This document shows positions 1-64,000 of a stretch of 64,000 nt of DNA, piece by piece (within the stretch, counting starts at the first letter, position 1; each line of letters starts with the position of its first letter). A model generated the notes under the pieces. It saw only the letters and a program-made list of their open reading frames with translations, was not told the DNA's origin and did not search any database. A program made the position numbers and the translations under genes. This DNA is from Shimia gijangensis (GTDB taxonomy: Bacteria > Pseudomonadota > Alphaproteobacteria > Rhodobacterales > Rhodobacteraceae), in contig NZ_FQZQ01000006.1 in the NCBI RefSeq assembly GCF_900142085.1, positions 1 through 64,000 of the forward strand. Direction: 5' to 3'.

Positions 1-385
1 ATGTAAGCAGAGCCTTAAACCCATCGGCCCGGCACCTTAATACTACAACCGGAATTGGGCATAAGTTGGGGGGAACTAAGGCGATTCTTTCCCCTCACCC
101 CTCCAATTGACTGACTTAGACGCCCGGAGTTTTGGCGGTCATGCCCAAGGTTCGTGGGACCGGACTAGAATCGTAAGATGACGCTCCGAGCCAAAAGCAG
201 GCCTTTAGACCAATCGCAGCATTTGGAACTTAGGGCGGAAAGTGTGAATTCGCCGCGAGCGCGAACCGATCAAGCCTCTCCGTTGATAGCCGACATCCAC
301 ATTTGCTTGAAACCGAGATGTCCGCTGCACTGCCGCAAGGCGGCTGTGAGCCCGAAACGCTGCGAGATTAGTATGACCAACGGTG
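1..385. other. gene-free stretch
   Basis: No convincing gene is seen here. The open frames on either strand lack a ribosome binding site and run antisense into the cyclase gene. The text around 220-345 is rich in short words such as GTCCGC and TGCCGCAAGGCGG, which resemble the other gene-poor stretches at 3040-3740 and 40180-40350. It may be decayed repeat or former coding DNA, but this is only an impression from reading. Confidence 0.5.
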
Positions 386-2263
386 TTATGATTGTGCCCG
401 ATCTAGCAAGCCCTGATAGCGCGGGTCGTTGCGAATTGGGCCCAGATCCGGGTCTTTCTGAAACCACAGCAGTAGGTTGGTGGCAGCCTTTTCGATCCAC
501 TTGTTCAGCATTTCAAAAGCAAGATCAATTTCACCGAGCTGTGCGTAAGTGCAAGCCGCATTGTAACGCATGTGGTTGTCGTCTGGGTCGATTTCCATCG
601 CGCGACTAAGCCACGCTTTTGCTTTTGCTTTTTCATCGATCCTGGCAAGAGCAGCGGCCCCCAGTTGAGCGGGCCTTGAGTTCTCCGGATGTAGCTTAAG
701 AGCCTCTTGGGCACGTTTGATACCAATTTGTGTATATTGCTTTGCCGTTTCCGGCCGTTGCAATGAAAACAATGCCTCGGAAAGCCGCAGTGGTGCTTGA
801 TAGTCGTCTGGGCGAACTTCAGTTGCCCTTGTGTAGTGCACTGCTGCGTTTTCAAAATTGCCAATCGTTTCGAAAAACCGCGCGGCATAGAAAAGGGCTT
901 CATAACTATCTGGGTCAATTGAAAGGGCTTGTTCGAAAGCAGAAATTGCCTCATTGCGCCGATCGTCGATCCACATAGCAGCCCCGCGGGCTGCGTGAGC
1001 ATCCGCCAGATCTGGATCGATGGCCAACGCCTTGTCTGTGATCGAGAGTATCTCTTCAATCGTAATGTCTGCGCCATGGTGCGTTTTCAGCCATGTAGCG
1101 CAATTGGCTATCCCGGCATATGCCTTTGCATATTCAGGATCGAATTCGACCGCTTGAGAGAACAACTGTCGTGCACTCAACAAAGACGACTTGGTACGGT
1201 TCCGCAGAAACTCCGCGCCGCGAAGATAGGCGTTATAGGCCTCTGGGCTGCCTGTTTGCTCCTGTTCAATTGCCTTTCTTTCTTCTGGTAATAGAGTCAC
1301 CTTGAGTTGATCGACAACCGCATGAGTAATCTCGTCTTGTACAGCAAAAATGTCCGTCAAGTCGCGATCATACCGCTCTGCCCATATCGGTTGGTCCGTG
1401 ACGCCTTCTACCAATTGAACGGTGATCCGGACGCGATTGCCAGCCTTTCTGACCGACCCGTCAACCAAATAGGACACCCCTAGATTCTTGGCGGTCTCCT
1501 CCAAATTTAATGCTTTGCCCTTCAACGTGAAAACAGTGTTCCGACTGATAACTGAAAGGCCTGAGACCTTCGACAGATCGGTAATGATATCTTCTGTAAT
1601 TCCGTCGCTAAAGTATTCCTGCTCAGGGTCATTACTGACATTGGCAAATGGAATGACCGCCACTGAAGGGTTGTCTGAAATAAGGGTGTCCTTTGCGTGG
1701 GTATGCAATCCCGACGACTTATCTGAAGACCTTTCGCTCAATTCTACGAAATAGACGTGAACCGGCTTCGACGCATTCTTGATGGCAATTTCACCCTGGT
1801 CGGCGAAATCGACATCTATCTTGTTTCCGATCTGACTGCGCGTAAAAGCTGAACATGCGATCCCACCCGGTTTGGCCAATCCCTCCAGCCGGGTCGCTAG
1901 TATCACGCCGTCTCCAAAAAAATCGTCGCCTTCAACGATCAGATCGCCAACATTGATGCCGATGCGGAACCTAATCTGGCGATCCTCTGGAACACCGGTA
2001 TTACGCCCCGGCATACCTCGTTGAATTTCCACAGCACATTGTAAAGCTCTTGTCACACTGGAAAACTCGACCAAAAATCCGTCGCCCATAACTTTGAATA
2101 GGCGTCCACCATGTTTGGCTAGTGTCGGATCGAAAAACTCACGGCGATGATGCTTTAGAGCCGCCAATGTGCGCTCTTCGTTGGCTTCCATCAAACGCCC
2201 ATACCCGACAACGTCTGCGGCAAGTATTGCCGTCAACCGACGTTCGATTGGTTCATTTTCCAT
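386..2263 (-). CDS. class III adenylate cyclase-like protein with TolB/FlgO-like and TPR domains
   Basis: A 625-aa protein with an N-terminal class III nucleotide cyclase domain (about residues 8-180), a middle region of the TolB/FlgO kind (about 200-330, with SVAVIPFANVSNDPEQEYF) and C-terminal tetratricopeptide repeats (about 350-610). This architecture is common in Rhizobiales and Rhodobacterales. The two metal-binding aspartates are present (D17 in AADVVGY, D61 in VMGDGF) and so is the transition-state arginine (R125). The partner asparagine, four residues earlier in the family (VNxAAR), is isoleucine here (VILATR), so ATP cyclisation may be weak or lost. I chose ATG 2263 (MENEPIERR) over an upstream TTG at 2275. 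There is no membrane segment, so it is expected to be cytoplasmic. If the tRNA-Asn fragment at 9013 is a true element boundary, this gene may be cargo. Confidence 0.85.
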   Translation of the reverse strand: MENEPIERRLTAILAADVVGYGRLMEANEERTLAALKHHRREFFDPTLAKHGGRLFKVMGDGFLVEFSSVTRALQCAVEIQRGMPGRNTGVPEDRQIRFRIGINVGDLIVEGDDFFGDGVILATRLEGLAKPGGIACSAFTRSQIGNKIDVDFADQGEIAIKNASKPVHVYFVELSERSSDKSSGLHTHAKDTLISDNPSVAVIPFANVSNDPEQEYFSDGITEDIITDLSKVSGLSVISRNTVFTLKGKALNLEETAKNLGVSYLVDGSVRKAGNRVRITVQLVEGVTDQPIWAERYDRDLTDIFAVQDEITHAVVDQLKVTLLPEERKAIEQEQTGSPEAYNAYLRGAEFLRNRTKSSLLSARQLFSQAVEFDPEYAKAYAGIANCATWLKTHHGADITIEEILSITDKALAIDPDLADAHAARGAAMWIDDRRNEAISAFEQALSIDPDSYEALFYAARFFETIGNFENAAVHYTRATEVRPDDYQAPLRLSEALFSLQRPETAKQYTQIGIKRAQEALKLHPENSRPAQLGAAALARIDEKAKAKAWLSRAMEIDPDDNHMRYNAACTYAQLGEIDLAFEMLNKWIEKAATNLLLWFQKDPDLGPIRNDPRYQGLLDRAQS

Positions 2264-2271
2264 GATTGCCT

Positions 2272-2454
2272 TCAACTTCGTTTAGTTGAAGCATACAGAG
2301 CACAGATTGAGAATGCCAAGATCATTACTACAATAAGCACAAAGCATGACGCCCAAAAGCTCAACTCAGTTTGTGAATGGTTGAAAAGTCCGCTCACCGG
2401 CCCTTCAGGTATCGCGCGGTATGAGCCCTTTTCAGAAGTTGACTGAGCTAACAA
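2272..2454 (-). CDS. possible small membrane protein
   Basis: A 60-aa open frame just upstream of the cyclase, with one strongly hydrophobic segment (about residues 33-53, WASCFVLIVVMILAFSICAL) and a basic tail. The only start is TTG and no good ribosome binding site is seen. Its position directly before the cyclase on the same strand would suit a membrane partner, but nothing else supports that. It could equally be a chance frame or the remnant of a longer membrane gene. Confidence 0.25.
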   Translation of the reverse strand: MLAQSTSEKGSYRAIPEGPVSGLFNHSQTELSFWASCFVLIVVMILAFSICALYASTKRS

Positions 2455-2469
2455 GAATTGGTCGCCACT

Positions 2470-2904
2470 CTAACGCGACATATCCTGACGCGCTGTAGTC
2501 TCGGATACCTGCGTGAACTGTGGACGACCTGCGTAGATCCCCATACGAACATCACCTCGCACATAATAGGTTTGGCCCGCCTGCGCTTGAATGGTAATGG
2601 CGTCCTGACTTATCGCTTGTGCCCAGAAAGTATGTTCGCCTGGATTGACCACTTTCTGTAGCACAGCACCGCTGGTGAGTTGGCCTACAGACCCGTCTGT
2701 ATGCTGCACGTCGAAGCGGATTGCGCCACCGGCAAACGCTGCAGGGCGGTAGAACACCACCAACGCCTTACCTGCGGGAGCCTCGAAAGATGAACCGGTC
2801 TGCATTACGGTTCCCGCCTCTTGCCCACCCATGCATGCGGTCAAAGTAGCGAGGCTGGCGAAAGCAAAAAGAAATCGGCGTCTGAGCATTGGTCGTTTTC
2901 TCAT
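2470..2904 (-). CDS. DUF2846-type lipoprotein
   Basis: A 144-aa small lipoprotein. The N terminus has a basic stretch, a hydrophobic core (FLFAFASLATLTAC) and a lipobox with cysteine 24, so it should be lipidated and anchored in the membrane facing the periplasm. The remainder has the character of DUF2846: KALVVFYRPAAFAGG, then PGEHTFWAQ and AGQTYYVRGDV. The function of that family is unknown. ATG 2889 (MLRRRFLF) is an alternative start that would give a more typical signal length. Confidence 0.7.
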   Translation of the reverse strand: MRKRPMLRRRFLFAFASLATLTACMGGQEAGTVMQTGSSFEAPAGKALVVFYRPAAFAGGAIRFDVQHTDGSVGQLTSGAVLQKVVNPGEHTFWAQAISQDAITIQAQAGQTYYVRGDVRMGIYAGRPQFTQVSETTARQDMSR

Positions 2905-2918
2905 GTTGGGTCGTCGTA

Positions 2919-3191
2919 CTATCGATCAGCTTTCAAAGTTTGTCCAACTGGCAATGTTGTCGCTCCGCTAGAAATGCGAAGGGTGAGTGTTGGCGCCAGC
3001 TTCGTCCGCGTTGTGTGAATTCGCTTCTCAAACATGCTGCGCGGCGCATCAAAGTCCGGTTCGACGGGCCGCATCGCAGCATCGGAGGTGGCCTCGGACG
3101 GCAGGTCAGGGCCGTTCGCGACAGGCTGGATTTTGTGCTCATGCGAAATGCTGCGGGACGGCATTTGGTAAAGAGGGCTCATAGCCTCCAT
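2919..3191 (-). pseudogene. possible truncated or decayed gene
   Basis: A 90-aa frame from ATG 3191 to TAG. Its first 60 codons show the GC-rich third positions typical of real genes here, with a proline-rich, disordered-looking N terminus and then a basic stretch (FEKRIHTTRTKLAP). The last third loses this pattern. It reads like the start of a longer membrane protein whose body has been lost. I do not recognise the family. Confidence 0.25.
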
Positions 3192-3298
3192 TCGACGCGT
3201 CTTCGAGCAGTCAAACCAGCTGAACTTTTGCTATGCGGGACAATGCGCCCGTTTGGTGTTATGTCCAACCTTGCGATTGCAAACCCGGAGACACCAAA

Positions 3299-3556
3299 AT
3301 GAACCTCGAAAACCTTGTTAACCGAGTAACAAAAGAAATGAATACGGCCCTTTCCGATATTCCGGATGCGGAACGGAACGCCATTCTGAGTATCGTTAAG
3401 CAAGCGATGCTCGACTCCGCTACCCGCACACATCGGGACATGAAGGAAACTGCTGTTATCTGCTGCGGCCCAGAAGCTGATCTGGTCCATAAAATCCAGG
3501 AGCAAATGGACAAGAAACGTGACATGCTTATCGCAAACTTGATGGCGATGCGGTAA
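3299..3556 (+). CDS. small hypothetical protein
   Basis: An 85-aa, largely helical and charged protein (start MNLENLVNRVTKEMNTAL) with a GGAG ribosome binding site 8 bases before ATG 3299; the frame opens further upstream but only this start has such a site. It has a CC pair at residues 55-56, no signal peptide and no membrane segment. I do not recognise it. It is the only plus-strand gene proposed left of the tRNA-Asn fragment. Confidence 0.55.
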   Translation: MNLENLVNRVTKEMNTALSDIPDAERNAILSIVKQAMLDSATRTHRDMKETAVICCGPEADLVHKIQEQMDKKRDMLIANLMAMR

Positions 3557-4012
3557 AGGCCGTCGGGTTTGGGCTCTTAGCGGCGATGCGGTGGCAAAGA
3601 ATCTGTTCTGGTTTCATATGATGAGCTGACGTTGCCGACGGCCCTGTGCGGACATTGGTGCAACCTGCAGCATCAGTCGATCTGGGCTTCATTGCCGCCA
3701 TTCGCTGCAAAAACCATCAAGGTCCGGTTTGGGCGGATTGTGTTGAAAAACTCGAAAATTTGGTTACCCCCATTTTCCGCCAATTTCCATTGCGCCCTCA
3801 AAGTCGGTGCCAATTGGCTAGAGAGGGTCATGACAGCCGTTCACATCACCAAAGCGGTGTTTTGGCCGAGCCCCTGGCCAAAAATCTCGACGCCCCTCAA
3901 CCGGCAAATTTTTCACTGATTTTCTGCAAAAACAGAGTTTTTCAACACAATCGGCCGAAAACGGGAGTTGGCTGGCCAGAGCAAAGGTCTGCTAATCCGG
4001 CTGAGCAGCCCC
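3557..4012. other. gene-free stretch with decayed mobile-element text
   Basis: No gene is supported. The stretch contains the 18-bp perfect inverted repeat described separately and ends at the stop codon of the small terminase gene. The large terminase gene expected after a small terminase is not here. Confidence 0.5.
3736..3952. repeat. inverted repeat, likely insertion-sequence remnant
   Basis: GATTGTGTTGAAAAACTC at 3736-3753 is repeated as a perfect reverse complement at 3935-3952. The arms are separated by about 180 bp with no open frame of transposase size. Outside the arms the sequences are still alike (CCGGTTTGGGCG against CCCGTTTTCGGCC after reversal). This resembles the ends of a small non-autonomous element or an internally deleted insertion sequence. 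No target duplication is obvious. Confidence 0.5.
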
Positions 4013-4405
4013 TTAACCATATTGGCTCTCAAACTGCGCCCAAGGGTCATTTTCGTCTTCGTCCTCGGGGATCTGAACGCTGTGACGACTTGTTGGGGTG
4101 CCGCCAAGCGCCGTCAGGTGCATCCGCAATTCTCGGATATGCGCGGCTGTTACATCGCCACCGCCCTGAATGCCGGCGCGAAGCCGACAGGCCGATTCAA
4201 GCAACGCTCGATCACTCGATACCAACCAGGGCAGTTCGTCGGCAAAGGTTGCCCAAGCCATCTTCTCAGGCTCAGAGAGGTACGCAGGCGGCTCACCAAG
4301 GGCTGTCAGCCCTTCAGGCTCCTGAATGTCCCTGTAACGCTCTGGGTGCTTGCTATAGGCCCCTGTGAGCTTGGCCTTGGCTAGTGGTGTTTTGGGTCTC
4401 GGCAT
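4013..4405 (-). CDS. phage terminase small subunit, P27-like
   Basis: A 130-aa protein resembling the P27 family of small terminases: a basic N terminus (MPRPKTPLAKAKLTG), the stretch PPAYLSEPEKMAWATFADEL (the family's helix that packs the DNA-binding region), then RALLESACRLRAGI, an LTALGGTPTSR segment and an acidic tail (PEDEDENDPWAQFE). Small terminases recognise the packaging site and hand DNA to the large, ATP-driven subunit. The length is normal, so it looks intact. No large subunit follows; downstream is mobile-element debris. A lone small terminase is what satellites use to redirect a helper phage's packaging motor. Confidence 0.75.
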   Translation of the reverse strand: MPRPKTPLAKAKLTGAYSKHPERYRDIQEPEGLTALGEPPAYLSEPEKMAWATFADELPWLVSSDRALLESACRLRAGIQGGGDVTAAHIRELRMHLTALGGTPTSRHSVQIPEDEDENDPWAQFESQYG

Positions 4406-4505
4406 GTCGAACCTCGGAATTTCTGAATTGGGGATGTGTGAAGAAAGCGGGGGCGTCGGTTTCGGGCGGAATGGCCCTGAGGATTAGAGGTACCCCCCCT
4501 GGTAG

Positions 4506-4539
4506 GCCGGAGCCGTGACAGGAGGTGCCACGCTCCGGC
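4506..4539. repeat. hairpin upstream of the small terminase gene
   Basis: GCCGGAGC (4506-4513) pairs with GCTCCGGC (4532-4539), and after a one-base bulge GTG (4515-4517) pairs with CAC (4529-4531), leaving an 11-base loop. No T-run follows on either strand, so it is not a standard terminator. It sits in the 217-bp gap before the terminase gene, where packaging sites are often found. Confidence 0.45.
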
Positions 4540-4622
4540 TGCGGGTGTTTTATTTGACACTCCACCGCCCGCTGGGAGCGGACGCGCGTCAAAGAGCAAT
4601 AAGCCGCGCAATCCTACCATCA

Positions 4623-4901
4623 TTAAAGCCCCCGACCGGTTGTGGCATTGAGTTGCTTCCGCATACGATCCCGTACTTTAGCCGCCTTCGCTTTGCCTAT
4701 GGGACGCTTGCCGTTTTCCCGCTTTTCCTTGGCGCGCGTGATGGCTCTCGCTACGAGTGCCGGGTCGGCATCACCATCAACCTTGATCTTGCCATTGGGC
4801 AGGCGGATGAATTTCACGTCTCCCTGCTTGTGCCTGCTTGGGCGAGGGGTCGCGAGTTCCTTGCGGGCGCGATTGTGTGCATTGCCTTTGAAGTTCATCA
4901 T
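4623..4901 (-). CDS. small basic protein of the element
   Basis: A 92-aa, strongly basic protein (MMNFKGNAHNRARKEL start) with a central stretch VKFIRLPNGKIKVDGDADP and a lysine/arginine-rich C terminus, suggesting nucleic-acid binding. I chose ATG 4901 because GGAGG lies 6 bases before it; its ATGA overlaps the stop of the preceding coiled-coil gene, so the two are probably translationally coupled. The family is not recognised. Confidence 0.6.
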   Translation of the reverse strand: MMNFKGNAHNRARKELATPRPSRHKQGDVKFIRLPNGKIKVDGDADPALVARAITRAKEKRENGKRPIGKAKAAKVRDRMRKQLNATTGRGL

Positions 4902-5509
4902 TTGATCCTCCATGCTGTGAGCAGTGCTTTCGGAATATCCCGCCGTGTCAGCGCACCATCTTCCAGCAACTCAACGACCTCTGTGCATAGGTCTTTTGAT
5001 CGCTCTGCCAATTCGCGTTGTTCCTTGGAGTACGGCGGCAATCCAGTGAGGCGAACCTGCTGGGCCTCAAGGCCCATGCGGATACGCTCCAAGTTCTCAA
5101 CGGCAACTATTTCTTCTTGGATTTGAGCAAGCCGAGAGGACCAGAGCTTTTTGAGATGCGTGGAGTATTCAGGGCGAGTATCAGCGCAAATCTTTTGCAT
5201 CGCCGCAGTGTTGGCGGATGCAATCTGGCCCTTTAGCTCCTCGATCTTTTCCCTTACTTCGGTCCGCTGTTTGACAGCCGCTTCAAGAGCCTGGCTATCA
5301 CGTGCGGATAGTCCGACGGGCTTTCTTCGACGATCCATCGGACTGCCAGGCGGAATATTGCTAGGATTTGCCCGGGACCGGATTTTTCGGATTTGCTCTG
5401 AAGCTGCCTTGTGCAAGTTCTCAGCCTCGGCAAACTCACTTTTGAGCTTCCGCAGTTCAGGCGATGCCTGCTCAGCGGCGGTTCCTTTGCTTCGAAAAAT
5501 GTCAAACAT
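4898..5509 (-). CDS. coiled-coil protein of unknown function
   Basis: A 203-aa protein with long charged helices (about residues 15-45 and 75-135) of coiled-coil type, and no signal peptide or membrane segment. ATG 5509 has an AAAGGA ribosome binding site at good spacing. Downstream it overlaps the 92-aa gene by ATGA. Phage and satellite proteins of this shape include scaffold- and regulator-like proteins, but no family can be named. Confidence 0.65.
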   Translation of the reverse strand: MFDIFRSKGTAAEQASPELRKLKSEFAEAENLHKAASEQIRKIRSRANPSNIPPGSPMDRRRKPVGLSARDSQALEAAVKQRTEVREKIEELKGQIASANTAAMQKICADTRPEYSTHLKKLWSSRLAQIQEEIVAVENLERIRMGLEAQQVRLTGLPPYSKEQRELAERSKDLCTEVVELLEDGALTRRDIPKALLTAWRIK

Positions 5510-5548
5510 TCGCTATCCTTTCTTTCGCTCCAAGATACCACACCGAAA

Positions 5549-5776
5549 TCATTCAACGTCACGCCGTAACGCGATGAACTCGCAGAAAAAATAGCCCAAT
5601 GTCTCGGCCAACAGATGCCTATTTTTCAGATCCTCAGAGCTTAGAATCCCATCTGCGTGCAGTGCCTCAAACACCCACTCTTCGACTTCAATTGTGATGG
5701 GCCGAAGGCCGCAACGTTTTCGAAGCCTGTGACGTCTCTGGCGCGCTGCGGCCAATTCGCGGTCTCGGTCATTCAT
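5549..5776 (-). CDS. small protein of unknown function
   Basis: A 75-aa protein with a basic N-terminal half (AAARQRRHRLRKRCGLRPI) and an acidic, hydrophobic C-terminal half (WVFEALHADGILSSED...), perhaps a small DNA-binding dimer. ATG 5776 lies inside the end of the replication-type gene, an 8-base overlap, suggesting translational coupling. A GTG just before it (5779) is the alternative start. Confidence 0.55.
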   Translation of the reverse strand: MNDRDRELAAARQRRHRLRKRCGLRPITIEVEEWVFEALHADGILSSEDLKNRHLLAETLGYFFCEFIALRRDVE

Positions 5777-6419
5777 CACCGATTTCCTCCGCTGTAGAAT
5801 GTTGGGGTTCTTCGCCCATACCCTTGGTAGATAAGGATGTGCCCTTTAAGGGAACGGGAGAGGTTGAATATGAGGGCTGTTCGTTCCCTTTGGTGGAACA
5901 GGCTGTTCCCTTTGGGGGAACGTGGTTATTTTGTTCGTTCCCTTTTACGGAACGTGTTGTTCCCTTAGAGGGCACAGGGTTTTGTTTTCCGTTCTTGCCG
6001 GACGGGTTGTTGGTCTTCACAGCAACAACCGGAAATTCAGAACCTTCTATCCATTGCAGGAACAAATAACTTGGGCGTGTTTCAGGTGGGCAGGCTATCT
6101 CGGTCAATTCGACTTGATGGCTGCGAGCTTCTCCGGCCATGCCTAGACTGGCCGATTTCTTAACCACAACCCACCCCTTCCGTTGCAGGTCTTGCATTGC
6201 GCGCATTGCTGTTTTTGCGTTGCAACCCACCCGATCGGCGATTTGACGTAGCGAAAGCTCAATCTTGCCGTTGTTGTTCGCTTTCGGCCCTTTCCATTCC
6301 AATTTGAGCCAAGGGTAAATGGCTTGGGCAGGCAGAGAGAGCGCCCGCCAAGCGGGACGCTCCATGTGCTGCCGGGTCATCCTGGCGAAGTGCTCATTGC
6401 CCTCTTTTCTGGGAGCCAT
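5769..6419 (-). CDS. winged-helix replication-initiator-like protein
   Basis: A 216-aa protein. Residues about 18-90 form a winged-helix region of the phage replication O/HTH_36 type: RPAWRALSLPAQAIYPWLKL, then the helix-turn-helix around LSLRQIADRVGCNAKTAMRAM and the wing KGWVVVKK. Residues 148-200 carry alternating VPxKGT and SxKGN/M blocks that are encoded by palindromic DNA repeats (separate entry). The acidic tail has no motif. By analogy with lambda O I infer that it binds those repeats and starts replication of the excised element; it could instead be a regulator. ATG 6419 overlaps the TAA of the HNH-like gene by one base. An in-frame upstream extension has no good start. Confidence 0.65.
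   Translation of the reverse strand: MAPRKEGNEHFARMTRQHMERPAWRALSLPAQAIYPWLKLEWKGPKANNNGKIELSLRQIADRVGCNAKTAMRAMQDLQRKGWVVVKKSASLGMAGEARSHQVELTEIACPPETRPSYLFLQWIEGSEFPVVAVKTNNPSGKNGKQNPVPSKGTTRSVKGNEQNNHVPPKGTACSTKGNEQPSYSTSPVPLKGTSLSTKGMGEEPQHSTAEEIGDE
5818..5975. repeat. six 17-bp palindromic repeats, candidate replication iterons
   Basis: On the minus strand the unit is GTTCCNNNAAAGGGAAC, an imperfect palindrome. Copies lie at 5959-5975, 5937-5953, 5905-5921, 5883-5899 and 5839-5855, with a decayed sixth at about 5818-5834. They form three pairs with starts 21-22 bp apart, about two helical turns. Odd and even copies are read in different frames (VPxKGT and SxKGN), so it is the DNA word rather than the peptide that is conserved. 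This is the arrangement expected for an origin inside an initiator gene. Confidence 0.6.
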
Positions 6420-6661
6420 TAGTTGCCCCCCTTGCGCTTGTGCGCTTGCTTGTGGTGCTTGCGGCAGAGCCATTGCACCATGAGAGGGCGGTCATAGTCG
6501 GGGTGATGTGCCTCGGCCTTTTCATCGCTGCAAATGGCGCAAGGCTGGCGATCAATCAGGCCGCGCCGCAGTGCCGATTGCGTTGCGACGTGCGCCCAGA
6601 CCTTCTTGGGGTTTCGCTGACGCCACCGCTCTTGCCGGGATATCTTCTTTGTTGCCACCAT
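6419..6661 (-). CDS. HNH-like zinc-binding phage protein
   Basis: An 80-aa protein with ligands C41, C44, H52/H53, C66 and H69/H70 in the pattern CAIC...AHHPDYDRPL...WLCRKHH. This resembles the small HNH-like zinc proteins found in many phages and satellites. The basic N and C termini suggest nucleic-acid binding. A complete nuclease active site (the asparagine of HNH) is not evident, so I do not claim cleavage. ATG 6661 follows closely on the very small ORF upstream; the stop overlaps the start of the replication-type gene. Confidence 0.65.
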   Translation of the reverse strand: MVATKKISRQERWRQRNPKKVWAHVATQSALRRGLIDRQPCAICSDEKAEAHHPDYDRPLMVQWLCRKHHKQAHKRKGGN

Positions 6662-6664
6662 CGC

Positions 6665-6808
6665 TTAGCTCCCCCAGATCAGGGTGGCCAAGGCGCTTGC
6701 CTGGGCTTCTGTCAGCCCGTGAAGGCGCATCAAAAGTTTTATTTGGAGTGTCTGCATTTCTCTGACCTCAAAGTTGCCTTTGACTGCGCAGAGTGGTAGG
6801 TTTTGCAT
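6665..6808 (-). CDS. very small ORF before the HNH-like gene
   Basis: A 47-aa frame from ATG 6808, or 30 aa from ATG 6757, which has GAGG 8 bases before it. The shorter form begins MQTLQIKLLMRLHGLTEAQA and ends LATLIWGS, a helical, leucine-rich peptide. It ends three bases before the ATG of the HNH-like gene, as expected for a coupled leader gene. The function is unknown. Confidence 0.45.
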   Translation of the reverse strand: MQNLPLCAVKGNFEVREMQTLQIKLLMRLHGLTEAQASALATLIWGS

Positions 6809-6841
6809 TAGAGAAGCCCGCTAAGCCTCTGAATTGCAAAG

Positions 6842-6874
6842 CCCCCGCCGCGCCGTCGCAGGTGGGGGTTTTTT
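6842..6874 (+). terminator. rho-independent terminator reading rightward
   Basis: CCCCCGCC (6842-6849) pairs with GGTGGGGG (6861-6868), including one G-U pair, and is followed by six T (6869-6874). In the leftward direction the same site has an A-C mismatch and only three T, so the rightward reading is the better one. No plus-strand gene precedes it. It covers the stop codon of the AlpA-type gene. Confidence 0.55.
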
Positions 6875-7067
6875 ATGCGACTTGTGCAGATTGACCGTCG
6901 AGCCACTCGAGGATTTCGGCTTCGCGCCAAAATCTGCGACGCCCGATGTAAACCGGTTTAGGGAAGCCCGATTCAGGTTCGTTGAGGCGACGCCAAATCC
7001 ACATATCGGATACGTCACCACAGATTTGCCGGACTGTTTTTGCAGTAATTCGTTTGTGTGAGTTCAT
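6873..7067 (-). CDS. AlpA/excisionase-family DNA-binding protein
   Basis: A 64-aa winged-helix protein of the MerR-like AlpA/excisionase type: ITAKTVRQICGDVSDMWIWR contains the recognition helix, followed by GFPKPVYIGRRRFW (the wing) and the helix AEILEWLDGQ. Such proteins activate integrase and replication genes or act as excision factors in satellites and P4-like elements. The start ATG 7067 has GAAAGG upstream. It stands apart from the integrase pair (107-bp gap), so it probably has its own promoter. Confidence 0.75.
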   Translation of the reverse strand: MNSHKRITAKTVRQICGDVSDMWIWRRLNEPESGFPKPVYIGRRRFWREAEILEWLDGQSAQVA

Positions 7068-7173
7068 CGCCGTTACCTTTCGTTAAAACGGTTACGGCTT
7101 CCTAATATTCACACAATCTGCCCCGACGCCAAAGAATTGGGGTTCAGAAAACTAACTGTTTTCCCGGACTGGC

Positions 7174-7581
7174 TTAATCCAAGAGTCGCTCGGCAATGTT
7201 ACGTAGGCGCGTTTCCTCGCGCGCTGCCCTTAATGCATCGAAGCATTTCGTTCTAGAAGTGCCGGCTTTGCCGAACTTCTGCTTCACTCGATATATGGCT
7301 TCATCAGCACTCAATCCCTCGTCATCGACAAGCTTGAGCATTTCAAACCCGACCGCCCAATCAGGACCCTTTGGTCTCCCGACGTTTTCGTGCCGCAACG
7401 CGAGGCAAAACCTGTCCTTTTTTCCAGTGGGATCAATCATATGAGAAAGCATTTTTTGGAACAGAGTAGATGCCCCCCCAGTCGATAAAACAGCCGCTAT
7501 CCTTGAAGCCCTTTCCTCAAGATCCATTGGCTCTTCTAGGTTTTCAGTTAACACGACCCAATCCGGCTTTTCCTCTGTCAT
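7174..7581 (-). CDS. unknown protein coupled to the integrase
   Basis: A 135-aa protein starting MTEEKPDWVVLTENLEEP. The C-terminal half (GLSADEAIYRVKQKFGKAGTSRTKCFDAL) has the length and spacing of a helix-turn-helix. Its ATG (7581) overlaps the integrase stop as ATGA, so it is translated together with the integrase. An excision or regulatory role is possible from position alone. I do not recognise the family. Confidence 0.6.
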   Translation of the reverse strand: MTEEKPDWVVLTENLEEPMDLEERASRIAAVLSTGGASTLFQKMLSHMIDPTGKKDRFCLALRHENVGRPKGPDWAVGFEMLKLVDDEGLSADEAIYRVKQKFGKAGTSRTKCFDALRAAREETRLRNIAERLLD

Positions 7582-8828
7582 TTGATCACCCCCAATTGCA
7601 CAACGTTTGCCGCCCCGCCCTCGGCAATGTCGGCCACAAGCCGCGACCAAGCCTCTAAGGCCCCTCTTTTTTCTTCCAGATAGTCATATTGGTTATAAAC
7701 CCGCGCCATTCGGTGCTGGCCGGTCACGTGGTTGGTTACTCGGTCAATATGCTCTTGAGGTACTCGCAACCGAGCCATGCCGGTTTCCGCTGTTCTTCGT
7801 AGGTCGTGAAAGGTCCAATGCGGTATTTCCTCTTCCTCGCCCCGCTCCTCTGAAGCAAGAACCGTCATCTGATCGGCGATGTAATTTCGCGCCTTGTGAA
7901 AACCACTGACGGGCGTCTCCCCGTTTGTGGTGAACACATAGCCAGGCTTGCCTTCAATCATCTCAACGCTTGCCAGAACGCGTAGAGCGCCCTCAGACAA
8001 TGGCACGTCATGCGATAGGCCATTCTTGGTGCGCCCAGAGTCGAGATGCCACAGGTCGCCCTTGACTTCGCCCTCTGTCATCTGGGCAACTTCATTGAGC
8101 CTTTGAGACGTAAGCAACAGCATCTTACCGAATTTGCCCCAAGGCTCTCTGACGGCTTCACATGCAGCCCAGAACCACCGAATTTCATCGTCGTTTAAGA
8201 CACGCTTTCGGTGTTGCTCCTTTAGGGGAGCTTTTACGCCCGTGGTAGGGGCGTATTCGATAACGTCGCGCTCAACGCACCAGTTGAAGAATTTGCGGGT
8301 ATGGGCAAGCACTCTGTTTGCCGTAGTTTCGCGCCCGCTGTCGCAAATCTCATCTAGCAAATCGACAACATCGCGCTTGGTTATCTCGTGCACGTCAAGC
8401 TCACCCCAAGCCAGAACAACAAACCTGTCCAGGAACTGCTTGGCGCTCGCCCTACTCTTCAATGTGGAAAGGTGCCTTTTGTCGTACTGCTCAATGAGGG
8501 TCTTTATCTTATCTCGCTCAGAAATCTGTGCTTCGAGTTGAGCAGCCTTGGTTGCCCTCTTAATGGCGCTTGGGTCCTTCCCATAGTCAATCTGTTCTAT
8601 CGCATCGGAGGCAGCAGAGCGCGCGTCAGCCACGCCCATAATGGGCCACTTGCCCAGAGTTAGCTTCTTTGGTTTCCCTGCAAAACGATAACGCAGCGCC
8701 CATGATTTTGAACCACTTGGCTGAATTACAAGGTAAAGGCCGGAAAGGGCTGGATCGGCTATTTCCTGCCTCCTTTTCGGATCTGGTTTTTGGTTTTCGA
8801 CTGATTTTGTGGTCAGAGCGCGAGCCAT
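7578..8828 (-). CDS. tyrosine site-specific integrase
   Basis: A 416-aa integrase of the P4/DUF4102 type. The N-terminal arm-binding domain shows PSGSKSWALRYRFAGKPKKL and LGKWPIMGVADARSAA; a SAM-like core-binding domain follows (about 100-190); the catalytic domain has R in LLLTSQRLNEV, HDLRRT, H in ...NHVTG and the nucleophile tyrosine near NQYDYLEEK. The start ATG has GAGGACC upstream. It lies 185 bp from the tRNA-Asn fragment and points away from it, so it is the enzyme expected to have made that junction. Confidence 0.9.
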   Translation of the reverse strand: MARALTTKSVENQKPDPKRRQEIADPALSGLYLVIQPSGSKSWALRYRFAGKPKKLTLGKWPIMGVADARSAASDAIEQIDYGKDPSAIKRATKAAQLEAQISERDKIKTLIEQYDKRHLSTLKSRASAKQFLDRFVVLAWGELDVHEITKRDVVDLLDEICDSGRETTANRVLAHTRKFFNWCVERDVIEYAPTTGVKAPLKEQHRKRVLNDDEIRWFWAACEAVREPWGKFGKMLLLTSQRLNEVAQMTEGEVKGDLWHLDSGRTKNGLSHDVPLSEGALRVLASVEMIEGKPGYVFTTNGETPVSGFHKARNYIADQMTVLASEERGEEEEIPHWTFHDLRRTAETGMARLRVPQEHIDRVTNHVTGQHRMARVYNQYDYLEEKRGALEAWSRLVADIAEGGAANVVQLGVIK

Positions 8829-8862
8829 GTCGAATGGTCCTCAGAAAAATCAAATGGTCGTC

Positions 8863-8910
8863 AGGGGTAACACAGGGGTAACACTTTTGACTGTTTTGCA
8901 CCGTTACCCC
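8863..8910. repeat. GGGGTAAC repeats upstream of the integrase gene
   Basis: AGGGGTAACAC occurs twice in tandem (8863-8873, 8874-8884) and its core returns inverted as GTTACCCC at 8903-8910. The site lies between the integrase start and the attachment core. Such repeats next to an attachment core are typical arm-type binding sites for integrase or sites for an excision factor. Confidence 0.5.
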
Positions 8911-9012
8911 AAGTTAGCAACTTACTCTAACGGAAGCAAGTACCTTACTATTTTTAAACGTATATTTTTTGTGGATAGCTTTACATAGTTAGGGACTGAA
9001 AGGTTGTAAATT

Positions 9013-9061
9013 TTGACTGTTAATCAATTGGTCGTAGGTTCGATCCCTACCGCCGGAGCCA
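9013..9061 (+). other. attachment site: 3' half of tRNA-Asn (GTT)
   Basis: The sequence runs from the anticodon stem (TTGACTGTTAATCAA, anticodon GTT) through the T arm (GTAGGTTCGATCCCTAC) to the acceptor strand and encoded CCA. Upstream there is no D arm and no 5' acceptor strand (TCCGGCG would be expected), so no functional tRNA can be made here. The remaining 48-49 bases are the likely crossover identity of an element that carries its own copy of the tRNA 3' half. The intact gene should lie at the other end of the element, outside this window. Confidence 0.8.
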
Positions 9062-9062
9062 T

Positions 9063-9098
9063 AAAAAGCTTCTAACCTCAACGGGTTGGAGGCTTTTT
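9063..9098 (+). terminator. tRNA-Asn terminator
   Basis: AAAAAGCTTCTAACC and GGTTGGAGGCTTTTTT form a stem around a TCAAC loop and end in a T-run. It is the natural terminator of the tRNA gene and marks the resumption of the host chromosome. Confidence 0.7.
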
Positions 9099-9107
9099 TG
9101 GTTTTAG

Positions 9108-9436
9108 ATGGCAGACATCTCGTCGATCAGAAATCTGGACCCGGCCTATCAGGATGCCTGTCACCGTGCGGGCATCTCTTGTGCGCAAGACTTGCACAGT
9201 CTCGGCGCAGACAAAGCCTATGCACGTTTGTTGGAAACCGGCACCAAACCGCACTTTATTGGGTACTATGTATTGGTTATCGCCCTTCAGGGTCGTCCCT
9301 GGAACGATTGCAAAGGCAAAGAAAACAAGCTTTAAGAAAACGGTTTGATGCCATCAAGGCCAAGTCGTTTGACGCCGGGTCGTCAGAACTTGAAACTGTA
9401 TTGAACCAGATCGACGTAATAGAGAAACCGAAATAA
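9108..9436 (+). pseudogene. TfoX C-terminal-domain-like gene with a frameshift
   Basis: The reading begins at ATG 9108 (MADISSIRNLDPAYQDACHR), has the helix-hairpin-helix look of the TfoX C-terminal domain (AGISCAQDLHSLGADKAYARLL, then ALQGRPWNDCKGKE) and hits a stop at 9333-9335. The continuation KQALRKRFDAIKAKSF lies in the -1 frame and ends at 9436. One extra A in the run at 9322-9325 would restore a single protein of about 109 aa. Either the gene is broken or there is a one-base sequencing error; a programmed shift is less likely, as no good slippery heptamer is seen. Known members relate to competence or are unassigned. Confidence 0.6.
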
Positions 9437-9438
9437 AA

Positions 9439-9464
9439 AACGCCCAAGGTGAACCCCGGGCGTT
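9439..9464. terminator. hairpin between convergent genes
   Basis: AACGCCC (9439-9445) pairs with GGGCGTT (9458-9464). An A-run precedes it on the plus strand, so it works best as a terminator for leftward transcription, that is for ndk. Confidence 0.5.
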
Positions 9465-9498
9465 CCAATCTTCATCTTGTCACAAATACTCTGGGGGT

Positions 9499-9517
9499 GC
9501 GGGGGCAAGGCCCCCGC
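9499..9517. terminator. GC hairpin downstream of ndk
   Basis: GCGGGGGC (9499-9506) and GCCCCCGC (9510-9517) form a perfect 8-bp stem with a 3-base loop. It lacks a T-run but lies 35 bases after the ndk stop, and may help end or protect that transcript. Confidence 0.4.
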
Positions 9518-9551
9518 CCTGTCGGATTACCATTCGGCAATCCGAAACCCT

Positions 9552-9974
9552 TTAGCCAACAAGCTCGAGGCCCGAGAAGAAGTAAGCGATTTCAACCGCT
9601 GCAGTTTCCGGAGCGTCCGATCCGTGAACCGAGTTTTCGCCCACTGATTCCGCAAATTCTGCGCGGATCGTACCGGGAGCGGCGTCGCTTGGGTTGGTGG
9701 CGCCCATGACTTCGCGGTTTTTTGCGATGGCGCCTTCGCCTTCCAGAACCTGCGCAACGATTGGCTCAGACGCCATGAATTCGCACAGTTCGTCATAGAA
9801 TGGGCGTTCTGCGTGCACCGAATAGAAGACACCAGCCTGAGCTTTGGTCAGGTGAATACGCTTTTGCGCAACAACGCGAAGACCAGCTTCTTCGAATTTT
9901 GCGTTGATCGCACCGGTCAGGTTGCGGCGTGTGGCGTCGGGTTTGATGATTGAGAACGTGCGTTCCAGAGCCAT
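9552..9974 (-). CDS. ndk: nucleoside diphosphate kinase
   Basis: A 140-aa cytoplasmic enzyme that transfers the gamma phosphate from ATP to nucleoside diphosphates through a phospho-histidine. It has the family start [18 protein letters not shown] and the active-site stretch [14 protein letters not shown] with the catalytic histidine. The length is standard. ATG 9974 has AGGAGAT upstream; the frame is open further upstream but without support. It is monocistronic and divergent from the ABC-F gene, with two hairpins downstream. Confidence 0.97.
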
Positions 9975-10104
9975 GGTCTTATCTCCTGTAATGGGGAATA
10001 GGCACCCTGCCCGCCCCTGTTCGAATTTGCGCTCCGATAGCATGAGGAAAGCAACTTGAAAAGCGGTGATTGACGCCGCGCCTTGCTTGGGTCAAACGGT
10101 GCTC

Positions 10105-11952
10105 ATGCTCAAGATATCAGACATTAGCTATTCCGTCGAAGGCCGCCCTCTGTTTGAAGGCGCTTCCGCTACCATTCCTCCGGGCCACAAAGTGGGCCTG
10201 ATCGGGCGCAATGGGGCTGGCAAAACCACGTTGTTTCGACTGATCCGGGGCGAATTGGCCTTGGAAGGTGGGGCGATCTCTCTGCCTCAGCGCGCGCGCA
10301 TTGGCGGTGTCGCTCAGGAAGTGCCGGGCAATGAAGTTTCGCTGATCGACACGGTTCTGGCCGCAGACACTGAGCGGGCTTCTTTGATGGCCGAAGCTGA
10401 AACTGCGAGCGACTCGCATCGTATTGCTGAAATTCAGACGCGACTGGCGGATATAGATGCCTGGAGCGCCGAAGCGCGGGCGGGATCAATCCTCAAAGGT
10501 CTGGGCTTTGATCACGCGGAACAACAAATGCCCTGCTCTGCCTTTTCCGGCGGTTGGCGGATGCGGGTGGCTTTGGCGGCTGTGTTGTTTGCACAGCCTG
10601 ACTATCTGCTTTTGGACGAACCAACCAACTATCTGGATCTCGAAGGCGCACTTTGGCTCGAGAACTATCTGGTCAAATACCCTCATACAGTGCTGATCAT
10701 CAGCCACGACCGCGAGCTTTTGAACCGCTCAGTCGGCGCGATCCTGCATTTGGACGAACGTAAACTCACCTATTACACCGGGCCTTATGACCAATTCGCC
10801 CGCCAACGCGCAGAACAACGTGCAGTTCAGGCCGCCGCCGCCAAGAAACAACAGGCCCACCGCGAGCACCTGCAAGCCTTTGTGGATCGCTTCAAGGCCA
10901 AGGCCAGCAAAGCCAAACAGGCGCAGTCACGCGTCAAAATGCTGGAGAAAATGACGCCAATCACAGCGCCCGAAGATGCGGCGCGTGTGGTGTTCACCTT
11001 TCCAAAACCTGAAGAACTGTCTCCGCCCATCATTTCTATCGAAGGTGGCTCGACCGGCTATGGCGACACGGTGGTCTTGAAAAATCTCGATCTGCGGATT
11101 GATCAGGACGATCGCATCGCGCTTTTAGGTAAGAACGGTCAGGGAAAATCAACACTCGCCAAACTTCTCTCTGGTAGATTGGGCTCAATGGGGGGCAAAT
11201 TCACTACTTCCAGCAAATTGCGGATCGGGTTCTTTGCCCAGCATCAGGTCGATGAGCTTTATGTGGACGAGACCCCTATCCAACACCTGCTGCGCGAGCG
11301 CCCTGCCGAAGGTCAGGCCCGTTTGCGAGCGCGTCTTGCTGGATTTGGCCTTGGGGCAGCGCAGGCTGAAACTGAGGTCGGGCGACTGTCCGGGGGGCAA
11401 AAAGCACGCTTGTCGCTGCTGTTGGCCACCATTGATGCACCGCATTTGTTGATCCTCGATGAGCCGACCAACCACCTCGATATCGAAAGCCGCGAGGCAT
11501 TGGTCGAGGCGCTGACGGCTTACTCCGGGGCCGTTATTCTGGTCAGCCACGATATGCACCTTTTGACTTTGGTCGCAGACCGCTTGTGGCTGGTCAACAA
11601 TGGCACCGTTAAGCCTTATGAAGAAGACCTTCCTACCTATCGCAAGCTGCTGCTCACGGCAGACAAACCTGCGGGCAAGCCCAAAGTGAAACCCGCCGCC
11701 AAACGCGCATCACGCGACGATGTGCTTGTGTTGAAGGCTGAAGTGCGCAAATGCGAGCAACGGGTCGAAAAGCTCAATGATATGAGCGACAAGCTGGCCA
11801 AGAAACTGGCGGATCCTAAGATTTATCAGGATGGCAAGCTGGGCGAGATGGAAGTCTGGCAACGTAAATACGCCGAAGTACGGGATGCCCAGGATCGCGC
11901 CGAAGAGCTGTGGCTTCGCGCCTTGGAAAAGCTTGAAAAAGCCGAGGCCTAA
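10105..11952 (+). CDS. ABC-F family ATPase, YheS-like
   Basis: A 615-aa protein with two ABC ATPase domains and no membrane segment, acting on ribosomes rather than in transport. Domain 1 has the Walker A GRNGAGKTT, signature FSGGWRMR and Walker B LLLDEPTNYLDLEG. The linker (about residues 240-310) is long and basic with FVDRFKAKASKAKQAQSR, typical of the YheS branch. Domain 2 has GKNGQGKST, LSGGQKARLS and LLILDEPTNHLDIES. A C-terminal coiled coil (about 540-615) follows. The start is set at ATG 10105 (MLKISDISYS); the GTG at 10066 would add 13 residues. The MarC-family gene follows after 16 bases. Confidence 0.92.
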   Translation: MLKISDISYSVEGRPLFEGASATIPPGHKVGLIGRNGAGKTTLFRLIRGELALEGGAISLPQRARIGGVAQEVPGNEVSLIDTVLAADTERASLMAEAETASDSHRIAEIQTRLADIDAWSAEARAGSILKGLGFDHAEQQMPCSAFSGGWRMRVALAAVLFAQPDYLLLDEPTNYLDLEGALWLENYLVKYPHTVLIISHDRELLNRSVGAILHLDERKLTYYTGPYDQFARQRAEQRAVQAAAAKKQQAHREHLQAFVDRFKAKASKAKQAQSRVKMLEKMTPITAPEDAARVVFTFPKPEELSPPIISIEGGSTGYGDTVVLKNLDLRIDQDDRIALLGKNGQGKSTLAKLLSGRLGSMGGKFTTSSKLRIGFFAQHQVDELYVDETPIQHLLRERPAEGQARLRARLAGFGLGAAQAETEVGRLSGGQKARLSLLLATIDAPHLLILDEPTNHLDIESREALVEALTAYSGAVILVSHDMHLLTLVADRLWLVNNGTVKPYEEDLPTYRKLLLTADKPAGKPKVKPAAKRASRDDVLVLKAEVRKCEQRVEKLNDMSDKLAKKLADPKIYQDGKLGEMEVWQRKYAEVRDAQDRAEELWLRALEKLEKAEA

Positions 11953-11968
11953 GAGATAGGCTGGCCCG

Positions 11969-12589
11969 ATGGACACCTCTGCCCTCATCACTGCCTTTGT
12001 CACCTTGTTCGTGATCATTGACCCTATTGGGCTGACGCCGATGTTTGTGGCGCTGACCCAAGGCGAAGATGCGGCAACACGGCGGTCTATTGCTCTTCGG
12101 TCCTGTCTCACGGCCTTTGGTATTCTGGCGCTGTTTGCCTTTTTTGGCGAAGCGGTGTTGGGATTTGTTGGCATCTCAATGCCGGCATTTCGCATTGCAG
12201 GTGGCGTTTTGTTGTTTCTGACTGCTTTGGACATGCTGTTTGAACGTCGCACCAAACGGCGCGAAGACCGGGTAGAGGAAGACGAGAATCCTGACCCCAG
12301 CGTGTTTCCATTGGCGATACCCTTAATTGCAGGGCCCGGATCGATTGCCACGGTGATTCTGCTAGGCGGTCAGATGGCCGAAGGTCTTACCGGCTCAGTC
12401 TTGGTGCTGGGTGTGGCCATCGCGGTTCTGGTTGTTGTTTTGGGCCTGTTCCTGGCGGCTGGTCTTCTGGAAAAATTGCTTGGCAAAACCGGCGTTAACG
12501 TTGCAACCCGCCTGTTGGGTATGCTGTTGGCTGCTCTCTCGGTTCAGTTCATCCTTGAAGGACTGCGCAATTTTGGCTTTGCCAGCTGA
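11969..12589 (+). CDS. MarC-family integral membrane protein
   Basis: A 206-aa inner-membrane protein with about six hydrophobic segments. Family features are VTLFVIIDPIGLTPMFVALT near the start, FRIAGGVLLFLTALDML and PLAIPLIAGPGSIATVILL. A charged cytoplasmic loop (RRTKRREDRVEEDE, about residues 93-106) splits two halves of three segments. The function of MarC proteins is unknown; an early link to antibiotic resistance was not confirmed. It follows the ABC-F gene by 16 bases and is probably cotranscribed. Confidence 0.9.
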   Translation: MDTSALITAFVTLFVIIDPIGLTPMFVALTQGEDAATRRSIALRSCLTAFGILALFAFFGEAVLGFVGISMPAFRIAGGVLLFLTALDMLFERRTKRREDRVEEDENPDPSVFPLAIPLIAGPGSIATVILLGGQMAEGLTGSVLVLGVAIAVLVVVLGLFLAAGLLEKLLGKTGVNVATRLLGMLLAALSVQFILEGLRNFGFAS

Positions 12590-12643
12590 CCCCTTTTGTC
12601 TGTCCGTTTGGACACCTATATCGATCTAAATGATGAGGATGTG

Positions 12644-13225
12644 ATGGCAGGCGACGACGTAGGAAATCTGGTGTATTTGATAATCCTCGGCTGTGCCGTT
12701 TTGTTTTGGTTCGTCACCAATCACCGGCAAAGCTTTGGTAAAAGCATTCAGCAAGGATTGGCGTGGTTTCTAATTTTTGTTGGTGTGATCGCAGCCTACG
12801 GAATGTGGGGGGATATCCGCAGCACAGTGGTCCCAACGGCGACAGTCCATTCTGAGACAGGCACCATCGAAGTCCCGCGCAACCCGGACGGTCATTATCG
12901 TCTGACGGTTGAAGTAAACGGTGCTCCGATTGTGTTTGTTGTCGACACAGGCGCCAGTGATATCGTTCTGAGCAAGTCAGATGCAACCAAGGCCGGGCTG
13001 GACCTTGAGACATTGGCCTATATTGGCCGCGCCCAAACCGCCAATGGACAAGTTCGCACAGCCCCGGTCATATTGGATGAATTGCGGCTTGGCGCGTATG
13101 TAGACACTCGGGTCGGCGCCAGCGTCAACGGAGGCGATTTGGATCAATCGTTACTTGGGATGAGCTATTTGCAGCGCTACCGCGAGATTACAATTTCCGC
13201 TGGAAAGCTGCTTTTGGTGCGATAA
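12644..13225 (+). CDS. membrane-anchored retropepsin-like aspartic protease (TIGR02281 type)
   Basis: A 193-aa protein with two N-terminal hydrophobic segments (about residues 8-24 and 40-56) and a C-terminal single-lobe aspartic protease domain. The active site is D101-T102-G103 in IVFVVDTGASDIVLS, with LLGMSYLQRY near the end acting as the second conserved loop. Such proteins work as dimers, probably on the periplasmic side; natural substrates are unknown. The start ATG 12644 has GAGGAT upstream; the frame from TTG 12596 is not supported. It lies 54 bases after marC on the same strand. Confidence 0.85.
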   Translation: MAGDDVGNLVYLIILGCAVLFWFVTNHRQSFGKSIQQGLAWFLIFVGVIAAYGMWGDIRSTVVPTATVHSETGTIEVPRNPDGHYRLTVEVNGAPIVFVVDTGASDIVLSKSDATKAGLDLETLAYIGRAQTANGQVRTAPVILDELRLGAYVDTRVGASVNGGDLDQSLLGMSYLQRYREITISAGKLLLVR

Positions 13226-13289
13226 GTTTGATCTGCTGGCAAGCTAGACACTTTGGTGGACGCACTTCAAGAAAGATAAAGAACGACAC

Positions 13290-13760
13290 TTAATCCACTA
13301 TTTTTTCAGCTTTCTTTTCCCATCTTCCAGTTTCTTCGGACCAGTATTCTGCCGGGCAGCCCGCATCGGTCAGAGTCTTCCATTGGGTCCGTGCATGAGC
13401 CAACGCGGCTGCGTCATGACCGTCAAACAAGATCACGCCACGTTCGGCTTTTTGCACTTCATCACGGGTGATCTCAGCGCCGTCGATGCTGACAAGATAC
13501 ACCGCATTGTTGGTATTGTCTGGGGCTGTTGTCAGCAAAATGGGTTGGTCTGAATCGTGAGGCCCTCCGGCCAAACCGTGTGGCAAGAACCCTTCATCGC
13601 CCCCAGTCTGCCATAGCTTTTGATCCAGCCAATCCATACGCTCTGCATCGCGTCCCCGTACAAGAACCTGCCAGCCCTGTTCCAGCGCCTTGCCCACAAG
13701 TGTGGTCAACGTCACCTCAACCGGATGACGCGTAAGGTGATAAAACAGGGCTTTGCCCAT
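13290..13760 (-). CDS. holC: DNA polymerase III chi subunit
   Basis: A 156-aa clamp-loader accessory protein that in known systems links the polymerase III holoenzyme to SSB. It shows the chi pattern ALFYHLTRHPVEVTLTTLV, the WLDQKLWQTGGDEGFLPHGL stretch and the RWEKKAEK tail. ATG 13760 lies one base after the pepA stop codon, so it is translated with pepA, an arrangement seen in many Proteobacteria. Confidence 0.9.
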   Translation of the reverse strand: MGKALFYHLTRHPVEVTLTTLVGKALEQGWQVLVRGRDAERMDWLDQKLWQTGGDEGFLPHGLAGGPHDSDQPILLTTAPDNTNNAVYLVSIDGAEITRDEVQKAERGVILFDGHDAAALAHARTQWKTLTDAGCPAEYWSEETGRWEKKAEKIVD

Positions 13761-13761
13761 C

Positions 13762-15243
13762 TCAGCTGTCCACTTCGAACTGATCCGACACAAGCCGGTT
13801 CAATGCCATAACGCCCCAACCGGTGGCGCCTTTGGGGGCATATTGCGTTTCTGCCTTCACGCTGGCCACACCTGCGATATCAAGGTGAATCCAAGGGGTA
13901 CCTTCAGCAATGAAACGATGCAGAAACTCCGCTGCCGTGACGGATCCCGCCGGACGGCCTCCGGTATTTTTCAGGTCAGCAATCCGAGATTTCAGCAGAT
14001 CTGCATAGCACTGCCCCAAAGGCATCCGCCAAGCGCCCTCGTTCTCGGTGTCTGCAGCGCGAAGGAATTGATTGCAAAGCGCGTCATCGTTGGAAAACAC
14101 GCCGGCTTTGTCGTGGCCAAGGCCAATAATGATCGCACCAGTCAATGTGGCAAGATCAATTACCGCTGCCGGCTTAAAGCGGTCTTGTGTATAATGCAGC
14201 ACATCGCACAGCACCAACCGGCCTTCGGCGTCTGTATTGATGACCTCAATGGTGTCACCTTTCATGGATGTCACAACATCCCCCGGACGGGTGGCATTGC
14301 CCGATGGCATGTTTTCAACCAGCCCAACCAGCCCCACGACATTGGCCGGGGCCTTGCGCAGCGCCAGAGCGCGCATCGCACCTGCAACGACACCCGCGCC
14401 GCCCATGTCCATGGTCATATCTTCCATGCCGCCTGCGGGTTTCAGCGATATACCGCCGGTGTCAAACACTACGCCTTTGCCTACCAACGCCAACGGCGCC
14501 GCGTCTTTGGCACCACCGTTCCACTGCATGACCACCACGCTTGAGGGGCTGACAGATCCCTGCCCCACGCTCAGCAAGGCCCCCATGCCCAGCTCGGTGA
14601 GTTTCTTTTCGTCCAGAACCTCAACCTCAAGGCCGATGGATTTCATGTCACTCAGACGTTTGGCAAATTCTGTTGTGGTCAGCACATTGGCGGGTTCGTT
14701 TGTCAGATCGCGGGTAAAGAACACGCCTTCGGCCACGGCCAGCAAAGGCGCAGCTTCGGTGGACAATTCATCCGGTTTTGTAGCCATCACCCGCACTGTT
14801 CTATCATCCTTGTCCGGATCAGCACTTTTGTGGTCATCAAAACCATAATCCCGCAGGGCAAGGCCCATGATGATCTCGGCCGCGCGCCTCTGGCTGCCCA
14901 CACATAGTGTCATGCCATCTTTGCCCCGCAATTTGGCCAGTGCAGCCCCAGCCTTGCGCGCATCGGTCTGGTTGGCGTTTCGGGCCAGAAACAAAACGAC
15001 AACGGCCTCGGCTGCCATACCCGTTGGATAAGCAAGCGTCACAGTCTTGCCCGGCTTGGCGTCTGCCGCCTTGGCATCGATCAGCCTAGCCAGCGCGCCC
15101 TTCGTCAAACGGTTCACCCGACGTGTGGCCGGATCCATTTTGCCTTCGGGTGGAACAATCACGGCAATACGGCCCTTGGTCTCGGCCAAAATGTCCAGAT
15201 TGGTCTCAAGAAATTCGTACGATACGGGTTTCACCACGGTCAT
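13762..15243 (-). CDS. pepA: leucyl aminopeptidase, M17 family
   Basis: A 493-aa cytosolic metallo-exopeptidase that removes N-terminal residues; a hexamer with two metal ions. Metal and catalytic residues are visible in LVGKGVVFDTGGISLKPAGG, in DMGGAGVVAG and in the family signature NTDAEGRLVL. The N-terminal macro-like domain (about 1-170) is divergent, as usual. In E. coli PepA also binds DNA, which cannot be judged here. It is the first gene of the pepA-holC pair and is divergent from lptF. Confidence 0.95.
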   Translation of the reverse strand: MTVVKPVSYEFLETNLDILAETKGRIAVIVPPEGKMDPATRRVNRLTKGALARLIDAKAADAKPGKTVTLAYPTGMAAEAVVVLFLARNANQTDARKAGAALAKLRGKDGMTLCVGSQRRAAEIIMGLALRDYGFDDHKSADPDKDDRTVRVMATKPDELSTEAAPLLAVAEGVFFTRDLTNEPANVLTTTEFAKRLSDMKSIGLEVEVLDEKKLTELGMGALLSVGQGSVSPSSVVVMQWNGGAKDAAPLALVGKGVVFDTGGISLKPAGGMEDMTMDMGGAGVVAGAMRALALRKAPANVVGLVGLVENMPSGNATRPGDVVTSMKGDTIEVINTDAEGRLVLCDVLHYTQDRFKPAAVIDLATLTGAIIIGLGHDKAGVFSNDDALCNQFLRAADTENEGAWRMPLGQCYADLLKSRIADLKNTGGRPAGSVTAAEFLHRFIAEGTPWIHLDIAGVASVKAETQYAPKGATGWGVMALNRLVSDQFEVDS

Positions 15244-15367
15244 TCACTCCTGTTGCTGGCCAATTGGTACCTCGGGCTTCTCCTGTTGACCAGATATCAG
15301 TTTCCGTAGCGCACCAATTCCTCTAAGGTCGCGCCAACAAGAAGCGCAATCGGGGGATTCGAGCGCC

Positions 15368-16486
15368 GTGAGCAGATTCGACAGATACATGCTGTCGCAA
15401 TTGCTGATCCTGTTCAGCTTTTTCGCACTTGTGCTGGTTTCAGTCTATTGGGTGAACCGCGCAGTGGTATTGTTCGACCAGTTGATCGCAAACGGGCAGT
15501 CGGCCTGGGTGTTTTTGGAGTTTTCCACACTCAGCCTGCCAAATGTGATCCGTTTGGTTATTCCAATGTCGGCGTTTGCCGCGTCGGTCTATGTGACGAA
15601 CCGCCTGAGCAGCGAAAGCGAACTGACTGTGATGCAGGCGACTGGATTCAGCCCTTGGCGGCTGGCGCGTCCTGTATTGCTGTTTGGGGTCATCGTGACT
15701 TTGATGATGAGTGTTTTGATGCATGTTTTGGTGCCAGTCAGCACCGAACAGCTGACCTCGCGCCAAAAAGAAGTCACCGAAAACATCACCGCGCGGTTGT
15801 TGACCGAAGGCACTTTCTTGCACCCGACAACTGGCGTGACCTTTTACATTCGCGAGATCACACCAGCGGGCGTGTTGAAGGATGTATTCCTGTCAGATCG
15901 GCGAAACAAAGCTGAGGTGTCGACCTATTCCGCAAGTGAATCTTATCTGGTGAACACCGACACCGGACCCAAACTGGTCATGGTTGATGGGTTATCTCAG
16001 GTCATGCTGACTAGCGAAAACCGGTTGTTCACCACAAATTTCTCGGACTTTACCTATGACATCAGCGGCTTAATCGGAAAGTCCGAGACAAAGAAACGAC
16101 GTATTGAATACATTCCCACCGCAGAGCTTTTGCGTGATGCCGCTGAGATCAGTCAGGAAACCGGCGCCTCAATGGGCGCTGTTATGGAGGAGGCTCATGG
16201 GCGTTTCAATCGTCCAATGATGGTCATTTCCGCTGCTCTTGTAGGGTTTGCCACACTCCTTTTGGGTGGCTATAGCCGGTTCGGCGTCTGGCGCCAGATC
16301 GTCATTGCTTTTGTCGTTTTGGTTTTGGTGGAAATGAGCCGCTCAGCCACGATTGATCCGGTCTTAGAGGATGCCTCAAAGTGGCCGTTGATCTATGCCC
16401 CAACGGTTTTGGGGCTGTGTCTGAGTGCTGCGCTGTTGTGGCTGGCTGCGCATCCGTTGCATATTAGGCGAAGGATCGCGTCATGA
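15368..16486 (+). CDS. lptF: LPS export permease LptF
   Basis: A 372-aa inner-membrane subunit of the LptB2FG transporter that extracts lipopolysaccharide and passes it to the periplasmic bridge. It has three N-terminal membrane segments (about residues 10-35, 50-75 and 95-125), a periplasmic beta-jellyroll (about 130-265) and three C-terminal segments. The start is GTG 15368 (MSRFDRYMLSQLLI). The stop overlaps the lptG start by ATGA. It heads a run of six genes for outer-membrane assembly and housekeeping. Confidence 0.95.
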   Translation: MSRFDRYMLSQLLILFSFFALVLVSVYWVNRAVVLFDQLIANGQSAWVFLEFSTLSLPNVIRLVIPMSAFAASVYVTNRLSSESELTVMQATGFSPWRLARPVLLFGVIVTLMMSVLMHVLVPVSTEQLTSRQKEVTENITARLLTEGTFLHPTTGVTFYIREITPAGVLKDVFLSDRRNKAEVSTYSASESYLVNTDTGPKLVMVDGLSQVMLTSENRLFTTNFSDFTYDISGLIGKSETKKRRIEYIPTAELLRDAAEISQETGASMGAVMEEAHGRFNRPMMVISAALVGFATLLLGGYSRFGVWRQIVIAFVVLVLVEMSRSATIDPVLEDASKWPLIYAPTVLGLCLSAALLWLAAHPLHIRRRIAS

Positions 16487-17580
16487 TCATTCACCTTTAT
16501 TTCGCACGTAAATTTCTGTTTATATTTATGGGCTTACAAGCCGTCTTTCTTGCGCTACTTGCCTTGGTCGACATGATGGAGCAGTTCCGCCGCTTTAACG
16601 TGGATGAAATCGGCTTTTCCAACATTTTGCAGCTGACGCTTTTGAAGGCTCCTGAGGGGTTGTATCAGATTTTGCCCTTGGTGGTCATTCTGTCGACGAT
16701 CACCCTGTTTCTTGGATTGGCACGTTCCAGCGAGTTGGTTGTAGTGCGCGGCTCTGGTCGGTCCGCTTTGATGTCCCTGGTGTCTCCGGTTTGCGTGGCC
16801 TTGGTGATTGGTCTTTTGGCGGTATCTACCTTTAACCCAATTGTGGCGGCCACAACGGAACGGTATCACGCCTTAACGGAAAAATTCCGGTCTGGCGGTA
16901 AAAGCGCTTTGTCGCTTAGCGCCGAAGGGTTGTGGCTACGGCAAGGGGGGGCAACGGGACAGGCTGTGATCCACGCTGTAAGCGCTAACCCAGATGCCAC
17001 GGTGTTTTTTGATGTCAGCATTACGACTTATGAACGTGGCGGAGGTCCCGTGCGTCGGGTTGAAGCCCAGTCAGCGAAACTGCTTGATGGTGCCTGGGAA
17101 CTCAGAGAGGCGACTGAATGGTCGTTGATCGCGGGCACAAATCCCGAAGAAACAGCACAGCATCATGATGTGCTAAAACTTGACAGCACGTTAACCCACG
17201 ACCGCATCCGCGACAGTTTCGGAAAGCCGTCTGTTGTGTCTGTCTGGGATCTGCCTCAGTTCATCCGCGAACTTGAGGAAGCCGGGTTTTCCGCAAGACG
17301 CCACAAGGTCTGGTTAATGATGGAGTTGGCGCAGCCGCTATTTCTATGTGCCATGGTGCTGATCGCCTCGGCGTTTACGATGCGCCATACGCGTTTTGGG
17401 CGCACTGGAATAGCAGTTCTCGGGGCCGTGTTGATGGGCTTTGCGCTGTATTATGTGCGAAACTTTGCCCAAATTCTGGGGGAAAACGGAGAAATTCCCG
17501 CCGCTCTTGCGGCTTGGGCGCCTCCGATCGCCAGTGTCATGTTGGCCTTGGGTCTTTTGTTGCATATGGAGGACGGATGA
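16483..17580 (+). CDS. lptG: LPS export permease LptG
   Basis: A 365-aa partner of LptF with the same layout: LYFARKFLFIFMGLQAVFLA at the N terminus, further segments near 55-80 and 95-120, a periplasmic domain and three C-terminal membrane segments (HTRFGRTGIAVLGAVLMGFA). Start and stop overlap the neighbours by ATGA, pointing to coupled translation and equal amounts of LptF and LptG. Confidence 0.95.
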   Translation: MIIHLYFARKFLFIFMGLQAVFLALLALVDMMEQFRRFNVDEIGFSNILQLTLLKAPEGLYQILPLVVILSTITLFLGLARSSELVVVRGSGRSALMSLVSPVCVALVIGLLAVSTFNPIVAATTERYHALTEKFRSGGKSALSLSAEGLWLRQGGATGQAVIHAVSANPDATVFFDVSITTYERGGGPVRRVEAQSAKLLDGAWELREATEWSLIAGTNPEETAQHHDVLKLDSTLTHDRIRDSFGKPSVVSVWDLPQFIRELEEAGFSARRHKVWLMMELAQPLFLCAMVLIASAFTMRHTRFGRTGIAVLGAVLMGFALYYVRNFAQILGENGEIPAALAAWAPPIASVMLALGLLLHMEDG

Positions 17581-19748
17581 CCGCTGCTTTTCGCCTTTTT
17601 GTATTTGTCGCGGCCACCTTGTTTTTTGCGTTGCCTGCCACGTCGCAACAGACCGCACCTGAAGGTGATATGGTCTTGGTTGCGGACCGTGTTTATGTGA
17701 CTCCGGATAATATTCTGATCGCAGAAGGTCAGGTGGAGGCGCTTCAGGGCGACGTTCGGCTTCGGGCTAAAAAAATCGAATATGATGGCAGTTCTGACAT
17801 CATAAAAGTGACGGGCCCCATCCATTTTCAGCAAAGCGATTACGTTCGCATCGTCGCAAGTTACGCTGAATTGGACAAAGATTTCCGCACTGCAGTTTTG
17901 AAAAGTGCGCGTCTGGTGATGAACGAGCACGTTCAGATGGCATCCGTTGAACTGCACAGGGTCGAAGGACGTTACAACGTTCTTCACAAAACTTCGGTGA
18001 GTTCTTGTCAGGTGTGTGACAACGGAAAACCACCCCTTTGGCAAATTCGGGCACGCCGCGTGGTGCATGATCAGGAAGAACGCCAGGTCTATTTTGATCA
18101 CGCGCAGTTGCGGGTTTTGGATGTCCCGGTGTTCTATTTTCCGCAACTTCGCATGCCGGACCCGACGCTCAAACGGGCGAACGGCTTTCTGATCCCGGAA
18201 CTACGTCAGAACAGCCAGTTGGGATTTGGGATAAAGATTCCATATTTTCTGACACTTGGGGATCACAAGGACCTTTTGCTGACGCCCTATTTGTCTGAGC
18301 ATTCGACAACTCTGGAGTTCCGGTACCGGCAGGCCTTCCGCAATGGGCGGATGCAATGGGAAGGTGCGGTTTCTGACGATTCATTCTATCCCAGTCAACC
18401 AAGGTATTACCTTTTTGCCGACGGTGCATTCGACCTGAAACGCGACTACAAGCTAACCTTCAATGTGCAAACCGTTTCCGATCGAGCCTATTTGCAGGAC
18501 TACAATTATTCTGATGAAGATCGTCTGACCAGTGACATTGCGCTTAGGCGCTCACGGCGCGACGAAAACACCCGGATAGCGCTTTATCACTATAAATCTC
18601 TAAGGGCTTCAGACGACAATGATACGCTTCCTAGCTGGGTCGGGATTGCGGAAACCGAACGGCGGTATTTCCCCAAAATCATTGGTGGCGAAGCCAGGAT
18701 GACACTTCAGTTGCGGGGCCAGTATCGGACGTCGGATCTTGATACAGATGGCGGTGATATTGACACCGATACTGACGGGCGGGACGCTGTTGGCGCAACG
18801 GCAGCCATGTGGTGGCGGCGGAACTGGACGCTGAACAACGGATTGCGGACGGGCATCACTGGTGAGCTTGCCGCAGACACGTATTATACGGATCAGGATG
18901 CGGTTTACCAAGGTACAGAGTCGCAAATCACACCAACTGTAGCGGCCCATTTTCGGTATCCAATGTCCAAGCTTGGGGCAGACGGCAGCACATATGTGAT
19001 CGAGCCGTTGGCTCAGATCAGCTATAGTGGCGGGGACACTCTGAATATTGCCAACGACGAAAGTTCCCGCGTTGAGTTTGACGAAGGCAACTTGCTCGCC
19101 TTATCACGATTCCCTTCTACTGACCGACGCGAACGCGGGGCGGTTGGGGCTGTGGGTATGAACTGGGCGCGCTATGATCCAAATGGGTGGCAGGCGCATT
19201 TGTCTTTTGGGCAAGTCTACCATCAAAGCCCGCATCCGGATTTTTCTTTGACGTCGGGACTGTCCGGTACAACGTCCGATTTTCTTATGGCTGGCCAGAT
19301 AACCACGCAAAATGGTTTGCAGCTTATGGCCCGCGGCCTTTGGGACGGAACCACTGGCTTTAACAAAGCATCGGCGCGCGCTGGCTGGACAAATAAAAAG
19401 CTTTGGTTGGATGCCAGCTATATCTGGTTGCGTGCTGACGCTCAGGAAGATCGCACTCAAAACCTGTCAGAATGGGTTTTGGATACCCGCTATAGAATGA
19501 GCCGTCATTGGACTGCTTCGGCTGACTGGCGGTTTGATGCCGCTGCCGGAGAATCCGCCGAAGCCGGGATCGGGTTTGAGTACCGCAATGAATGCGTGAA
19601 AATTGGCCTTTCGGTCTCGCGCAACTTCGTCAACTCAGCTACGGTAAGGCCAAGCACGGATATCGGGCTGACCGTGGCGCTTCTTGGGTTTAGTGTGAAT
19701 GCCAAGGACAAAAGTTATAACCGCACGTGCAGTGCTAACGCAGGATAA
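17577..19748 (+). CDS. lptD: LPS assembly outer-membrane protein LptD
   Basis: A 723-aa outer-membrane barrel that inserts lipopolysaccharide into the outer leaflet. It has a signal peptide (MTAAFRLFVFVAATLFFALP, cut after ATS), an N-terminal OstA/jellyroll domain (about 30-150, with ADRVYVTPDNILIAEGQVEA) and a long beta-barrel. The conserved stretch VPVFYFPQLRMPDPTLKRAN is present, as is a cysteine pair (SSCQVC) before it. I start at ATG 17577, which overlaps the lptG stop; a longer upstream frame only shadows lptG. Confidence 0.94.
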   Translation: MTAAFRLFVFVAATLFFALPATSQQTAPEGDMVLVADRVYVTPDNILIAEGQVEALQGDVRLRAKKIEYDGSSDIIKVTGPIHFQQSDYVRIVASYAELDKDFRTAVLKSARLVMNEHVQMASVELHRVEGRYNVLHKTSVSSCQVCDNGKPPLWQIRARRVVHDQEERQVYFDHAQLRVLDVPVFYFPQLRMPDPTLKRANGFLIPELRQNSQLGFGIKIPYFLTLGDHKDLLLTPYLSEHSTTLEFRYRQAFRNGRMQWEGAVSDDSFYPSQPRYYLFADGAFDLKRDYKLTFNVQTVSDRAYLQDYNYSDEDRLTSDIALRRSRRDENTRIALYHYKSLRASDDNDTLPSWVGIAETERRYFPKIIGGEARMTLQLRGQYRTSDLDTDGGDIDTDTDGRDAVGATAAMWWRRNWTLNNGLRTGITGELAADTYYTDQDAVYQGTESQITPTVAAHFRYPMSKLGADGSTYVIEPLAQISYSGGDTLNIANDESSRVEFDEGNLLALSRFPSTDRRERGAVGAVGMNWARYDPNGWQAHLSFGQVYHQSPHPDFSLTSGLSGTTSDFLMAGQITTQNGLQLMARGLWDGTTGFNKASARAGWTNKKLWLDASYIWLRADAQEDRTQNLSEWVLDTRYRMSRHWTASADWRFDAAAGESAEAGIGFEYRNECVKIGLSVSRNFVNSATVRPSTDIGLTVALLGFSVNAKDKSYNRTCSANAG

Positions 19749-19755
19749 AGCCGTA

Positions 19756-20991
19756 ATGATTGCGCACCGCTTCTTTTCACGTTTGATGGCGACAGTTGTT
19801 GTAGGATTGGGTCTGGTGGGATCACCGGCTTTTGCTCAAAGTGCCTTCTCTCCGGCTGTGTACGTTAACGACAAGGTTGTGACCTACTATGAAATCGAGC
19901 AGCGCGCCCTCTTGATGACGCTGATGAATGCGCCGGGCGACATTCGAAAACAGGCGCTCGAGGTTTTGATTAACGAACGCCTGCAACTCGGCGCTGCTCA
20001 GATCATGGGCATCCAACCCAGCGAAGAAGGTCTTCAGGCGGCGATTGTAGATTTCGCGGCCCGTGCCAATTTGAAACCGGAAGAACTCGTTGTTGCCTTG
20101 AAACGAGAAGGTGTTTCAGAAGAGGCATTGCGCGACTTCTTGTATGCGGGCATTTCCTGGCAGGGCGTTGTGCAAACACGTTTTGGAGGCAACGTTCAGA
20201 TTTCTGAGGCCGAGATTGACCGAGCCATTGCTTCAAACACAGGCGTGGGCGGCATTAACGTATTGTTGTCTGAAATCGTTATTCCTGTGACGCCGCAAAC
20301 TGTTGGTGAAGTCGAAGCTCTGGCCTATCAGTTGAGCCAGATCACAACGCAAGCTGATTTCGAAGCCGCTGCCAAAAAATACTCGCAGTCCGCCACCAAG
20401 GATGATGGTGGCCGCCTTGAGTGGCTGTCTATAACCAAATTGCCGCCACAGCTGCGGCCGCAGATCATGGCGCTTGGTCCCAACGACGTTACGGCTCCGG
20501 TGACATTGCCCAATGCGGTCGCCTTGTTTCAACTGCGCCGCAAAGCCGAAGCCGCAACCCGCACCCCCGCCTATTCAGCGATTGACTATGCGGTTCTGAG
20601 ATTACCCGGTGGCCGTACTGAGGAAAACCTGCAAACGGCTGCCAAGATTAGCGGGCGCATCGACACTTGTGATGATCTATTTGGCGAGGCCCGCGCCTAT
20701 CCCAAAGAATACATGGAACGCAGTTCAGTGGAGCCATCCAAAATTCCCCGGGATATCGGACTGGAGCTGGCAAAGCTTGACCGTAATGAGATTTCGACGG
20801 CTCTGAGCCGGAAAACGGAAGCAGGCCAGCCGCTGATGCTGATGGTTATGCTATGCGGCCGGACGGCCAAACTCGGCGAAGAGATTTCGCGTGAAGATAT
20901 CGCTCTGTCCTTGAGGAATCAGCGGCTTCAATCCTTTGCGCGGGGGTATCTGGAAGAACTCCGGTCCGATGCAACGATTGTCATAAAATGA
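19756..20991 (+). CDS. surA: periplasmic chaperone/peptidyl-prolyl isomerase SurA
   Basis: A 411-aa exported protein: signal peptide (FSRLMATVVVGLGLVGSPAF, then AQ), SurA N-terminal domain (VNDKVVTYYEIEQRALLM) and a parvulin-like domain (about residues 165-280, with DFEAAAKKYSQSATKDDGG). The second isomerase domain is weak, as in other alphaproteobacteria. It escorts outer-membrane proteins, LptD included, which fits its place right after lptD. ATG 19756 lies 7 bases after the lptD stop. Confidence 0.9.
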   Translation: MIAHRFFSRLMATVVVGLGLVGSPAFAQSAFSPAVYVNDKVVTYYEIEQRALLMTLMNAPGDIRKQALEVLINERLQLGAAQIMGIQPSEEGLQAAIVDFAARANLKPEELVVALKREGVSEEALRDFLYAGISWQGVVQTRFGGNVQISEAEIDRAIASNTGVGGINVLLSEIVIPVTPQTVGEVEALAYQLSQITTQADFEAAAKKYSQSATKDDGGRLEWLSITKLPPQLRPQIMALGPNDVTAPVTLPNAVALFQLRRKAEAATRTPAYSAIDYAVLRLPGGRTEENLQTAAKISGRIDTCDDLFGEARAYPKEYMERSSVEPSKIPRDIGLELAKLDRNEISTALSRKTEAGQPLMLMVMLCGRTAKLGEEISREDIALSLRNQRLQSFARGYLEELRSDATIVIK

Positions 20992-21965
20992 CCCCCCTAC
21001 CCATCGCTCTGAGTTGTGGTGAGCCTGCAGGCGTTGGTTTGGAGTTGGCAGAAAAGGCCTGGCAGGCGCTGCGTGATGAGCTGGCATTTTTTCTGATCGC
21101 AGATCCCTTCCATTTGCCGGGCGGCGTACCTGTGATCCTTCTTACGGATCCCGCCGAGGCCACGGCGGCCATGCCCAAAGGGCTCCCTGTTTTACCGATG
21201 GCGTTTGACGGCAATGCCGTACCGGGCGCGCCAGATTCCGACAATGCCAGCGCCATCATGGATGCGATTGCTTTGGGAACCTCTCTGGCGATGCAGGGTA
21301 AGGTCAGCGCATTATGCACTGCACCGATCCACAAAAAGGCGCTCAAAGATGGCGCCGGGTTTGGCTTTCCGGGGCACACTGAGTATCTGGCGCATCTTGC
21401 TGGCGTAGAAAACGTAGTGATGATGCTGGCCAGTGAACAGTTAAAGGTGGTGCCTGCCACGATCCACATTTCCTTGTCTGATGTGCCCAAGGTCCTGACG
21501 CCTCAATTGCTGAGGGATACTGTCCATATCACGGCACGAGGATTGCAAGATCAGTTTGGTATTGAAAACCCAAGGATCGCAATCGCCGGGTTGAACCCGC
21601 ATGCCGGAGAAGGTGGTGCGATGGGGATGGAAGAGCTTGACTGGATCAATGAAACGATCACGCAGCTGATCCAGGAGGGCTATGATCTCATAGGTCCCCT
21701 GCCCGCCGATACGATGTTTCACACCGCTGCCCGCTCAAAATATGACGCGGCCATTGCGATGTATCACGATCAGGCCCTGATCCCCATCAAGACGTTGGAT
21801 TTCGACAAGGGAGTGAATGTCACTCTTGGGTTGCCGTTTATTCGCACGTCGCCTGATCATGGCACCGCGTTCGATATTGCAGGCCAAGGTATCGCCAACC
21901 CCTCGAGCCTGGTTGAGGCATTGAAAATGGCAGCCCGTATGGCCAGATCAAAGGCCGGGGTTTGA
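20988..21965 (+). CDS. pdxA: 4-hydroxythreonine-4-phosphate dehydrogenase
   Basis: A 325-aa enzyme that oxidises 4-phosphohydroxy-L-threonine in the DXP-dependent vitamin B6 pathway. It shows the N-terminal [10 protein letters not shown], the substrate loop [13 protein letters not shown], the metal-binding [14 protein letters not shown] and the final [15 protein letters not shown]. The start overlaps the surA stop by ATGA. The surA-pdxA-rsmA order is widely conserved in Proteobacteria. Confidence 0.95.
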
Positions 21966-21987
21966 GCATACTTATAAGAAAGAAGCT

Positions 21988-22830
21988 ATGAGTACGATCG
22001 ACGATCTTCCCCCATTGGCCAAGGTCATTGCAGACCACGGCCTGTCCGCGCGCAAATCTCTTGGACAAAACTTTTTGCTCGACCTGAACCTCACAGCCAA
22101 GATTGCCCGGCAGGCGGGTGATCTGTCCGAATGCGATGTGCTTGAGATTGGCCCCGGTCCCGGCGGGCTTACGCGGGGATTACTAAGCGAAGGTGCGCGC
22201 AAAGTTTTGGCGATTGAAAAAGATATCCGCTGCATGCCGGTGCTCGAGGAAATTGCGGCGGCCTACCCTGGACGTCTTGAAGCCATCAATGGCGATGCTC
22301 TCGAAGTGAACCCATTGGCGCATCTTACGCCTCCCATCCGGGTCGCGGCCAACCTGCCTTACAATGTCGGCACGGAATTGCTGGTGCGCTGGCTCACTCC
22401 AAAACAATGGCCGCCGTTCTGGCAAAGCCTGACCCTGATGTTTCAGCGTGAAGTGGCAGAACGGATTGTGGCCGCACCCGGTACAAAAAAATATGGGCGG
22501 TTGGCGATCCTGTCGCAATGGCGCGCCGAGGCCAGAATCGTCATGAACCTGCCCCCAGAAGCCTTTACGCCACCGCCCAAGGTCAACAGCGCCGTGGTGC
22601 ATCTGACCGCCCTGCCCGAGCCCCGCTTTGAAGCAGATGCCAAGGTTCTGAGCCGCGTTGTGGCTTCGGCTTTTAATCAACGTCGCAAGATGCTGCGCGC
22701 GGCGCTCAAGGGGACAGCGCCTGATATCGAAGACCGTCTGTTGGCGGCAGGCATCAAGCCCACTGAGCGCGCTGAACAAGTGTCGCTGGAGCAATTCTGT
22801 GCTTTGGCGCGGGAAGTCGCCAAAGGCTGA
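21988..22830 (+). CDS. rsmA: 16S rRNA dimethyladenosine transferase
   Basis: A 280-aa enzyme (KsgA) that dimethylates two adjacent adenosines in the 3' hairpin of 16S rRNA late in small-subunit assembly. S-adenosylmethionine motif I is [15 protein letters not shown]; the catalytic motif IV is [19 protein letters not shown] marks the N terminus. It ends the lptF-rsmA gene run and is followed by a strong terminator. Confidence 0.96.
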
Positions 22831-22838
22831 AAACAAAA

Positions 22839-22863
22839 AACCCGGCACGTGGCCGGGTTTTCC
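22839..22863 (+). terminator. rho-independent terminator after rsmA
   Basis: AACCCGGC (22839-22846) pairs with GCCGGGTT (22852-22859), followed by a short T-run. With the A-run on its left side it can also serve leftward transcription from the DUF4167 gene. Confidence 0.8.
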
Positions 22864-22879
22864 TCAATTCTTTGAAATC

Positions 22880-23467
22880 TTACTCTGCCGCTTCGGGGTT
22901 ATCCGGTTTTGGCTCTTCTACTTTGGGCGCATCCGGCTGTGGCTTTTTCACAGCTGGCTTGCGGCGCGGTCTGCGCTGTTTTGGCTTTTCTTCCGCTTTG
23001 GCCTCGGGTGTTTCTACCAGACCGTTGTCACCACTTGCTGCGGAATCAATCAAATCTGGTTGTGGCGCCTCGGCCGGATCAGTGGGAACAGCAGGCTGGG
23101 GGGGCTGATTGGCGGCTTCACGTTCCTGACGTTCCATACGTTCCTGGCGATCGCGATCCCGCTCGGCCTGACGTTCCCGGTTCAAACGTTCTTGCTCTTC
23201 GCGTTTGGCGTCTTGCTCGCGTTGAGCGACCGACAACAGGCGCATGTAGTGCTCAGCGTGTTGTTGAAAGTTCTCGGCAGCAACGCGATCATTGGCCAGC
23301 TGTGCATCACGTGCAAGCTGGTTGTATTTGTCAATGATCTGCTGTGGGGTGCCACGCACCTTGCCCTCGGGGCCCGAGCTGTCAAAGACGCGATTGACAA
23401 TATTGCCCGAAGGGCGATTGTTATTGCGGTTGTTTTTATTCCGCGAACGGGATTTGGAAGATCTCAT
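22880..23467 (-). CDS. DUF4167 domain protein
   Basis: A 195-aa protein typical of alphaproteobacteria next to prmC-prfA. The conserved domain is N-terminal (about residues 1-80): basic and asparagine-rich start, IVNRVFDSSGPEGKVRGTPQ, then AENFQQHAEHYMRLLS. A long charged coiled-coil stretch (about 85-120, EERLNRERQAERDRDRQ style) and a proline/lysine-rich, probably disordered tail follow. The N terminus suggests RNA binding but the function is unknown. Confidence 0.88.
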   Translation of the reverse strand: MRSSKSRSRNKNNRNNNRPSGNIVNRVFDSSGPEGKVRGTPQQIIDKYNQLARDAQLANDRVAAENFQQHAEHYMRLLSVAQREQDAKREEQERLNRERQAERDRDRQERMERQEREAANQPPQPAVPTDPAEAPQPDLIDSAASGDNGLVETPEAKAEEKPKQRRPRRKPAVKKPQPDAPKVEEPKPDNPEAAE

Positions 23468-23681
23468 GTATCTGTGGTCCAGCCTTGATCCAGATAGGGT
23501 GTCGGAAAATCCGTTTCACGCCTCTTGCGCTCTTTGTCCCGGAGTATCGACTTTTGGGCTTGGCGTTCATTAGAGCCATTACGGCGTCACCGTCTGAACA
23601 ACTCTTGAGTAAAACGCCTTTGCGCGCGGCACAAGGGGATTCGGCAAAGATGATGCAATTTGCCCCCTTTTTTGTGCATTC

Positions 23682-24521
23682 TTACGGTTTTGTGGCCTGA
23701 ACCACGCGATCACGCTTATCCATATCGGGCAAAATCTGAACATTCGTTAATCCCGCACGCTCAAATATGGCTTTGACATCCGCGCCCTGTCGCCATCCGG
23801 TTTCTACCATAAGGTGGCCGCCCGACTTCAAATGCGCCAATGACTGAGCCGCAATATCCCGGTAAGGCCCCATCCCATCACCTCCCGGCGTCAGGGCCAA
23901 ATGCGGGTCGTGATTGAACACTTCAGGTGACAACTGAGTCATTTCGGCATCTGAGATATACGGTGGGTTCGAAAGAATTAGGTCGAAACACCCCAAATCT
24001 TCATCCAGCCATTGATTGTTATTGTGAACCTGATGAAACCCAAGCCTGTTTTGTACATTCAATGTTTCAGCATTGGCCGCTGCCACCTCAAGCGCTGAAG
24101 GGCTGATGTCGGTCGCCACGGCTTGGGCTTTGGGCCATTCCTTCAATAGCGAGATCGCGATGATACCCGTGCCGGTCCCAAGGTCCGCAAAACGGTTGAC
24201 TGGGCCAATCTCAAGCGCCGTAGAAATCAACGTTTCAGTTTCAGGGCGTGGGTCAAGTGTTTCAGGGGAAACCGTAAACTCATGACCCCAAAACAGGCGT
24301 TTGCCGAGAATCTTGGACACCGGTTCGCGGCTGATACGGCGCTGTACCAACCTCTCAACAAGGGTTGGATCGGCTAATTCCATGGCCCCTTCGAGCGTCA
24401 CACGATCTGCCGGGATACCAGCCGCCATCGCCAGCAGCGCACGGGCATCACGTGCCGCGTTTTCAATCTCTGCAGCGCGTAGCTGTTCCGTCGCACGAAC
24501 CAAAGCCTCGCGCAGGGTCAT
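23682..24521 (-). CDS. prmC: release factor glutamine methyltransferase
   Basis: A 279-aa enzyme that methylates the glutamine of the GGQ motif in release factors. It shows an N-terminal helical substrate domain, the S-adenosylmethionine motif [16 protein letters not shown] and the catalytic [10 protein letters not shown]. Its ATG overlaps the prfA stop by ATGA, so enzyme and substrate are made together. Confidence 0.95.
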
Positions 24522-25573
24522 CCGTTCATCTCGGCCAGCATCCGGGCCTGATCGTCCGCAGTCAGCGCATCGACGATCTCGTCCAGATCTCCGCCCATCA
24601 CCGCGTCCAGTTTATAAAGCGTAAGGTTGATGCGGTGATCCGTCATGCGCCCTTGCGGAAAATTATAGGTGCGAATGCGTTCGGAACGATCGCCCGACCC
24701 CACTTGCGAGCGCCGGTCTGCCGAGCGTTCATCATCCACACGTTGACGTTCCAAATCATAAAGCCGGGTTTTGAGAACCTGCATGGCAATCTCACGGTTG
24801 CGATGCTGAGACTTTTCAGAACTGACCACCATGATGCCCGTCGGTTCATGCACGATGCGCACGGCGGAGTCTGTGGTGTTGACATGCTGCCCACCTGATC
24901 CACTGGCACGCATGGTATCAATTCGCAAATCACCCGGGTCGATATGAATGTCGACGTCTTCTGCTTCGGGCAAAACGGCCACGGTGGCGGCAGAGGTATG
25001 AATACGCCCGCCGCTTTCGGTTTCAGGAACACGCTGTACCCGGTGCACACCGGATTCGTATTTCAACCGGGCAAAGACGTTTTGGCCCTTAACGTGCGCC
25101 ACGACTTCCTTGATGCCCCCAAGTTCGGTGATCTGCTCTTCGATAATCTCGAACTTCCATCCGCGCGATTCTGAATAGCGCTGATACATGCGCAGCAAAT
25201 CCCCAGCAAACAAGGCCGCTTCATCGCCGCCAGTGCCTGGGCGGATTTCCACCATTGCCGGGCGTTTGTCTGCTTCATCTTTCGGCAAAAGCGTCAGTTG
25301 CAAAGCTTGCTCGGCTAGGGGCAGCTTCTCTTTCAAGATCGGCAGCTCTTCTTCCGCCAGCTCCCGCATATCCGGATCATCCAACATCAACTCGGCTTCT
25401 TCGAGGTCGGCAAGAAGCTGGCGATAGGCGGTAATCTGTTCGACCACCGGTCTGAGATCGGAATATTCTTTGGCCAGCGCCGCGATATCGCCGCCCGCCG
25501 TGCCTTCAGCCATCTGCGCTTCGAGAAATTCAAACCGCTGGGTGATTTGTTCTAGTCGTTCTATTGGAACCAT
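24518..25573 (-). CDS. prfA: peptide chain release factor 1
   Basis: A 351-aa class I release factor that ends translation at UAA and UAG. It has the GGQ loop in [18 protein letters not shown] and the PxT-type anticodon-reading loop around [20 protein letters not shown]. The start ATG 25573 is preceded by a short intergenic region shared with the divergent small gene at 25635. Confidence 0.97.
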
Positions 25574-25634
25574 AAGGCTAAGTGGGACAATCCGCTGACT
25601 TGGTCAAGGGGCCGCTTTGCGGTATACTGCTCGT

Positions 25635-25955
25635 ATGAAACATCTCACGCTACTTTTCGCCTTAGCAGCTACTCCGGCAGTCGCTGATTACAATATGAAT
25701 GGCAAAATCATTGATTGCTATTGCACCGACACCCAAGGTGGCGAGGTCGACGTGGGTGAAACGATTTGCCTGCACGTTGATGGGCGTAGCTTTATGGCGC
25801 AATGTCAGATGTCTTTGAATGTACCTATCTGGCGTGAAGTCGCGCCTTCCTGCTTGTCATCAGGACTAACGCGCCCCTCAGTAGGCGGTCAAAGTCGCAA
25901 TCCAGCGATCCACTCGGGCGGCGTTAACGCCAAAGTCTTTCCGTCCAAATCGTGA
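25635..25955 (+). CDS. small exported cysteine-containing protein
   Basis: A 106-aa protein with a signal peptide (MKHLTLLFALAATPAVADYN) and a mature part with four cysteines (DCYCTDTQGG, TICLHV, AQCQM) followed by PSC, probably periplasmic and disulfide-bonded. I do not recognise a named family. The last 78 bases overlap the end of the convergent DUF1499 gene; the overlapping tail is less conserved-looking. ATG 25635 is preferred to a TTG at 25617 because it gives a clean signal peptide. Confidence 0.65.
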   Translation: MKHLTLLFALAATPAVADYNMNGKIIDCYCTDTQGGEVDVGETICLHVDGRSFMAQCQMSLNVPIWREVAPSCLSSGLTRPSVGGQSRNPAIHSGGVNAKVFPSKS

Positions 25956-26303
25956 TCGCGCATAGATCAGCAGATCCTCGCCGGATTGCATCATAGTTGT
26001 ATAATCTGGATATCCCATCATCCGAGAGCGGCTGATGTAAGTGATCATGCCTTCCTCTAATGAGCCGGCAAATTGCTGTGTGCGTGGGTCTGAACCAATC
26101 AGTGCATCCATGCGACGCAGGCCGTCTTTGCCGACGACAACGCGTCGGGTCACCCCGTTTCCAAAGGTTTTGTCATCGGACACTTTTGGAACAACATGCC
26201 AGATATCTTCGTCGCTTGGCGCAAGACGCACATACGCTAAAAACGCCAATCCTGCAAAAGCTGCAATCCAAATCAAATACATAAAGGTATTCCTGTTCGC
26301 CAT
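25878..26303 (-). CDS. DUF1499 domain protein
   Basis: A 141-aa protein with one N-terminal membrane anchor (FMYLIWIAAFAGLAFLAYVR) and a DUF1499 domain: RRMDALIGSDPRTQQFAGSL, then MITYISRSRMMGYPDYTTM and LLIYARSRFGRKDFGVNAAR. The family has no known function. It probably faces the periplasm. ATG 26303 (MANRNT) is chosen over an upstream in-frame start. Confidence 0.8.
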   Translation of the reverse strand: MANRNTFMYLIWIAAFAGLAFLAYVRLAPSDEDIWHVVPKVSDDKTFGNGVTRRVVVGKDGLRRMDALIGSDPRTQQFAGSLEEGMITYISRSRMMGYPDYTTMMQSGEDLLIYARSRFGRKDFGVNAARVDRWIATLTAY

Positions 26304-26479
26304 CAATTTCACAAATCACCCTGGCATTCCAATATTCAGACCAAGTGGTATGCGGACCCAAGGTTGATGTGCAATCTTATCCCGTACTTGTGCCCTGAAC
26401 CTCGGTCGATTCAAAGGCCAAGCCCTAGCAATTTGGGGGTCCTGTCGTGTCAGAACCGTGGCATTTTGGTTAACCTGAA

Positions 26480-27445
26480 TTAACCTTTTCGTCGGGTTGC
26501 GCCCCAAATGCTCAGCAATTCCGTGGCCACATGAGCCCCGGCAATGGCGGTCGCTCCTGTGGTATCGAACGGTGGCGACACCTCGACCATATCACCGCCA
26601 ACCATGTTAACACCCGCCAGATCCCGCAGGATCATTGAGGCTTGCCCAGACGAAAGGCCGCCCCAAACCGGCGTCCCAGTGCCTGGCGCAAAGGCCGGGT
26701 CAAGGCAGTCAATGTCAAAGGTGACATAGGTCTGATGATCGCCAAGAATAGATTTGATTTTCTTCACGACGGCCGCTGGTCCGGTCTCGTGCACTTCACG
26801 GGCATCAATCGTCGGTACACCCAGATTGTCTTCGTTGGTGGTGCGAATGCCTACCTGCACCGAGCGAGTAGGATCAATCAGACCCATTTTCACAGCCTTA
26901 TAGAACATTGTGCCGTGATCGATCCGGTCCATGTCATCATCTGCCCAGGTGTCGGAATGTGCATCAAACTGCAAGAGCGACAACGGGCCGTATTTCTCGG
27001 CGTAGGCCTTGAGGATCGGAAATGAAATGTAGTGGTCGCCACCAATGGTCAGGCTGGCGGCACCTGCATTCAGGATACCGCGGATGTGATTGGTCAGAGC
27101 ATCTGGAAAGTCGCTGACTTTGGCATAGTCAAACGCCACATCACCGTAGTCCACGATGTTGAACTCTTCCAAAACGTTATAATCCCAGCCGTATGGCGCA
27201 TCAAAAGCCTGCAAGGCCGAAGCTTCGCGCACCGCGCGTGGCCCCAGTCGCGTACCAGTGCGATTGGTCACAGCCTGATCAAAGGGCACGCCAGTGACGG
27301 CGATATCCACACCCGTCAGGTCCTTGGTGTAACGGCGGCGCAGGAACGAGGTAGCCCCACCAAAAGTGTTTTCAAAGCTGCAACCACGGTTGTTTTTCCG
27401 CGTAAACGCCTCGTCTACCTGATTTTTGGCTTCTTCCAGTGACAT
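26480..27445 (-). CDS. speB: agmatinase-family ureohydrolase
   Basis: A 321-aa metallo-hydrolase of the arginase/agmatinase fold. The manganese ligands are seen in LTIGGDHYIS, QFDAHSDTW and TFDIDCLDPAFAPGTG. Agmatinases give putrescine and urea; close relatives act on guanidinobutyrate or other guanidino compounds, and substrate cannot be read from sequence. It stands alone; the M20 hydrolase upstream is 150 bp away on the same strand. Confidence 0.85.
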   Translation of the reverse strand: MSLEEAKNQVDEAFTRKNNRGCSFENTFGGATSFLRRRYTKDLTGVDIAVTGVPFDQAVTNRTGTRLGPRAVREASALQAFDAPYGWDYNVLEEFNIVDYGDVAFDYAKVSDFPDALTNHIRGILNAGAASLTIGGDHYISFPILKAYAEKYGPLSLLQFDAHSDTWADDDMDRIDHGTMFYKAVKMGLIDPTRSVQVGIRTTNEDNLGVPTIDAREVHETGPAAVVKKIKSILGDHQTYVTFDIDCLDPAFAPGTGTPVWGGLSSGQASMILRDLAGVNMVGGDMVEVSPPFDTTGATAIAGAHVATELLSIWGATRRKG

Positions 27446-27595
27446 GTCCGCCTGTCCTTTTATCGGTGGGTCAATAATTTGATCAAAAACCTATCTGAAC
27501 CATAAAAAAGGTCAAGCTTTCTGTGGTGTCACCCTCCGGTCAAATGATTTGAAGTCACCGGTAGGCGTATTTTGCAAAAAGTGAAGACAGGCAGT

Positions 27596-28768
27596 TTAAA
27601 GCGGTTGGGCTTTTTCAACCAGACGCGCAAAGAACGAAGCTCCAATCGGTGAAATCTCATCATTGAAATCGTAATTTGGGTTATGAACACCCGGTCCTTC
27701 GCCCTGCCCCAGAAAGAAATATGCGCCGGGTCGCGCATTCAGCATATAGGAAAAGTCTTCGGCGCCCATTTCCATACCTGTGTCGTCATCGACGGCGTCT
27801 TCGCCAGATATCTCTCGTGCAACGTCAGCAGCAAAGGCAACTTTTTCAGCGTTGTTAATGGTTGCGGGATACCCTTTTTCATAGCGCAATGTGGCCTCAA
27901 CATCGTATGCAGCCGCCTGCCCGGTGACAATTTTCTCCATTCGGCGAATGATCATATCCTGCACATCAGTATCAAAAGTGCGCACCGTACCATTTAGATA
28001 GGCGGTGTCAGGGATCACATTATCTGTCGACCCTGTGTGGATCTGGGTCAACGACACCACACATTCATTGCGCGTGTCATGGTTTCGGCTGACAATGGTT
28101 TGCAATGCCTGACCAATCCCCAAAGCGGCGACAACCGGATCTACCGTGTCTTGCGGGTAGGCACCGTGCCCACCGCGCCCCTGGATATCGATGTGAAACT
28201 CGTCTACCGCCGCCATGAGTGGCCCAGGTGTAGAGTAAAAATGCCCGGTCTCAATCTCGGGAATATTGTGCAGTGCATAGACCTGATTGATGTCAAAGCG
28301 CTCCATTATGCCTTCTTCGACCATCACACCAGCACCACCGCCACCTTCTTCGGCGGGTTGAAAGATCAGCGCAACCTTGCCAGAAAAATTCCGGGTTTCC
28401 GCAAGATACTTTGCCGCCCCCAACAGCATTGTGGTGTGACCATCGTGACCACATGCATGCATCGCGCCATCCACAGTTGAGGCATAGTCGAGCCCGGTGG
28501 TCTCGGGCATCGGCAATCCATCCATGTCAGCGCGCAGACCGATAGTGCCGCCCTGCCCGATATTTTCACCGCGACCATTGATGATGGCCACAAGCCCGGT
28601 GGTGGCAATCCCTTCGTGAATCTCATCCACGCCAAACTCTTTCAACCGGTCCACCACAAAAGCCGCGGTCTCATGACAGGCAAACTCCAGTTCGGGGTTG
28701 GCATGTAAGTGGCGACGCCATGTTTTCATTTCATCGGCAAAGGCGGCAATACGGTTTACGACGGGCAT
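27596..28768 (-). CDS. M20 family amidohydrolase
   Basis: A 390-aa dizinc amidohydrolase of the hippurate hydrolase/IAA-amino acid hydrolase group. Metal and catalytic motifs are RRHLHANPELEF, MHACGHDGHTTMLLGAAKYL and LIFQPAEEGGGGAGVM, with GAEDFSYML near the end. The dimerisation domain lies around residues 185-300. It removes acyl groups from N-acyl amino acids; the true substrate is unknown. ATG 28768 (MPVVNRIAAF) is chosen; an upstream extension is antisense to the mazG leader. Confidence 0.88.
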   Translation of the reverse strand: MPVVNRIAAFADEMKTWRRHLHANPELEFACHETAAFVVDRLKEFGVDEIHEGIATTGLVAIINGRGENIGQGGTIGLRADMDGLPMPETTGLDYASTVDGAMHACGHDGHTTMLLGAAKYLAETRNFSGKVALIFQPAEEGGGGAGVMVEEGIMERFDINQVYALHNIPEIETGHFYSTPGPLMAAVDEFHIDIQGRGGHGAYPQDTVDPVVAALGIGQALQTIVSRNHDTRNECVVSLTQIHTGSTDNVIPDTAYLNGTVRTFDTDVQDMIIRRMEKIVTGQAAAYDVEATLRYEKGYPATINNAEKVAFAADVAREISGEDAVDDDTGMEMGAEDFSYMLNARPGAYFFLGQGEGPGVHNPNYDFNDEISPIGASFFARLVEKAQPL

Positions 28769-28832
28769 GGGCTGGACTCCGGGTTCGCGTTCATCTGATA
28801 TGCAGTTCAACACCGTCAAAGAAAGAACTGCA

Positions 28833-29660
28833 ATGGCCGAAAACCCGCTGATCCTGAACCCGCATGGTGGCATGCCGCGTCTGTTGGAAATCATGCGGCG
28901 TCTGCGAGACCCGAAAACGGGCTGCCCATGGGACATCGAACAGGATTTTTCGACCATTGCACCCTATACGATTGAGGAAGCCTATGAGGTCGCGGATGCG
29001 ATCGAACGCGAGGCTTGGGACGAGTTAAAAGGCGAATTGGGCGATTTGCTGTTTCAGTCGGTGTTTCATGCGCAAATGGCCAGCGAGGCTGGACTTTTCA
29101 CCTTTGATGAGGTGGCCGACACCATGTCGGAAAAAATGCTGGCACGTCATCCGCATGTGTTTGGCGATGAGAACCGCGATAAATCTGCGGAACAGCAAAC
29201 CAAAGACTGGGAAACTGTGAAGGCGGCTGAACGTGCGGGTAAGGATCAAAAAGGCACATTGGATGGCGTTGCCTTGGGGTTGCCGGCGCTTTTGCGAGCG
29301 GTAAAGTTGCAAAAACGCGCCGCACGTGTGGGGTTTGATTGGCCTGATATCTCGCAAGTGGTCGATAAAATTGTCGAAGAAGCCGGTGAGCTGGCCGAAG
29401 CGCGCGATACGATGACGCAGGTGGAAATCGAAGAAGAATTTGGCGATATGTTGTTTGTGATTGCCAACCTTGCGCGTCATCTGAACATCGAACCAGAAGC
29501 AGCCCTGCGCGCCACCAACGCCAAATTTGTAAGGCGGTTTGAAGGCGTTGAAGCAAAGTTGGCGGAATTGGGCAAAAAACCCGAGCACTCAGATTTGGAA
29601 GAAATGGATGCGCTTTGGGATGCTGTCAAAGCCGATGAAAAGGCGGTGAATAATACCTGA
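28833..29660 (+). CDS. mazG: nucleoside triphosphate pyrophosphohydrolase
   Basis: A 275-aa tandem MazG protein that hydrolyses nucleoside triphosphates to monophosphates, cleaning the pool or lowering ppGpp. Each half has the helix with EExxE and ExxD: TIEEAYEVADAIE...ELGDLLFQSVFH and VEEAGELAEARD...EEFGDMLFVIANL. CPWDIEQDFSTIAPY is the conserved entry. ATG 28833 (MAENPLILNP) is preferred; ATG 28800 is possible. The stop codon lies in the palindrome upstream of the next gene. Confidence 0.93.
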   Translation: MAENPLILNPHGGMPRLLEIMRRLRDPKTGCPWDIEQDFSTIAPYTIEEAYEVADAIEREAWDELKGELGDLLFQSVFHAQMASEAGLFTFDEVADTMSEKMLARHPHVFGDENRDKSAEQQTKDWETVKAAERAGKDQKGTLDGVALGLPALLRAVKLQKRAARVGFDWPDISQVVDKIVEEAGELAEARDTMTQVEIEEEFGDMLFVIANLARHLNIEPEAALRATNAKFVRRFEGVEAKLAELGKKPEHSDLEEMDALWDAVKADEKAVNNT

Positions 29661-29703
29661 ATATTTTATTCAGGTATTGACCCAAGTAAATCGCTCAGGT
29701 ATT
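29652..29703 (+). promoter_or_regulatory. 12-bp palindrome plus third half-site before the iron-binding-protein gene
   Basis: AATACCTGAATA (29652-29663) and TATTCAGGTATT (29667-29678) are perfect inverted arms around TTT. TCAGGTATT recurs at 29695-29703. The right arm is followed by TTGACC, a possible -35 box. The palindrome may be an operator for the gene at 29745 or a weak terminator for mazG; the extra half-site favours an operator. Confidence 0.45.
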
Positions 29704-29744
29704 TCGCTGATCAACCAAAACAGCGAACCTGAAAGCACCCTCCA

Positions 29745-30758
29745 ATGTTGGCTAATCTGAAATCCGCCCTCTTCACAATGACAGCCCTGTCCGTGGCTGC
29801 CCCCGTTCTGGCCGAAGAGGTTAATATCTATTCCTACCGTCAGCCTGAGTTGATCAAGCCTCTGACAGACGCCTTTACCGCCCAAACCGGGATCAAGGTG
29901 AATGTGGCCTATCTGAAGAAAGGCATGATCGAACGCATGCAGGCCGAAGGCAAACGCTCGCCCGCTGATCTGGTGTTTACAGTGGATATCTCCCGCCTGT
30001 CAGCTGTCGTGAGCCAAGGCCTCACCCAACCTACATCCAGCGATATCCTGAATGCCAACGTGCCTGCTGAATATCGTGATCCGGACGGTCACTGGTTCGG
30101 GTTGACCACGCGGGCGCGCATTATTTATGCGTCCAAGGATCGTGTCGCTGATGGTGAAATCACCACTTACGAAGGTTTTGCTGATCCAAAATGGAAGGGA
30201 CGTATCTGTACGCGTTCCGGCACCCACGCCTATAACATTGCGCTGACTTCAGCGGTGATTGAGCATCACGGTGAAGAAGGTGCCAAAGCATGGCTCGAAG
30301 GCATCAAAGCCAACCTTGCCCGCAAACCGCAAGGCAACGATCGTGCGCAGGTCAAGGCGATTTGGGCAGGCGAATGCGACGTGGCCATCGGCAACACCTA
30401 CTACATGGGTAAAATGCTGGCCGATGACGAGCAAAAAGAATGGGCCGACAGCGTCGACGTGGTTTTCCCAACCTTTGAAAACGCTGGAACACACGTGAAT
30501 GTGTCGGGCGTGGCCATGGCGAAACATGCACCTAACCCAGAAGCAGCATTGAAAATGATGGAGTTCCTGACATCACCAGGCGCTCAGGAAGTCTATGCCA
30601 AGGCCAATTTTGAATACCCGATTGCACCCGGCACCGAAGCTGACCCCTTGGTTCAAAGCTGGGGCACTTTCACCGCAGATGACGTCAACCTGATGACATT
30701 GGCGGGCAACCGCCCAGCCGCCCTACGTATTACCGAGGAAGTGGATTTTGACGGTTAA
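29745..30758 (+). CDS. iron(III)-type ABC transporter substrate-binding protein
   Basis: A 337-aa periplasmic binding protein of the FutA/FbpA/AfuA kind, with a signal peptide (FTMTALSVAAPVLAEE). Tyrosine-rich ligand regions are seen: NIYSYRQPELIKPL, SGTHAYNIALTSA and the double tyrosine in IGNTYYMGKM, matching the tyrosines that hold ferric iron in the family. No permease or ATPase gene is adjacent, so it must work with components encoded elsewhere. A palindromic site upstream and a terminator downstream make it a single-gene unit. Confidence 0.88.
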   Translation: MLANLKSALFTMTALSVAAPVLAEEVNIYSYRQPELIKPLTDAFTAQTGIKVNVAYLKKGMIERMQAEGKRSPADLVFTVDISRLSAVVSQGLTQPTSSDILNANVPAEYRDPDGHWFGLTTRARIIYASKDRVADGEITTYEGFADPKWKGRICTRSGTHAYNIALTSAVIEHHGEEGAKAWLEGIKANLARKPQGNDRAQVKAIWAGECDVAIGNTYYMGKMLADDEQKEWADSVDVVFPTFENAGTHVNVSGVAMAKHAPNPEAALKMMEFLTSPGAQEVYAKANFEYPIAPGTEADPLVQSWGTFTADDVNLMTLAGNRPAALRITEEVDFDG

Positions 30759-30779
30759 CGCCGCCAACAATCACGACTT

Positions 30780-30809
30780 AAAAGGAACGCTTTCGGGCGT
30801 TCCTTTTTT
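30780..30809 (+). terminator. rho-independent terminator
   Basis: AAAGGAACGC and GCGTTCCTTT form a stem with a short loop (TTTCGG) followed by a T-run. It ends the binding-protein gene and, read leftward, can also serve the convergent LysR gene. Confidence 0.85.
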
Positions 30810-30817
30810 GTGGCGAA

Positions 30818-31654
30818 TTAGGAACCCGGCAGCCGAGTAATCTCATGCAGACCCGGTAAAATCTGGCTCACCAAATCTCGGGACGGGCCCAATGGGTTGT
30901 GGGCTGCATATCGCGGAATGTCGAACCGCGCGGCACCAGCTACGCAGTGCAATCCGCCACTCAACCGCTCTGGCAAAAATGCAATACCCCCGCGCTTTTT
31001 CATGTAATGCAGCGCCATAAGCGCATTACCCAACAACAGATGCCCAGACCGGTCAGCAAGTTGTTCGCGCACAGCTGCGTCGTATTCCGGGCCAAGTTGA
31101 AGGTTCAGGAACAGTGGCAAATCCTCATCACTTAAGGAACAAGGCGACGTGGCCACCAGAACCATGGGCTCTGGCCTGAGGGGCTCAACCGCAAGCTTTT
31201 GACCAGCTGGCCGTTCAGCCGTTATCACCAGATCAACCACCCCATCGTGCAACATATCCAAAGCATTGCTTTCATGATCGAAATTCAACGACAGAGGCAA
31301 TTTTCCCAATGATTCCTCTGCCCAAATTGTCAGATCAACCAACATCGAATCCCAGATCGACAACTGACAACCCAGCCGCAATGCAATTCGGTTGCTGTGC
31401 TGCCGCCCCAGACCTGCCCGCAATTGTTGCCATTGCGCCAACATCTGTTCTGCCTGTGGGCGAAGCTGCTGCCCCGCTTCGGACAGGCGCGTCCCTCCGG
31501 GCCCCCGCTCGAACAATGTGGCTTCCAAAGAGCGTTCCAATGTGCGCACACGTGAACTTATGGCCGCTTGAGTGACATTCAGCCGATCCGCAGCGCGGTG
31601 AAAGCTATGTGTCTCGGCCACGGCCAAAAAGGTTTGCAGCAGTTTCTCATCCAT
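30818..31654 (-). CDS. LysR-family transcriptional regulator
   Basis: A 278-aa regulator, slightly short for the family. The N-terminal helix-turn-helix is LLQTFLAVAETHSFHRAADR with NVTQAAISSRVRTLE; the effector-binding domain occupies about residues 90-270. It is divergent from the HD-protein gene, 98 bp apart, and is therefore the likely regulator of that gene and of itself. Confidence 0.9.
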   Translation of the reverse strand: MDEKLLQTFLAVAETHSFHRAADRLNVTQAAISSRVRTLERSLEATLFERGPGGTRLSEAGQQLRPQAEQMLAQWQQLRAGLGRQHSNRIALRLGCQLSIWDSMLVDLTIWAEESLGKLPLSLNFDHESNALDMLHDGVVDLVITAERPAGQKLAVEPLRPEPMVLVATSPCSLSDEDLPLFLNLQLGPEYDAAVREQLADRSGHLLLGNALMALHYMKKRGGIAFLPERLSGGLHCVAGAARFDIPRYAAHNPLGPSRDLVSQILPGLHEITRLPGS

Positions 31655-31680
31655 AGTGAGAACAAAACTCTATTGGATTG

Positions 31681-31700
31681 ATAAAAACAATACGTTTTAT
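31681..31700. promoter_or_regulatory. possible LysR binding site
   Basis: ATAAAA (31681-31686) and TTTTAT (31695-31700) are inverted in the region between the divergent LysR and HD-protein genes. An AT-rich interrupted dyad here is what LysR regulators often bind; no experiment supports it. Confidence 0.3.
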
Positions 31701-31752
31701 CTATCGCAAAACCTTTGCTAGCGATGTCTTATCAGGACAGGAGACCCAAATC

Positions 31753-32343
31753 ATGCTCGACAAATCGCAAAAACCCACCTGGATCAGATTTGACCAAACC
31801 ACCGAGGCCGACTGGCAGGCGGTGATGGCCTATGAAGAACAGTTCAACGCCGACCTCGTGGATCGCATCATCGCCATGCTGAAATCATTGGACGAGGATT
31901 GGACCCCCTACCCGATCAACCGTTATCAGCATTGCCTGCAAGCCGCCACTCGCGCACATGAGGACGGAGCCGACGAAGAGATCGTCGTAGCGGCGCTGAT
32001 CCACGATATCGGAGACATCCTGTCGCCTTACAACCACGGCGAACTGGCGGGCGCCATGGTGCGTCCCTACATGAGCGAAAAGGCGCGCTGGATTGTCGAA
32101 CATCACTGCGTATTTCAGGGGTATTATTATAACCACTTGCTGGGCGGTGATCGCAACGCGCGCGACAAATACAAAGACAGCCCCTATTACGACGACGCGG
32201 TCTATTTCTGTCACAACTACGACCAGAACGCGTTTGACCCGGATTACCCAACCAAGCCGCTAGAGTTCTTTGAGCCCATGCTGCGCCGGGTGTTTTCAAA
32301 GTCCGGTGGTCATATGGAGCTGAATGAAACCGCTGCCGAATAG
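31753..32343 (+). CDS. HD-domain protein, possible mixed-valent di-iron oxygenase
   Basis: A 196-aa protein with an HD domain. Candidate metal ligands are H60 (RYQHCLQAA), H84-D85 (ALIHDIGDIL), H95 (PYNHGELAG), H117 or H118 (VEHHCVF) and D157 or D162 (CHNYDQNAFD). Five to six ligands with an extra histidine pair suit a dinuclear site as in PhnZ, TmpB and myo-inositol oxygenase, rather than only a phosphohydrolase. The tyrosine-rich stretch FQGYYYNH is unusual. ATG 31753 has AGGAGA upstream. LysR-controlled catabolic oxygenation of a small substrate is an inference; a phosphohydrolase role remains possible. Confidence 0.7.
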   Translation: MLDKSQKPTWIRFDQTTEADWQAVMAYEEQFNADLVDRIIAMLKSLDEDWTPYPINRYQHCLQAATRAHEDGADEEIVVAALIHDIGDILSPYNHGELAGAMVRPYMSEKARWIVEHHCVFQGYYYNHLLGGDRNARDKYKDSPYYDDAVYFCHNYDQNAFDPDYPTKPLEFFEPMLRRVFSKSGGHMELNETAAE

Positions 32344-32345
32344 CC

Positions 32346-32660
32346 TCAGGCGTAACGGCGATAAGCTTCCAACTCCATCGACAGTCGCATTTGTAAGTCC
32401 GAGAGCAACCGCATCTCGGCCTTACGCTCTTCCGGGTCGGAAACACCCTTAAGACGGGCCTGGGCCACGATAATCTGCTGCTTTAGCGCAACGGCCGGTG
32501 GCTTGATTTTGGCCTCTGTCATAAGGCGCGTCACAACCGCATCTTTCGGCACGTTCACATTGGCCAACGGTTTGCCCATACCGGGAAGATCGGAAAAGTC
32601 ACCGTTCTTTTCGGCACGGCTGAGAAACATGTCGATTATGGAGTTGAATGGATGTGTCAT
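32346..32660 (-). CDS. DUF1992 (DnaJ-homologue subfamily C member 28-like) protein
   Basis: A 104-aa protein with the DUF1992 core: MTHPFNSIIDMFLSRAEKNG, then DFSDLPGMGKPLANVNVP. Despite the name used in databases there is no J domain. The function is unknown. ATG 32660 has GGACCCCTG upstream; a longer frame is not supported. The stop lies two bases from the convergent HD-protein stop. Confidence 0.8.
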   Translation of the reverse strand: MTHPFNSIIDMFLSRAEKNGDFSDLPGMGKPLANVNVPKDAVVTRLMTEAKIKPPAVALKQQIIVAQARLKGVSDPEERKAEMRLLSDLQMRLSMELEAYRRYA

Positions 32661-33071
32661 CAGGGGTCCTTTCTGCTCGGGCCTCTCTCCTTCTGCCTCA
32701 GATAGGTATCGGTTTGGTTTGCACAATGGACGCGCCAGTAAACCCCGCGTGATGCGTGGATTTCCGCCGAGACGTAAAAATGGTGGAGATAGAGAGTTCG
32801 TTCCGCAGACTAGCGTCAATGTCGGCTAAGAGGCCCACAGGAGAAGTGCCAAGTTTTTACTGCGCGCGCCCGTAGGATGAAAATCGCCGTAGATTCGAGA
32901 TTATCCCCGCTTCCTTGAGGCGATCAGACCAGTCGTTCATGCGCCCAGAAAAGAGAATTAACACCAGAGCTTACAAGTCTTGGGATTTATCCAGTTTCAG
33001 CTGTTCTTTGCCTTACGTCGGTTTGTCCGGACCTAGTTACCAGTGAGGTTTGCTCCATTGAGAGACAAAAC
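32661..33071. other. gene-free stretch
   Basis: No gene, tRNA or clear hairpin is seen in these 411 bases. It separates the DUF1992 gene, transcribed leftward, from the end of the RidA operon. Promoter elements for the DUF1992 gene should lie near 32680-32760 but none is clear enough to name. Confidence 0.5.
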
Positions 33072-33413
33072 TCAGTCGCAGGCGGCGGTCACAATCACCT
33101 CGACCAGCAGGCTCGGGCGCGCCAGCTTGGCTTCTCCGCATGCGCGGGCTGGGGCGTGGCCTGCGGGTACCCATGCGTCCCAGACAGCATTCATTTCGGC
33201 GAAGTCCGCCATGTCTGACACCCAAACGATGGCTTGCAAAATGCGCGTCCGTGATGAACCTGCCTTTTCCAGCAAAGCATCCACACGAGACAAACAGTCC
33301 TTGGTTTGTTCGGCCACAGTGTCGCCTGATCCCACCTGCCCGCAAAGATACGCAACGCCGTTGTGTTTGACGATTTTGCTCATGCGTTGGCCGGTTTCCA
33401 TTCTTTCAATCAT
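33072..33413 (-). CDS. RidA family imine/enamine deaminase
   Basis: A 113-aa protein of the RidA/YjgF trimer fold. It shows [20 protein letters not shown], the [20 protein letters not shown] helix-strand and [15 protein letters not shown] with the arginine that binds carboxylates. RidA proteins hydrolyse reactive imines to keto acids and ammonia. It is the last gene of the TRAP/dehydrogenase operon, starting 9 bases after the stop of the FAD subunit, which is a strong hint that the dehydrogenase makes an imine. Confidence 0.88.
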
Positions 33414-33422
33414 ATCAGGTTC

Positions 33423-34817
33423 CTATTCTGTTGCGTCCAGCGTGCTGTCATTCATGGCAGCAAGTTCGCCCAATGTGACGGGCTTGAGAGGTGGGCGGAT
33501 GCGGTAGTACCCGGTCTCATCCGGGGTCTGGTCATTGGCTTGCGCGAGCAAAGCCGTGACGCTTAGCCCGCAATACCGCCCCTGACAAGGACCCATGCCA
33601 GCCCGACCAAAGGCTTTGGTCTGGTTCGGCCCGATGCACCCCAGCTTTGCAAAGCGGCGAATATCGCCAGCGGTGACTTCTTCGCAGCGACAGATCACAG
33701 TTTTATCTTCCGGCAGCAGCGCCTCGGTGCAGGGTGGATAAGCTGCATCAAGAAACGGTCGGGCGGCTTTTTCATAGGCCAGTTGGCGGTGCAGCATGGT
33801 GGCGCTTTGGTCGCGATCCGCTTGAGGCAAATGGCCTGTCTGACAAGCAATCTGAAGCGCGGCCAACCTGCCGGCAAATTCCGCCGCTTTTGCTCCGCCG
33901 ATTCCGGCGCCATCACCCGCGATAAAAACCCCTTCAATGCCACTTTGAAACCAATCATCCGTCTGCGGAATGAAACAGTTTTGGGTGGTTTCCCATGTGT
34001 GCTTCACACCCATTGATCGGGCCGCTTGAGTATTGGGGACGACCCCATGATGCAGCATGACCGTATCGCAGGGTATGCGATGGGTGCAGCCCTTGCTGGT
34101 GAAGCATACCGCTCTTGCCTTATCAGTGCCCTCAATCGAGATTCCGGTTGCACCGGTATAGCGTGGGACGCGGGCACGGGTGATTTCCGCCAGCATACGC
34201 GCGCCCTTGACCAGATAGCGCCAGCCTCGCAGGGCGCCGCCCAAATGGCGTGCCGCATGAATCATGTTGCCACGGGTTTGGGTCTCGATCATTGCTGTCG
34301 GGGGCGTGCCCGCCCGCACCATCTGCGCTGCAATTAGGTAAAGAAGAGGGCCGGAGCCAACCAGAATTGCATGGCGCGCGACGACACCCGATTGTTTCAA
34401 AAGGATTTGCCCCGCGCCTGCGGTCATCACTCCCGGCAAAGTCCAACCAGGAAGTGGCATTGGGCGTTCCAACGCTCCGGTTGCCAACAAAATACGATCT
34501 GCATCGATCTGAGCACCACTCCCATCGCGGGTAAAGGAAATCCGAAATCCTTCTTCGATGGCCCAGACAACCGCACCGCATATATGGTCAATTGCATCCT
34601 GCAGCAGTCCGGCTGTCAAACTGGTGCCGTGGGTATACTCTGGACCCAGAATATCCCCTCGCAGGGGTGCCACCCGGTCGACATCCCGGTAAATCTGCCC
34701 GCCTGCACGGGGTTGTTCGTCCAGAATGCTAACACTCAGTCCCCGACCTGCAGCCTCGGACGCGGCAGCCATACCCGCAGGTCCCGCACCGATAATAACC
34801 AGATCACGACGCATCAT
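33423..34817 (-). CDS. FAD/NAD-linked dehydrogenase subunit (HcnB/OoxA-like)
   Basis: A 464-aa flavoprotein. Two dinucleotide-binding folds (VIIGAGPAGMAAASEAAGRG at the N terminus; AILVGSGPLLYLIAAQM in the middle) and a C-terminal cysteine cluster of the BFD type (CRCEEV ... GMGPCQGRYCG) match the alpha subunits of hydrogen cyanide synthase, opine oxidases and D-hydroxyproline dehydrogenase. It should accept electrons from the partner oxidase through the iron-sulfur subunit. The start ATG 34817 has GGGAGG upstream and overlaps the iron-sulfur gene by 14 bases. Confidence 0.87.
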   Translation of the reverse strand: MMRRDLVIIGAGPAGMAAASEAAGRGLSVSILDEQPRAGGQIYRDVDRVAPLRGDILGPEYTHGTSLTAGLLQDAIDHICGAVVWAIEEGFRISFTRDGSGAQIDADRILLATGALERPMPLPGWTLPGVMTAGAGQILLKQSGVVARHAILVGSGPLLYLIAAQMVRAGTPPTAMIETQTRGNMIHAARHLGGALRGWRYLVKGARMLAEITRARVPRYTGATGISIEGTDKARAVCFTSKGCTHRIPCDTVMLHHGVVPNTQAARSMGVKHTWETTQNCFIPQTDDWFQSGIEGVFIAGDGAGIGGAKAAEFAGRLAALQIACQTGHLPQADRDQSATMLHRQLAYEKAARPFLDAAYPPCTEALLPEDKTVICRCEEVTAGDIRRFAKLGCIGPNQTKAFGRAGMGPCQGRYCGLSVTALLAQANDQTPDETGYYRIRPPLKPVTLGELAAMNDSTLDATE

Positions 34818-35112
34818 TTTGAGCCTCCCGGCCATGTGCTCGGGTCACTTTCAACCCTTCCGTCACATCGATCATGCAAGCCTGCCGCGCGATGCCATCA
34901 ACCTCGACCAGACATTCAAAACAGGCACCCATCATACAGAACGGCGCACGGGGAGCGCCCGAAACAGGGGTATGTCGAAACACCTCGACGCCGGCCGCCA
35001 AAAGAGAGGCCGCAAGGTTTGCGCCCACTGGCAGGCGCAACGTCGTGCCCTCAAACGACACGTCCACGCGCGGGGTGTCCTCCAGTTCAAGAAATGGTGA
35101 AGCGGTTTTCAT
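34804..35112 (-). CDS. [2Fe-2S] subunit (HcnA/OoxA N-terminal-like)
   Basis: A 102-aa ferredoxin-like protein with the cluster pattern PFCMMGACFECLVEVDG and a fourth cysteine in ARQACMIDV. It matches the small subunit of heterotrimeric amino acid and opine dehydrogenases, where it shuttles electrons between two flavin subunits. ATG 35112 lies inside the end of the oxidase gene (26-base overlap) and its end overlaps the next gene, so the three subunits are tightly coupled. Confidence 0.87.
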   Translation of the reverse strand: MKTASPFLELEDTPRVDVSFEGTTLRLPVGANLAASLLAAGVEVFRHTPVSGAPRAPFCMMGACFECLVEVDGIARQACMIDVTEGLKVTRAHGREAQNDAS

Positions 35113-36187
35113 TAAACACCTCCAGATCCAAGGTGGCATTAGTGCCTTCCAACCAATCCGGCAGAAGGCGCGCATGTGCAGCAGCAAGTGTAATGCCGCT
35201 GTGGCAGGTCACAAGAAATGCCCCCGCCATGTCAGGACTTTCCTGATAGATCGGCAATCCATCCGGCGACAAAATCCGCAATGCGCTCCAACTGCGCACA
35301 AGCTGCGCGCGGGCCAAGGCGGGATAGGCCGCGATCGCCTCGGCGGCGAGGCCGGACAGCCCCGGTTGGGTCACGCGGTCATCAAGACCGACCTCTTCGT
35401 TGGTGGCACCGATCTGAATGCCGCCTTCATCAACCTGACGGGCAATCAGCGACGGGCGGTTGATCAACTTGGGCAGCTTTTCGGTAATAAGGACCTGCCC
35501 GCGTTGGGGTCGAATGGGGGCTTTGAACCCCATGGCCGGGCCAAGCGTGGCGGCACCAAGACCCGCAGACAGCACCACTTTGTTTGATGTAACGGTTGTG
35601 CCATCGGCGCAAGTGACCCGAAAGGCGTCCGGCTTGCTGACTTCGGTCACTGTTTTGCCGGTCAACACGCGTGCGCCCATCCGGCGCACATCTGCCGCCA
35701 GCGCGGTCAGCAGTTTCAATGGGTTCGCGTGACCGTCCTGATGATGCAGGATCGCGCCGACAACCTTGGGGCCGATATGCGGCTCTTCCTTGTGCAGCGC
35801 GTTATGCCCCAGCACGTCATAGGGGTAATTTCCGCCCAGTTTGGCTTTGAGTACCTCATACTGCGCAACAGTCGCTTCAAGTGTTTCTTCCGAAAAATGC
35901 AGATCGTATCCGCCGCGTTGTTCGAGCGGGACAGTGTGTCCGGTGTTCTCGCCCAGCTCATGTGTAAAATCAGCCCAAATCGCAGCAGATTGCTGTGACC
36001 AACTGGCGTAGCGAGGTTGATTCATGCCTTTGGATTGCACCCAGACCAGACCAAAGTTGCCCCTGCTGGCGCGAAAGGATCCGTCGTCACCGTCCAGCAC
36101 AGTCACCGTCAATCCGCGTTGGAGTAACCCCCAGGCAACTGAAAGGCCGACAATGCCTCCTCCGATGATTGTATAGTCGGTGTCCAT
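35087..36187 (-). CDS. FAD-dependent amine oxidase subunit (DAO family, HcnC/OoxB-like)
   Basis: A 366-aa flavoprotein of the D-amino acid oxidase superfamily. It shows the N-terminal FAD fold YTIIGGGIVGLSVAWGLLQR, RASRGNFGLVWVQSKG, the middle RPQRGQVLITE and the C-terminal LLVTCHSGITLAAAHARLL-like stretch that closes on FAD. In the family this subunit carries the catalytic site oxidising glycine, opines or D-hydroxyproline. The actual substrate is unknown. It is followed by the iron-sulfur and FAD subunits and preceded by dctP. Confidence 0.87.
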   Translation of the reverse strand: MDTDYTIIGGGIVGLSVAWGLLQRGLTVTVLDGDDGSFRASRGNFGLVWVQSKGMNQPRYASWSQQSAAIWADFTHELGENTGHTVPLEQRGGYDLHFSEETLEATVAQYEVLKAKLGGNYPYDVLGHNALHKEEPHIGPKVVGAILHHQDGHANPLKLLTALAADVRRMGARVLTGKTVTEVSKPDAFRVTCADGTTVTSNKVVLSAGLGAATLGPAMGFKAPIRPQRGQVLITEKLPKLINRPSLIARQVDEGGIQIGATNEEVGLDDRVTQPGLSGLAAEAIAAYPALARAQLVRSWSALRILSPDGLPIYQESPDMAGAFLVTCHSGITLAAAHARLLPDWLEGTNATLDLEVFNENRFTIS

Positions 36188-36252
36188 GGCCGCTTTCCGA
36201 TGGAGAGAAATAGGACGTCAGGGCGACACGCGTCGCCCCGACGGTTTTTAGC

Positions 36253-37251
36253 TTAGTTTCCGGCGGCGGCAACTTTGTCGAGGATCGCCTGCCCCCATTC
36301 GACACCAACGTCTTCCAGAACAGCGGGCCAGACATCGGCACGGACTTTGGCAGCCATGGCGGCCAGATCGTCGGCACTCAGTTCGGCCACGGTTGCGCCC
36401 AGCTCATCGACAAGGCGCTGCTCGTTCTTGCCCTGATCCGCTTCGGCAACTTCCCAACGGGTTGCCTCGAACGCGGCGGCTTGTTCTTTCAGGGCGGCCT
36501 GATCTTCGTCGGACAGCTCTGCAAGGCTCTCGTTCGAGATGATCATGTACCAGACCTCAAAGTGGGTATTGGCCGGGATGTAGGTTTTGGTCACGTCGCG
36601 GAATGAGGCATAATAGCCTTCAGCGCCAGATCCGATCACCCCATCCACAACACCGGTTTGAACGGCGGTGAAAGCTTCCGAGAATGGGATCGGGGCCGGG
36701 ATGTATCCCAGTGCTTCACCGGTCAGCTGAAAGCTTTTGATGCCCGGCACACGCACTTTGATGCCATTTGGTTCAACCGACCCTGGATTTGGGTTGGCAA
36801 CGTTCAGCGCGACACCACCGAAATAAACCGGATAAGCGGCCAGCATTGTGATGTCTTGTTCCGCGTAAAGACCGGTCATGACATCGCGCACAGCACCGCC
36901 GGGGCCATAAACCGCGCGGGCCTGATCCCAGTTGCCGGCAAGGTAAGGAAATGAGCTGATCTGCATGCGGCGGTCAGCGGCGGCTGCGGCTGGCTGGGTT
37001 GCCATGTCGATGGCGCCAACGCTGATGCGTTCCTGCACAGTTGTATAATCCCCCAAGGCCGAGGCCGGGAACAGGTTGACGGTCACATCGCCGCCGGTGG
37101 CTTCCGAGAGGGCAGCAGAAAAGGCGCGCAGCTCGACGTCGATCGTGGCATCCTGGGGACGCACGTGGCTCATCTTAAGGTTTTGGGCCTGCGCATAAGA
37201 GCCAAGCGCCATCAGTGCGGCAACAGCCGTGGTTAGAAGTCCGTGTTTCAT
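36253..37251 (-). CDS. dctP: TRAP transporter solute-binding protein
   Basis: A 332-aa periplasmic protein with a signal peptide (LLTTAVAALMALGSYAQAQ) and the DctP fold: VTVNLFPASALGDYTTVQER, then the ligand arginine region NGIKVRVPGIKSF and SEAFTAVQTGVVDGVIGSG. It delivers a solute, usually a carboxylate, to the DctQM membrane pair encoded just upstream. The enzyme genes downstream suggest the solute is an amino or imino acid or an opine-like compound. Confidence 0.92.
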   Translation of the reverse strand: MKHGLLTTAVAALMALGSYAQAQNLKMSHVRPQDATIDVELRAFSAALSEATGGDVTVNLFPASALGDYTTVQERISVGAIDMATQPAAAAADRRMQISSFPYLAGNWDQARAVYGPGGAVRDVMTGLYAEQDITMLAAYPVYFGGVALNVANPNPGSVEPNGIKVRVPGIKSFQLTGEALGYIPAPIPFSEAFTAVQTGVVDGVIGSGAEGYYASFRDVTKTYIPANTHFEVWYMIISNESLAELSDEDQAALKEQAAAFEATRWEVAEADQGKNEQRLVDELGATVAELSADDLAAMAAKVRADVWPAVLEDVGVEWGQAILDKVAAAGN

Positions 37252-37290
37252 AGGTATTTCCTCCGAGTTGGTATCATTTGAAAGGGTTGT

Positions 37291-38601
37291 TTAGGGCGCT
37301 ACGTCGTATCCAAAGAAGCGTGGCAAAAAGAGTGACAAATCTGGCCAAAGCGAGGTCAGGAAAACCACGGGCACATAGCCGAACAAGATGAGTTTCATGG
37401 CGGGTGGGATGACCTTGGTCACCTTCACATTGCCGATGCGTGCACCAAGATACAGGATCGAGGCGTAAGGTGGGGTCACGCCACCCATCGCGGTGTTGAC
37501 ACCCATGATCGCAGCGAACTGCACGGGGCTGACACCAATCGCATTCATCAGGGGCAGCAACAGCGGGGCAATCAGGATAATCGCGGTCACATCGTTGACG
37601 ACCATGCCGACAAGGAACAGCATTATGTTGATCATGATCAGCAACAGCACCTTGTTTTCGGTGATCGAAAAGATCCCCTGCACCAGCTGCTGTGGGATGC
37701 TTTCATAGACAAACATCTGGCTCAGGATCATCGAGAACAGGATCATCATCATGATCGCGCCCACGGCGGTGGCCGCTTCCTTGCCCGCCGAGAAGAAGTT
37801 TTCCCAACGCAGGCCTTTGTAGATCAGGAAGCCAACCGGAACCGCGTAAATTACTGCGACCGCGGCGGCTTCGGTCGGGGTCATCACCCCGCCATAAATG
37901 CCCCCAAGGATGATCACCGGCATCAAGAGCGCGGGGAACGCATGAAAGCCGCGCCGGGCCACTTCGCCAGAGAGTTCCGAGAACGAGGGTTTTTCATCCA
38001 AAATCAGGTCGAATTTGCGCGACATAACAATGTTGATCACGGAAAATGACGTCATGATCAGCAGGCCCGGCCCCAGCGTGGCCAGGAAACACGCGAGGAT
38101 AGACGTGTCCGTGACCCATCCATAGACAATCATCGTGACTGACGGTGGGATCAAAAGGCCCAGGATCGAAGAGTTGGCGATCAGCGCCGTGGCGTATTCA
38201 CGGGGATAACCCCGTTTTTCCATCTCGGGAATCAAAAGCGGGCCGATGGCTGCGATACCTGTCAGACCAGAGCCGGAAATCGCCCCGATAACAGCGCAGG
38301 ACACCGCTGCCACAACACCCAGTCCACCCCGAACATGGCCGATAAAAGCGTTCACAAACCGCAACAGAGATGCGGCAATCCCGCTTTCGGACATGATCGT
38401 GCCAGCCAGTACAAAGAGGGGAATGGCCAGCAAGACCGGATTTCCAAGTTGTTGGAAGCCCCAGAGCATCATGCCTTTCATGGTCACATCGCCCATGAAA
38501 TACATCACCATAAGGGCAGACCCGAAACAGTAGGGCAACGGCACGCCAAGAGTCAGTGTGATGACCAACAGGGCGATAGCGATCAGTGCAATCTCGATCA
38601 T
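37291..38601 (-). CDS. dctM: TRAP transporter large permease
   Basis: A 436-aa membrane protein with about 12-13 segments and the DctM features LGVPLPYCFGSALMVMYFMG, SGSGLTGIAAIGPLLIPEME and MGVNTAMGGVTPPYA. It is the sodium-coupled transport subunit. ATG 38601 overlaps the dctQ stop by ATGA; upstream frame extension is not real. Confidence 0.93.
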   Translation of the reverse strand: MIEIALIAIALLVITLTLGVPLPYCFGSALMVMYFMGDVTMKGMMLWGFQQLGNPVLLAIPLFVLAGTIMSESGIAASLLRFVNAFIGHVRGGLGVVAAVSCAVIGAISGSGLTGIAAIGPLLIPEMEKRGYPREYATALIANSSILGLLIPPSVTMIVYGWVTDTSILACFLATLGPGLLIMTSFSVINIVMSRKFDLILDEKPSFSELSGEVARRGFHAFPALLMPVIILGGIYGGVMTPTEAAAVAVIYAVPVGFLIYKGLRWENFFSAGKEAATAVGAIMMMILFSMILSQMFVYESIPQQLVQGIFSITENKVLLLIMINIMLFLVGMVVNDVTAIILIAPLLLPLMNAIGVSPVQFAAIMGVNTAMGGVTPPYASILYLGARIGNVKVTKVIPPAMKLILFGYVPVVFLTSLWPDLSLFLPRFFGYDVAP

Positions 38602-39068
38602 GCTGGCTCTCCTTGGCGCAGGCTTTTGACGTGGCGCACAAGGTGCCAAGCGGTGTAAATCATCATCAGGGTCATGCCGATGACCAACGCGATGTCTGCA
38701 TAGAAGGTGGGAATGTAGAGTGTCGGGCTCTCACGCCAGACCCGCCAGGCATAGCGGGTGTAGTCCCATGCCCAGGACAGCAGCCACAATCCAACGATCA
38801 GGCTGATAACTTCTCCGATGATGGCCAGAATCGTATGGCCCCGGTCGGTTTTGACAAATATCTCCAGCACATTGGCGCGGATATGTGTGTTTTCACGCGA
38901 GGCATTGACGGACCCAAGGATGTATAACCAGACCGTTGGGTAGGCCATGGTCTCTTCCAGCCCCATCACAGGCACCTGCAAAACATAGCGCGTGATGACC
39001 TGAACAAATTGCCCCATCGCGACTGAACAAATCAGTGCTGTCAGCAAATATTTCGAAAACTTGTCCAT
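38598..39068 (-). CDS. dctQ: TRAP transporter small permease
   Basis: A 156-aa protein with four membrane segments and the DctQ motif region RYVLQVPVMGLEETMAYPTV followed by RENTHIRANVLE. It heads the probable operon dctQ-dctM-dctP-oxidase-FeS-FAD-ridA. ATG 39068 (MDKFSKYLLT) has GGGGGATA upstream. Confidence 0.9.
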   Translation of the reverse strand: MDKFSKYLLTALICSVAMGQFVQVITRYVLQVPVMGLEETMAYPTVWLYILGSVNASRENTHIRANVLEIFVKTDRGHTILAIIGEVISLIVGLWLLSWAWDYTRYAWRVWRESPTLYIPTFYADIALVIGMTLMMIYTAWHLVRHVKSLRQGEPA

Positions 39069-39083
39069 GTATCCCCCGTGCCC

Positions 39084-39115
39084 AAATGACAATCCACATA
39101 GGCTTTGGGTCATTT
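39084..39115. promoter_or_regulatory. possible operator between dctQ and the LysR gene
   Basis: AAATGAC (39084-39090) and GTCATTT (39109-39115) are perfect inverted arms with 18 bases between them. They lie in the 113-bp divergent promoter region and could be the binding site of the LysR regulator. Confidence 0.35.
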
Positions 39116-39181
39116 CACTGGACAAGCGACATTAAATCAATTTTAAAATATATCTAACTCCATAACTTGAGTTTATACATT

Positions 39182-40144
39182 GTGAATCTCACACTTCGCC
39201 AACTTGAAACCTTTCGAGAGGTCATGCGCTCTGGCTCAATCAGCCAGGCGGCGCGAGCTGTCGGGCGCACACAGCCCGCTGTGTCGACCATGATCCAAAC
39301 GCTCGAAGATCAAATTGGCTTTGCCTTGTTCCTGCGCAAACACGGAAAACTGACTCCGACACCGGAGGCACAGTTCTTTCTGGAAGAATGCGAGGATATT
39401 CTGGGGCGACTGGAACGCACCGAACGCACACTCGAGCGGATCAGCTCGCTGCAATCCGGCAAGCTCAAAATTGCCTGTCACCCTGCTGCTTCAAGTATCT
39501 TTATTCCGCGGCTTCTGACACAGTTTTTAAAAGGCCGCGACGACCTTGAAGTATCCCTGATCATGCGCTCTTCGGACGTGATTGAGGACATGATTGCGTC
39601 TCAGCAATATGATCTGGGATTTTCTGAAACGCCCAGTCCGCGCGCATCGATCCAGCAATCCGATTACAATATGGAATGCGTATGTGTTCTGCCCGCAGAC
39701 GATCCGTTGACCGCAAAATCGGTTGTCACGCCAGTTGATCTCGCTGGACGCCCGATGGCTGTTTTGTTTGATGAGCACAGTACAGCTATTCAGACCGAGG
39801 CTGCCTTTCGCGCTACTGGAACCAGGTTTACCAAACGGTTTGAATTGCGGACCTTTTTGCCCGGCCTGCAATTTGTTTCCGCAGGCGCATGTGTGATGGT
39901 CTGTGACATGATCACGGTTTACAGCCACATTCTAAACGCGCCAAAAAGCACCGGACTTGCCTTTCGCCGGTTTGCGCCAAGTGTGTCCAGCAGCGTTTCG
40001 ATCCTGACCCCGGGCTATGCGACCCAATCCATGGCTGGCCAAGCATTCATCTCAGACCTCAAGAGCGCCGTAAAAGGTGTGCAGGATGAGATCGAATACG
40101 CTTTGGATTCGCCGTGGGCGGAAGTTGAACTGCAAATAATGTAA
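39182..40144 (+). CDS. LysR-family transcriptional regulator of the TRAP operon
   Basis: A 320-aa regulator with the helix-turn-helix LRQLETFREVMRSGSISQAA and GRTQPAVSTMIQTLEDQIG and an effector domain at about residues 95-300. I start at GTG 39182 (MNLTLRQLE); a TTG at 39167 would add five residues. Its divergent position makes it the probable regulator of the seven-gene transport and oxidation operon. Confidence 0.88.
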   Translation: MNLTLRQLETFREVMRSGSISQAARAVGRTQPAVSTMIQTLEDQIGFALFLRKHGKLTPTPEAQFFLEECEDILGRLERTERTLERISSLQSGKLKIACHPAASSIFIPRLLTQFLKGRDDLEVSLIMRSSDVIEDMIASQQYDLGFSETPSPRASIQQSDYNMECVCVLPADDPLTAKSVVTPVDLAGRPMAVLFDEHSTAIQTEAAFRATGTRFTKRFELRTFLPGLQFVSAGACVMVCDMITVYSHILNAPKSTGLAFRRFAPSVSSSVSILTPGYATQSMAGQAFISDLKSAVKGVQDEIEYALDSPWAEVELQIM

Positions 40145-40508
40145 TGGTTGGTCATGGCTTGCATAGAAATCCACGATAGTCGCTCTGCCCAAACAAGGAA
40201 GTTGCAAAGGGCAATGTTCGCCCGCTCATATTGCTTTTCAAAGACAACATTCGCGACGGCAGCTTGATAGAGCGTTTCAACGTGGTATTGAATGACCGCT
40301 CTGGTGCAAGCCCGCCGCAACGCAGTGTCGAACGTAGTGCAGCTGCGAAAGGTTGCTTCGTCACCAATATCTGCAGCCGCACAAGTCCAGTTTGTCCCGC
40401 ACAACAGCCCTTCTCCAAGACAGATAATTTCCCAACCGACCTAGACAATCCACGTGTCTTTGCTCAGTCTGCATGTTCAATCCAACCTGAACTTCTGGAC
40501 ATGCCCAA
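40145..40508. other. gene-free stretch
   Basis: No gene or hairpin is supported. The text around 40200-40350 (GGGCAATGTTCGCCCGC, GACCGCTCTGGTGCAAGCCCG) resembles in style the gene-free stretches at 220-345 and 3040-3740, which may point to one dispersed, decayed repeat family. Confidence 0.45.
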
Positions 40509-41450
40509 ATGAGCCCACGCAAGATCATCATTGATACGGACCCCGGCCAAGACGACGCCGTTGCGATCCTGTTGGCTCTGTCGAGCCCCGAGGACATTGA
40601 TGTTCTGGGTATCACGGCCGTGGCCGGTAATGTTCCCCTGCCTCTGACCCAGAAAAACGCCCGGATTGTCTGTGAATTGGCAGGCAGGACCGAAATGAAA
40701 GTCTTTGCCGGGTGTGATCGACCTTTGGGCCGTGATCTGGTCACTGCGGAACATGTGCACGGTAAAACCGGGCTTGATGGCCCCAACCTGCCCGACCCGG
40801 TGATGCCCTTACAGGATCAGCACGCCGTTGACTACATCATCGATACTCTTCGTGCTGAGCCTGCAGGAACTGTCACACTTTGCCCATTGGGGCCGCTGAC
40901 CAACATTGCAATGGCCTTTGAAAAGGCGCCCGATATCATGGATCGGGTGCAGGAGATTGTCCTGATGGGCGGTGGGTATTTCGAGGGCGGTAATATCACG
41001 CCGGCTGCTGAATTTAACATTTATGTTGACCCGCAAGCCGCTCATATTGTTTTTAAATCTGGCGTTCCAATTGTGGTTATGCCGTTGGATGTCACCCACA
41101 AGGCGCTGGTCACCAAATCCCGCAACGATGCCTTCCGTGCGATTGGTTCGGACGTTGGCATCGCCGTGGCCCAGATGACCGATTTTTTTGAACGGTTCGA
41201 CAAGGAAAAATACGGCAGCGAAGGCGCGCCATTGCATGACCCGTGTGTCACCGCCTATCTGATCCGCCCTGATCTGTTCAAAGGTCGTTATATCAATGTT
41301 GAAATCGAAACCCATTCCGAACTGACCATGGGCATGACCGTGGCCGATTGGTGGGGTGTCACGGACCGTCCGGCCAACGCACTTTTCATCGGCGATATTG
41401 ATGCGGATGGCTTCTTTCAGCTTCTGACAGTAAGGCTCGCCCGATTATGA
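40509..41450 (+). CDS. nucleoside hydrolase
   Basis: A 313-aa hydrolase of the inosine-uridine preferring nucleoside N-ribohydrolase family. The calcium-binding motif is IIIDTDPGQDDAVAILLALS and further ligands are in LMGGGYFEGGNITPAAEFNI and LHDPCVTAYLI. It cuts nucleosides to base and ribose for salvage. The stop overlaps the next gene by ATGA. Confidence 0.92.
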   Translation: MSPRKIIIDTDPGQDDAVAILLALSSPEDIDVLGITAVAGNVPLPLTQKNARIVCELAGRTEMKVFAGCDRPLGRDLVTAEHVHGKTGLDGPNLPDPVMPLQDQHAVDYIIDTLRAEPAGTVTLCPLGPLTNIAMAFEKAPDIMDRVQEIVLMGGGYFEGGNITPAAEFNIYVDPQAAHIVFKSGVPIVVMPLDVTHKALVTKSRNDAFRAIGSDVGIAVAQMTDFFERFDKEKYGSEGAPLHDPCVTAYLIRPDLFKGRYINVEIETHSELTMGMTVADWWGVTDRPANALFIGDIDADGFFQLLTVRLARL

Positions 41451-41896
41451 GTACTGCGCTGCACCTTGCCCGTCCTGAAGACATTGACCGCCTTTTGCCT
41501 TTGGTCGAGGCCTTTCACTCCGAAGCTGGCATTGTGCTGAGCAGTGAAGACCGGCACGCAGCCGTGTTGCCGCTCTTGGAAGGCACTCCGCTAGGTGTGG
41601 CTTATCTGATTGGGCCAACGCGTGCGCCCGTGGGCTATATCGTCATCACCTTTGGCTGGTCGATTGAATTTGGCGGCATGGATGCGTTCATTGACGAACT
41701 GTACATCCGCCCGGCTGTACGCAAGCGGGGCATGGGGACGGACGTGCTCACGGCTCTGCCGCGCGCTCTGGCGGATGCAGGCGTCAAAGCGTTTCATCTT
41801 GAGGTCGACCATGACAATGAAACCGCGCAGCGGCTTTACACGCGCGCTGGTTTTACCACCCGTCCGCGCTATATGCTGATGTCTCGCAAATTGTGA
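41447..41896 (+). CDS. GNAT family N-acetyltransferase
   Basis: A 149-aa acetyltransferase with the acetyl-CoA loop around VRKRGMGTDVLTALPRALAD and the C-terminal DNETAQRLYTRAGFTTRPRY. The substrate is unknown. It overlaps the nucleoside hydrolase by ATGA and is 9 bases before selO. Confidence 0.88.
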   Translation: MSTALHLARPEDIDRLLPLVEAFHSEAGIVLSSEDRHAAVLPLLEGTPLGVAYLIGPTRAPVGYIVITFGWSIEFGGMDAFIDELYIRPAVRKRGMGTDVLTALPRALADAGVKAFHLEVDHDNETAQRLYTRAGFTTRPRYMLMSRKL

Positions 41897-41905
41897 ACTA
41901 AGCTC

Positions 41906-43312
41906 ATGCCTCTGACGATCCCTTTTTCCAACAGCTACGCAAAGCTGCCTGAACGCCTGTTTTCGCGCCTTGGCCCCGAGCCGGTGCATGCGCCCGAATT
42001 GCTGGCGTTCAACCATGCGCTTGCGCGTGACCTCGGGATTTCCGGAGACGATGACCACGCCGTATTGGCCCGCGTGTTTTCAGGCAATGCAATTCCGGAC
42101 GGTGCGGAGCCTTTGGCGCAACTTTATGCGGGACATCAATTTGGCAATTGGAATCCTCAGTTGGGGGACGGGCGTGCAATCCTCTTGGGAGAAGTTGCAG
42201 GCTTTGATCTGCAACTCAAAGGGTCCGGTCGCACGCCGTATTCCCGAAATGGCGATGGTCGCGCCTGGGTTGGTCCGGTGCTGCGCGAATTTGTGGTCAG
42301 TGAGGCCATGCACGCGCTTGGCATCCCCACAACCCGCGCGCTGGCCGCTGTGGCCACAGGCGAACTTGTTCAACGCGAAACCGCCCTGCCCGGCGCTGTC
42401 CTTACGCGTGTCGCTTCGAGCCATATTCGCGTGGGCACCTTTCAGATTTTGGCAGCACGTGGCGATAGTGAAGGGCTGAAGGCCCTGTTTGAACACGCAG
42501 TCGAGCGCCATTATCCGGACGTCAGCGATCCTCTTGGTTTTCTCAATGCGGTGATCCAACGACAGGCAACATTGATCACGCATTGGATGAATGTCGGATT
42601 TATTCACGGCGTGATGAACACCGACAATTGCGCGATTTCCGGCGAAACTATCGACTATGGCCCCTGTGCCTTTATGGACGCCTATCACCCGATGACGGTG
42701 TTTTCCTCAATTGATCGAACCGGGCGCTATGCCTTTGCCTCGCAAGCAAACGTGATCGTGTGGAATCTGGCGCAGCTGGCGTCTTCTCTCTTGCCTCTCA
42801 TGCCAGATCAAGAGGCCGCCGTTGAGGCATTTACCCACGCCGTGCACGCCATGCCCGCGATGTTGAATACAAAGTGGAATGCCACATCGGCCCGCAAGAT
42901 CGGCATTGCTGAACCGACCGACCAAGATCACCAGCTTACAGCCCGTCTGTTGCAGATGATGTCCGCGCAAGGCGCCGATTTTACCAACACTTTCGCCGCC
43001 CTGACCACTGGAGATGCCACCGACCAGTTTGTTGACCGCGAGGCTTACGCTGACTGGGCCTTAGATTGGCAATCCAGACTGGAAACCGAAGCCGCGCCCC
43101 AAGAGGTCATGCAGATCACAAACCCCGTTCTGATCCCGCGCAATCACCGTGTGGAACAGATGATTCAATCCGCGGTTCAGGGCGACATGGCCCCTTTTGA
43201 ACGGTTAATGAAAGCCTTGTCCCAGCCATTTGAAAACAAAAGTGAATTCGATGATCTGCGCCGCCCTCCGTCTGAGCAGGAACGGGTACGCGCCACGTTC
43301 TGTGGAACCTAA
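41906..43312 (+). CDS. selO: protein adenylyltransferase SelO
   Basis: A 468-aa pseudokinase-fold enzyme that transfers AMP from ATP to serine, threonine or tyrosine of proteins. It shows PLAQLYAGHQFGNWNPQLGD, LKGSGRTPYSRNGDGRAW, the active-site aspartates in HGVMNTDNCAISGETIDYGP and the C-terminal RATFCGT with cysteine in place of the selenocysteine of animal homologues. The stop overlaps the convergent DMT transporter gene by four bases. Confidence 0.95.
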   Translation: MPLTIPFSNSYAKLPERLFSRLGPEPVHAPELLAFNHALARDLGISGDDDHAVLARVFSGNAIPDGAEPLAQLYAGHQFGNWNPQLGDGRAILLGEVAGFDLQLKGSGRTPYSRNGDGRAWVGPVLREFVVSEAMHALGIPTTRALAAVATGELVQRETALPGAVLTRVASSHIRVGTFQILAARGDSEGLKALFEHAVERHYPDVSDPLGFLNAVIQRQATLITHWMNVGFIHGVMNTDNCAISGETIDYGPCAFMDAYHPMTVFSSIDRTGRYAFASQANVIVWNLAQLASSLLPLMPDQEAAVEAFTHAVHAMPAMLNTKWNATSARKIGIAEPTDQDHQLTARLLQMMSAQGADFTNTFAALTTGDATDQFVDREAYADWALDWQSRLETEAAPQEVMQITNPVLIPRNHRVEQMIQSAVQGDMAPFERLMKALSQPFENKSEFDDLRRPPSEQERVRATFCGT

Positions 43313-44169
43313 GCTTTTCGGTTAATCAAGAACAAACCAAAGGCGACCAATGCCAACGCGATCCAGATGCTTGGGCCGACCTTTTCGCCCAATATCCACC
43401 ACCCAAACAACACGCTGAACACCGGCGATAAAAAGCTGAACGATGCGACGGACGATGTTGGGTAAATCGACAACATCCAGAACCAAACCAGATAGCCAAT
43501 CGCTACCACCCCTATGGCCTGAAACAACAGCCCCAATACATGGATTATGGCTGGATCACGCAAGATCTCACCAAACCACGGCGTTATCGCGCTCAGCACA
43601 ATAGCCGAGACAATCAACTGCCACATCAACTGGGTTTCCGGGTTGGTCTTTGACAAAGGGGTAATCCGCAACAACAAGGCAATCGCGGCCCATCCAATCG
43701 CCGCCATCAGGGCCAGAATGTCTCCCCAGATGTTGGCAGCACCGCTTTGTCGATCCAACAAAGCAACCGCAACACCCGTCATTGCCAAACCAAGCCCGAT
43801 CAAACGCACGAAGGTCAGGCGTTCTCCGGGCAGCAATACATGTGCCGCCAGAGCAAGCCAGACCGGCATGGAATAGAAAATCACGCTGACACGCGACACA
43901 TCTGTAAGATCAAGAGCGATGTACAGACTTATGAATTCAATGGAAAAAATGACCCCAATTAGAATTCCAGGCCAGGCAACAGACCACTTGTATTCAAAAG
44001 GCTTTCCGCGCCAGGCCATCCAGCCAGCGACAGCCAGACCAGCAATCACAGACCGTATGGCCACCAGAAAAACCGGTGAAAACCCACCATTTGTAACCTT
44101 GATCACCACCTGATTAAACGCCAACGTGATAGCGAACAGGATTAGTGCCGAGGCACCAAATGTATCCAT
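43309..44169 (-). CDS. DMT superfamily (EamA) transporter
   Basis: A 286-aa membrane protein with ten hydrophobic segments in two EamA repeats; the second repeat begins near IWGDILALMAAIGWAAIALL and ends FSFLSPVFSVLFGWWILGEK. Such proteins export metabolites or amino acids; the substrate is unknown. The start is uncertain: ATG 44169 is used, ATG 44187 or 44211 are alternatives. Confidence 0.85.
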   Translation of the reverse strand: MDTFGASALILFAITLAFNQVVIKVTNGGFSPVFLVAIRSVIAGLAVAGWMAWRGKPFEYKWSVAWPGILIGVIFSIEFISLYIALDLTDVSRVSVIFYSMPVWLALAAHVLLPGERLTFVRLIGLGLAMTGVAVALLDRQSGAANIWGDILALMAAIGWAAIALLLRITPLSKTNPETQLMWQLIVSAIVLSAITPWFGEILRDPAIIHVLGLLFQAIGVVAIGYLVWFWMLSIYPTSSVASFSFLSPVFSVLFGWWILGEKVGPSIWIALALVAFGLFLINRKA

Positions 44170-44317
44170 ATGTGACTTTCGTTCCATTGCGTCACTGGCG
44201 CCCGATTTCATTAGCGTGTCAAGTAAATCTCCAGACAACGCGGCGTCGCGACATTAAGGTCGCTCGCCAATCGGGGCATCGCATGTCACAAGGCCGCGCA
44301 GCACAGATAAGACAATC

Positions 44318-45013
44318 ATGACCTCATCTTTACGCCTTGCCACATACAACCTTCAAAAATGCGTCGGCATAGACATGCGCCGCCGCCCGGATCGGTCGCT
44401 GCAGGTGATCAATGCTTTGCAGGCCGAAGTTGTGGTTCTGCAAGAGGCTGACAAGCGCCTGCCGCCTCGCCCCGCAGCCCTGCCACATGATCTGATCCAA
44501 AGTCACGACTGGACCACATTGGACTTTGGCCAACCGGGCGGGTCTCTGGGCTGGCACGGTAATGCCATGCTGTTGCGCCCCGATATCAGCGTTTTGGGCA
44601 CCGCCGGGATTGATCTGCCCGGACTTGAGCCTCGTGGCGCTATCATCGCCGAATTGAGTACCAAAATCGGCTATTTGCGCGTGGTTGGTGTGCATCTTGG
44701 CCTGCTGCGCCGCTATCGTTTGCTACAACTCATGGCCATCACCCGTGAACTGCGACGGCGCCCATCGATGCCCACGATCATCGCCGGAGATTTCAACGAA
44801 TGGGGTCCAAAAACCGCTTTGGATGCCGCCACGCCGGGATTGGACTTTGTTGAAGGCGGTCATAGTTTTCCGGCCCCGCGCCCCATAGCGGCTCTTGATG
44901 CTTTTGCATTGACTGCAGATTTGCGCGCGACAAGCTGCGGTGTCCACAGACAGCGCCCTGCCGCCAGCGCATCCGATCACTTGCCAGTGTGGGCGGATTT
45001 GATACGAGCCTAA
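44318..45013 (+). CDS. endonuclease/exonuclease/phosphatase-fold hydrolase
   Basis: A 231-aa protein with the EEP fold: RLATYNLQKCVGIDMRRRPD, VVLQEADKR (metal glutamate), VGVHLGLLRRYR, IIAGDFNEWG and the terminal ASDHLPVWADL with the catalytic histidine. Members act on DNA, phospholipids or inositol phosphates; there is no signal peptide, so it is probably cytoplasmic. Confidence 0.87.
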   Translation: MTSSLRLATYNLQKCVGIDMRRRPDRSLQVINALQAEVVVLQEADKRLPPRPAALPHDLIQSHDWTTLDFGQPGGSLGWHGNAMLLRPDISVLGTAGIDLPGLEPRGAIIAELSTKIGYLRVVGVHLGLLRRYRLLQLMAITRELRRRPSMPTIIAGDFNEWGPKTALDAATPGLDFVEGGHSFPAPRPIAALDAFALTADLRATSCGVHRQRPAASASDHLPVWADLIRA

Positions 45014-45095
45014 CTCAGCCCTCAGCCGATCGTTACCTTGTCTGGCAACCCGTGGCTATGTTAGCCAACCCTTAGAATACCCAAGGGACAGGTTT

Positions 45096-46361
45096 ATGAA
45101 TTTTTTACAGATCACATCGCTTTTGATTGTGCTGGCCGGAATATTTGGCGCGATCAACTATTTGTTTTTAAAGCTCCCTTCGGCCATTGGCATATTGGTG
45201 GTCGCCTTGTTTGCCAGTTTTGGCTTGCTGACGATCGACTTGATCGCACCTCACTTTGGCATCGCCGACACGGCGCGCAACATGATCGCCGACATCGATT
45301 TTTCAGACACTTTGCTTGAAGGCATGCTGGGCCTTTTGCTGTTTGCAGGCGCCCTGCATGTCAAACTGCACGATCTGCGCGCCCAATGGGTGCCCGTCGC
45401 GTTGATGGCCACAATTGGCGTTGGGCTTTCCACGGCAATTGTCGGCTTTGGTTTCAGCTGGATCACTGGCATGCCCCTGATGATCGCACTGGTGTTTGGC
45501 GCGCTGATTTCACCCACCGATCCGGTTGCGGTTCTGGGGGTTCTGCGCGAGGCCAACTTACGCAAAACCCTTGAAACCAAGATCGCGGGCGAAAGCCTGT
45601 TCAATGATGGCGTTGGTTATGTGGTGTTTCTGGTGATCTCAGGCATGGCGTTTGCAGGTGCAGGCCATCACGGCGCCGTTGACCACGGCAGCTCGCAATT
45701 GGACGATGCCGCCATTTTGTTCTTCCAGGAAGCCGTGGGCGGAGCCGTCTTGGGCGTCGTTCTGGGCTGGCTCACATTCCGTGTGATGCGCCTGATTGAT
45801 GACTATTCTCTCGAAGTGCTTTTGACCTTGGGTCTCGCCTTTGGAGGCTATGAGCTGGCCGTCGCATTACACGTGTCTGCTCCAATCATGGCGGTCTGCG
45901 CGGGTCTGTTGATTGGTGACATCGGAGCCAAACACGGGATGAGCGCTGAGACCCGTGAATATGTGGATGCATTCTGGAAACTGATTGACGAAATCCTGAA
46001 TGCCGTCCTGTTCCTGCTGATCGGGTTTGAGGTCTTCGCAGTTGCTTTTCAGGGTGAATTTCTGATGGCCGGTGTTGCAGCAATCCTGTTGGCTCTGGTC
46101 GCGCGTCTGGCCGCCGTGGCAGTCCCTGTCATGCTGCTGCGCCCCTTTCGAGAGTTCAGCCAGGGCGTGATACCGATCATGACCTGGGGTGGCATCAAAG
46201 GCGGTATTTCGGTGGCTCTGGCGCTGTCGATTCCTGAAAATGAATGGAAACCCCTGATCCTGACCGCCACCTACGTTGTTGTGGTTTTCTCGATCATCGT
46301 TCAGGGTCTGACCATCGCTCCACTGGCCAACCGGGTTGGCCGCGAACCGGATTTGATGTGA
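45096..46361 (+). CDS. sodium:proton antiporter, NhaP-type (CPA1)
   Basis: A 421-aa membrane protein with about 12-13 segments. The ion-binding core is seen in VFGALISPTDPVAVLGVLRE and ESLFNDGVGYVVFLVISGMA, where two adjacent helices carry the aspartates typical of NhaP. TWGGIKGGISVALALSIP follows near the end. It exchanges sodium or potassium for protons, which suits a marine host. The stop TGA shares its A with the ATG of the PhzF-family gene. Confidence 0.92.
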   Translation: MNFLQITSLLIVLAGIFGAINYLFLKLPSAIGILVVALFASFGLLTIDLIAPHFGIADTARNMIADIDFSDTLLEGMLGLLLFAGALHVKLHDLRAQWVPVALMATIGVGLSTAIVGFGFSWITGMPLMIALVFGALISPTDPVAVLGVLREANLRKTLETKIAGESLFNDGVGYVVFLVISGMAFAGAGHHGAVDHGSSQLDDAAILFFQEAVGGAVLGVVLGWLTFRVMRLIDDYSLEVLLTLGLAFGGYELAVALHVSAPIMAVCAGLLIGDIGAKHGMSAETREYVDAFWKLIDEILNAVLFLLIGFEVFAVAFQGEFLMAGVAAILLALVARLAAVAVPVMLLRPFREFSQGVIPIMTWGGIKGGISVALALSIPENEWKPLILTATYVVVVFSIIVQGLTIAPLANRVGREPDLM

Positions 46362-47203
46362 TGCGCCGCTATGTTGTCTACGATGTCTTCACCGAAAAGC
46401 CTTTTGGCGGCAATCAGCTGGCTGTTTTTCCCGATGCTAGCGACTTGCCTGAACAAGAGCTGCAAAGCATCGCCGCCGAGTTCAATTTTTCCGAAGTGAC
46501 GTTTGTCACTCCGCCGGATGATCTGAGCAACACGGCCAAGGTACGGATTTTCACCCCCACGATGGAAGTCCCCTTTGCGGGCCATCCGACAATAGGCACT
46601 GCCGTGGCACTGGCTGATCTTGGATATGGCCCAGATATGGTGCTGGAATTGGGTGTTGGTCCCTTGGCCTGTCGTGCCGAAAAAGGCAGTGCGCAGTTCA
46701 CCACCCATGTACCGCTCGACATCATGGCCCATCCTGACCCTTGTCTGGTTGCACGCGCCCTCGGCGCATCTCAGGACGCCATCCTGACCAGCACCCATGC
46801 CCCTGTTATGGCCTCTCTTGGGCTGGCATTCACCCTGACCGAGCTTGACTGCCGCGACACGCTTGCAGCGCTGCAACCGGACGTCGGCGCATTTCGCGAA
46901 GGCACCAAAGCGCATCCCTCTGGCCTTGATTTTGCGCAATTCGCATACGTGCGCGAAGCAGACGTGATCCACGCCCGCATGTTTGCTCCACTTGATAACA
47001 TCCCCGAAGACCCCGCCACAGGGTCCGCCTGCGCCACCCTTGGCGCCCTTCTGGCCCAGCTTCAGGGTCAAGACGTCACTCTGCGGGTTCATCAAGGCGA
47101 CGAACTGGGACGCCCTTCGGTGATTGGCGTCACCACTGACAACGGCTCGGTCACCATCAGCGGAGCGGCCGTCAAAACGATGGAGGGGCGGCTGGCCTAC
47201 TGA
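46361..47203 (+). CDS. PhzF family isomerase-like protein
   Basis: A 280-aa protein of the PhzF/diaminopimelate epimerase fold, with the catalytic glutamate in EFNFSEVTFVTP, PFAGHPTIGTAVAL in domain 1 and DPATGSACATLGALL in domain 2. No phenazine genes are present, so it acts on some other small substrate. It is translated directly after the antiporter (one-base overlap). Confidence 0.88.
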   Translation: MRRYVVYDVFTEKPFGGNQLAVFPDASDLPEQELQSIAAEFNFSEVTFVTPPDDLSNTAKVRIFTPTMEVPFAGHPTIGTAVALADLGYGPDMVLELGVGPLACRAEKGSAQFTTHVPLDIMAHPDPCLVARALGASQDAILTSTHAPVMASLGLAFTLTELDCRDTLAALQPDVGAFREGTKAHPSGLDFAQFAYVREADVIHARMFAPLDNIPEDPATGSACATLGALLAQLQGQDVTLRVHQGDELGRPSVIGVTTDNGSVTISGAAVKTMEGRLAY

Positions 47204-47257
47204 CCACCGCCCCCTCTTCATCTTACTAAAGCGTTTCGCCAAAGGCGGACTTGGACT

Positions 47258-48580
47258 CTAGGCCGCTTTGCCGCTCGATGGACGACGCCGACGCCTTTGC
47301 TGACCGCCCGGCGCTCCCGAGGGTTTGCCGCCACCACCGCCTGAACGGTTCGGATTGCCTCCGCCTCCGCCACTACGGCGCGGACCACCTTTGCCACGAC
47401 CACCGCCGTTGCTTTTGGGTTTGTTCTTATGGGATGGATCGGTCATCCCCAACCAAGGCGTACCAGACAGCACGGGAATGTCCATTTTCAGAACTTTCTG
47501 AATGGCCTTCAACTCATCCGTTTCGTCCGGTGAACAGAACGCCACTGCCGCGCCATCCATACCAGCACGTGCCGTCCGGCCGATCCGGTGCACATAGTTT
47601 TCTGGAACGTTGGGCAGATCAAAGTTGTAAACATGGCGCACTTGCGGAATGTCCAACCCCCGCGCAGCAACATCTGTCGCCACCAGCACCATAGCCTCAC
47701 CATTGCGGAACGCCTTTAGGGCGCGTTCACGCTGCCCCTGACTTTTGTTGCCATGCACGGTCAGGGCCTCAAACCCTTTCTTAACCAAAGCCTTCACCAG
47801 ACGGTCAGACCCATGTTTGGTACGGGAAAACACAATTGCCGCTTCGTCACGGTGGGTGCTCAGCAACTCGATCAACAGATTGGGTTTCTCTGCCTTCGAG
47901 ATATAGTGAACCCCTTGCGTGACCTTATCGGCTGTTTTACCCGGAGGCGCCACCTGCACCCGAACAGGGTTGTTCAGATAAGAGGCCGAAATCTCGGCCA
48001 TCAGTTTGGGCATGGTGGCAGAGAACAGCATGGTCTGGCGTTTTTCCGGCAACCATCCCACGATCTGACGCAGCGCATGAATAAAGCCCATATCCAGCAT
48101 CTGGTCTGCCTCATCCAGCACCAGAAAATCGGTCTGCGAAAGGTCCAGCGCACGGCGTTCCATCAAGTCAATCAAACGTCCCGGTGTGGCCACCAATATG
48201 TCAGTGCCCCGGCCCGCGCGTTTGATCTGTGGATTGATGGCGACACCTCCGACAACAAGCCCCACCTTGAAATGGCTGCCATCCACAAGGATGCCAAGGC
48301 TGTCCTTGATTTGATTGGCCAACTCACGTGTCGGTGCAAGGATCAGGCTACGGACTGTCTTGGGGGCCGGTGGGTGGCCATAAGATTGCAGTTTGGCAAT
48401 CAACGGCAGGCCAAAGGCCAAAGTCTTACCGGTCCCGGTTTGCGCCAGCCCCATCACGTCTTTGCCTTCCAGCGCGTGCGGAATGGCACCTTCCTGAATT
48501 GGGGTCGGTTTGTCGATGCCTGTGCTGATCAGCTTTTCAACCAGCTTTGGTGGCAGACCGAGGTTATTAAACGTCGTCAT
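47258..48580 (-). CDS. DEAD-box ATP-dependent RNA helicase
   Basis: A 440-aa RhlE-like helicase: Q motif KPTPIQEGAIP, AQTGTGKT, PTRELANQ, VLDEADQML, SATMP, RGLDIPQVRH and HRIGRTARAG. A glycine- and arginine-rich tail (about residues 385-440) helps RNA binding. It probably unwinds rRNA or mRNA in ribosome assembly or decay. ATG 48580 (MTTFNNLGLP) is used. A 344-bp leader separates it from the divergent Fur-family gene. Confidence 0.94.
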   Translation of the reverse strand: MTTFNNLGLPPKLVEKLISTGIDKPTPIQEGAIPHALEGKDVMGLAQTGTGKTLAFGLPLIAKLQSYGHPPAPKTVRSLILAPTRELANQIKDSLGILVDGSHFKVGLVVGGVAINPQIKRAGRGTDILVATPGRLIDLMERRALDLSQTDFLVLDEADQMLDMGFIHALRQIVGWLPEKRQTMLFSATMPKLMAEISASYLNNPVRVQVAPPGKTADKVTQGVHYISKAEKPNLLIELLSTHRDEAAIVFSRTKHGSDRLVKALVKKGFEALTVHGNKSQGQRERALKAFRNGEAMVLVATDVAARGLDIPQVRHVYNFDLPNVPENYVHRIGRTARAGMDGAAVAFCSPDETDELKAIQKVLKMDIPVLSGTPWLGMTDPSHKNKPKSNGGGRGKGGPRRSGGGGGNPNRSGGGGGKPSGAPGGQQRRRRRPSSGKAA

Positions 48581-48924
48581 AATAAATGTCTTTCTGGCAC
48601 GACACATGATGTGCGCACCTTAGGTGGCCCCATCGCGGGGGTCAGTTGGTGGTAGGCCGCGAAGCGATCTGTCACGTTCTTGCGACAGTCCTTCTGGACC
48701 TTGGCCCCACGCGTGATGTTGGGATCAGATGAACGCCTTTGCTCTGGCCGGGTTATCTCCGGTCTTGGGCGACTGCTCACGCGGCAGAAGGCGGTTGCTA
48801 GCGCAAATGGGGGTTGGCGGTTCACAAGTCAAGGAAATAAACCGCGCGTCTTAGGTGCAAAAGTGGTGGCCAGCATCCTGTCACGCCGCTAAAACGCTAA
48901 TCCAAGCCAAACAGGACGCTCTTT
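48581..48924. other. divergent promoter region, gene-free
   Basis: These 344 bases hold the starts of the helicase gene (leftward) and the Fur-family gene (rightward). The length suggests a long 5' leader for the helicase mRNA, as many cold-induced helicase genes have, but I see no defined riboswitch or hairpin. Confidence 0.4.
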
Positions 48925-49335
48925 ATGTCGGACACGATTCTTGCCCGCTGCGAAGCCAAAGGCCTGCGCATGACAGGCCAACGTCGCACCATTGCTGGTG
49001 TTTTACAGCAAAGTTCGGACCATCCGGACGTGGAAGAACTGTACAACCGTGCCTCTGCAAAGGACGCCGGCATTTCACTGGCAACAGTGTATCGCACAGT
49101 CAAGCTGTTTGAAGAGGCAGGCATTCTGGACAAACTGGAATTTGGCGATGGCCGCGCACGGTATGAAGACGCCGAACGTGATCATCACGATCACCTGATT
49201 GACATCAACTCGGGCGAAGTGATTGAATTTGTTGATCCCGAGATCGAAGCTTTGCAGGAAAAGATCGCCGAAAAGCTGGGCTATAAGCTGAAGGGCCACA
49301 AGCTCGAACTGTACGGCGTTCCGATCCGTAAATAG
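48925..49335 (+). CDS. Fur family metalloregulator
   Basis: A 136-aa metal-responsive repressor. It shows the DNA-recognition helix region ISLATVYRTVKLFEEAGILD, the regulatory metal site ERDHHDHLIDINSGEVIEF and ELYGVPIRK at the end. The CxxC pairs of a structural zinc site are absent, as in alphaproteobacterial Fur/Mur proteins. It may respond to manganese or iron; sequence alone does not decide. It stands as a single gene. Confidence 0.9.
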   Translation: MSDTILARCEAKGLRMTGQRRTIAGVLQQSSDHPDVEELYNRASAKDAGISLATVYRTVKLFEEAGILDKLEFGDGRARYEDAERDHHDHLIDINSGEVIEFVDPEIEALQEKIAEKLGYKLKGHKLELYGVPIRK

Positions 49336-49382
49336 CCCGTCGCTTGTGGCATATTCTAGTGAAACTCGCTAAGCGGCGTTCA

Positions 49383-51806
49383 TCAGGCCCGCAGACGAGC
49401 CCCTTTTGCGTCAAACGGTGGCTCCTGCAGGATCACGGCCTTGTGGGGGCGCCCAAGAACCATGACGTCTACCTCATCCCCCGCCTTGGCATTCTTCACA
49501 TACCCCAACGCCAGCGACATGCCGACGGAATACCCATAGGCACCAGAGGTCACACGGCCGATGCCCTGACCCTCTTTGAAGATCGGCTCACCACCTGTGG
49601 CATCCGCGTTGGACGCGGTTGTCGCGGCCTCGTCCAGATGTAGCAGCACAAGCTGTTCACGGGCGTCATTTGCCATGGTGTCCGCGACCGCCGCTTTGTT
49701 GAGGAAATCTTTGTCCATCTTGCACAAACGATCCAGCCCCACCTCTTGCGGCCAGTACTCGGGGCTGTATTCGCGACTCCACGAGCCATATCCCTTCTCA
49801 ACGCGCAAAGACATCAACGCGCGGCTACCGACGGGGCCTGCGCCAAACTCTTTACCCGCCTCAAGAAGCGCCTTGTACAGACGTTTCTGATCTTCAGCGG
49901 CACAGTGAATTTCCCACCCCAGATCACCGGTAAAGGACACACGTAATGCCAACGCTTTGACACCTGCGATCTCAACTATTTTTGAACGCATGAAAGGGAA
50001 ATCTTCGGTCGCAAGTGAGGCATTGGTCATCCGCTGCAACAACTCGCGAGACTTGGGACCAGCAACGTTAAATCCGCACATCGCGTCTGTTTTGCTTTCA
50101 AACGTCGTACCACCTGGCAGCGGCACCTGTTTGAAGAACCGCTTGTGATACCGCTCGGCCATGCCTGATCCGATAACCCAAAACTCATCGTCTTCAACAC
50201 GAGTCACGGTGAAATCACCGGCAATCCCGCCGCGTTTGCCAATCAATGGTGTGAGGCACGACCGACCGACAGCTTTGGGCATGGTGTTGGCAAAAACCGC
50301 GTTAAGCCAGCCTTCGGCGCCGGGTCCTTTACAAATGTATTTGGCAAAGTTCGAGATATCGATGATGCCTGCCCGCTCGCGCAGCATTTTGCATTCCTCG
50401 CCCACCGGTCCCCACCAGTTCTGGCGGGTAAAGCCATTGGTGTCGACAACACCGGGCTTGTCGGCAAACCACAACGGATGTTCCCAACCATAGTTCAGCC
50501 CAAAGACCGCGCCCATGGCTTTTTGTGTCTCATAAATGGGCCTTGTGCGCAGTGGCCGGCCTGCCGCGCGTTCTTCATTAGGAAAGTGGATAGCGAAACG
50601 GTGCGAATAGACATCGCGCACGCGGGCTTTGACAAATTCAGGATTATTGGCCCACGCGCCGAAACGCGCCACGTCCCATGGGAACATGTCATATTGCATC
50701 TCACCTTCGATGATCCATTGCGCCACCATCAGCCCCATGCCTGCCGATTGCGAGAAACCCGGAATGATGCCGCCGCACATGAAATAGCCGTCCAGTTCCG
50801 GCACTGGCCCAAGGATCACGTTGCTGTCGGGCGACCAGATCATCGGGCCATTGATGACCCGCTTGATACCGGCTGTACCTGCCACTGGCACTCGGTCCAT
50901 GGCGCGCAAGACGTTGTCTTCGATGCGTTCCAGATCGTCGGGGAAAAGATCATGGGCAAAGTCGAGCGGTGTGCCATTTTCGGCCCAAAACCGCATGTCC
51001 TTTTCATAGGCGCCGATCAGCAACCCCTTGCCTTCCTGGCGCATGTAATACTCACCATCGCGGTCAGCGACCGAAGGCAAACGACGCTCCATGGCGTCAA
51101 TCTCGGCGATGGTCTCGGTCACAAAGTACTGGTGTTCCGTGGGTTGCAAAGGCATTTCCAGCCCCGCCATTTTCGCCACTTCGCGCCCCCAGAGCCCCGC
51201 TGCGTTGATGACCCAGGGTGTTTTGATATCCCCCTTGGGCGTGCGCACGATCCAACTGCCATCGGGCTGCTGCTCGGTGCCTGTGACCGGTGTAAAACGA
51301 TGAATTTCTGCTCCGCGCTGCGTCGCACCCTTGGCATAGGCATGGGTCACACCCGAGGGATCGACATTGCCGCCATCCTCTTCCCACATAATGGTGCGGA
51401 TACCGTCAAAATTGACCAACGGATGCAGGCGTTCGGCCTCATCCCGGCTGATCTCATGGAAATTCATGCCGTAAAGCTTGGCCTTGGCTGCCTGCAATTT
51501 CAGTTGATGCTCGCGGTTCTCGGTCTGTGCCAGATAGAGCGCGCCCGGCTGGAAAACGCCGCAGCTTTGTCCGGTCTCTTCCTCAAGCTGATTATAAAGC
51601 GTCATCGTATAGTGCTGAATACGGCTGATGTTGGCGCTGTCGTGCAGCCCGTGAATGCCCGCCGCCGCGTGCCATGTGCTGCCGCTGGTCAGCTCGTCCC
51701 GCTCCAGCAGAACGACATCCGTCCAGCCGAGTTTGGTCAGGTGATAGAGAATTGAACATCCGATAAGACCGCCACCAATGACGACTGCCTGGGCTTCGGT
51801 TCGCAT
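49383..51806 (-). CDS. FAD/GcvT-type dehydrogenase (dimethylglycine/sarcosine dehydrogenase family)
   Basis: An 807-aa two-part enzyme. The FAD-binding oxidase half (about residues 1-430) starts AVVIGGGLIGCSILYHLTKL and has H46 in GSTWHAAAG, the histidine that carries covalent FAD in dimethylglycine dehydrogenase. The C-terminal half (about 440-800) is the tetrahydrofolate-binding GcvT fold (YICKGPGAEGWLNAVFANTM; GDLGWEIHCAAEDQ). Such enzymes demethylate N-methyl amines and pass the carbon to folate. The exact amine is unknown. It is paralogous to the gene at 52618. Confidence 0.9.
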   Translation of the reverse strand: MRTEAQAVVIGGGLIGCSILYHLTKLGWTDVVLLERDELTSGSTWHAAAGIHGLHDSANISRIQHYTMTLYNQLEEETGQSCGVFQPGALYLAQTENREHQLKLQAAKAKLYGMNFHEISRDEAERLHPLVNFDGIRTIMWEEDGGNVDPSGVTHAYAKGATQRGAEIHRFTPVTGTEQQPDGSWIVRTPKGDIKTPWVINAAGLWGREVAKMAGLEMPLQPTEHQYFVTETIAEIDAMERRLPSVADRDGEYYMRQEGKGLLIGAYEKDMRFWAENGTPLDFAHDLFPDDLERIEDNVLRAMDRVPVAGTAGIKRVINGPMIWSPDSNVILGPVPELDGYFMCGGIIPGFSQSAGMGLMVAQWIIEGEMQYDMFPWDVARFGAWANNPEFVKARVRDVYSHRFAIHFPNEERAAGRPLRTRPIYETQKAMGAVFGLNYGWEHPLWFADKPGVVDTNGFTRQNWWGPVGEECKMLRERAGIIDISNFAKYICKGPGAEGWLNAVFANTMPKAVGRSCLTPLIGKRGGIAGDFTVTRVEDDEFWVIGSGMAERYHKRFFKQVPLPGGTTFESKTDAMCGFNVAGPKSRELLQRMTNASLATEDFPFMRSKIVEIAGVKALALRVSFTGDLGWEIHCAAEDQKRLYKALLEAGKEFGAGPVGSRALMSLRVEKGYGSWSREYSPEYWPQEVGLDRLCKMDKDFLNKAAVADTMANDAREQLVLLHLDEAATTASNADATGGEPIFKEGQGIGRVTSGAYGYSVGMSLALGYVKNAKAGDEVDVMVLGRPHKAVILQEPPFDAKGARLRA

Positions 51807-51913
51807 AACAAAGTTTCCGTTCAGGTTTGGTTTCTACGGTCCAAGCCTGCCCCCGCGTCAGAACGGCCAAATGCCATTTTGCGACATATCTCGTCGCATT
51901 CTGAGCCTTTCCT

Positions 51914-52477
51914 TCATTCCCGAACCAAATGCACCACAAAGCGCAAAGTGATCATATCTCCGACGAGGTCGGGAAAACCTGTCACACCAAAAGAGGCACG
52001 TGGGACTGCCCCTGTGACTTGTAAAATCAGTTCCGAATTGTCCGTCGGCGCATTTGCGCGGCGCTGAAAGAGCGCATTCAAGGTTACAGGAAGGGTGATG
52101 CCTTTGAGAGTGAGGTCTCCGGCGATGCGAACACCCAGATCTGTAGGAAAAACCCGTTTGCTGACAAACCTTGCCTCCGGATGCTTGCCCGTCGCCAAAA
52201 GTTCTGGGCCCTTAAGGGCCAGGGTAACAAAGGGATCGCCAGCGCGGACTGAATTGGTGGAAATGGTCACATCCAAAGAGGAACGCCTGACATCCTGCAA
52301 GTCGATCATTGTCGAGGCATTTCTGACCGAAAACGCGCCACGGTTTTCGCGCCCCCCCAATGTATAGAAAAACACAACTTCAGAGTCTTTCACGTCCAAA
52401 GCGTAAGGAACGGGCGCAGCCCCAACGGACGTCCCTGAGAAAATCGTCAGAAAACAAATAAATAAAGCGCGTATCAT
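51914..52477 (-). CDS. YceI-family periplasmic lipid-binding-like protein
   Basis: A 187-aa protein with a signal peptide (FICFLTIFSGTSVGAA) and a YceI lipocalin-like barrel: YALDVKDSEVVFFYTLGG, the middle GKHPEARFVSKRVFP and DLTLKGITLPVTL near the end. YceI proteins bind isoprenoid-like lipids. It lies between the two FAD/GcvT genes, on the strand of the first. Confidence 0.88.
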   Translation of the reverse strand: MIRALFICFLTIFSGTSVGAAPVPYALDVKDSEVVFFYTLGGRENRGAFSVRNASTMIDLQDVRRSSLDVTISTNSVRAGDPFVTLALKGPELLATGKHPEARFVSKRVFPTDLGVRIAGDLTLKGITLPVTLNALFQRRANAPTDNSELILQVTGAVPRASFGVTGFPDLVGDMITLRFVVHLVRE

Positions 52478-52617
52478 GCCCCAGACCTAACACAGTCTTA
52501 CCGCCAGTCCAGCAACCACTTGGACGTTTGCGACAAAGGTCGTCGGAAAATGACCAGCGATTTGTCAAAATGCCGTAATTGTGAAGGTAGAAATCAAGCG
52601 ACAAAAAAGGAAGCGTC

Positions 52618-55035
52618 ATGAAAACCACCACACGAGTGGCCGTGATCGGCGGCGGAGTTGTTGGCTGTTCGGTTTTGTATCACCTGACCAAACTGGGCTG
52701 GTCCGATGTGTTGCTGTTGGAACGTTCCGAGCTGACCTCTGGATCTACGTGGCACGCCGCAGGTGGCTTTCACACATTAAACGGCGACACCAACATGGCG
52801 GCCCTCCAGGGCTATACCATTCGCCTTTATAAAGAGCTCGAAGAGATCACCGGCATGTCCTGTGGGTTACACCACGTGGGCGGCGTGACACTGGCCGACA
52901 ATCAGGATCGGTTCGATATGTTGGTCGCTGAACGTGCCAAACATCGCTTTATGGGGCTTGAGACTGAAATCGTCTCGCCTGAAGAGATCAAAAAGATTGC
53001 GCCTGTCACCAACATAGACGGCATAATTGGCGGACTTTATGACCCTCTGGATGGCCATCTTGACCCCTCGGGCACCACGCACGCCTATGCCAAGGCCGCG
53101 CGCATGGGCGGGGCAACCATTGAAACCCATTGCATGGTACAGGAAACCAATCAACGCGCCGATGGGACATGGGATGTTGTCACGAACAAAGGCACCATCC
53201 ACGCCGAACACATCGTTAACGCAGGTGGCCTGTGGGCGCGCGAAGTCGCCGCCATGGCCGGTGTTTACATGCCCCTGCATCCGATGGAGCACCAGTACAT
53301 CGTCACAGACGAAGTGCCGATGATCGCCGAGATCATCGATGCAGGCGGCGAACACCCGCATGTGATGGACCCGGCTGGCGAAAGCTATCTGCGTCAGGAA
53401 GGGCGTGGGCTTTGCATTGGGTTTTATGAGCAACCCTGCAAACCCTGGGCCGTCGACGGCACGCCATGGGGCTTTGGGCATGAACTTTTGCAAGACGACT
53501 TTGACAAGATTGAAGCCTCGATTGATTTTGCCTACAAACGCTTTCCGGCTCTTGAAGCGGCCGGTGTGAAATCCGTGATCCACGGCCCCTTTACCTTTGC
53601 GCCTGATGGCAACCCACTCGTGGGGCCCGTACCCGGCATGCGCAACTACTGGTCTGCCTGCGCTGTGATGGCCGGGTTCTCGCAAGGTGGTGGCGTCGGT
53701 CTCATGCTGGCACAATGGATGGTCGAAGGCGAATGCGAACGTGACACATTCGCCATGGATTGCGCGCGGTTTGGCAACTGGATCACGCCGGGCTACACTC
53801 GCCCCAAAGTGATCGAAAACTACCAGAAACGCTTTAGCGTCTCCTACCCGAACGAAGAACTGCCCGCCGCACGGCCTTTCCGCACCACGCCGATGAATGA
53901 CATTTTTGATGGCATGGGCGCGGTCTGGGGCGCGCAATATGGCATGGAGATTCCCAACTACTTTGCCAAAGGTGATGAACCCCGCTTTGAAACGCCCTCA
54001 TTCCGCCGCTCTAACGCTTTTGAGGCGACGGCCCGCGAAGTCAAAGCGGTGCGCGAAGCCGTTGGAATCAATGAGGTTCATAACTTTGGAAAATATCGCA
54101 TTCGGGGAAAGAACGCCCGTGCATGGCTGGATCGGATCATGGCCGGACGTGTGCCGGCGGTTGGCCGTCTATCGCTCACGCCGATGCTGTCTCCCAAGGG
54201 GCGTCTGATCGGGGATTTCACCATCTCGTGTCTCTCCAAAGACGAATTTCAGTTGACAGCTTCGTATGGGTCCCAAGCCTATCACATGCGCTGGTTCCTG
54301 CAGCACAAGGAACATGGGGTCGCGGTTGAAAACATCTCTGACACGCTGAACGGTTTCCAAATTGCCGGCCCCAAAGCCCGCGAAGTGCTTCAGGCCTGCA
54401 CCCGTCAGGATATTTCCGACATGCGGTTTATGGATGTGCGCCGCATGAGCGTTGGCATGGCGGACTGCATCATTCAAAGGGTCAGCTACACAGGTGATCT
54501 GGGCTATGAAATCTACTGCGACCTGCCCTCGCAACGCGCGTTGTGGTCCACACTTTGGAGCGCCGGACAACCCCATGGCATGCGCCCGTTTGGGATGCGC
54601 GCGATGATGTCGCTCCGGCTCGATAAATTCTTTGGGTCCTGGTTGTCTGAATTCTCACCGGATTATACTGCAGCAGAAACCGGACTTGATCGTTTTATCA
54701 GCTTTAAAAAGCCCGGCGACTTTATTGGGCGTGCCGCCGCCGAAGCCGAACGCGACGCGGGCCCAACCCGCAAGCTTTGCGCCTTTGAGGTCGACGCCAT
54801 TGATGCTGACGTCAACGCTTATGAACCGATCTGGCTCGAGGGTGAAGTTGTCGGGTTTTGTACATCCGGCGGTTTCAGCCACTACGCCCAAAAATCAATC
54901 GCGCAGGGATTCGTTCCAACCGACCGGGCTGTGGACGGGCTAGAGGTCGAAATCGAAATTCTTGGACAAATGTGCAAGGCGCGGCTCGTCACGGACCCAT
55001 TGTTTGATGCAGATGGTTCAAGAATGCGCGGCTGA
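52618..55035 (+). CDS. FAD/GcvT-type dehydrogenase (dimethylglycine/sarcosine dehydrogenase family), second copy
   Basis: An 805-aa enzyme with the same plan as its divergent neighbour: VAVIGGGVVGCSVLYHLTKL, H46 in GSTWHAAGG, an FAD half to about residue 430 and a GcvT half (FGKYRIRGKNARAWLDRIMA; TGDLGYEIYCDLPSQ). The two proteins keep the N-terminal 50 residues nearly identical but differ through much of the rest, so they are likely to act on different methylated amines. GGAAG precedes ATG 52618. A perfect 10-bp hairpin lies downstream. Confidence 0.9.
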   Translation: MKTTTRVAVIGGGVVGCSVLYHLTKLGWSDVLLLERSELTSGSTWHAAGGFHTLNGDTNMAALQGYTIRLYKELEEITGMSCGLHHVGGVTLADNQDRFDMLVAERAKHRFMGLETEIVSPEEIKKIAPVTNIDGIIGGLYDPLDGHLDPSGTTHAYAKAARMGGATIETHCMVQETNQRADGTWDVVTNKGTIHAEHIVNAGGLWAREVAAMAGVYMPLHPMEHQYIVTDEVPMIAEIIDAGGEHPHVMDPAGESYLRQEGRGLCIGFYEQPCKPWAVDGTPWGFGHELLQDDFDKIEASIDFAYKRFPALEAAGVKSVIHGPFTFAPDGNPLVGPVPGMRNYWSACAVMAGFSQGGGVGLMLAQWMVEGECERDTFAMDCARFGNWITPGYTRPKVIENYQKRFSVSYPNEELPAARPFRTTPMNDIFDGMGAVWGAQYGMEIPNYFAKGDEPRFETPSFRRSNAFEATAREVKAVREAVGINEVHNFGKYRIRGKNARAWLDRIMAGRVPAVGRLSLTPMLSPKGRLIGDFTISCLSKDEFQLTASYGSQAYHMRWFLQHKEHGVAVENISDTLNGFQIAGPKAREVLQACTRQDISDMRFMDVRRMSVGMADCIIQRVSYTGDLGYEIYCDLPSQRALWSTLWSAGQPHGMRPFGMRAMMSLRLDKFFGSWLSEFSPDYTAAETGLDRFISFKKPGDFIGRAAAEAERDAGPTRKLCAFEVDAIDADVNAYEPIWLEGEVVGFCTSGGFSHYAQKSIAQGFVPTDRAVDGLEVEIEILGQMCKARLVTDPLFDADGSRMRG

Positions 55036-55072
55036 CCCTTTTAAACCGGCGTCTTTCTTGTAAAAATGCAGC

Positions 55073-55102
55073 CACCGGAGGCACTCAACCTTGCCTCCGG
55101 TG
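55073..55102 (+). terminator. hairpin after the second dehydrogenase gene
   Basis: CACCGGAGGC (55073-55082) and GCCTCCGGTG (55093-55102) are perfect arms around a 10-base loop. Only a weak T-run follows (ATCTTT), so termination may be partial, with readthrough into the next gene. Confidence 0.6.
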
Positions 55103-55126
55103 ATCTTTACGCTGAAAAGGGTGCCT

Positions 55127-55726
55127 ATGCTGTCAATCCTGATCCTTGCTGCCGGAAAGTCTTCGCGCATGCGTGGCGAAGATAAATTGCTACAGGATGT
55201 GGCTGGCCAACCTTTGATCCGCCTGGTGACCGAGCGTGCTCTGTCAACCAGAGTGCCGGTCACAATTGCCCTGCCACACACACCCCAAGACCGCCTTAAG
55301 GCATTAAAGGATCTTAATGTTTCAGTAGTTCAATCCGCCGATTCCGCAAATGGAATGGCCTATAGTATTCGCGCAGGCGTGGCCGCGTTGGCCCCCCGGT
55401 GCACGGCGGTGTTGATCCTGCCGGCAGACATGCCAGAGATCACCCGCGAAGACCTGATGGATATGTGTTCTGCGTGGTCGGAAACCCAATCCGGTGTTAT
55501 TTTGCGGGCCTCTACGAAAGATGGTCAACCGGGCCATCCGGTGATCTTTCCAAAGTCATGCTTTGCCCAATTGAAGGCCCTGAAAGGCGACGAAGGTGCA
55601 CGATCCGTGATTGCGTCAAAGTCCACGCCGGTTCGCCTTGTGCCTTTGCCAGATCACAACGCTCTAACTGATCTGGACACACCCGAGGCCTGGATTCGCT
55701 GGAGAGCTTCAGAAAGCGGCGTTTAA
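55127..55726 (+). CDS. MocA/MobA-like nucleotidyltransferase
   Basis: A 199-aa enzyme with LAAGKSSRMRGEDKLL (nucleotide loop), LILPADMPEITREDL (metal aspartate) and DGQPGHPVIFPKSCF, the pattern of molybdenum cofactor cytidylyl- or guanylyltransferases. It may add CMP to molybdopterin for xanthine-oxidase-type enzymes; none is encoded here. ATG 55127 has AAGGG upstream. Confidence 0.82.
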   Translation: MLSILILAAGKSSRMRGEDKLLQDVAGQPLIRLVTERALSTRVPVTIALPHTPQDRLKALKDLNVSVVQSADSANGMAYSIRAGVAALAPRCTAVLILPADMPEITREDLMDMCSAWSETQSGVILRASTKDGQPGHPVIFPKSCFAQLKALKGDEGARSVIASKSTPVRLVPLPDHNALTDLDTPEAWIRWRASESGV

Positions 55727-55852
55727 TACGGGACATGTGGCGTTCAGATTGCACCCTCTGATGGGCCTTTGATTTTGCTTTCCGTAACGCTACGTGATCA
55801 AACTAAAGTTATACTCTAATTTCCAGCCTTGTTATGCTGATTTCAAAGGTCA

Positions 55853-56956
55853 ATGGATTCGAAAGGTTTTCCAATGTCGCCCGCAGTTTTTTCCATTCCC
55901 GTCGCGACTCTGATCAGTTGTGTGATGCTATCTCTGTCGAGCCCGGCTTTGGCCGAGCAAGACGCCGAGGCAGAACGTGCCCCGCGTCCGGCAAAAATCA
56001 TCGCCGTTGCCGAACGGCCCCGTGAAACCAAGATTTCTCAGCCAATTGTGGTGGAACCTGACCAATCTGCCGTTTTGACATTGCTTGAAGGCGGCGTTTT
56101 GCAGGAATTTCCCGTGAAAGAAGGCATGTTGGTCAAAAAGGGAGATCTGATTGCCCGGGTAGACACCCGCATTCTTGAAAACAATGTCAATCAGGCGCGC
56201 TCGCAACTGGCCCAGGCAAAGGTGGAATTCGAACGCGCTAAAATATTGTTGAAACAAGGCAATATTCCCGAAAGCACCTATGATCAGCGCGCGACCGAGT
56301 ACGAGTTGGGCGAACTGAATGTCGAAGCTTCGGTCAAACGGTTAGAGGATGCTACGTTGCTGGCCCCTTTCGACGGTGTGATCGCGCTTGTGAATGTGGA
56401 CCAGTTTCAAACCGTCAATGCACAGCAAGAAATAGTCACTTTGCAAAGCGAAAACAAATTTCGCGCGGTGATGCATATTCCGGCGAGTCAACTGGTTGAT
56501 GCCACCGATGTGGATATTCTGGAAAGCCATCTGGCGCTGGATGTGGCCCCGTTGATCAGCATTCCGGCCGAATTCCGATCGCTGGCCCAACAAGCTGATC
56601 CCTCAACCCAGACATACGAGGCACAGATGAATTTCACCCGCCCCGACGGGCTGGTGGTGCTGCCGGGGATGACCGGACAGGTCTATGCCAAGGTCGTGCC
56701 CAACGCCTCCAAACCTTATGTCAAAGTGATCGAAGTGCCCATGGCCGCGGTTCAGTACGATGGCCAAACCCCATTTGTCTGGCTGGTACAAGATCAGGGC
56801 GACGCTCTGAGTGTGACCCGTCGAGACATTGTTCTGGAGGACGAAATTGGTATCAACCTGGCGGTTCTGGAAGGGCTTGAGGTCGGTGACGAGATTGTTG
56901 GCGCAGGTGCCTCATACTTGTTTGAAGGTATGAAAATCCGTCGGTTCGGGGGCTAA
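55853..56956 (+). CDS. RND efflux periplasmic adaptor (HlyD/MFP family)
   Basis: A 367-aa adaptor with an export signal (FSIPVATLISCVMLSLSSPA then LA), a lipoyl-like domain (GGVLQEFPVKEGMLVKKGDL, and APFDGVIALVNVDQFQTVNA), a helical hairpin (about residues 108-165) and beta-barrel and membrane-proximal domains. It joins the RND pump encoded 6 bases downstream to an outer-membrane channel that is encoded elsewhere. ATG 55853 is used; ATG 55874 gives a more typical signal length. Confidence 0.9.
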   Translation: MDSKGFPMSPAVFSIPVATLISCVMLSLSSPALAEQDAEAERAPRPAKIIAVAERPRETKISQPIVVEPDQSAVLTLLEGGVLQEFPVKEGMLVKKGDLIARVDTRILENNVNQARSQLAQAKVEFERAKILLKQGNIPESTYDQRATEYELGELNVEASVKRLEDATLLAPFDGVIALVNVDQFQTVNAQQEIVTLQSENKFRAVMHIPASQLVDATDVDILESHLALDVAPLISIPAEFRSLAQQADPSTQTYEAQMNFTRPDGLVVLPGMTGQVYAKVVPNASKPYVKVIEVPMAAVQYDGQTPFVWLVQDQGDALSVTRRDIVLEDEIGINLAVLEGLEVGDEIVGAGASYLFEGMKIRRFGG

Positions 56957-56962
56957 TACACC

Positions 56963-59900
56963 ATGAGCATTGCCGAATTTTCAATAAAAAACAGGCTAAT
57001 AGCGGGCGTTGTTATTGTCTTGTCGCTGATTGGCGGCTGGCAGGCCTATAAAAACATGCCGCGCTTTGAAGACCCCGAATTTGTCATTCGAACCGCCCAG
57101 GTTATCACGTCGTATCCCGGCGCGACCCCGCTGGAAGTCGCCAATGAGGTTACCGAAACCTTGGAAAGCGCTTTTCAGGAAATGATTGAGGTTGAAGAAA
57201 TCCGTTCGAAATCCGAAGCGGGTCGATCCACCATCTCGGTGGATATTCTTTACGAATTCTCCCCCAGCAAAGAAGACCTTAGCCTGATTTACACCAAGTT
57301 GCGCAACAAGGCCAAAGACGCCGCGCGCGGCCTGCCACCCGGAGCGAGCGATCCTTATGTGAACGATGATTACGCGAATGTGTACGGCCTATATTATGTG
57401 CTGACCAGCGATGGTTTTAGCCCTCGTGAGATGCAGGACTACGCCAAAGCGGTGCGCACAGAATTGCTGGCTGTAGACGGTGTCGCCAAAGTGGCCATCG
57501 ATGGGGTTCAGGACGAAGCGATTTATCTTGAATTCAATCAGACACAAATGTCTGTCACCGGCGTGTCTTTGGATCAGGTGTTCAGCCAAATTCAACAACA
57601 TACCTCGGTGGTTTCTGCAGGTGACGTTGTTATTGGTCAGCAACGGGTTCAGTTCCAGCTGCCGGAGATCGGGGATTCCGTCACCGCGCTCATGAACACA
57701 GTTGTCACCACAGACGACACCGACCGCATTGTCCGCTTGCGCGATATCGCCGATGTGGTGCGCAGCTATCAAGACCCCCCCAGCAAGATCATGCGCTATA
57801 ACGGGCGACCTGCGGTGATTGTTGGAATCTCAGCCCTGCCCGGTGAAAACATCGTCAAAGTCGGCGAAGCCATTTCCAAAGTGATCGAAGACACCGAAGT
57901 CAACCGCCCCCTGGGGATCGAGATCGAGACGTTTTACCATCAAGGCGAAATCGTCGATATCTCGGTCAAGGATTTTGCCAAGAATGTCGGGGCCGCCCTG
58001 TTGATCGTACTGATCACATTGGGTGTGTTCATGGGCATGCGTTCGGCTGTGGTGATTGGCGGCGTGTTGCTGCTCACTATTGCGGCGACACTGGCAGTGA
58101 TGAACCTTGCCGGTATTCCAATGCACCGGATTTCGCTGGGCGCGTTGATTATTGCGCTGGGCATGCTGGTGGATAACGCCATCGTTGTGACCGAAGGCAT
58201 TCTGGTCGGCGTGAAAGAAGGTAAACGCAAGCTTGAGATGTCGATTGATGTGGTTGCGCGCACCAAATGGCCGCTTTTGGGCGGCACGCTTGTGGGCATC
58301 ATCGCGTTTGCCCCGATTGGCTTTGCTCCCGGATCAACCGCTGAATACACCGGCGATCTGTTCTGGGTGGTGATGATTTCGCTCGGGTTCAGCTGGCTTT
58401 TTGCGCTGACCGCCGTACCGTTGTTTGCTGACATCCTGTTCAAAGAAGAAGACAGCGTTACAGGCCCCAAACCCGACGGCGCCATGATGCGCAATTACAA
58501 GAAATTCATGCATGTTCTGCTGAAATTGCGCTGGGGGGTGATTGGCGTGAGCTTTGGAGCTCTGGCCTTGGCGATTGCAGGCATGGCCTATATCAAGCCC
58601 GGGTTCTTTCCATCATCCACAACGCCTCAGGTGGTGGTTGATGTGTTCTTTCCCGAAGGCACCGACATCTATCTGACAGACCAACGCATGGCTGATCTCG
58701 AACAAGAAGTTTCGGCGCTGGATGGGGTTTCTGATGTGCACACACTGATCGGAGGCGGCACACTGCGCTACATGCTTGTGTACTCGCCCGAGGACCCAAC
58801 AGCCGCCTATGGCCAATTGCTGGTCAAGGTGGATGATTATAAACGGATCGACACGCTGATCCCGGAACTGCAGGCCCATGTGGATGAAAATTATCCCAAT
58901 GCCCAGTCCAAAGTCTGGCGGTTTCAACTTGGACCCGGCGGTGGTTCCAAAATCGAAGCACTGTTTACCGGGCGCGATCCGGTTGTCCTGAGGCAGCTGG
59001 CCGATCAGGCACAGGCCATCATGGCCGCGCATCCTGGCACCATTTCGATCAAGGATGACTGGCGCCAACAGGTTCCAACCATTGAACCGCTGGTCAATGA
59101 AACGCGCGCCCGTCGTCTTGGAGTCACGCGCGAGGATATTGCTAACGCGATGAACATCAACTTTTCGGGCAGTCAGGTGGCACTCTACCGCGAAGCCGAT
59201 TATCTCATTCCGATCATCCAACGCACGCCCCGCAATGAACGCGTGGGTCTGAGTGCGATTGAAACGGTTCAGGTTTCTTCTCCGGTCACAGGTGGCACCA
59301 TTCCCTTGCTGCAGTTGGTGGATGGGTTTGACACGGTTTGGCGGGACTCATTGTTCCGCCGTGTTGACCGGGTGTGGGCCATTCAGGCGCAGTGCGATCC
59401 TGCCGAAGGTATTCTGGCAGGCATTCTGCTCAACGAATTACGCCCGCAGATCGAGGCAATAGAACTGCCTCCCGGCTACAAGCTGAAATGGGAAGGCGAA
59501 TACGGCGACTCGACCGAGGCCAACGAAGACCTCGCCTCGACCTTACCTGTGGGCCTGGGCGCGATGGTTCTCACCGTGATCTTTTTGTTCAACGCCCTGC
59601 GTCAACCTTTGGTCATCTTTCTGACAGTGCCCTTGGCGATGATTGGGGTGACGGTGGGGCTGGTCTCAACCGGTACGCCGATGGAGTTCATGGCCATTCT
59701 TGGGGTTTTGTCCCTTTCAGGCCTGTTGATCAAAAATGCGATTGTGCTGGTGGATCAAATGGACCTTGAGATTGGCGAAGGTAAGCCGCGATTTGACGCT
59801 GTGGTGGATTCTGCCGCCAGCCGGGTGCGCCCGGTGATGATGGGCTCATTGACCACCGTTCTTGGGGTGGTGCCGTTGTTTCTGGATGCGTTTTTTAAAT

Positions 59901-60019
59901 CCATGGCCGTGGTGCTGGTCTTTGGCCTCACCTTTGCAACTGTGCTGACGCTTTTGGTTGTACCAGCGCTCTATATGGTAATCTTTCGCATTCGCATGTC
60001 GGAAACGGCTTCCGGGTGA
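56963..60019 (+). CDS. RND efflux pump inner-membrane subunit (AcrB type)
   Basis: A 1018-aa transporter with 12 membrane segments and two large periplasmic loops (about residues 35-330 and 555-850). The proton-relay segment reads LGMLVDNAIVVTEG, with one aspartate kept where AcrB has two. The drug-export branch (HAE1-like) is likely from AEFSIKNRLIAGVVIVLSL and the C-terminal GLLIKNAIVLVDQMD. Substrates are unknown. It forms an operon with the adaptor; no TetR regulator lies beside it. Confidence 0.92.
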   Translation: MSIAEFSIKNRLIAGVVIVLSLIGGWQAYKNMPRFEDPEFVIRTAQVITSYPGATPLEVANEVTETLESAFQEMIEVEEIRSKSEAGRSTISVDILYEFSPSKEDLSLIYTKLRNKAKDAARGLPPGASDPYVNDDYANVYGLYYVLTSDGFSPREMQDYAKAVRTELLAVDGVAKVAIDGVQDEAIYLEFNQTQMSVTGVSLDQVFSQIQQHTSVVSAGDVVIGQQRVQFQLPEIGDSVTALMNTVVTTDDTDRIVRLRDIADVVRSYQDPPSKIMRYNGRPAVIVGISALPGENIVKVGEAISKVIEDTEVNRPLGIEIETFYHQGEIVDISVKDFAKNVGAALLIVLITLGVFMGMRSAVVIGGVLLLTIAATLAVMNLAGIPMHRISLGALIIALGMLVDNAIVVTEGILVGVKEGKRKLEMSIDVVARTKWPLLGGTLVGIIAFAPIGFAPGSTAEYTGDLFWVVMISLGFSWLFALTAVPLFADILFKEEDSVTGPKPDGAMMRNYKKFMHVLLKLRWGVIGVSFGALALAIAGMAYIKPGFFPSSTTPQVVVDVFFPEGTDIYLTDQRMADLEQEVSALDGVSDVHTLIGGGTLRYMLVYSPEDPTAAYGQLLVKVDDYKRIDTLIPELQAHVDENYPNAQSKVWRFQLGPGGGSKIEALFTGRDPVVLRQLADQAQAIMAAHPGTISIKDDWRQQVPTIEPLVNETRARRLGVTREDIANAMNINFSGSQVALYREADYLIPIIQRTPRNERVGLSAIETVQVSSPVTGGTIPLLQLVDGFDTVWRDSLFRRVDRVWAIQAQCDPAEGILAGILLNELRPQIEAIELPPGYKLKWEGEYGDSTEANEDLASTLPVGLGAMVLTVIFLFNALRQPLVIFLTVPLAMIGVTVGLVSTGTPMEFMAILGVLSLSGLLIKNAIVLVDQMDLEIGEGKPRFDAVVDSAASRVRPVMMGSLTTVLGVVPLFLDAFFKSMAVVLVFGLTFATVLTLLVVPALYMVIFRIRMSETASG

Positions 60020-60081
60020 AACACCAACAGCCCTAAAAAAGTGGCTCTGCCATCAGGCGGGGCCACAATGCATTCTCACTG

Positions 60082-61806
60082 TTAGAAACGTTCTTCGATG
60101 ACGTTCATGACACCCAGCCAAAACTCGCGTCGGCTGCTGCCATCAATGTCCATGCGGCGTCGCGCTTCGTCCAGTGCTGTGGCCCCAAACAGACGCACCA
60201 AATCGCCTGCGGCGCGCACCTCCTGCACCGCACACCCTCCGGGTTTCACATCCCAAACGCCGCCCTCATCGCTGCCTTCGCGCATGGCAACGCCGCAGCG
60301 TTCCGGCGGACGCCAGCCAAGCCGCACAAGTCCCAGAATATCGCCCAGCATTTCCGGCGCGTCGCCGAAATAGGAATGCCCCAGGGAATCCGCTTCGATC
60401 AGAGATGCATCCACCGTGTCCAGCCCTTCGATGCGCAACAGGTCGCCATTGGCATCCCCTGCCCGTCGCCCTCCGTTGACCTTGTTAGATACCTGCAAAG
60501 CCAGATCGTTCTTGGACGCATAAAGCGTCACCCCATCCGAGTGGTTTTTCAACGCATCAAATCGCGCGACGAGTTCGGCGCGGTCCACATCCGGCGCGGC
60601 CAGAACCAGTTGCCCCAGACGGCGGTCAGGATGTTTCAGGAAAAAAGTCTCCAGCGCCTCAACCGCATATCGATTGCCCATGGAATGCGCGATGACGTGC
60701 AGTTTGCCTTCGCCGCGGGTGGCGATTTCAAAAAAGTCTTCCATCGCCGGGCGCGTGGCCAAAACACCGTTTGAATCGCTGAGATACCCATACACAGTGG
60801 CCTTAGACGGCCAGCTATAATACATCGCCTGCCCGGGAAATTCGAGATCAAAGAACAATTGCGCCGCCCGCAATGCGCCATCATGGAAGGTAACATTATA
60901 GCCGTGGATGAACAGCAATCGGTCCTCTGCGGCACAGCATCCTTCGGCAAAAGTATCAAAAGCCAGCGTTTTCAGACTTTCCAAAACCACGTGTTTGGAC
61001 GGATCAAGATGTTCGGTGAAAAACCAACCCGAAGGCCGCTCAATCATACCCGCGGTGTGATCCGGGGGAATAGTCACCGTCAGCTTCCCAAGTGTCAAAG
61101 TGCCACGATCACTGCCAAACATCTGCGCAGGATCCGTAGATCCGGTCGGAACCCGATTGGTGCCAAACCACACCTGAACGGCCGTCGGGCTGCCAACCGC
61201 GCGGGTTGAGGTATTTCCAAATGGTGTTGCCTTGGGCGCGTTGGCGTCACTGACCCGTTTGCGCATTTTTTTCAGAGCGGGCAGCAATTCCGGCCACAGC
61301 TCTTCCACTTCAGGCTCCAAAACCGCCAGCCGGTCCAACAGAGCGAGGTTTTCCGCTCCCAGCCGGGCTTCTGCCGCATTGTAGGCCTCAAGAGAAGTCT
61401 GCAACGCCTCGCGACGTTTACCCAGTGCAGCATAGGCCTGTGCCGCCAAATCAAGGGCCTGAGATGCCCGCGGGTCGGCCTGATCGTATACAGCGGTGCT
61501 TTTCCCAAGCGTGTTCAAAATAGGTGTCAAAAATTCAAGTGCGCGGGCCGGTGCATTGGCATCCAGTGCAGATTGAGCAAAATAAAGCCTCAGATCCGTG
61601 TCCTGTGTGCGGGCCAATATGTCGTCCGCGATGGCCAATGCTGTTTCGGGATCCCCCGCCTTGCTTTCTTCGTAAACTGCAAACAGCTCTAACGCAGCCA
61701 CATCCGGCAGGCTTTGGGCGCCCACTCCTGTGCCAAACCCCAAACAGGCTATTCCTAATGCGACCTTTGAAAAGACGATCTGGTGGGGTTTTGATAAAAA
61801 CGTCAC
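60082..61806 (-). CDS. DUF900-type alpha/beta hydrolase with N-terminal helical repeats
   Basis: A 574-aa exported protein: signal peptide (VALGIACLGFGTGVGAQ), a helical, TPR-like region (about residues 35-185) and a C-terminal alpha/beta hydrolase of DUF900. The catalytic serine lies in LHVIAHSMGNRYAVEAL; the strand LLFIHGYNVTFHDGALRAAQ precedes it and the histidine may be in SLGHSYFGD. VWFGTNRVPTGSTDP is typical of the family. The substrate is unknown; lipids or esters are plausible. Confidence 0.85.
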   Translation of the reverse strand: MTFLSKPHQIVFSKVALGIACLGFGTGVGAQSLPDVAALELFAVYEESKAGDPETALAIADDILARTQDTDLRLYFAQSALDANAPARALEFLTPILNTLGKSTAVYDQADPRASQALDLAAQAYAALGKRREALQTSLEAYNAAEARLGAENLALLDRLAVLEPEVEELWPELLPALKKMRKRVSDANAPKATPFGNTSTRAVGSPTAVQVWFGTNRVPTGSTDPAQMFGSDRGTLTLGKLTVTIPPDHTAGMIERPSGWFFTEHLDPSKHVVLESLKTLAFDTFAEGCCAAEDRLLFIHGYNVTFHDGALRAAQLFFDLEFPGQAMYYSWPSKATVYGYLSDSNGVLATRPAMEDFFEIATRGEGKLHVIAHSMGNRYAVEALETFFLKHPDRRLGQLVLAAPDVDRAELVARFDALKNHSDGVTLYASKNDLALQVSNKVNGGRRAGDANGDLLRIEGLDTVDASLIEADSLGHSYFGDAPEMLGDILGLVRLGWRPPERCGVAMREGSDEGGVWDVKPGGCAVQEVRAAGDLVRLFGATALDEARRRMDIDGSSRREFWLGVMNVIEERF

Positions 61807-61959
61807 AAGGCACTCCTGTTGATTTTTCGGGCGTTAGTCCGCTGCTGTGCGTGCGGGAAAGCTAGCACAGCGTAGGGGGCGGTCAAACTCTTTCCCTTGT
61901 TTGCTCAAGTGGTTGTGGTTTAGCGTTCATCTGACCTCAGCCTTCACAAAGGATCCACA

Positions 61960-64000
61960 ATGCTCAGATCGGCCATGGCAGCCAGCCTATTATTCGTTTT
62001 GTTCGCTGCAAATCCGGTTTTAGCTGAGGATGTTGCTGAATACGTCTCGGCAGACGCGTTCTTTGGCAACACGATTGCCATTTTTGACCTGCTGATGGCG
62101 TCCTCGGCCACGGCGGCCCAGAACCTCACGTCCTTAATGGTCTCCGCGCCTGATTTTATGACCGAAGTGTCGAATTTCTTTGACCGCCTGTCCCAAACAG
62201 GTTTCTCAGCGGGCTCAATGATCTTGTTGGCGGTGTTCTGGCTGGGCCTCGGCGCGATGGCCGAACAGGCCTACCGGTTGGTTCTTCGTAAAATCCGCTC
62301 TGATCCTGACCCCGAGCATCCCGTTATCTTTGGGCAGCGGTTGGGCTGGTTCGGCGGAAACCTGATCGGGCTTTGTATCTTTGCGCTTGTGGGGGGATGG
62401 CCTTTGCTGATGGCCACCCAGACGGAACTTGTCTCGCAAACGGTTGTGGTGACATACCTAAGCGCAATTCTGGCCGTACGCGGGTTTGCCATCACGCTCA
62501 GAATGCTTATTTCGCCGTTCCGCCCCGAGATGCGCATCGCGCATCTGAACAATGAAGACGCGCGGCAACTCTATTTTCACGCCTTGTTCATCGCGAGCTT
62601 TGCCGTTGTTTCTTTTGTGACCGCGTCGTTGTTTCATTCGGGTGGCATGGCGCAGGCGGCGGTTCTGTTGTTTGTCCTGATGACCAGAAGCCTTGTCGCC
62701 TGTCTGGTCGTGCTGGCCTTTTTTGCCAATCAAAAGGGCGTCGCCCGCCTGATCCAAACGCGCCCGGATGGAACCTATCGTACGGGCGGCTGGCCGTCTT
62801 TTGCGCGAATCTGGCATCTTTTGGCAACGATCTATGTCGGGATGTCGTGGTTTGTCGCCTGTGTTCTACTGCTTTTGGGACGCACAGAAGCCAACGAACT
62901 GGCAGTGCTAAGCTTTCTGGCGCTGATGGGGTTGTTGGCCATATCTTTGTTGCTGGATGATTGGGCGTCGCGGGTTGATATGCGCAATCGCGACCCGGAT
63001 CAGCCCAATCTTCCAAGCTTTGCTCAGTTTTTTGCCCGCCTCGGACGCGCAGCGGCAATGATCGCCACCATCATTCTTTTGATCCGGATCTGGAGTGCCC
63101 CTTGGGGCGGGGCCAACATCACGTCTCGTGTGTCCCAAGGTGTCGTTCCCGCCCTTACCCAGATGGTGATCACCTTTTTCATGGCTTATGTGTTGTGGCA
63201 ATTGGTGCTGATTGGGTCCGAGCGCGTGATGAGCCGCGCCACACCAGCTGATGGCGCAGGCAATACCGCGCGCCAGACCCGCATCACCACCCTTTTGCCC
63301 TTGGTGCGCAACTTTATGCTGGTGGCGATTGCGATCATTGCTGTGATGATTGGCCTGTCTGCTATTGGCGTCGATGTATTGCCGCTGTTTGCAGGAGCTG
63401 GCGTGATTGGACTTGCAATCGGCCTCGGCAGCCAAACTTTGGTCAAAGATGTGGTTTCGGGTATTTTCTTTCTGTTGGATGACGCCTTTCGTGTTGGCGA
63501 TTATGTTGATGCAGGTGTCGCCATGGGCACGATCGAACGCGCTGGGATCCGGTCTTTGCAAATCCGCCATCACCTTGGCGCGCTGCACACGGTACCTTTT
63601 GGTGAGATCAAAACCATTGCCAATCATTCGCGCGATTGGGTGATTTTCAAAATGGATTTTCGCCTGCCCTTTGAAACGGACACCAACGCTTTGCGCAAAA
63701 AGTTCAAAGCCTTGGGCCAAAAATTGCTGCTGGACGAAACCTTTGGAGGATTGTTTGTTGAGCCATTGAAATCCTCCGGAGTGGTGATGATGGACGACAG
63801 CGCAATGGTTGTGCGGGCGTCTTTCAAATCACGCCCGGGTGAGCAATTTCAGCTGCGCCGCGTGGTCTATGAAGCTGTGCGAAACATGTTTCGCGAAGAA
63901 GGTATCGACGTGGCGGTACGCGAAGTGCGGGTACGCTCGACCAGTAGTGATGCATTGAGCGGAGCCGGTGCGCAAATTGCTTCAGAGGCAGCCTTGAAAC
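61960..64000 (+). CDS. mechanosensitive channel, MscS family (partial, runs off the window)
   Basis: The first 680 residues of a large MscS protein. ATG 61960 has AAAGGA upstream. It starts with a signal peptide (MAASLLFVLFAANPVLAEDV), then a periplasmic stretch, many membrane segments (about residues 85-470) and the MscS core: FAGAGVIGLAIGLGSQTLVK (pore helix and TM3b), then DDAFRVGDYVDAG and the beta domain. Such channels open under membrane tension to release solutes on osmotic downshock. The size resembles the YbiO/MscK-like group. The stop is beyond 64000. Confidence 0.92.
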   Translation, partial: MLRSAMAASLLFVLFAANPVLAEDVAEYVSADAFFGNTIAIFDLLMASSATAAQNLTSLMVSAPDFMTEVSNFFDRLSQTGFSAGSMILLAVFWLGLGAMAEQAYRLVLRKIRSDPDPEHPVIFGQRLGWFGGNLIGLCIFALVGGWPLLMATQTELVSQTVVVTYLSAILAVRGFAITLRMLISPFRPEMRIAHLNNEDARQLYFHALFIASFAVVSFVTASLFHSGGMAQAAVLLFVLMTRSLVACLVVLAFFANQKGVARLIQTRPDGTYRTGGWPSFARIWHLLATIYVGMSWFVACVLLLLGRTEANELAVLSFLALMGLLAISLLLDDWASRVDMRNRDPDQPNLPSFAQFFARLGRAAAMIATIILLIRIWSAPWGGANITSRVSQGVVPALTQMVITFFMAYVLWQLVLIGSERVMSRATPADGAGNTARQTRITTLLPLVRNFMLVAIAIIAVMIGLSAIGVDVLPLFAGAGVIGLAIGLGSQTLVKDVVSGIFFLLDDAFRVGDYVDAGVAMGTIERAGIRSLQIRHHLGALHTVPFGEIKTIANHSRDWVIFKMDFRLPFETDTNALRKKFKALGQKLLLDETFGGLFVEPLKSSGVVMMDDSAMVVRASFKSRPGEQFQLRRVVYEAVRNMFREEGIDVAVREVRVRSTSSDALSGAGAQIASEAALK

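Follow-up and report, generated by a model that had tools for sequence, protein, structure and literature searches.

A probable replication origin and its putative initiator in small phage-like elements from Rhodobacterales

Phage lambda carries palindromic iterons inside the gene of its initiator O, a protein with a winged-helix N terminus. The first-pass annotation of the locus described here had drawn this comparison, which is loose: the O-like PHROG matches are weak, the geometry is different, no C-terminal domain is seen, and RepA-type initiators and the RepA of PLE, a phage satellite of Vibrio cholerae, are closer. In the published accounts on which we draw, PLE RepA is of the RepA_N type, and RepA_N iterons are semi-palindromic and converge on a poly-A tract (PMC7145576, PMC8263062). 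These accounts place three PLE iterons, each about 30 bp long, in noncoding DNA and also describe a C-terminal domain and a large serine recombinase; two replicon types occur among five PLEs, and DNA-binding domain and origin covary between elements (PMC7145576, PMC8263062). As described for the plasmid pSK41, four Rep boxes lie within rep, and the linker stretch encoded there is dispensable (PMC5703833). In repABC plasmids, oriV is placed within repC and tied to an A+T-rich region (PMC3155836). With PLE, pSK41 and repABC there are thus precedents for each single feature: palindromic iterons, covariation, and an origin located within the gene of its initiator.

The locus in Shimia gijangensis consists of five 17-bp palindromes and a conserved anchor motif within an initiator-like gene. 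Judging from the sequence, these repeats probably serve a small phage-like element as its replication origin. The best reading, by analogy, is that of an iteron origin and initiator of a Rhodobacterales phage-like family, which would work like RepA and ori of PLE. Shared with PLE, as far as it is described in the sources cited, are a mobile phage-related element, semi-palindromic iterons and the covariation of DNA-binding domain and origin (PMC7145576, PMC8263062). The present family differs in its five 17-bp sites with a mostly fixed geometry and an anchor, in its 25 called half-words, in the tyrosine integrase found in the window in place of a large serine recombinase, and in that no C-terminal domain was seen. 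The RepA_N plasmid initiators of pSK41 and pTZ2162 are the nearest solved folds, as weak matches (PMC5703833, PMC7145576, as far as these describe them); here, in contrast, the hosts are alphaproteobacterial, no C-terminal domain was seen, and the RepA_N family PF06970 is matched by only one of 84 members. The likeness to repABC would be an origin situated within an alphaproteobacterial initiator gene, whereas an iteron array like the present one is absent from the description consulted (PMC3155836). We found no description of this origin family in the open-licence literature; as far as open-licence papers go, the family is new, and so are its short protein, its five-site geometry with the anchor, the wide range of its words and the signature in the recognition helix.

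The palindromic array and its anchor

The window (the whole stretch of 64,000 nucleotides that was analysed) contains the five palindromic 17-mers reported by the first-pass annotation, at 5839-5975. They are genuine, and fit the consensus of the minus (coding) strand, GTTCCNNNAAAGGGAAC, at a tolerance of one or two mismatches. The plus-strand consensus GTTCCCTTTNNNGGAAC, searched on both strands with up to two mismatches, occurs at no further place in the window; chance therefore does not account for the cluster. The gene, palindromes and anchor are located as follows.

5769-6419, minus strand: initiator-like gene, 216 amino acids, ATG at 6419
5959-5975, minus strand: palindrome 1, GTGCCCTCTAAGGGAAC
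5937-5953, minus strand: palindrome 2, GTTCCGTAAAAGGGAAC
5905-5921, minus strand: palindrome 3, GTTCCCCCAAAGGGAAC
5883-5899, minus strand: palindrome 4, GTTCCACCAAAGGGAAC
5839-5855, minus strand: palindrome 5, GTTCCCTTAAAGGGCAC, abutting the anchor with no gap
5825-5838, minus strand: anchor motif ATCCTTATCTACCA, conserved across homologous loci

In coding order, the palindromes start 22, 32, 22 and 44 bp apart. With these spacings the reading frame alternates and two peptide words result, VPxKGT and SxKGN; that part of the first-pass description is correct. The grouping into three pairs 21-22 bp apart holds for two pairs, both at 22 bp, and fails for the third, the layout being pair, pair, single, anchor. 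The supposed decayed sixth copy (about 5818-5834) is not a repeat: homologues have the conserved non-palindromic motif ATCCTTA-N-CTACCA there, and the stretch is the end of the anchor (minus strand 5838-5825).

Across 68 aligned loci, the first 10 bp of the anchor form the block of highest A+T content (0.71), and in the centre of palindrome 5 A occurs at positions -11, -10, -9 and -8 with frequencies of 0.74, 0.54, 0.66 and 0.56. Convergence of semi-palindromic iterons on an A tract, a RepA_N trait, is found here at the centre of palindrome 5, and we consider the anchor a candidate for the element at which strands open or loading occurs. Another block rich in A+T (0.67) lies ahead of palindrome 1, about -150 to -141 from the anchor, and reads AAAACAAAACCC in some loci; apart from these two blocks, no classical A+T-rich unwinding region was seen in the 68 aligned loci. 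A reading of the anchor as a DnaA-trio was rejected, because the triplets, judged by eye, match only partly.

Homologous loci were taken from 14 of 194 genomes of relatives, 50 of 394 genomes of the family, IMG/VR (one locus, then 27 loci) and 71 organism-named genome contigs, mainly from Rhodobacterales and some from Rhizobiales. The 146 loci that entered the anchor scan include some places found twice; the strict anchor pattern was present in 86 of them, which gave 69 distinct arrays, a set thus selected by the anchor motif. Palindromes start within 2 bp of positions -138, -116, -83 and -61 before the anchor in 61, 67, 64 and 67 of the 69 arrays, respectively, while the site at -17 seeds the search and is present in all 69 by construction. 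The complete five-site set is found in 59 of the 69, and the mean number of sites per array is 5.07, versus 1.47 in shuffles that retain the last site. With a template free of the anchor, 76 of 117 scored loci (out of 120 distinct ones) exceed the maximum of 232 control stretches, comprising 69 of 87 close homologues, 3 of 4 intermediate ones and only 4 of 26 distant ones. One locus (L023) has an interval that is 10 bp longer, a whole helical turn, and this single case suggests that helical phase, rather than exact interval length, may matter.

The distribution of the family has further features. A genome of the window's genus (G022) and a Shimia aestuarii contig have the array in common. A distant group (L007, L010, L013, L014, L015 and L018) differs in its palindromes and in its anchors (ACACTAATACTAACCA; ACATATATAGATATAGCCA), with ATATAG repeated in some of its members. 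No relatives of two query proteins were found in 50,697 phage records, and one query protein gave three matches in 72,556 plasmids, only one of them close. A close homologue resides on the Mesorhizobium plasmid NZ_CP080533.1 (357,630 bp) at 89750-90160, with 63.5% identity to the L006 protein.

Selection acts on the DNA of the array

The gene in the window runs through the array and thereby encodes a tail that is predicted to be disordered (residues 135-210 have pLDDT values below 50 in a model based on a shallow alignment of seven, with an overall mean of 59). In most relatives, the gene stops within or before the array, and the median length of the initiator cluster is 177 amino acids. Among the 69 anchored arrays, the palindromes keep their positions, whereas the stop codon may lie up to 166 nt ahead of the anchor or up to 181 nt past it. 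In 12 of these arrays every detected canonical site lies beyond the stop, in 9 all sites are in frame, and in 48 the array is split or cut.

An explanation at the protein level would be that tandem KGT/KGN peptides are selected and the palindromes are a by-product. The peptides are indeed translated in the window, but the 12 arrays with all detected sites past the stop keep the DNA and not the peptide, and the encoded tail is predicted to be disordered. Against five homologues, moreover, third codon positions agree better across the array (0.63-0.75) than across the domain (0.39-0.51), and for amino-acid identity the order is reversed (0.44-0.62 versus 0.66-0.74). We therefore discard selection on the peptide, which retains next to no probability. 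Selection acts on the DNA, as had been proposed from the alternating frames, and the comparison across homologues came out opposite to the pattern, peptides kept and palindromes lost, that the first-pass annotation had set against its own proposal.

Winged-helix protein and word covariation

From about residue 10 to 130, AlphaFold2 gives the window protein a winged-helix model, with a predicted recognition helix at residues 68-80 (mean pLDDT 86.9). A C-terminal domain, a feature of RepA_N proteins, was not seen in the shallow-alignment model, where residues 135-210 stay below pLDDT 50. The PHROG matches of the window protein are to initiator-like families, including a weak one to the O-like phrog_391 (3.6e-4); 4 of 84 members match the O-like family at 0.001. 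Over the whole family, the PHROG matches are mainly DnaD-like helicase loaders (22/84) and replication initiators (20/84 for the best). Four of the five best matches in a PDB fold search are RepA-type initiators; their chains, headed by 4pql, 4pt7, 5kbj and 4pta, take ranks 1, 2, 3, 5, 6, 7 and 10, with weak scores (E 2.3e-3 to 1.5e-2, TM 0.37-0.52). Searched against PDB sequences, the profile matches 4pta across residues 11-95, also weakly (E 0.012), and ordinary winged-helix regulators align to the helix region alone, some of them with better E-values. A viral fold library returned 42 matches at 0.001, many named as helix-turn-helix proteins and some as replication initiators. One of the 84 members matches PF06970 (3.8e-4), and the window protein does not at 0.001; a whole-genome search of 10 genomes with PF06970 gave zero matches, with the controls at zero as well.

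The regulator-like matches raise the question of an operator array, in which the palindromes would let a winged-helix transcription regulator control the packaging genes that lie downstream in relatives. Crp, MarR and GntR-type winged helices are indeed among the weak Pfam matches, and several such regulators outscore RepA in the PDB sequence search. However, the array follows its own gene and is often partly inside it, the PHROG matches are replication initiators and DnaD-like loaders, and RepA heads the fold list. Five fixed sites and a non-palindromic anchor over about 150 bp would be unusual for operators. A sigma-70-type promoter was sought at 5600-6700 and gave no match, which carries little weight since only 0.3 were expected. 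We consider operators unlikely, and return to the reading as origin and initiator.

The word of the palindromes varies among loci and is largely common to the copies within one locus. Among the 69 arrays, 25 half-words were called, the commonest being GTCACC (12), GTCCCC (10), GTCATC (9) and GTCATG (7). The outer GT of the half-site is nearly constant (GTC, or GTT/GTG) and the inner triplet is variable, with an agreement of 0.803 within arrays versus 0.428 between them. Sites that match 11-12 of the 12 positions of a locus's own word number 204 in the arrays and 6 outside (824,333 bases, 69 loci), and a reversed-word control gave no site outside the arrays. Two copies could be compared in each of three genomes, and their words differ every time: GTTCCC versus GCACC in the window's genome, and in G440 and G430 as read from the printed sequences. 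The second initiator in the window's genome is divergent (L160, contig C66, 14816-15565); it goes with the word GCACC and the anchor variant ATATCTAATAACCA.

To follow these words into the protein, we used 63 proteins with less than 85% identity. By the z score of mutual information against shuffles over 136 columns, residue 69 leads at half-site positions 4 and 5, and residue 73 at position 6. At positions 1-3 the leading columns lie outside the recognition helix, so we limit the claim of covariation to the inner triplet. Once background divergence is corrected for, K69 (0.416), N67 (0.376), R73 (0.249) and A68 (0.176) lead the 129 columns, followed by a column at 0.153; the four residues that track the word best lie at the start of the predicted recognition helix. 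Their joint value of 0.531 is reached by none of 2000 permutations and by no set in 1000 random draws of four variable columns, the latter test being not fully independent because the four helix columns were picked after the first ranking.

The clearest case is the lysine at residue 69. Among the 63 proteins, 18 belong to arrays with CC at half-site positions 4-5, and 15 of these have the lysine, as against 4 of the remaining 45. Conversely, CC arrays go with 15 of the 19 K proteins and 3 of the 44 others (Fisher p 2e-8, uncorrected for descent). A held-out set of 26 tabulated loci, some probably one element found twice, includes 11 with scores of at least 42, above all controls; K69 is found in 8 of the 9 CC arrays among these 11 and in neither of the other two. 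At scores of at least 38, 16 loci have K with CC, two have K without CC, one has CC without K, and three have neither. Exceptions to the rule are L113 (K, no CC called) and L115 (CC, N), and L068, which lies below the thresholds with CC called at a score of 37, has N and is also off the rule.

This covariation bears on the idea that the repeats act in the RNA, as hairpins or terminators where the transcript ends (3'). Two of the palindromes are terminator-like on the plus strand, which is the strand opposite the gene, and an RNA hairpin has no need of a word that tracks recognition-helix residues; we regard this idea as highly improbable. The first-pass reading as origin and initiator, in comparison, is well supported by the initiator-like families, the fold and the covariation between word and recognition helix, from which we infer it.

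Element context and proposed mechanism

The neighbouring genes in the window point to a mobile element.

6419-6661, minus strand: endonuclease gene (phrog_2340) whose stop overlaps the start of the initiator gene
6873-7067, minus strand: AlpA-like excisionase/regulator
7578-8828, minus strand: tyrosine integrase
4013-4405, minus strand: terminase small subunit-like (TerS-like) gene (phrog_83, 1.8e-13)
9014-9069, plus strand: 3' fragment of tRNA-Asn adjoining the integrase, a candidate attachment site, seen by eye and checked

The complete tRNA-Asn of this genome is on another contig, and a search for direct repeats as attachment sites within 2300-10100 found the iterons as the sole repeats. 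The window element has an integrase, AlpA, an endonuclease, the putative initiator and origin, and a TerS-like gene, the last and the endonuclease being the only candidate head or packaging genes found in the window; it may be small or truncated. An open frame at 386-2275, which we take to resemble a class III adenylate cyclase with TPR repeats, is possibly cargo or flanking chromosome.

Among relatives, integrase genes are nearby, mostly upstream, in 47 of 55 loci (the window and the 54 of 69 with long enough DNA). L107 has a tyrosine integrase, Ad1 and Hc1 connectors, TerL, a major head protein and a protease, plus a serine-recombinase-like ORF at 678-2375; L041 has a portal, a head protein and HNH. 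A topoisomerase-like gene (329 amino acids; phrog_6247, one member scanned) lies just upstream of the initiator at L056:6979-7968 and in seven further loci, its cluster being present in 8 of 55. The Pfam and PHROG scans of neighbours covered stretches around the initiator rather than whole elements, and the PHROG results are those of 25 listed families out of 118. In 108 proteins of 12 IMG/VR loci, Pfam matches include eight each to capsid, protease and integrase families, six to portal and five to TerL; among the 25 of 26 families listed, none is named as helicase, primase, polymerase or tail, and DUF2793 and BclA_C, seen once each, could be tail or fibre proteins.

The terminase genes next to the array are also what a centromere or packaging site would have as neighbours, where a partition adaptor or packaging recogniser would mark the DNA for segregation or for terminase. 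Centromere arrays, too, contain iterated palindromes. However, no ParA-type family is among the listed Pfam families (25 of 26) of the 108 neighbouring proteins, there being one ParB_N match, and the fold and PHROG matches indicate initiation. We find this explanation quite improbable, and keep the origin reading.

The window element resembles capsid-forming PICIs in its integrase, AlpA and TerS, as do relatives in their head and packaging genes. PICIs usually carry a primase-type Rep, whereas here the protein is a short DNA-binding one, and tape-measure-like matches occur in 6 of 14 complete IMG/VR records of relatives. These records are 12.6-18.2 kb long, with one of 44 kb, and can be fragments; 10 of the 14 have a capsid family. 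The tape-measure family was matched at E <= 0.001 in the six, two of them over the cut-off, and the other eight records may be fragments. PHROG identified clear tape measure proteins (phrog_10574) in both of the tape-measure records that were scanned with it, one of which also has a tail terminator. These proteins (L163:2800-5223 and L164:3037-5004, minus strand) are in records of 16.7-18.2 kb with TerS or TerL adjacent, which would be unusually small tailed elements if complete. A tail-less satellite for the whole family was dropped on account of the tape-measure-like matches, and the class was moved from satellite to satellite or small phage: some relatives, with head and tail genes, may be small temperate phages, and others may be satellites. 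The array, the code and the reading as an origin are unaffected by the tail genes.

We consider it very likely that a small integrative phage-like element has its replication origin in the array and anchor, and that the gene which contains or precedes them encodes the initiator. In the mechanism that we propose, dimers of the winged-helix protein would bind the five 17-bp palindromes, set at intervals of about 2, 3, 2 and 4 helical turns (a phasing taken from the spacings alone). The inner triplet would be read by residues 67, 68, 69 and 73, and it changes in all copies along with these residues. The protein-DNA complex would end at ATCCTTA-N-CTACCA, where the strands may open or the replisome may be loaded. 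A DnaB-type helicase (DnaB_C) is found in none of the 14 IMG/VR records of relatives, and the replisome would thus probably come from the host or a helper phage.

Beyond this, we see an even chance that small phage-like elements of Rhodobacterales and Rhizobiales form a natural series with mutually orthogonal origins, in which a rigid chassis of five palindromes and an anchor is maintained and the word is rewritten together with four helix residues. The initiator would be reduced to a DNA-binding domain, so that few substitutions could change the specificity and the replisome would have to come from elsewhere. If true, private origin specificities would avoid incompatibility or origin-targeting nucleases. 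With one fold, one geometry and many words, the family offers a dataset for a natural protein-DNA recognition code and its evolution, and makes testable how a matched initiator and origin change together. The arrays and their genes are candidate minimal replicons, of which natural pairs may not cross-react, and the family may extend RepA_N-like initiation to alphaproteobacterial phage-like elements.
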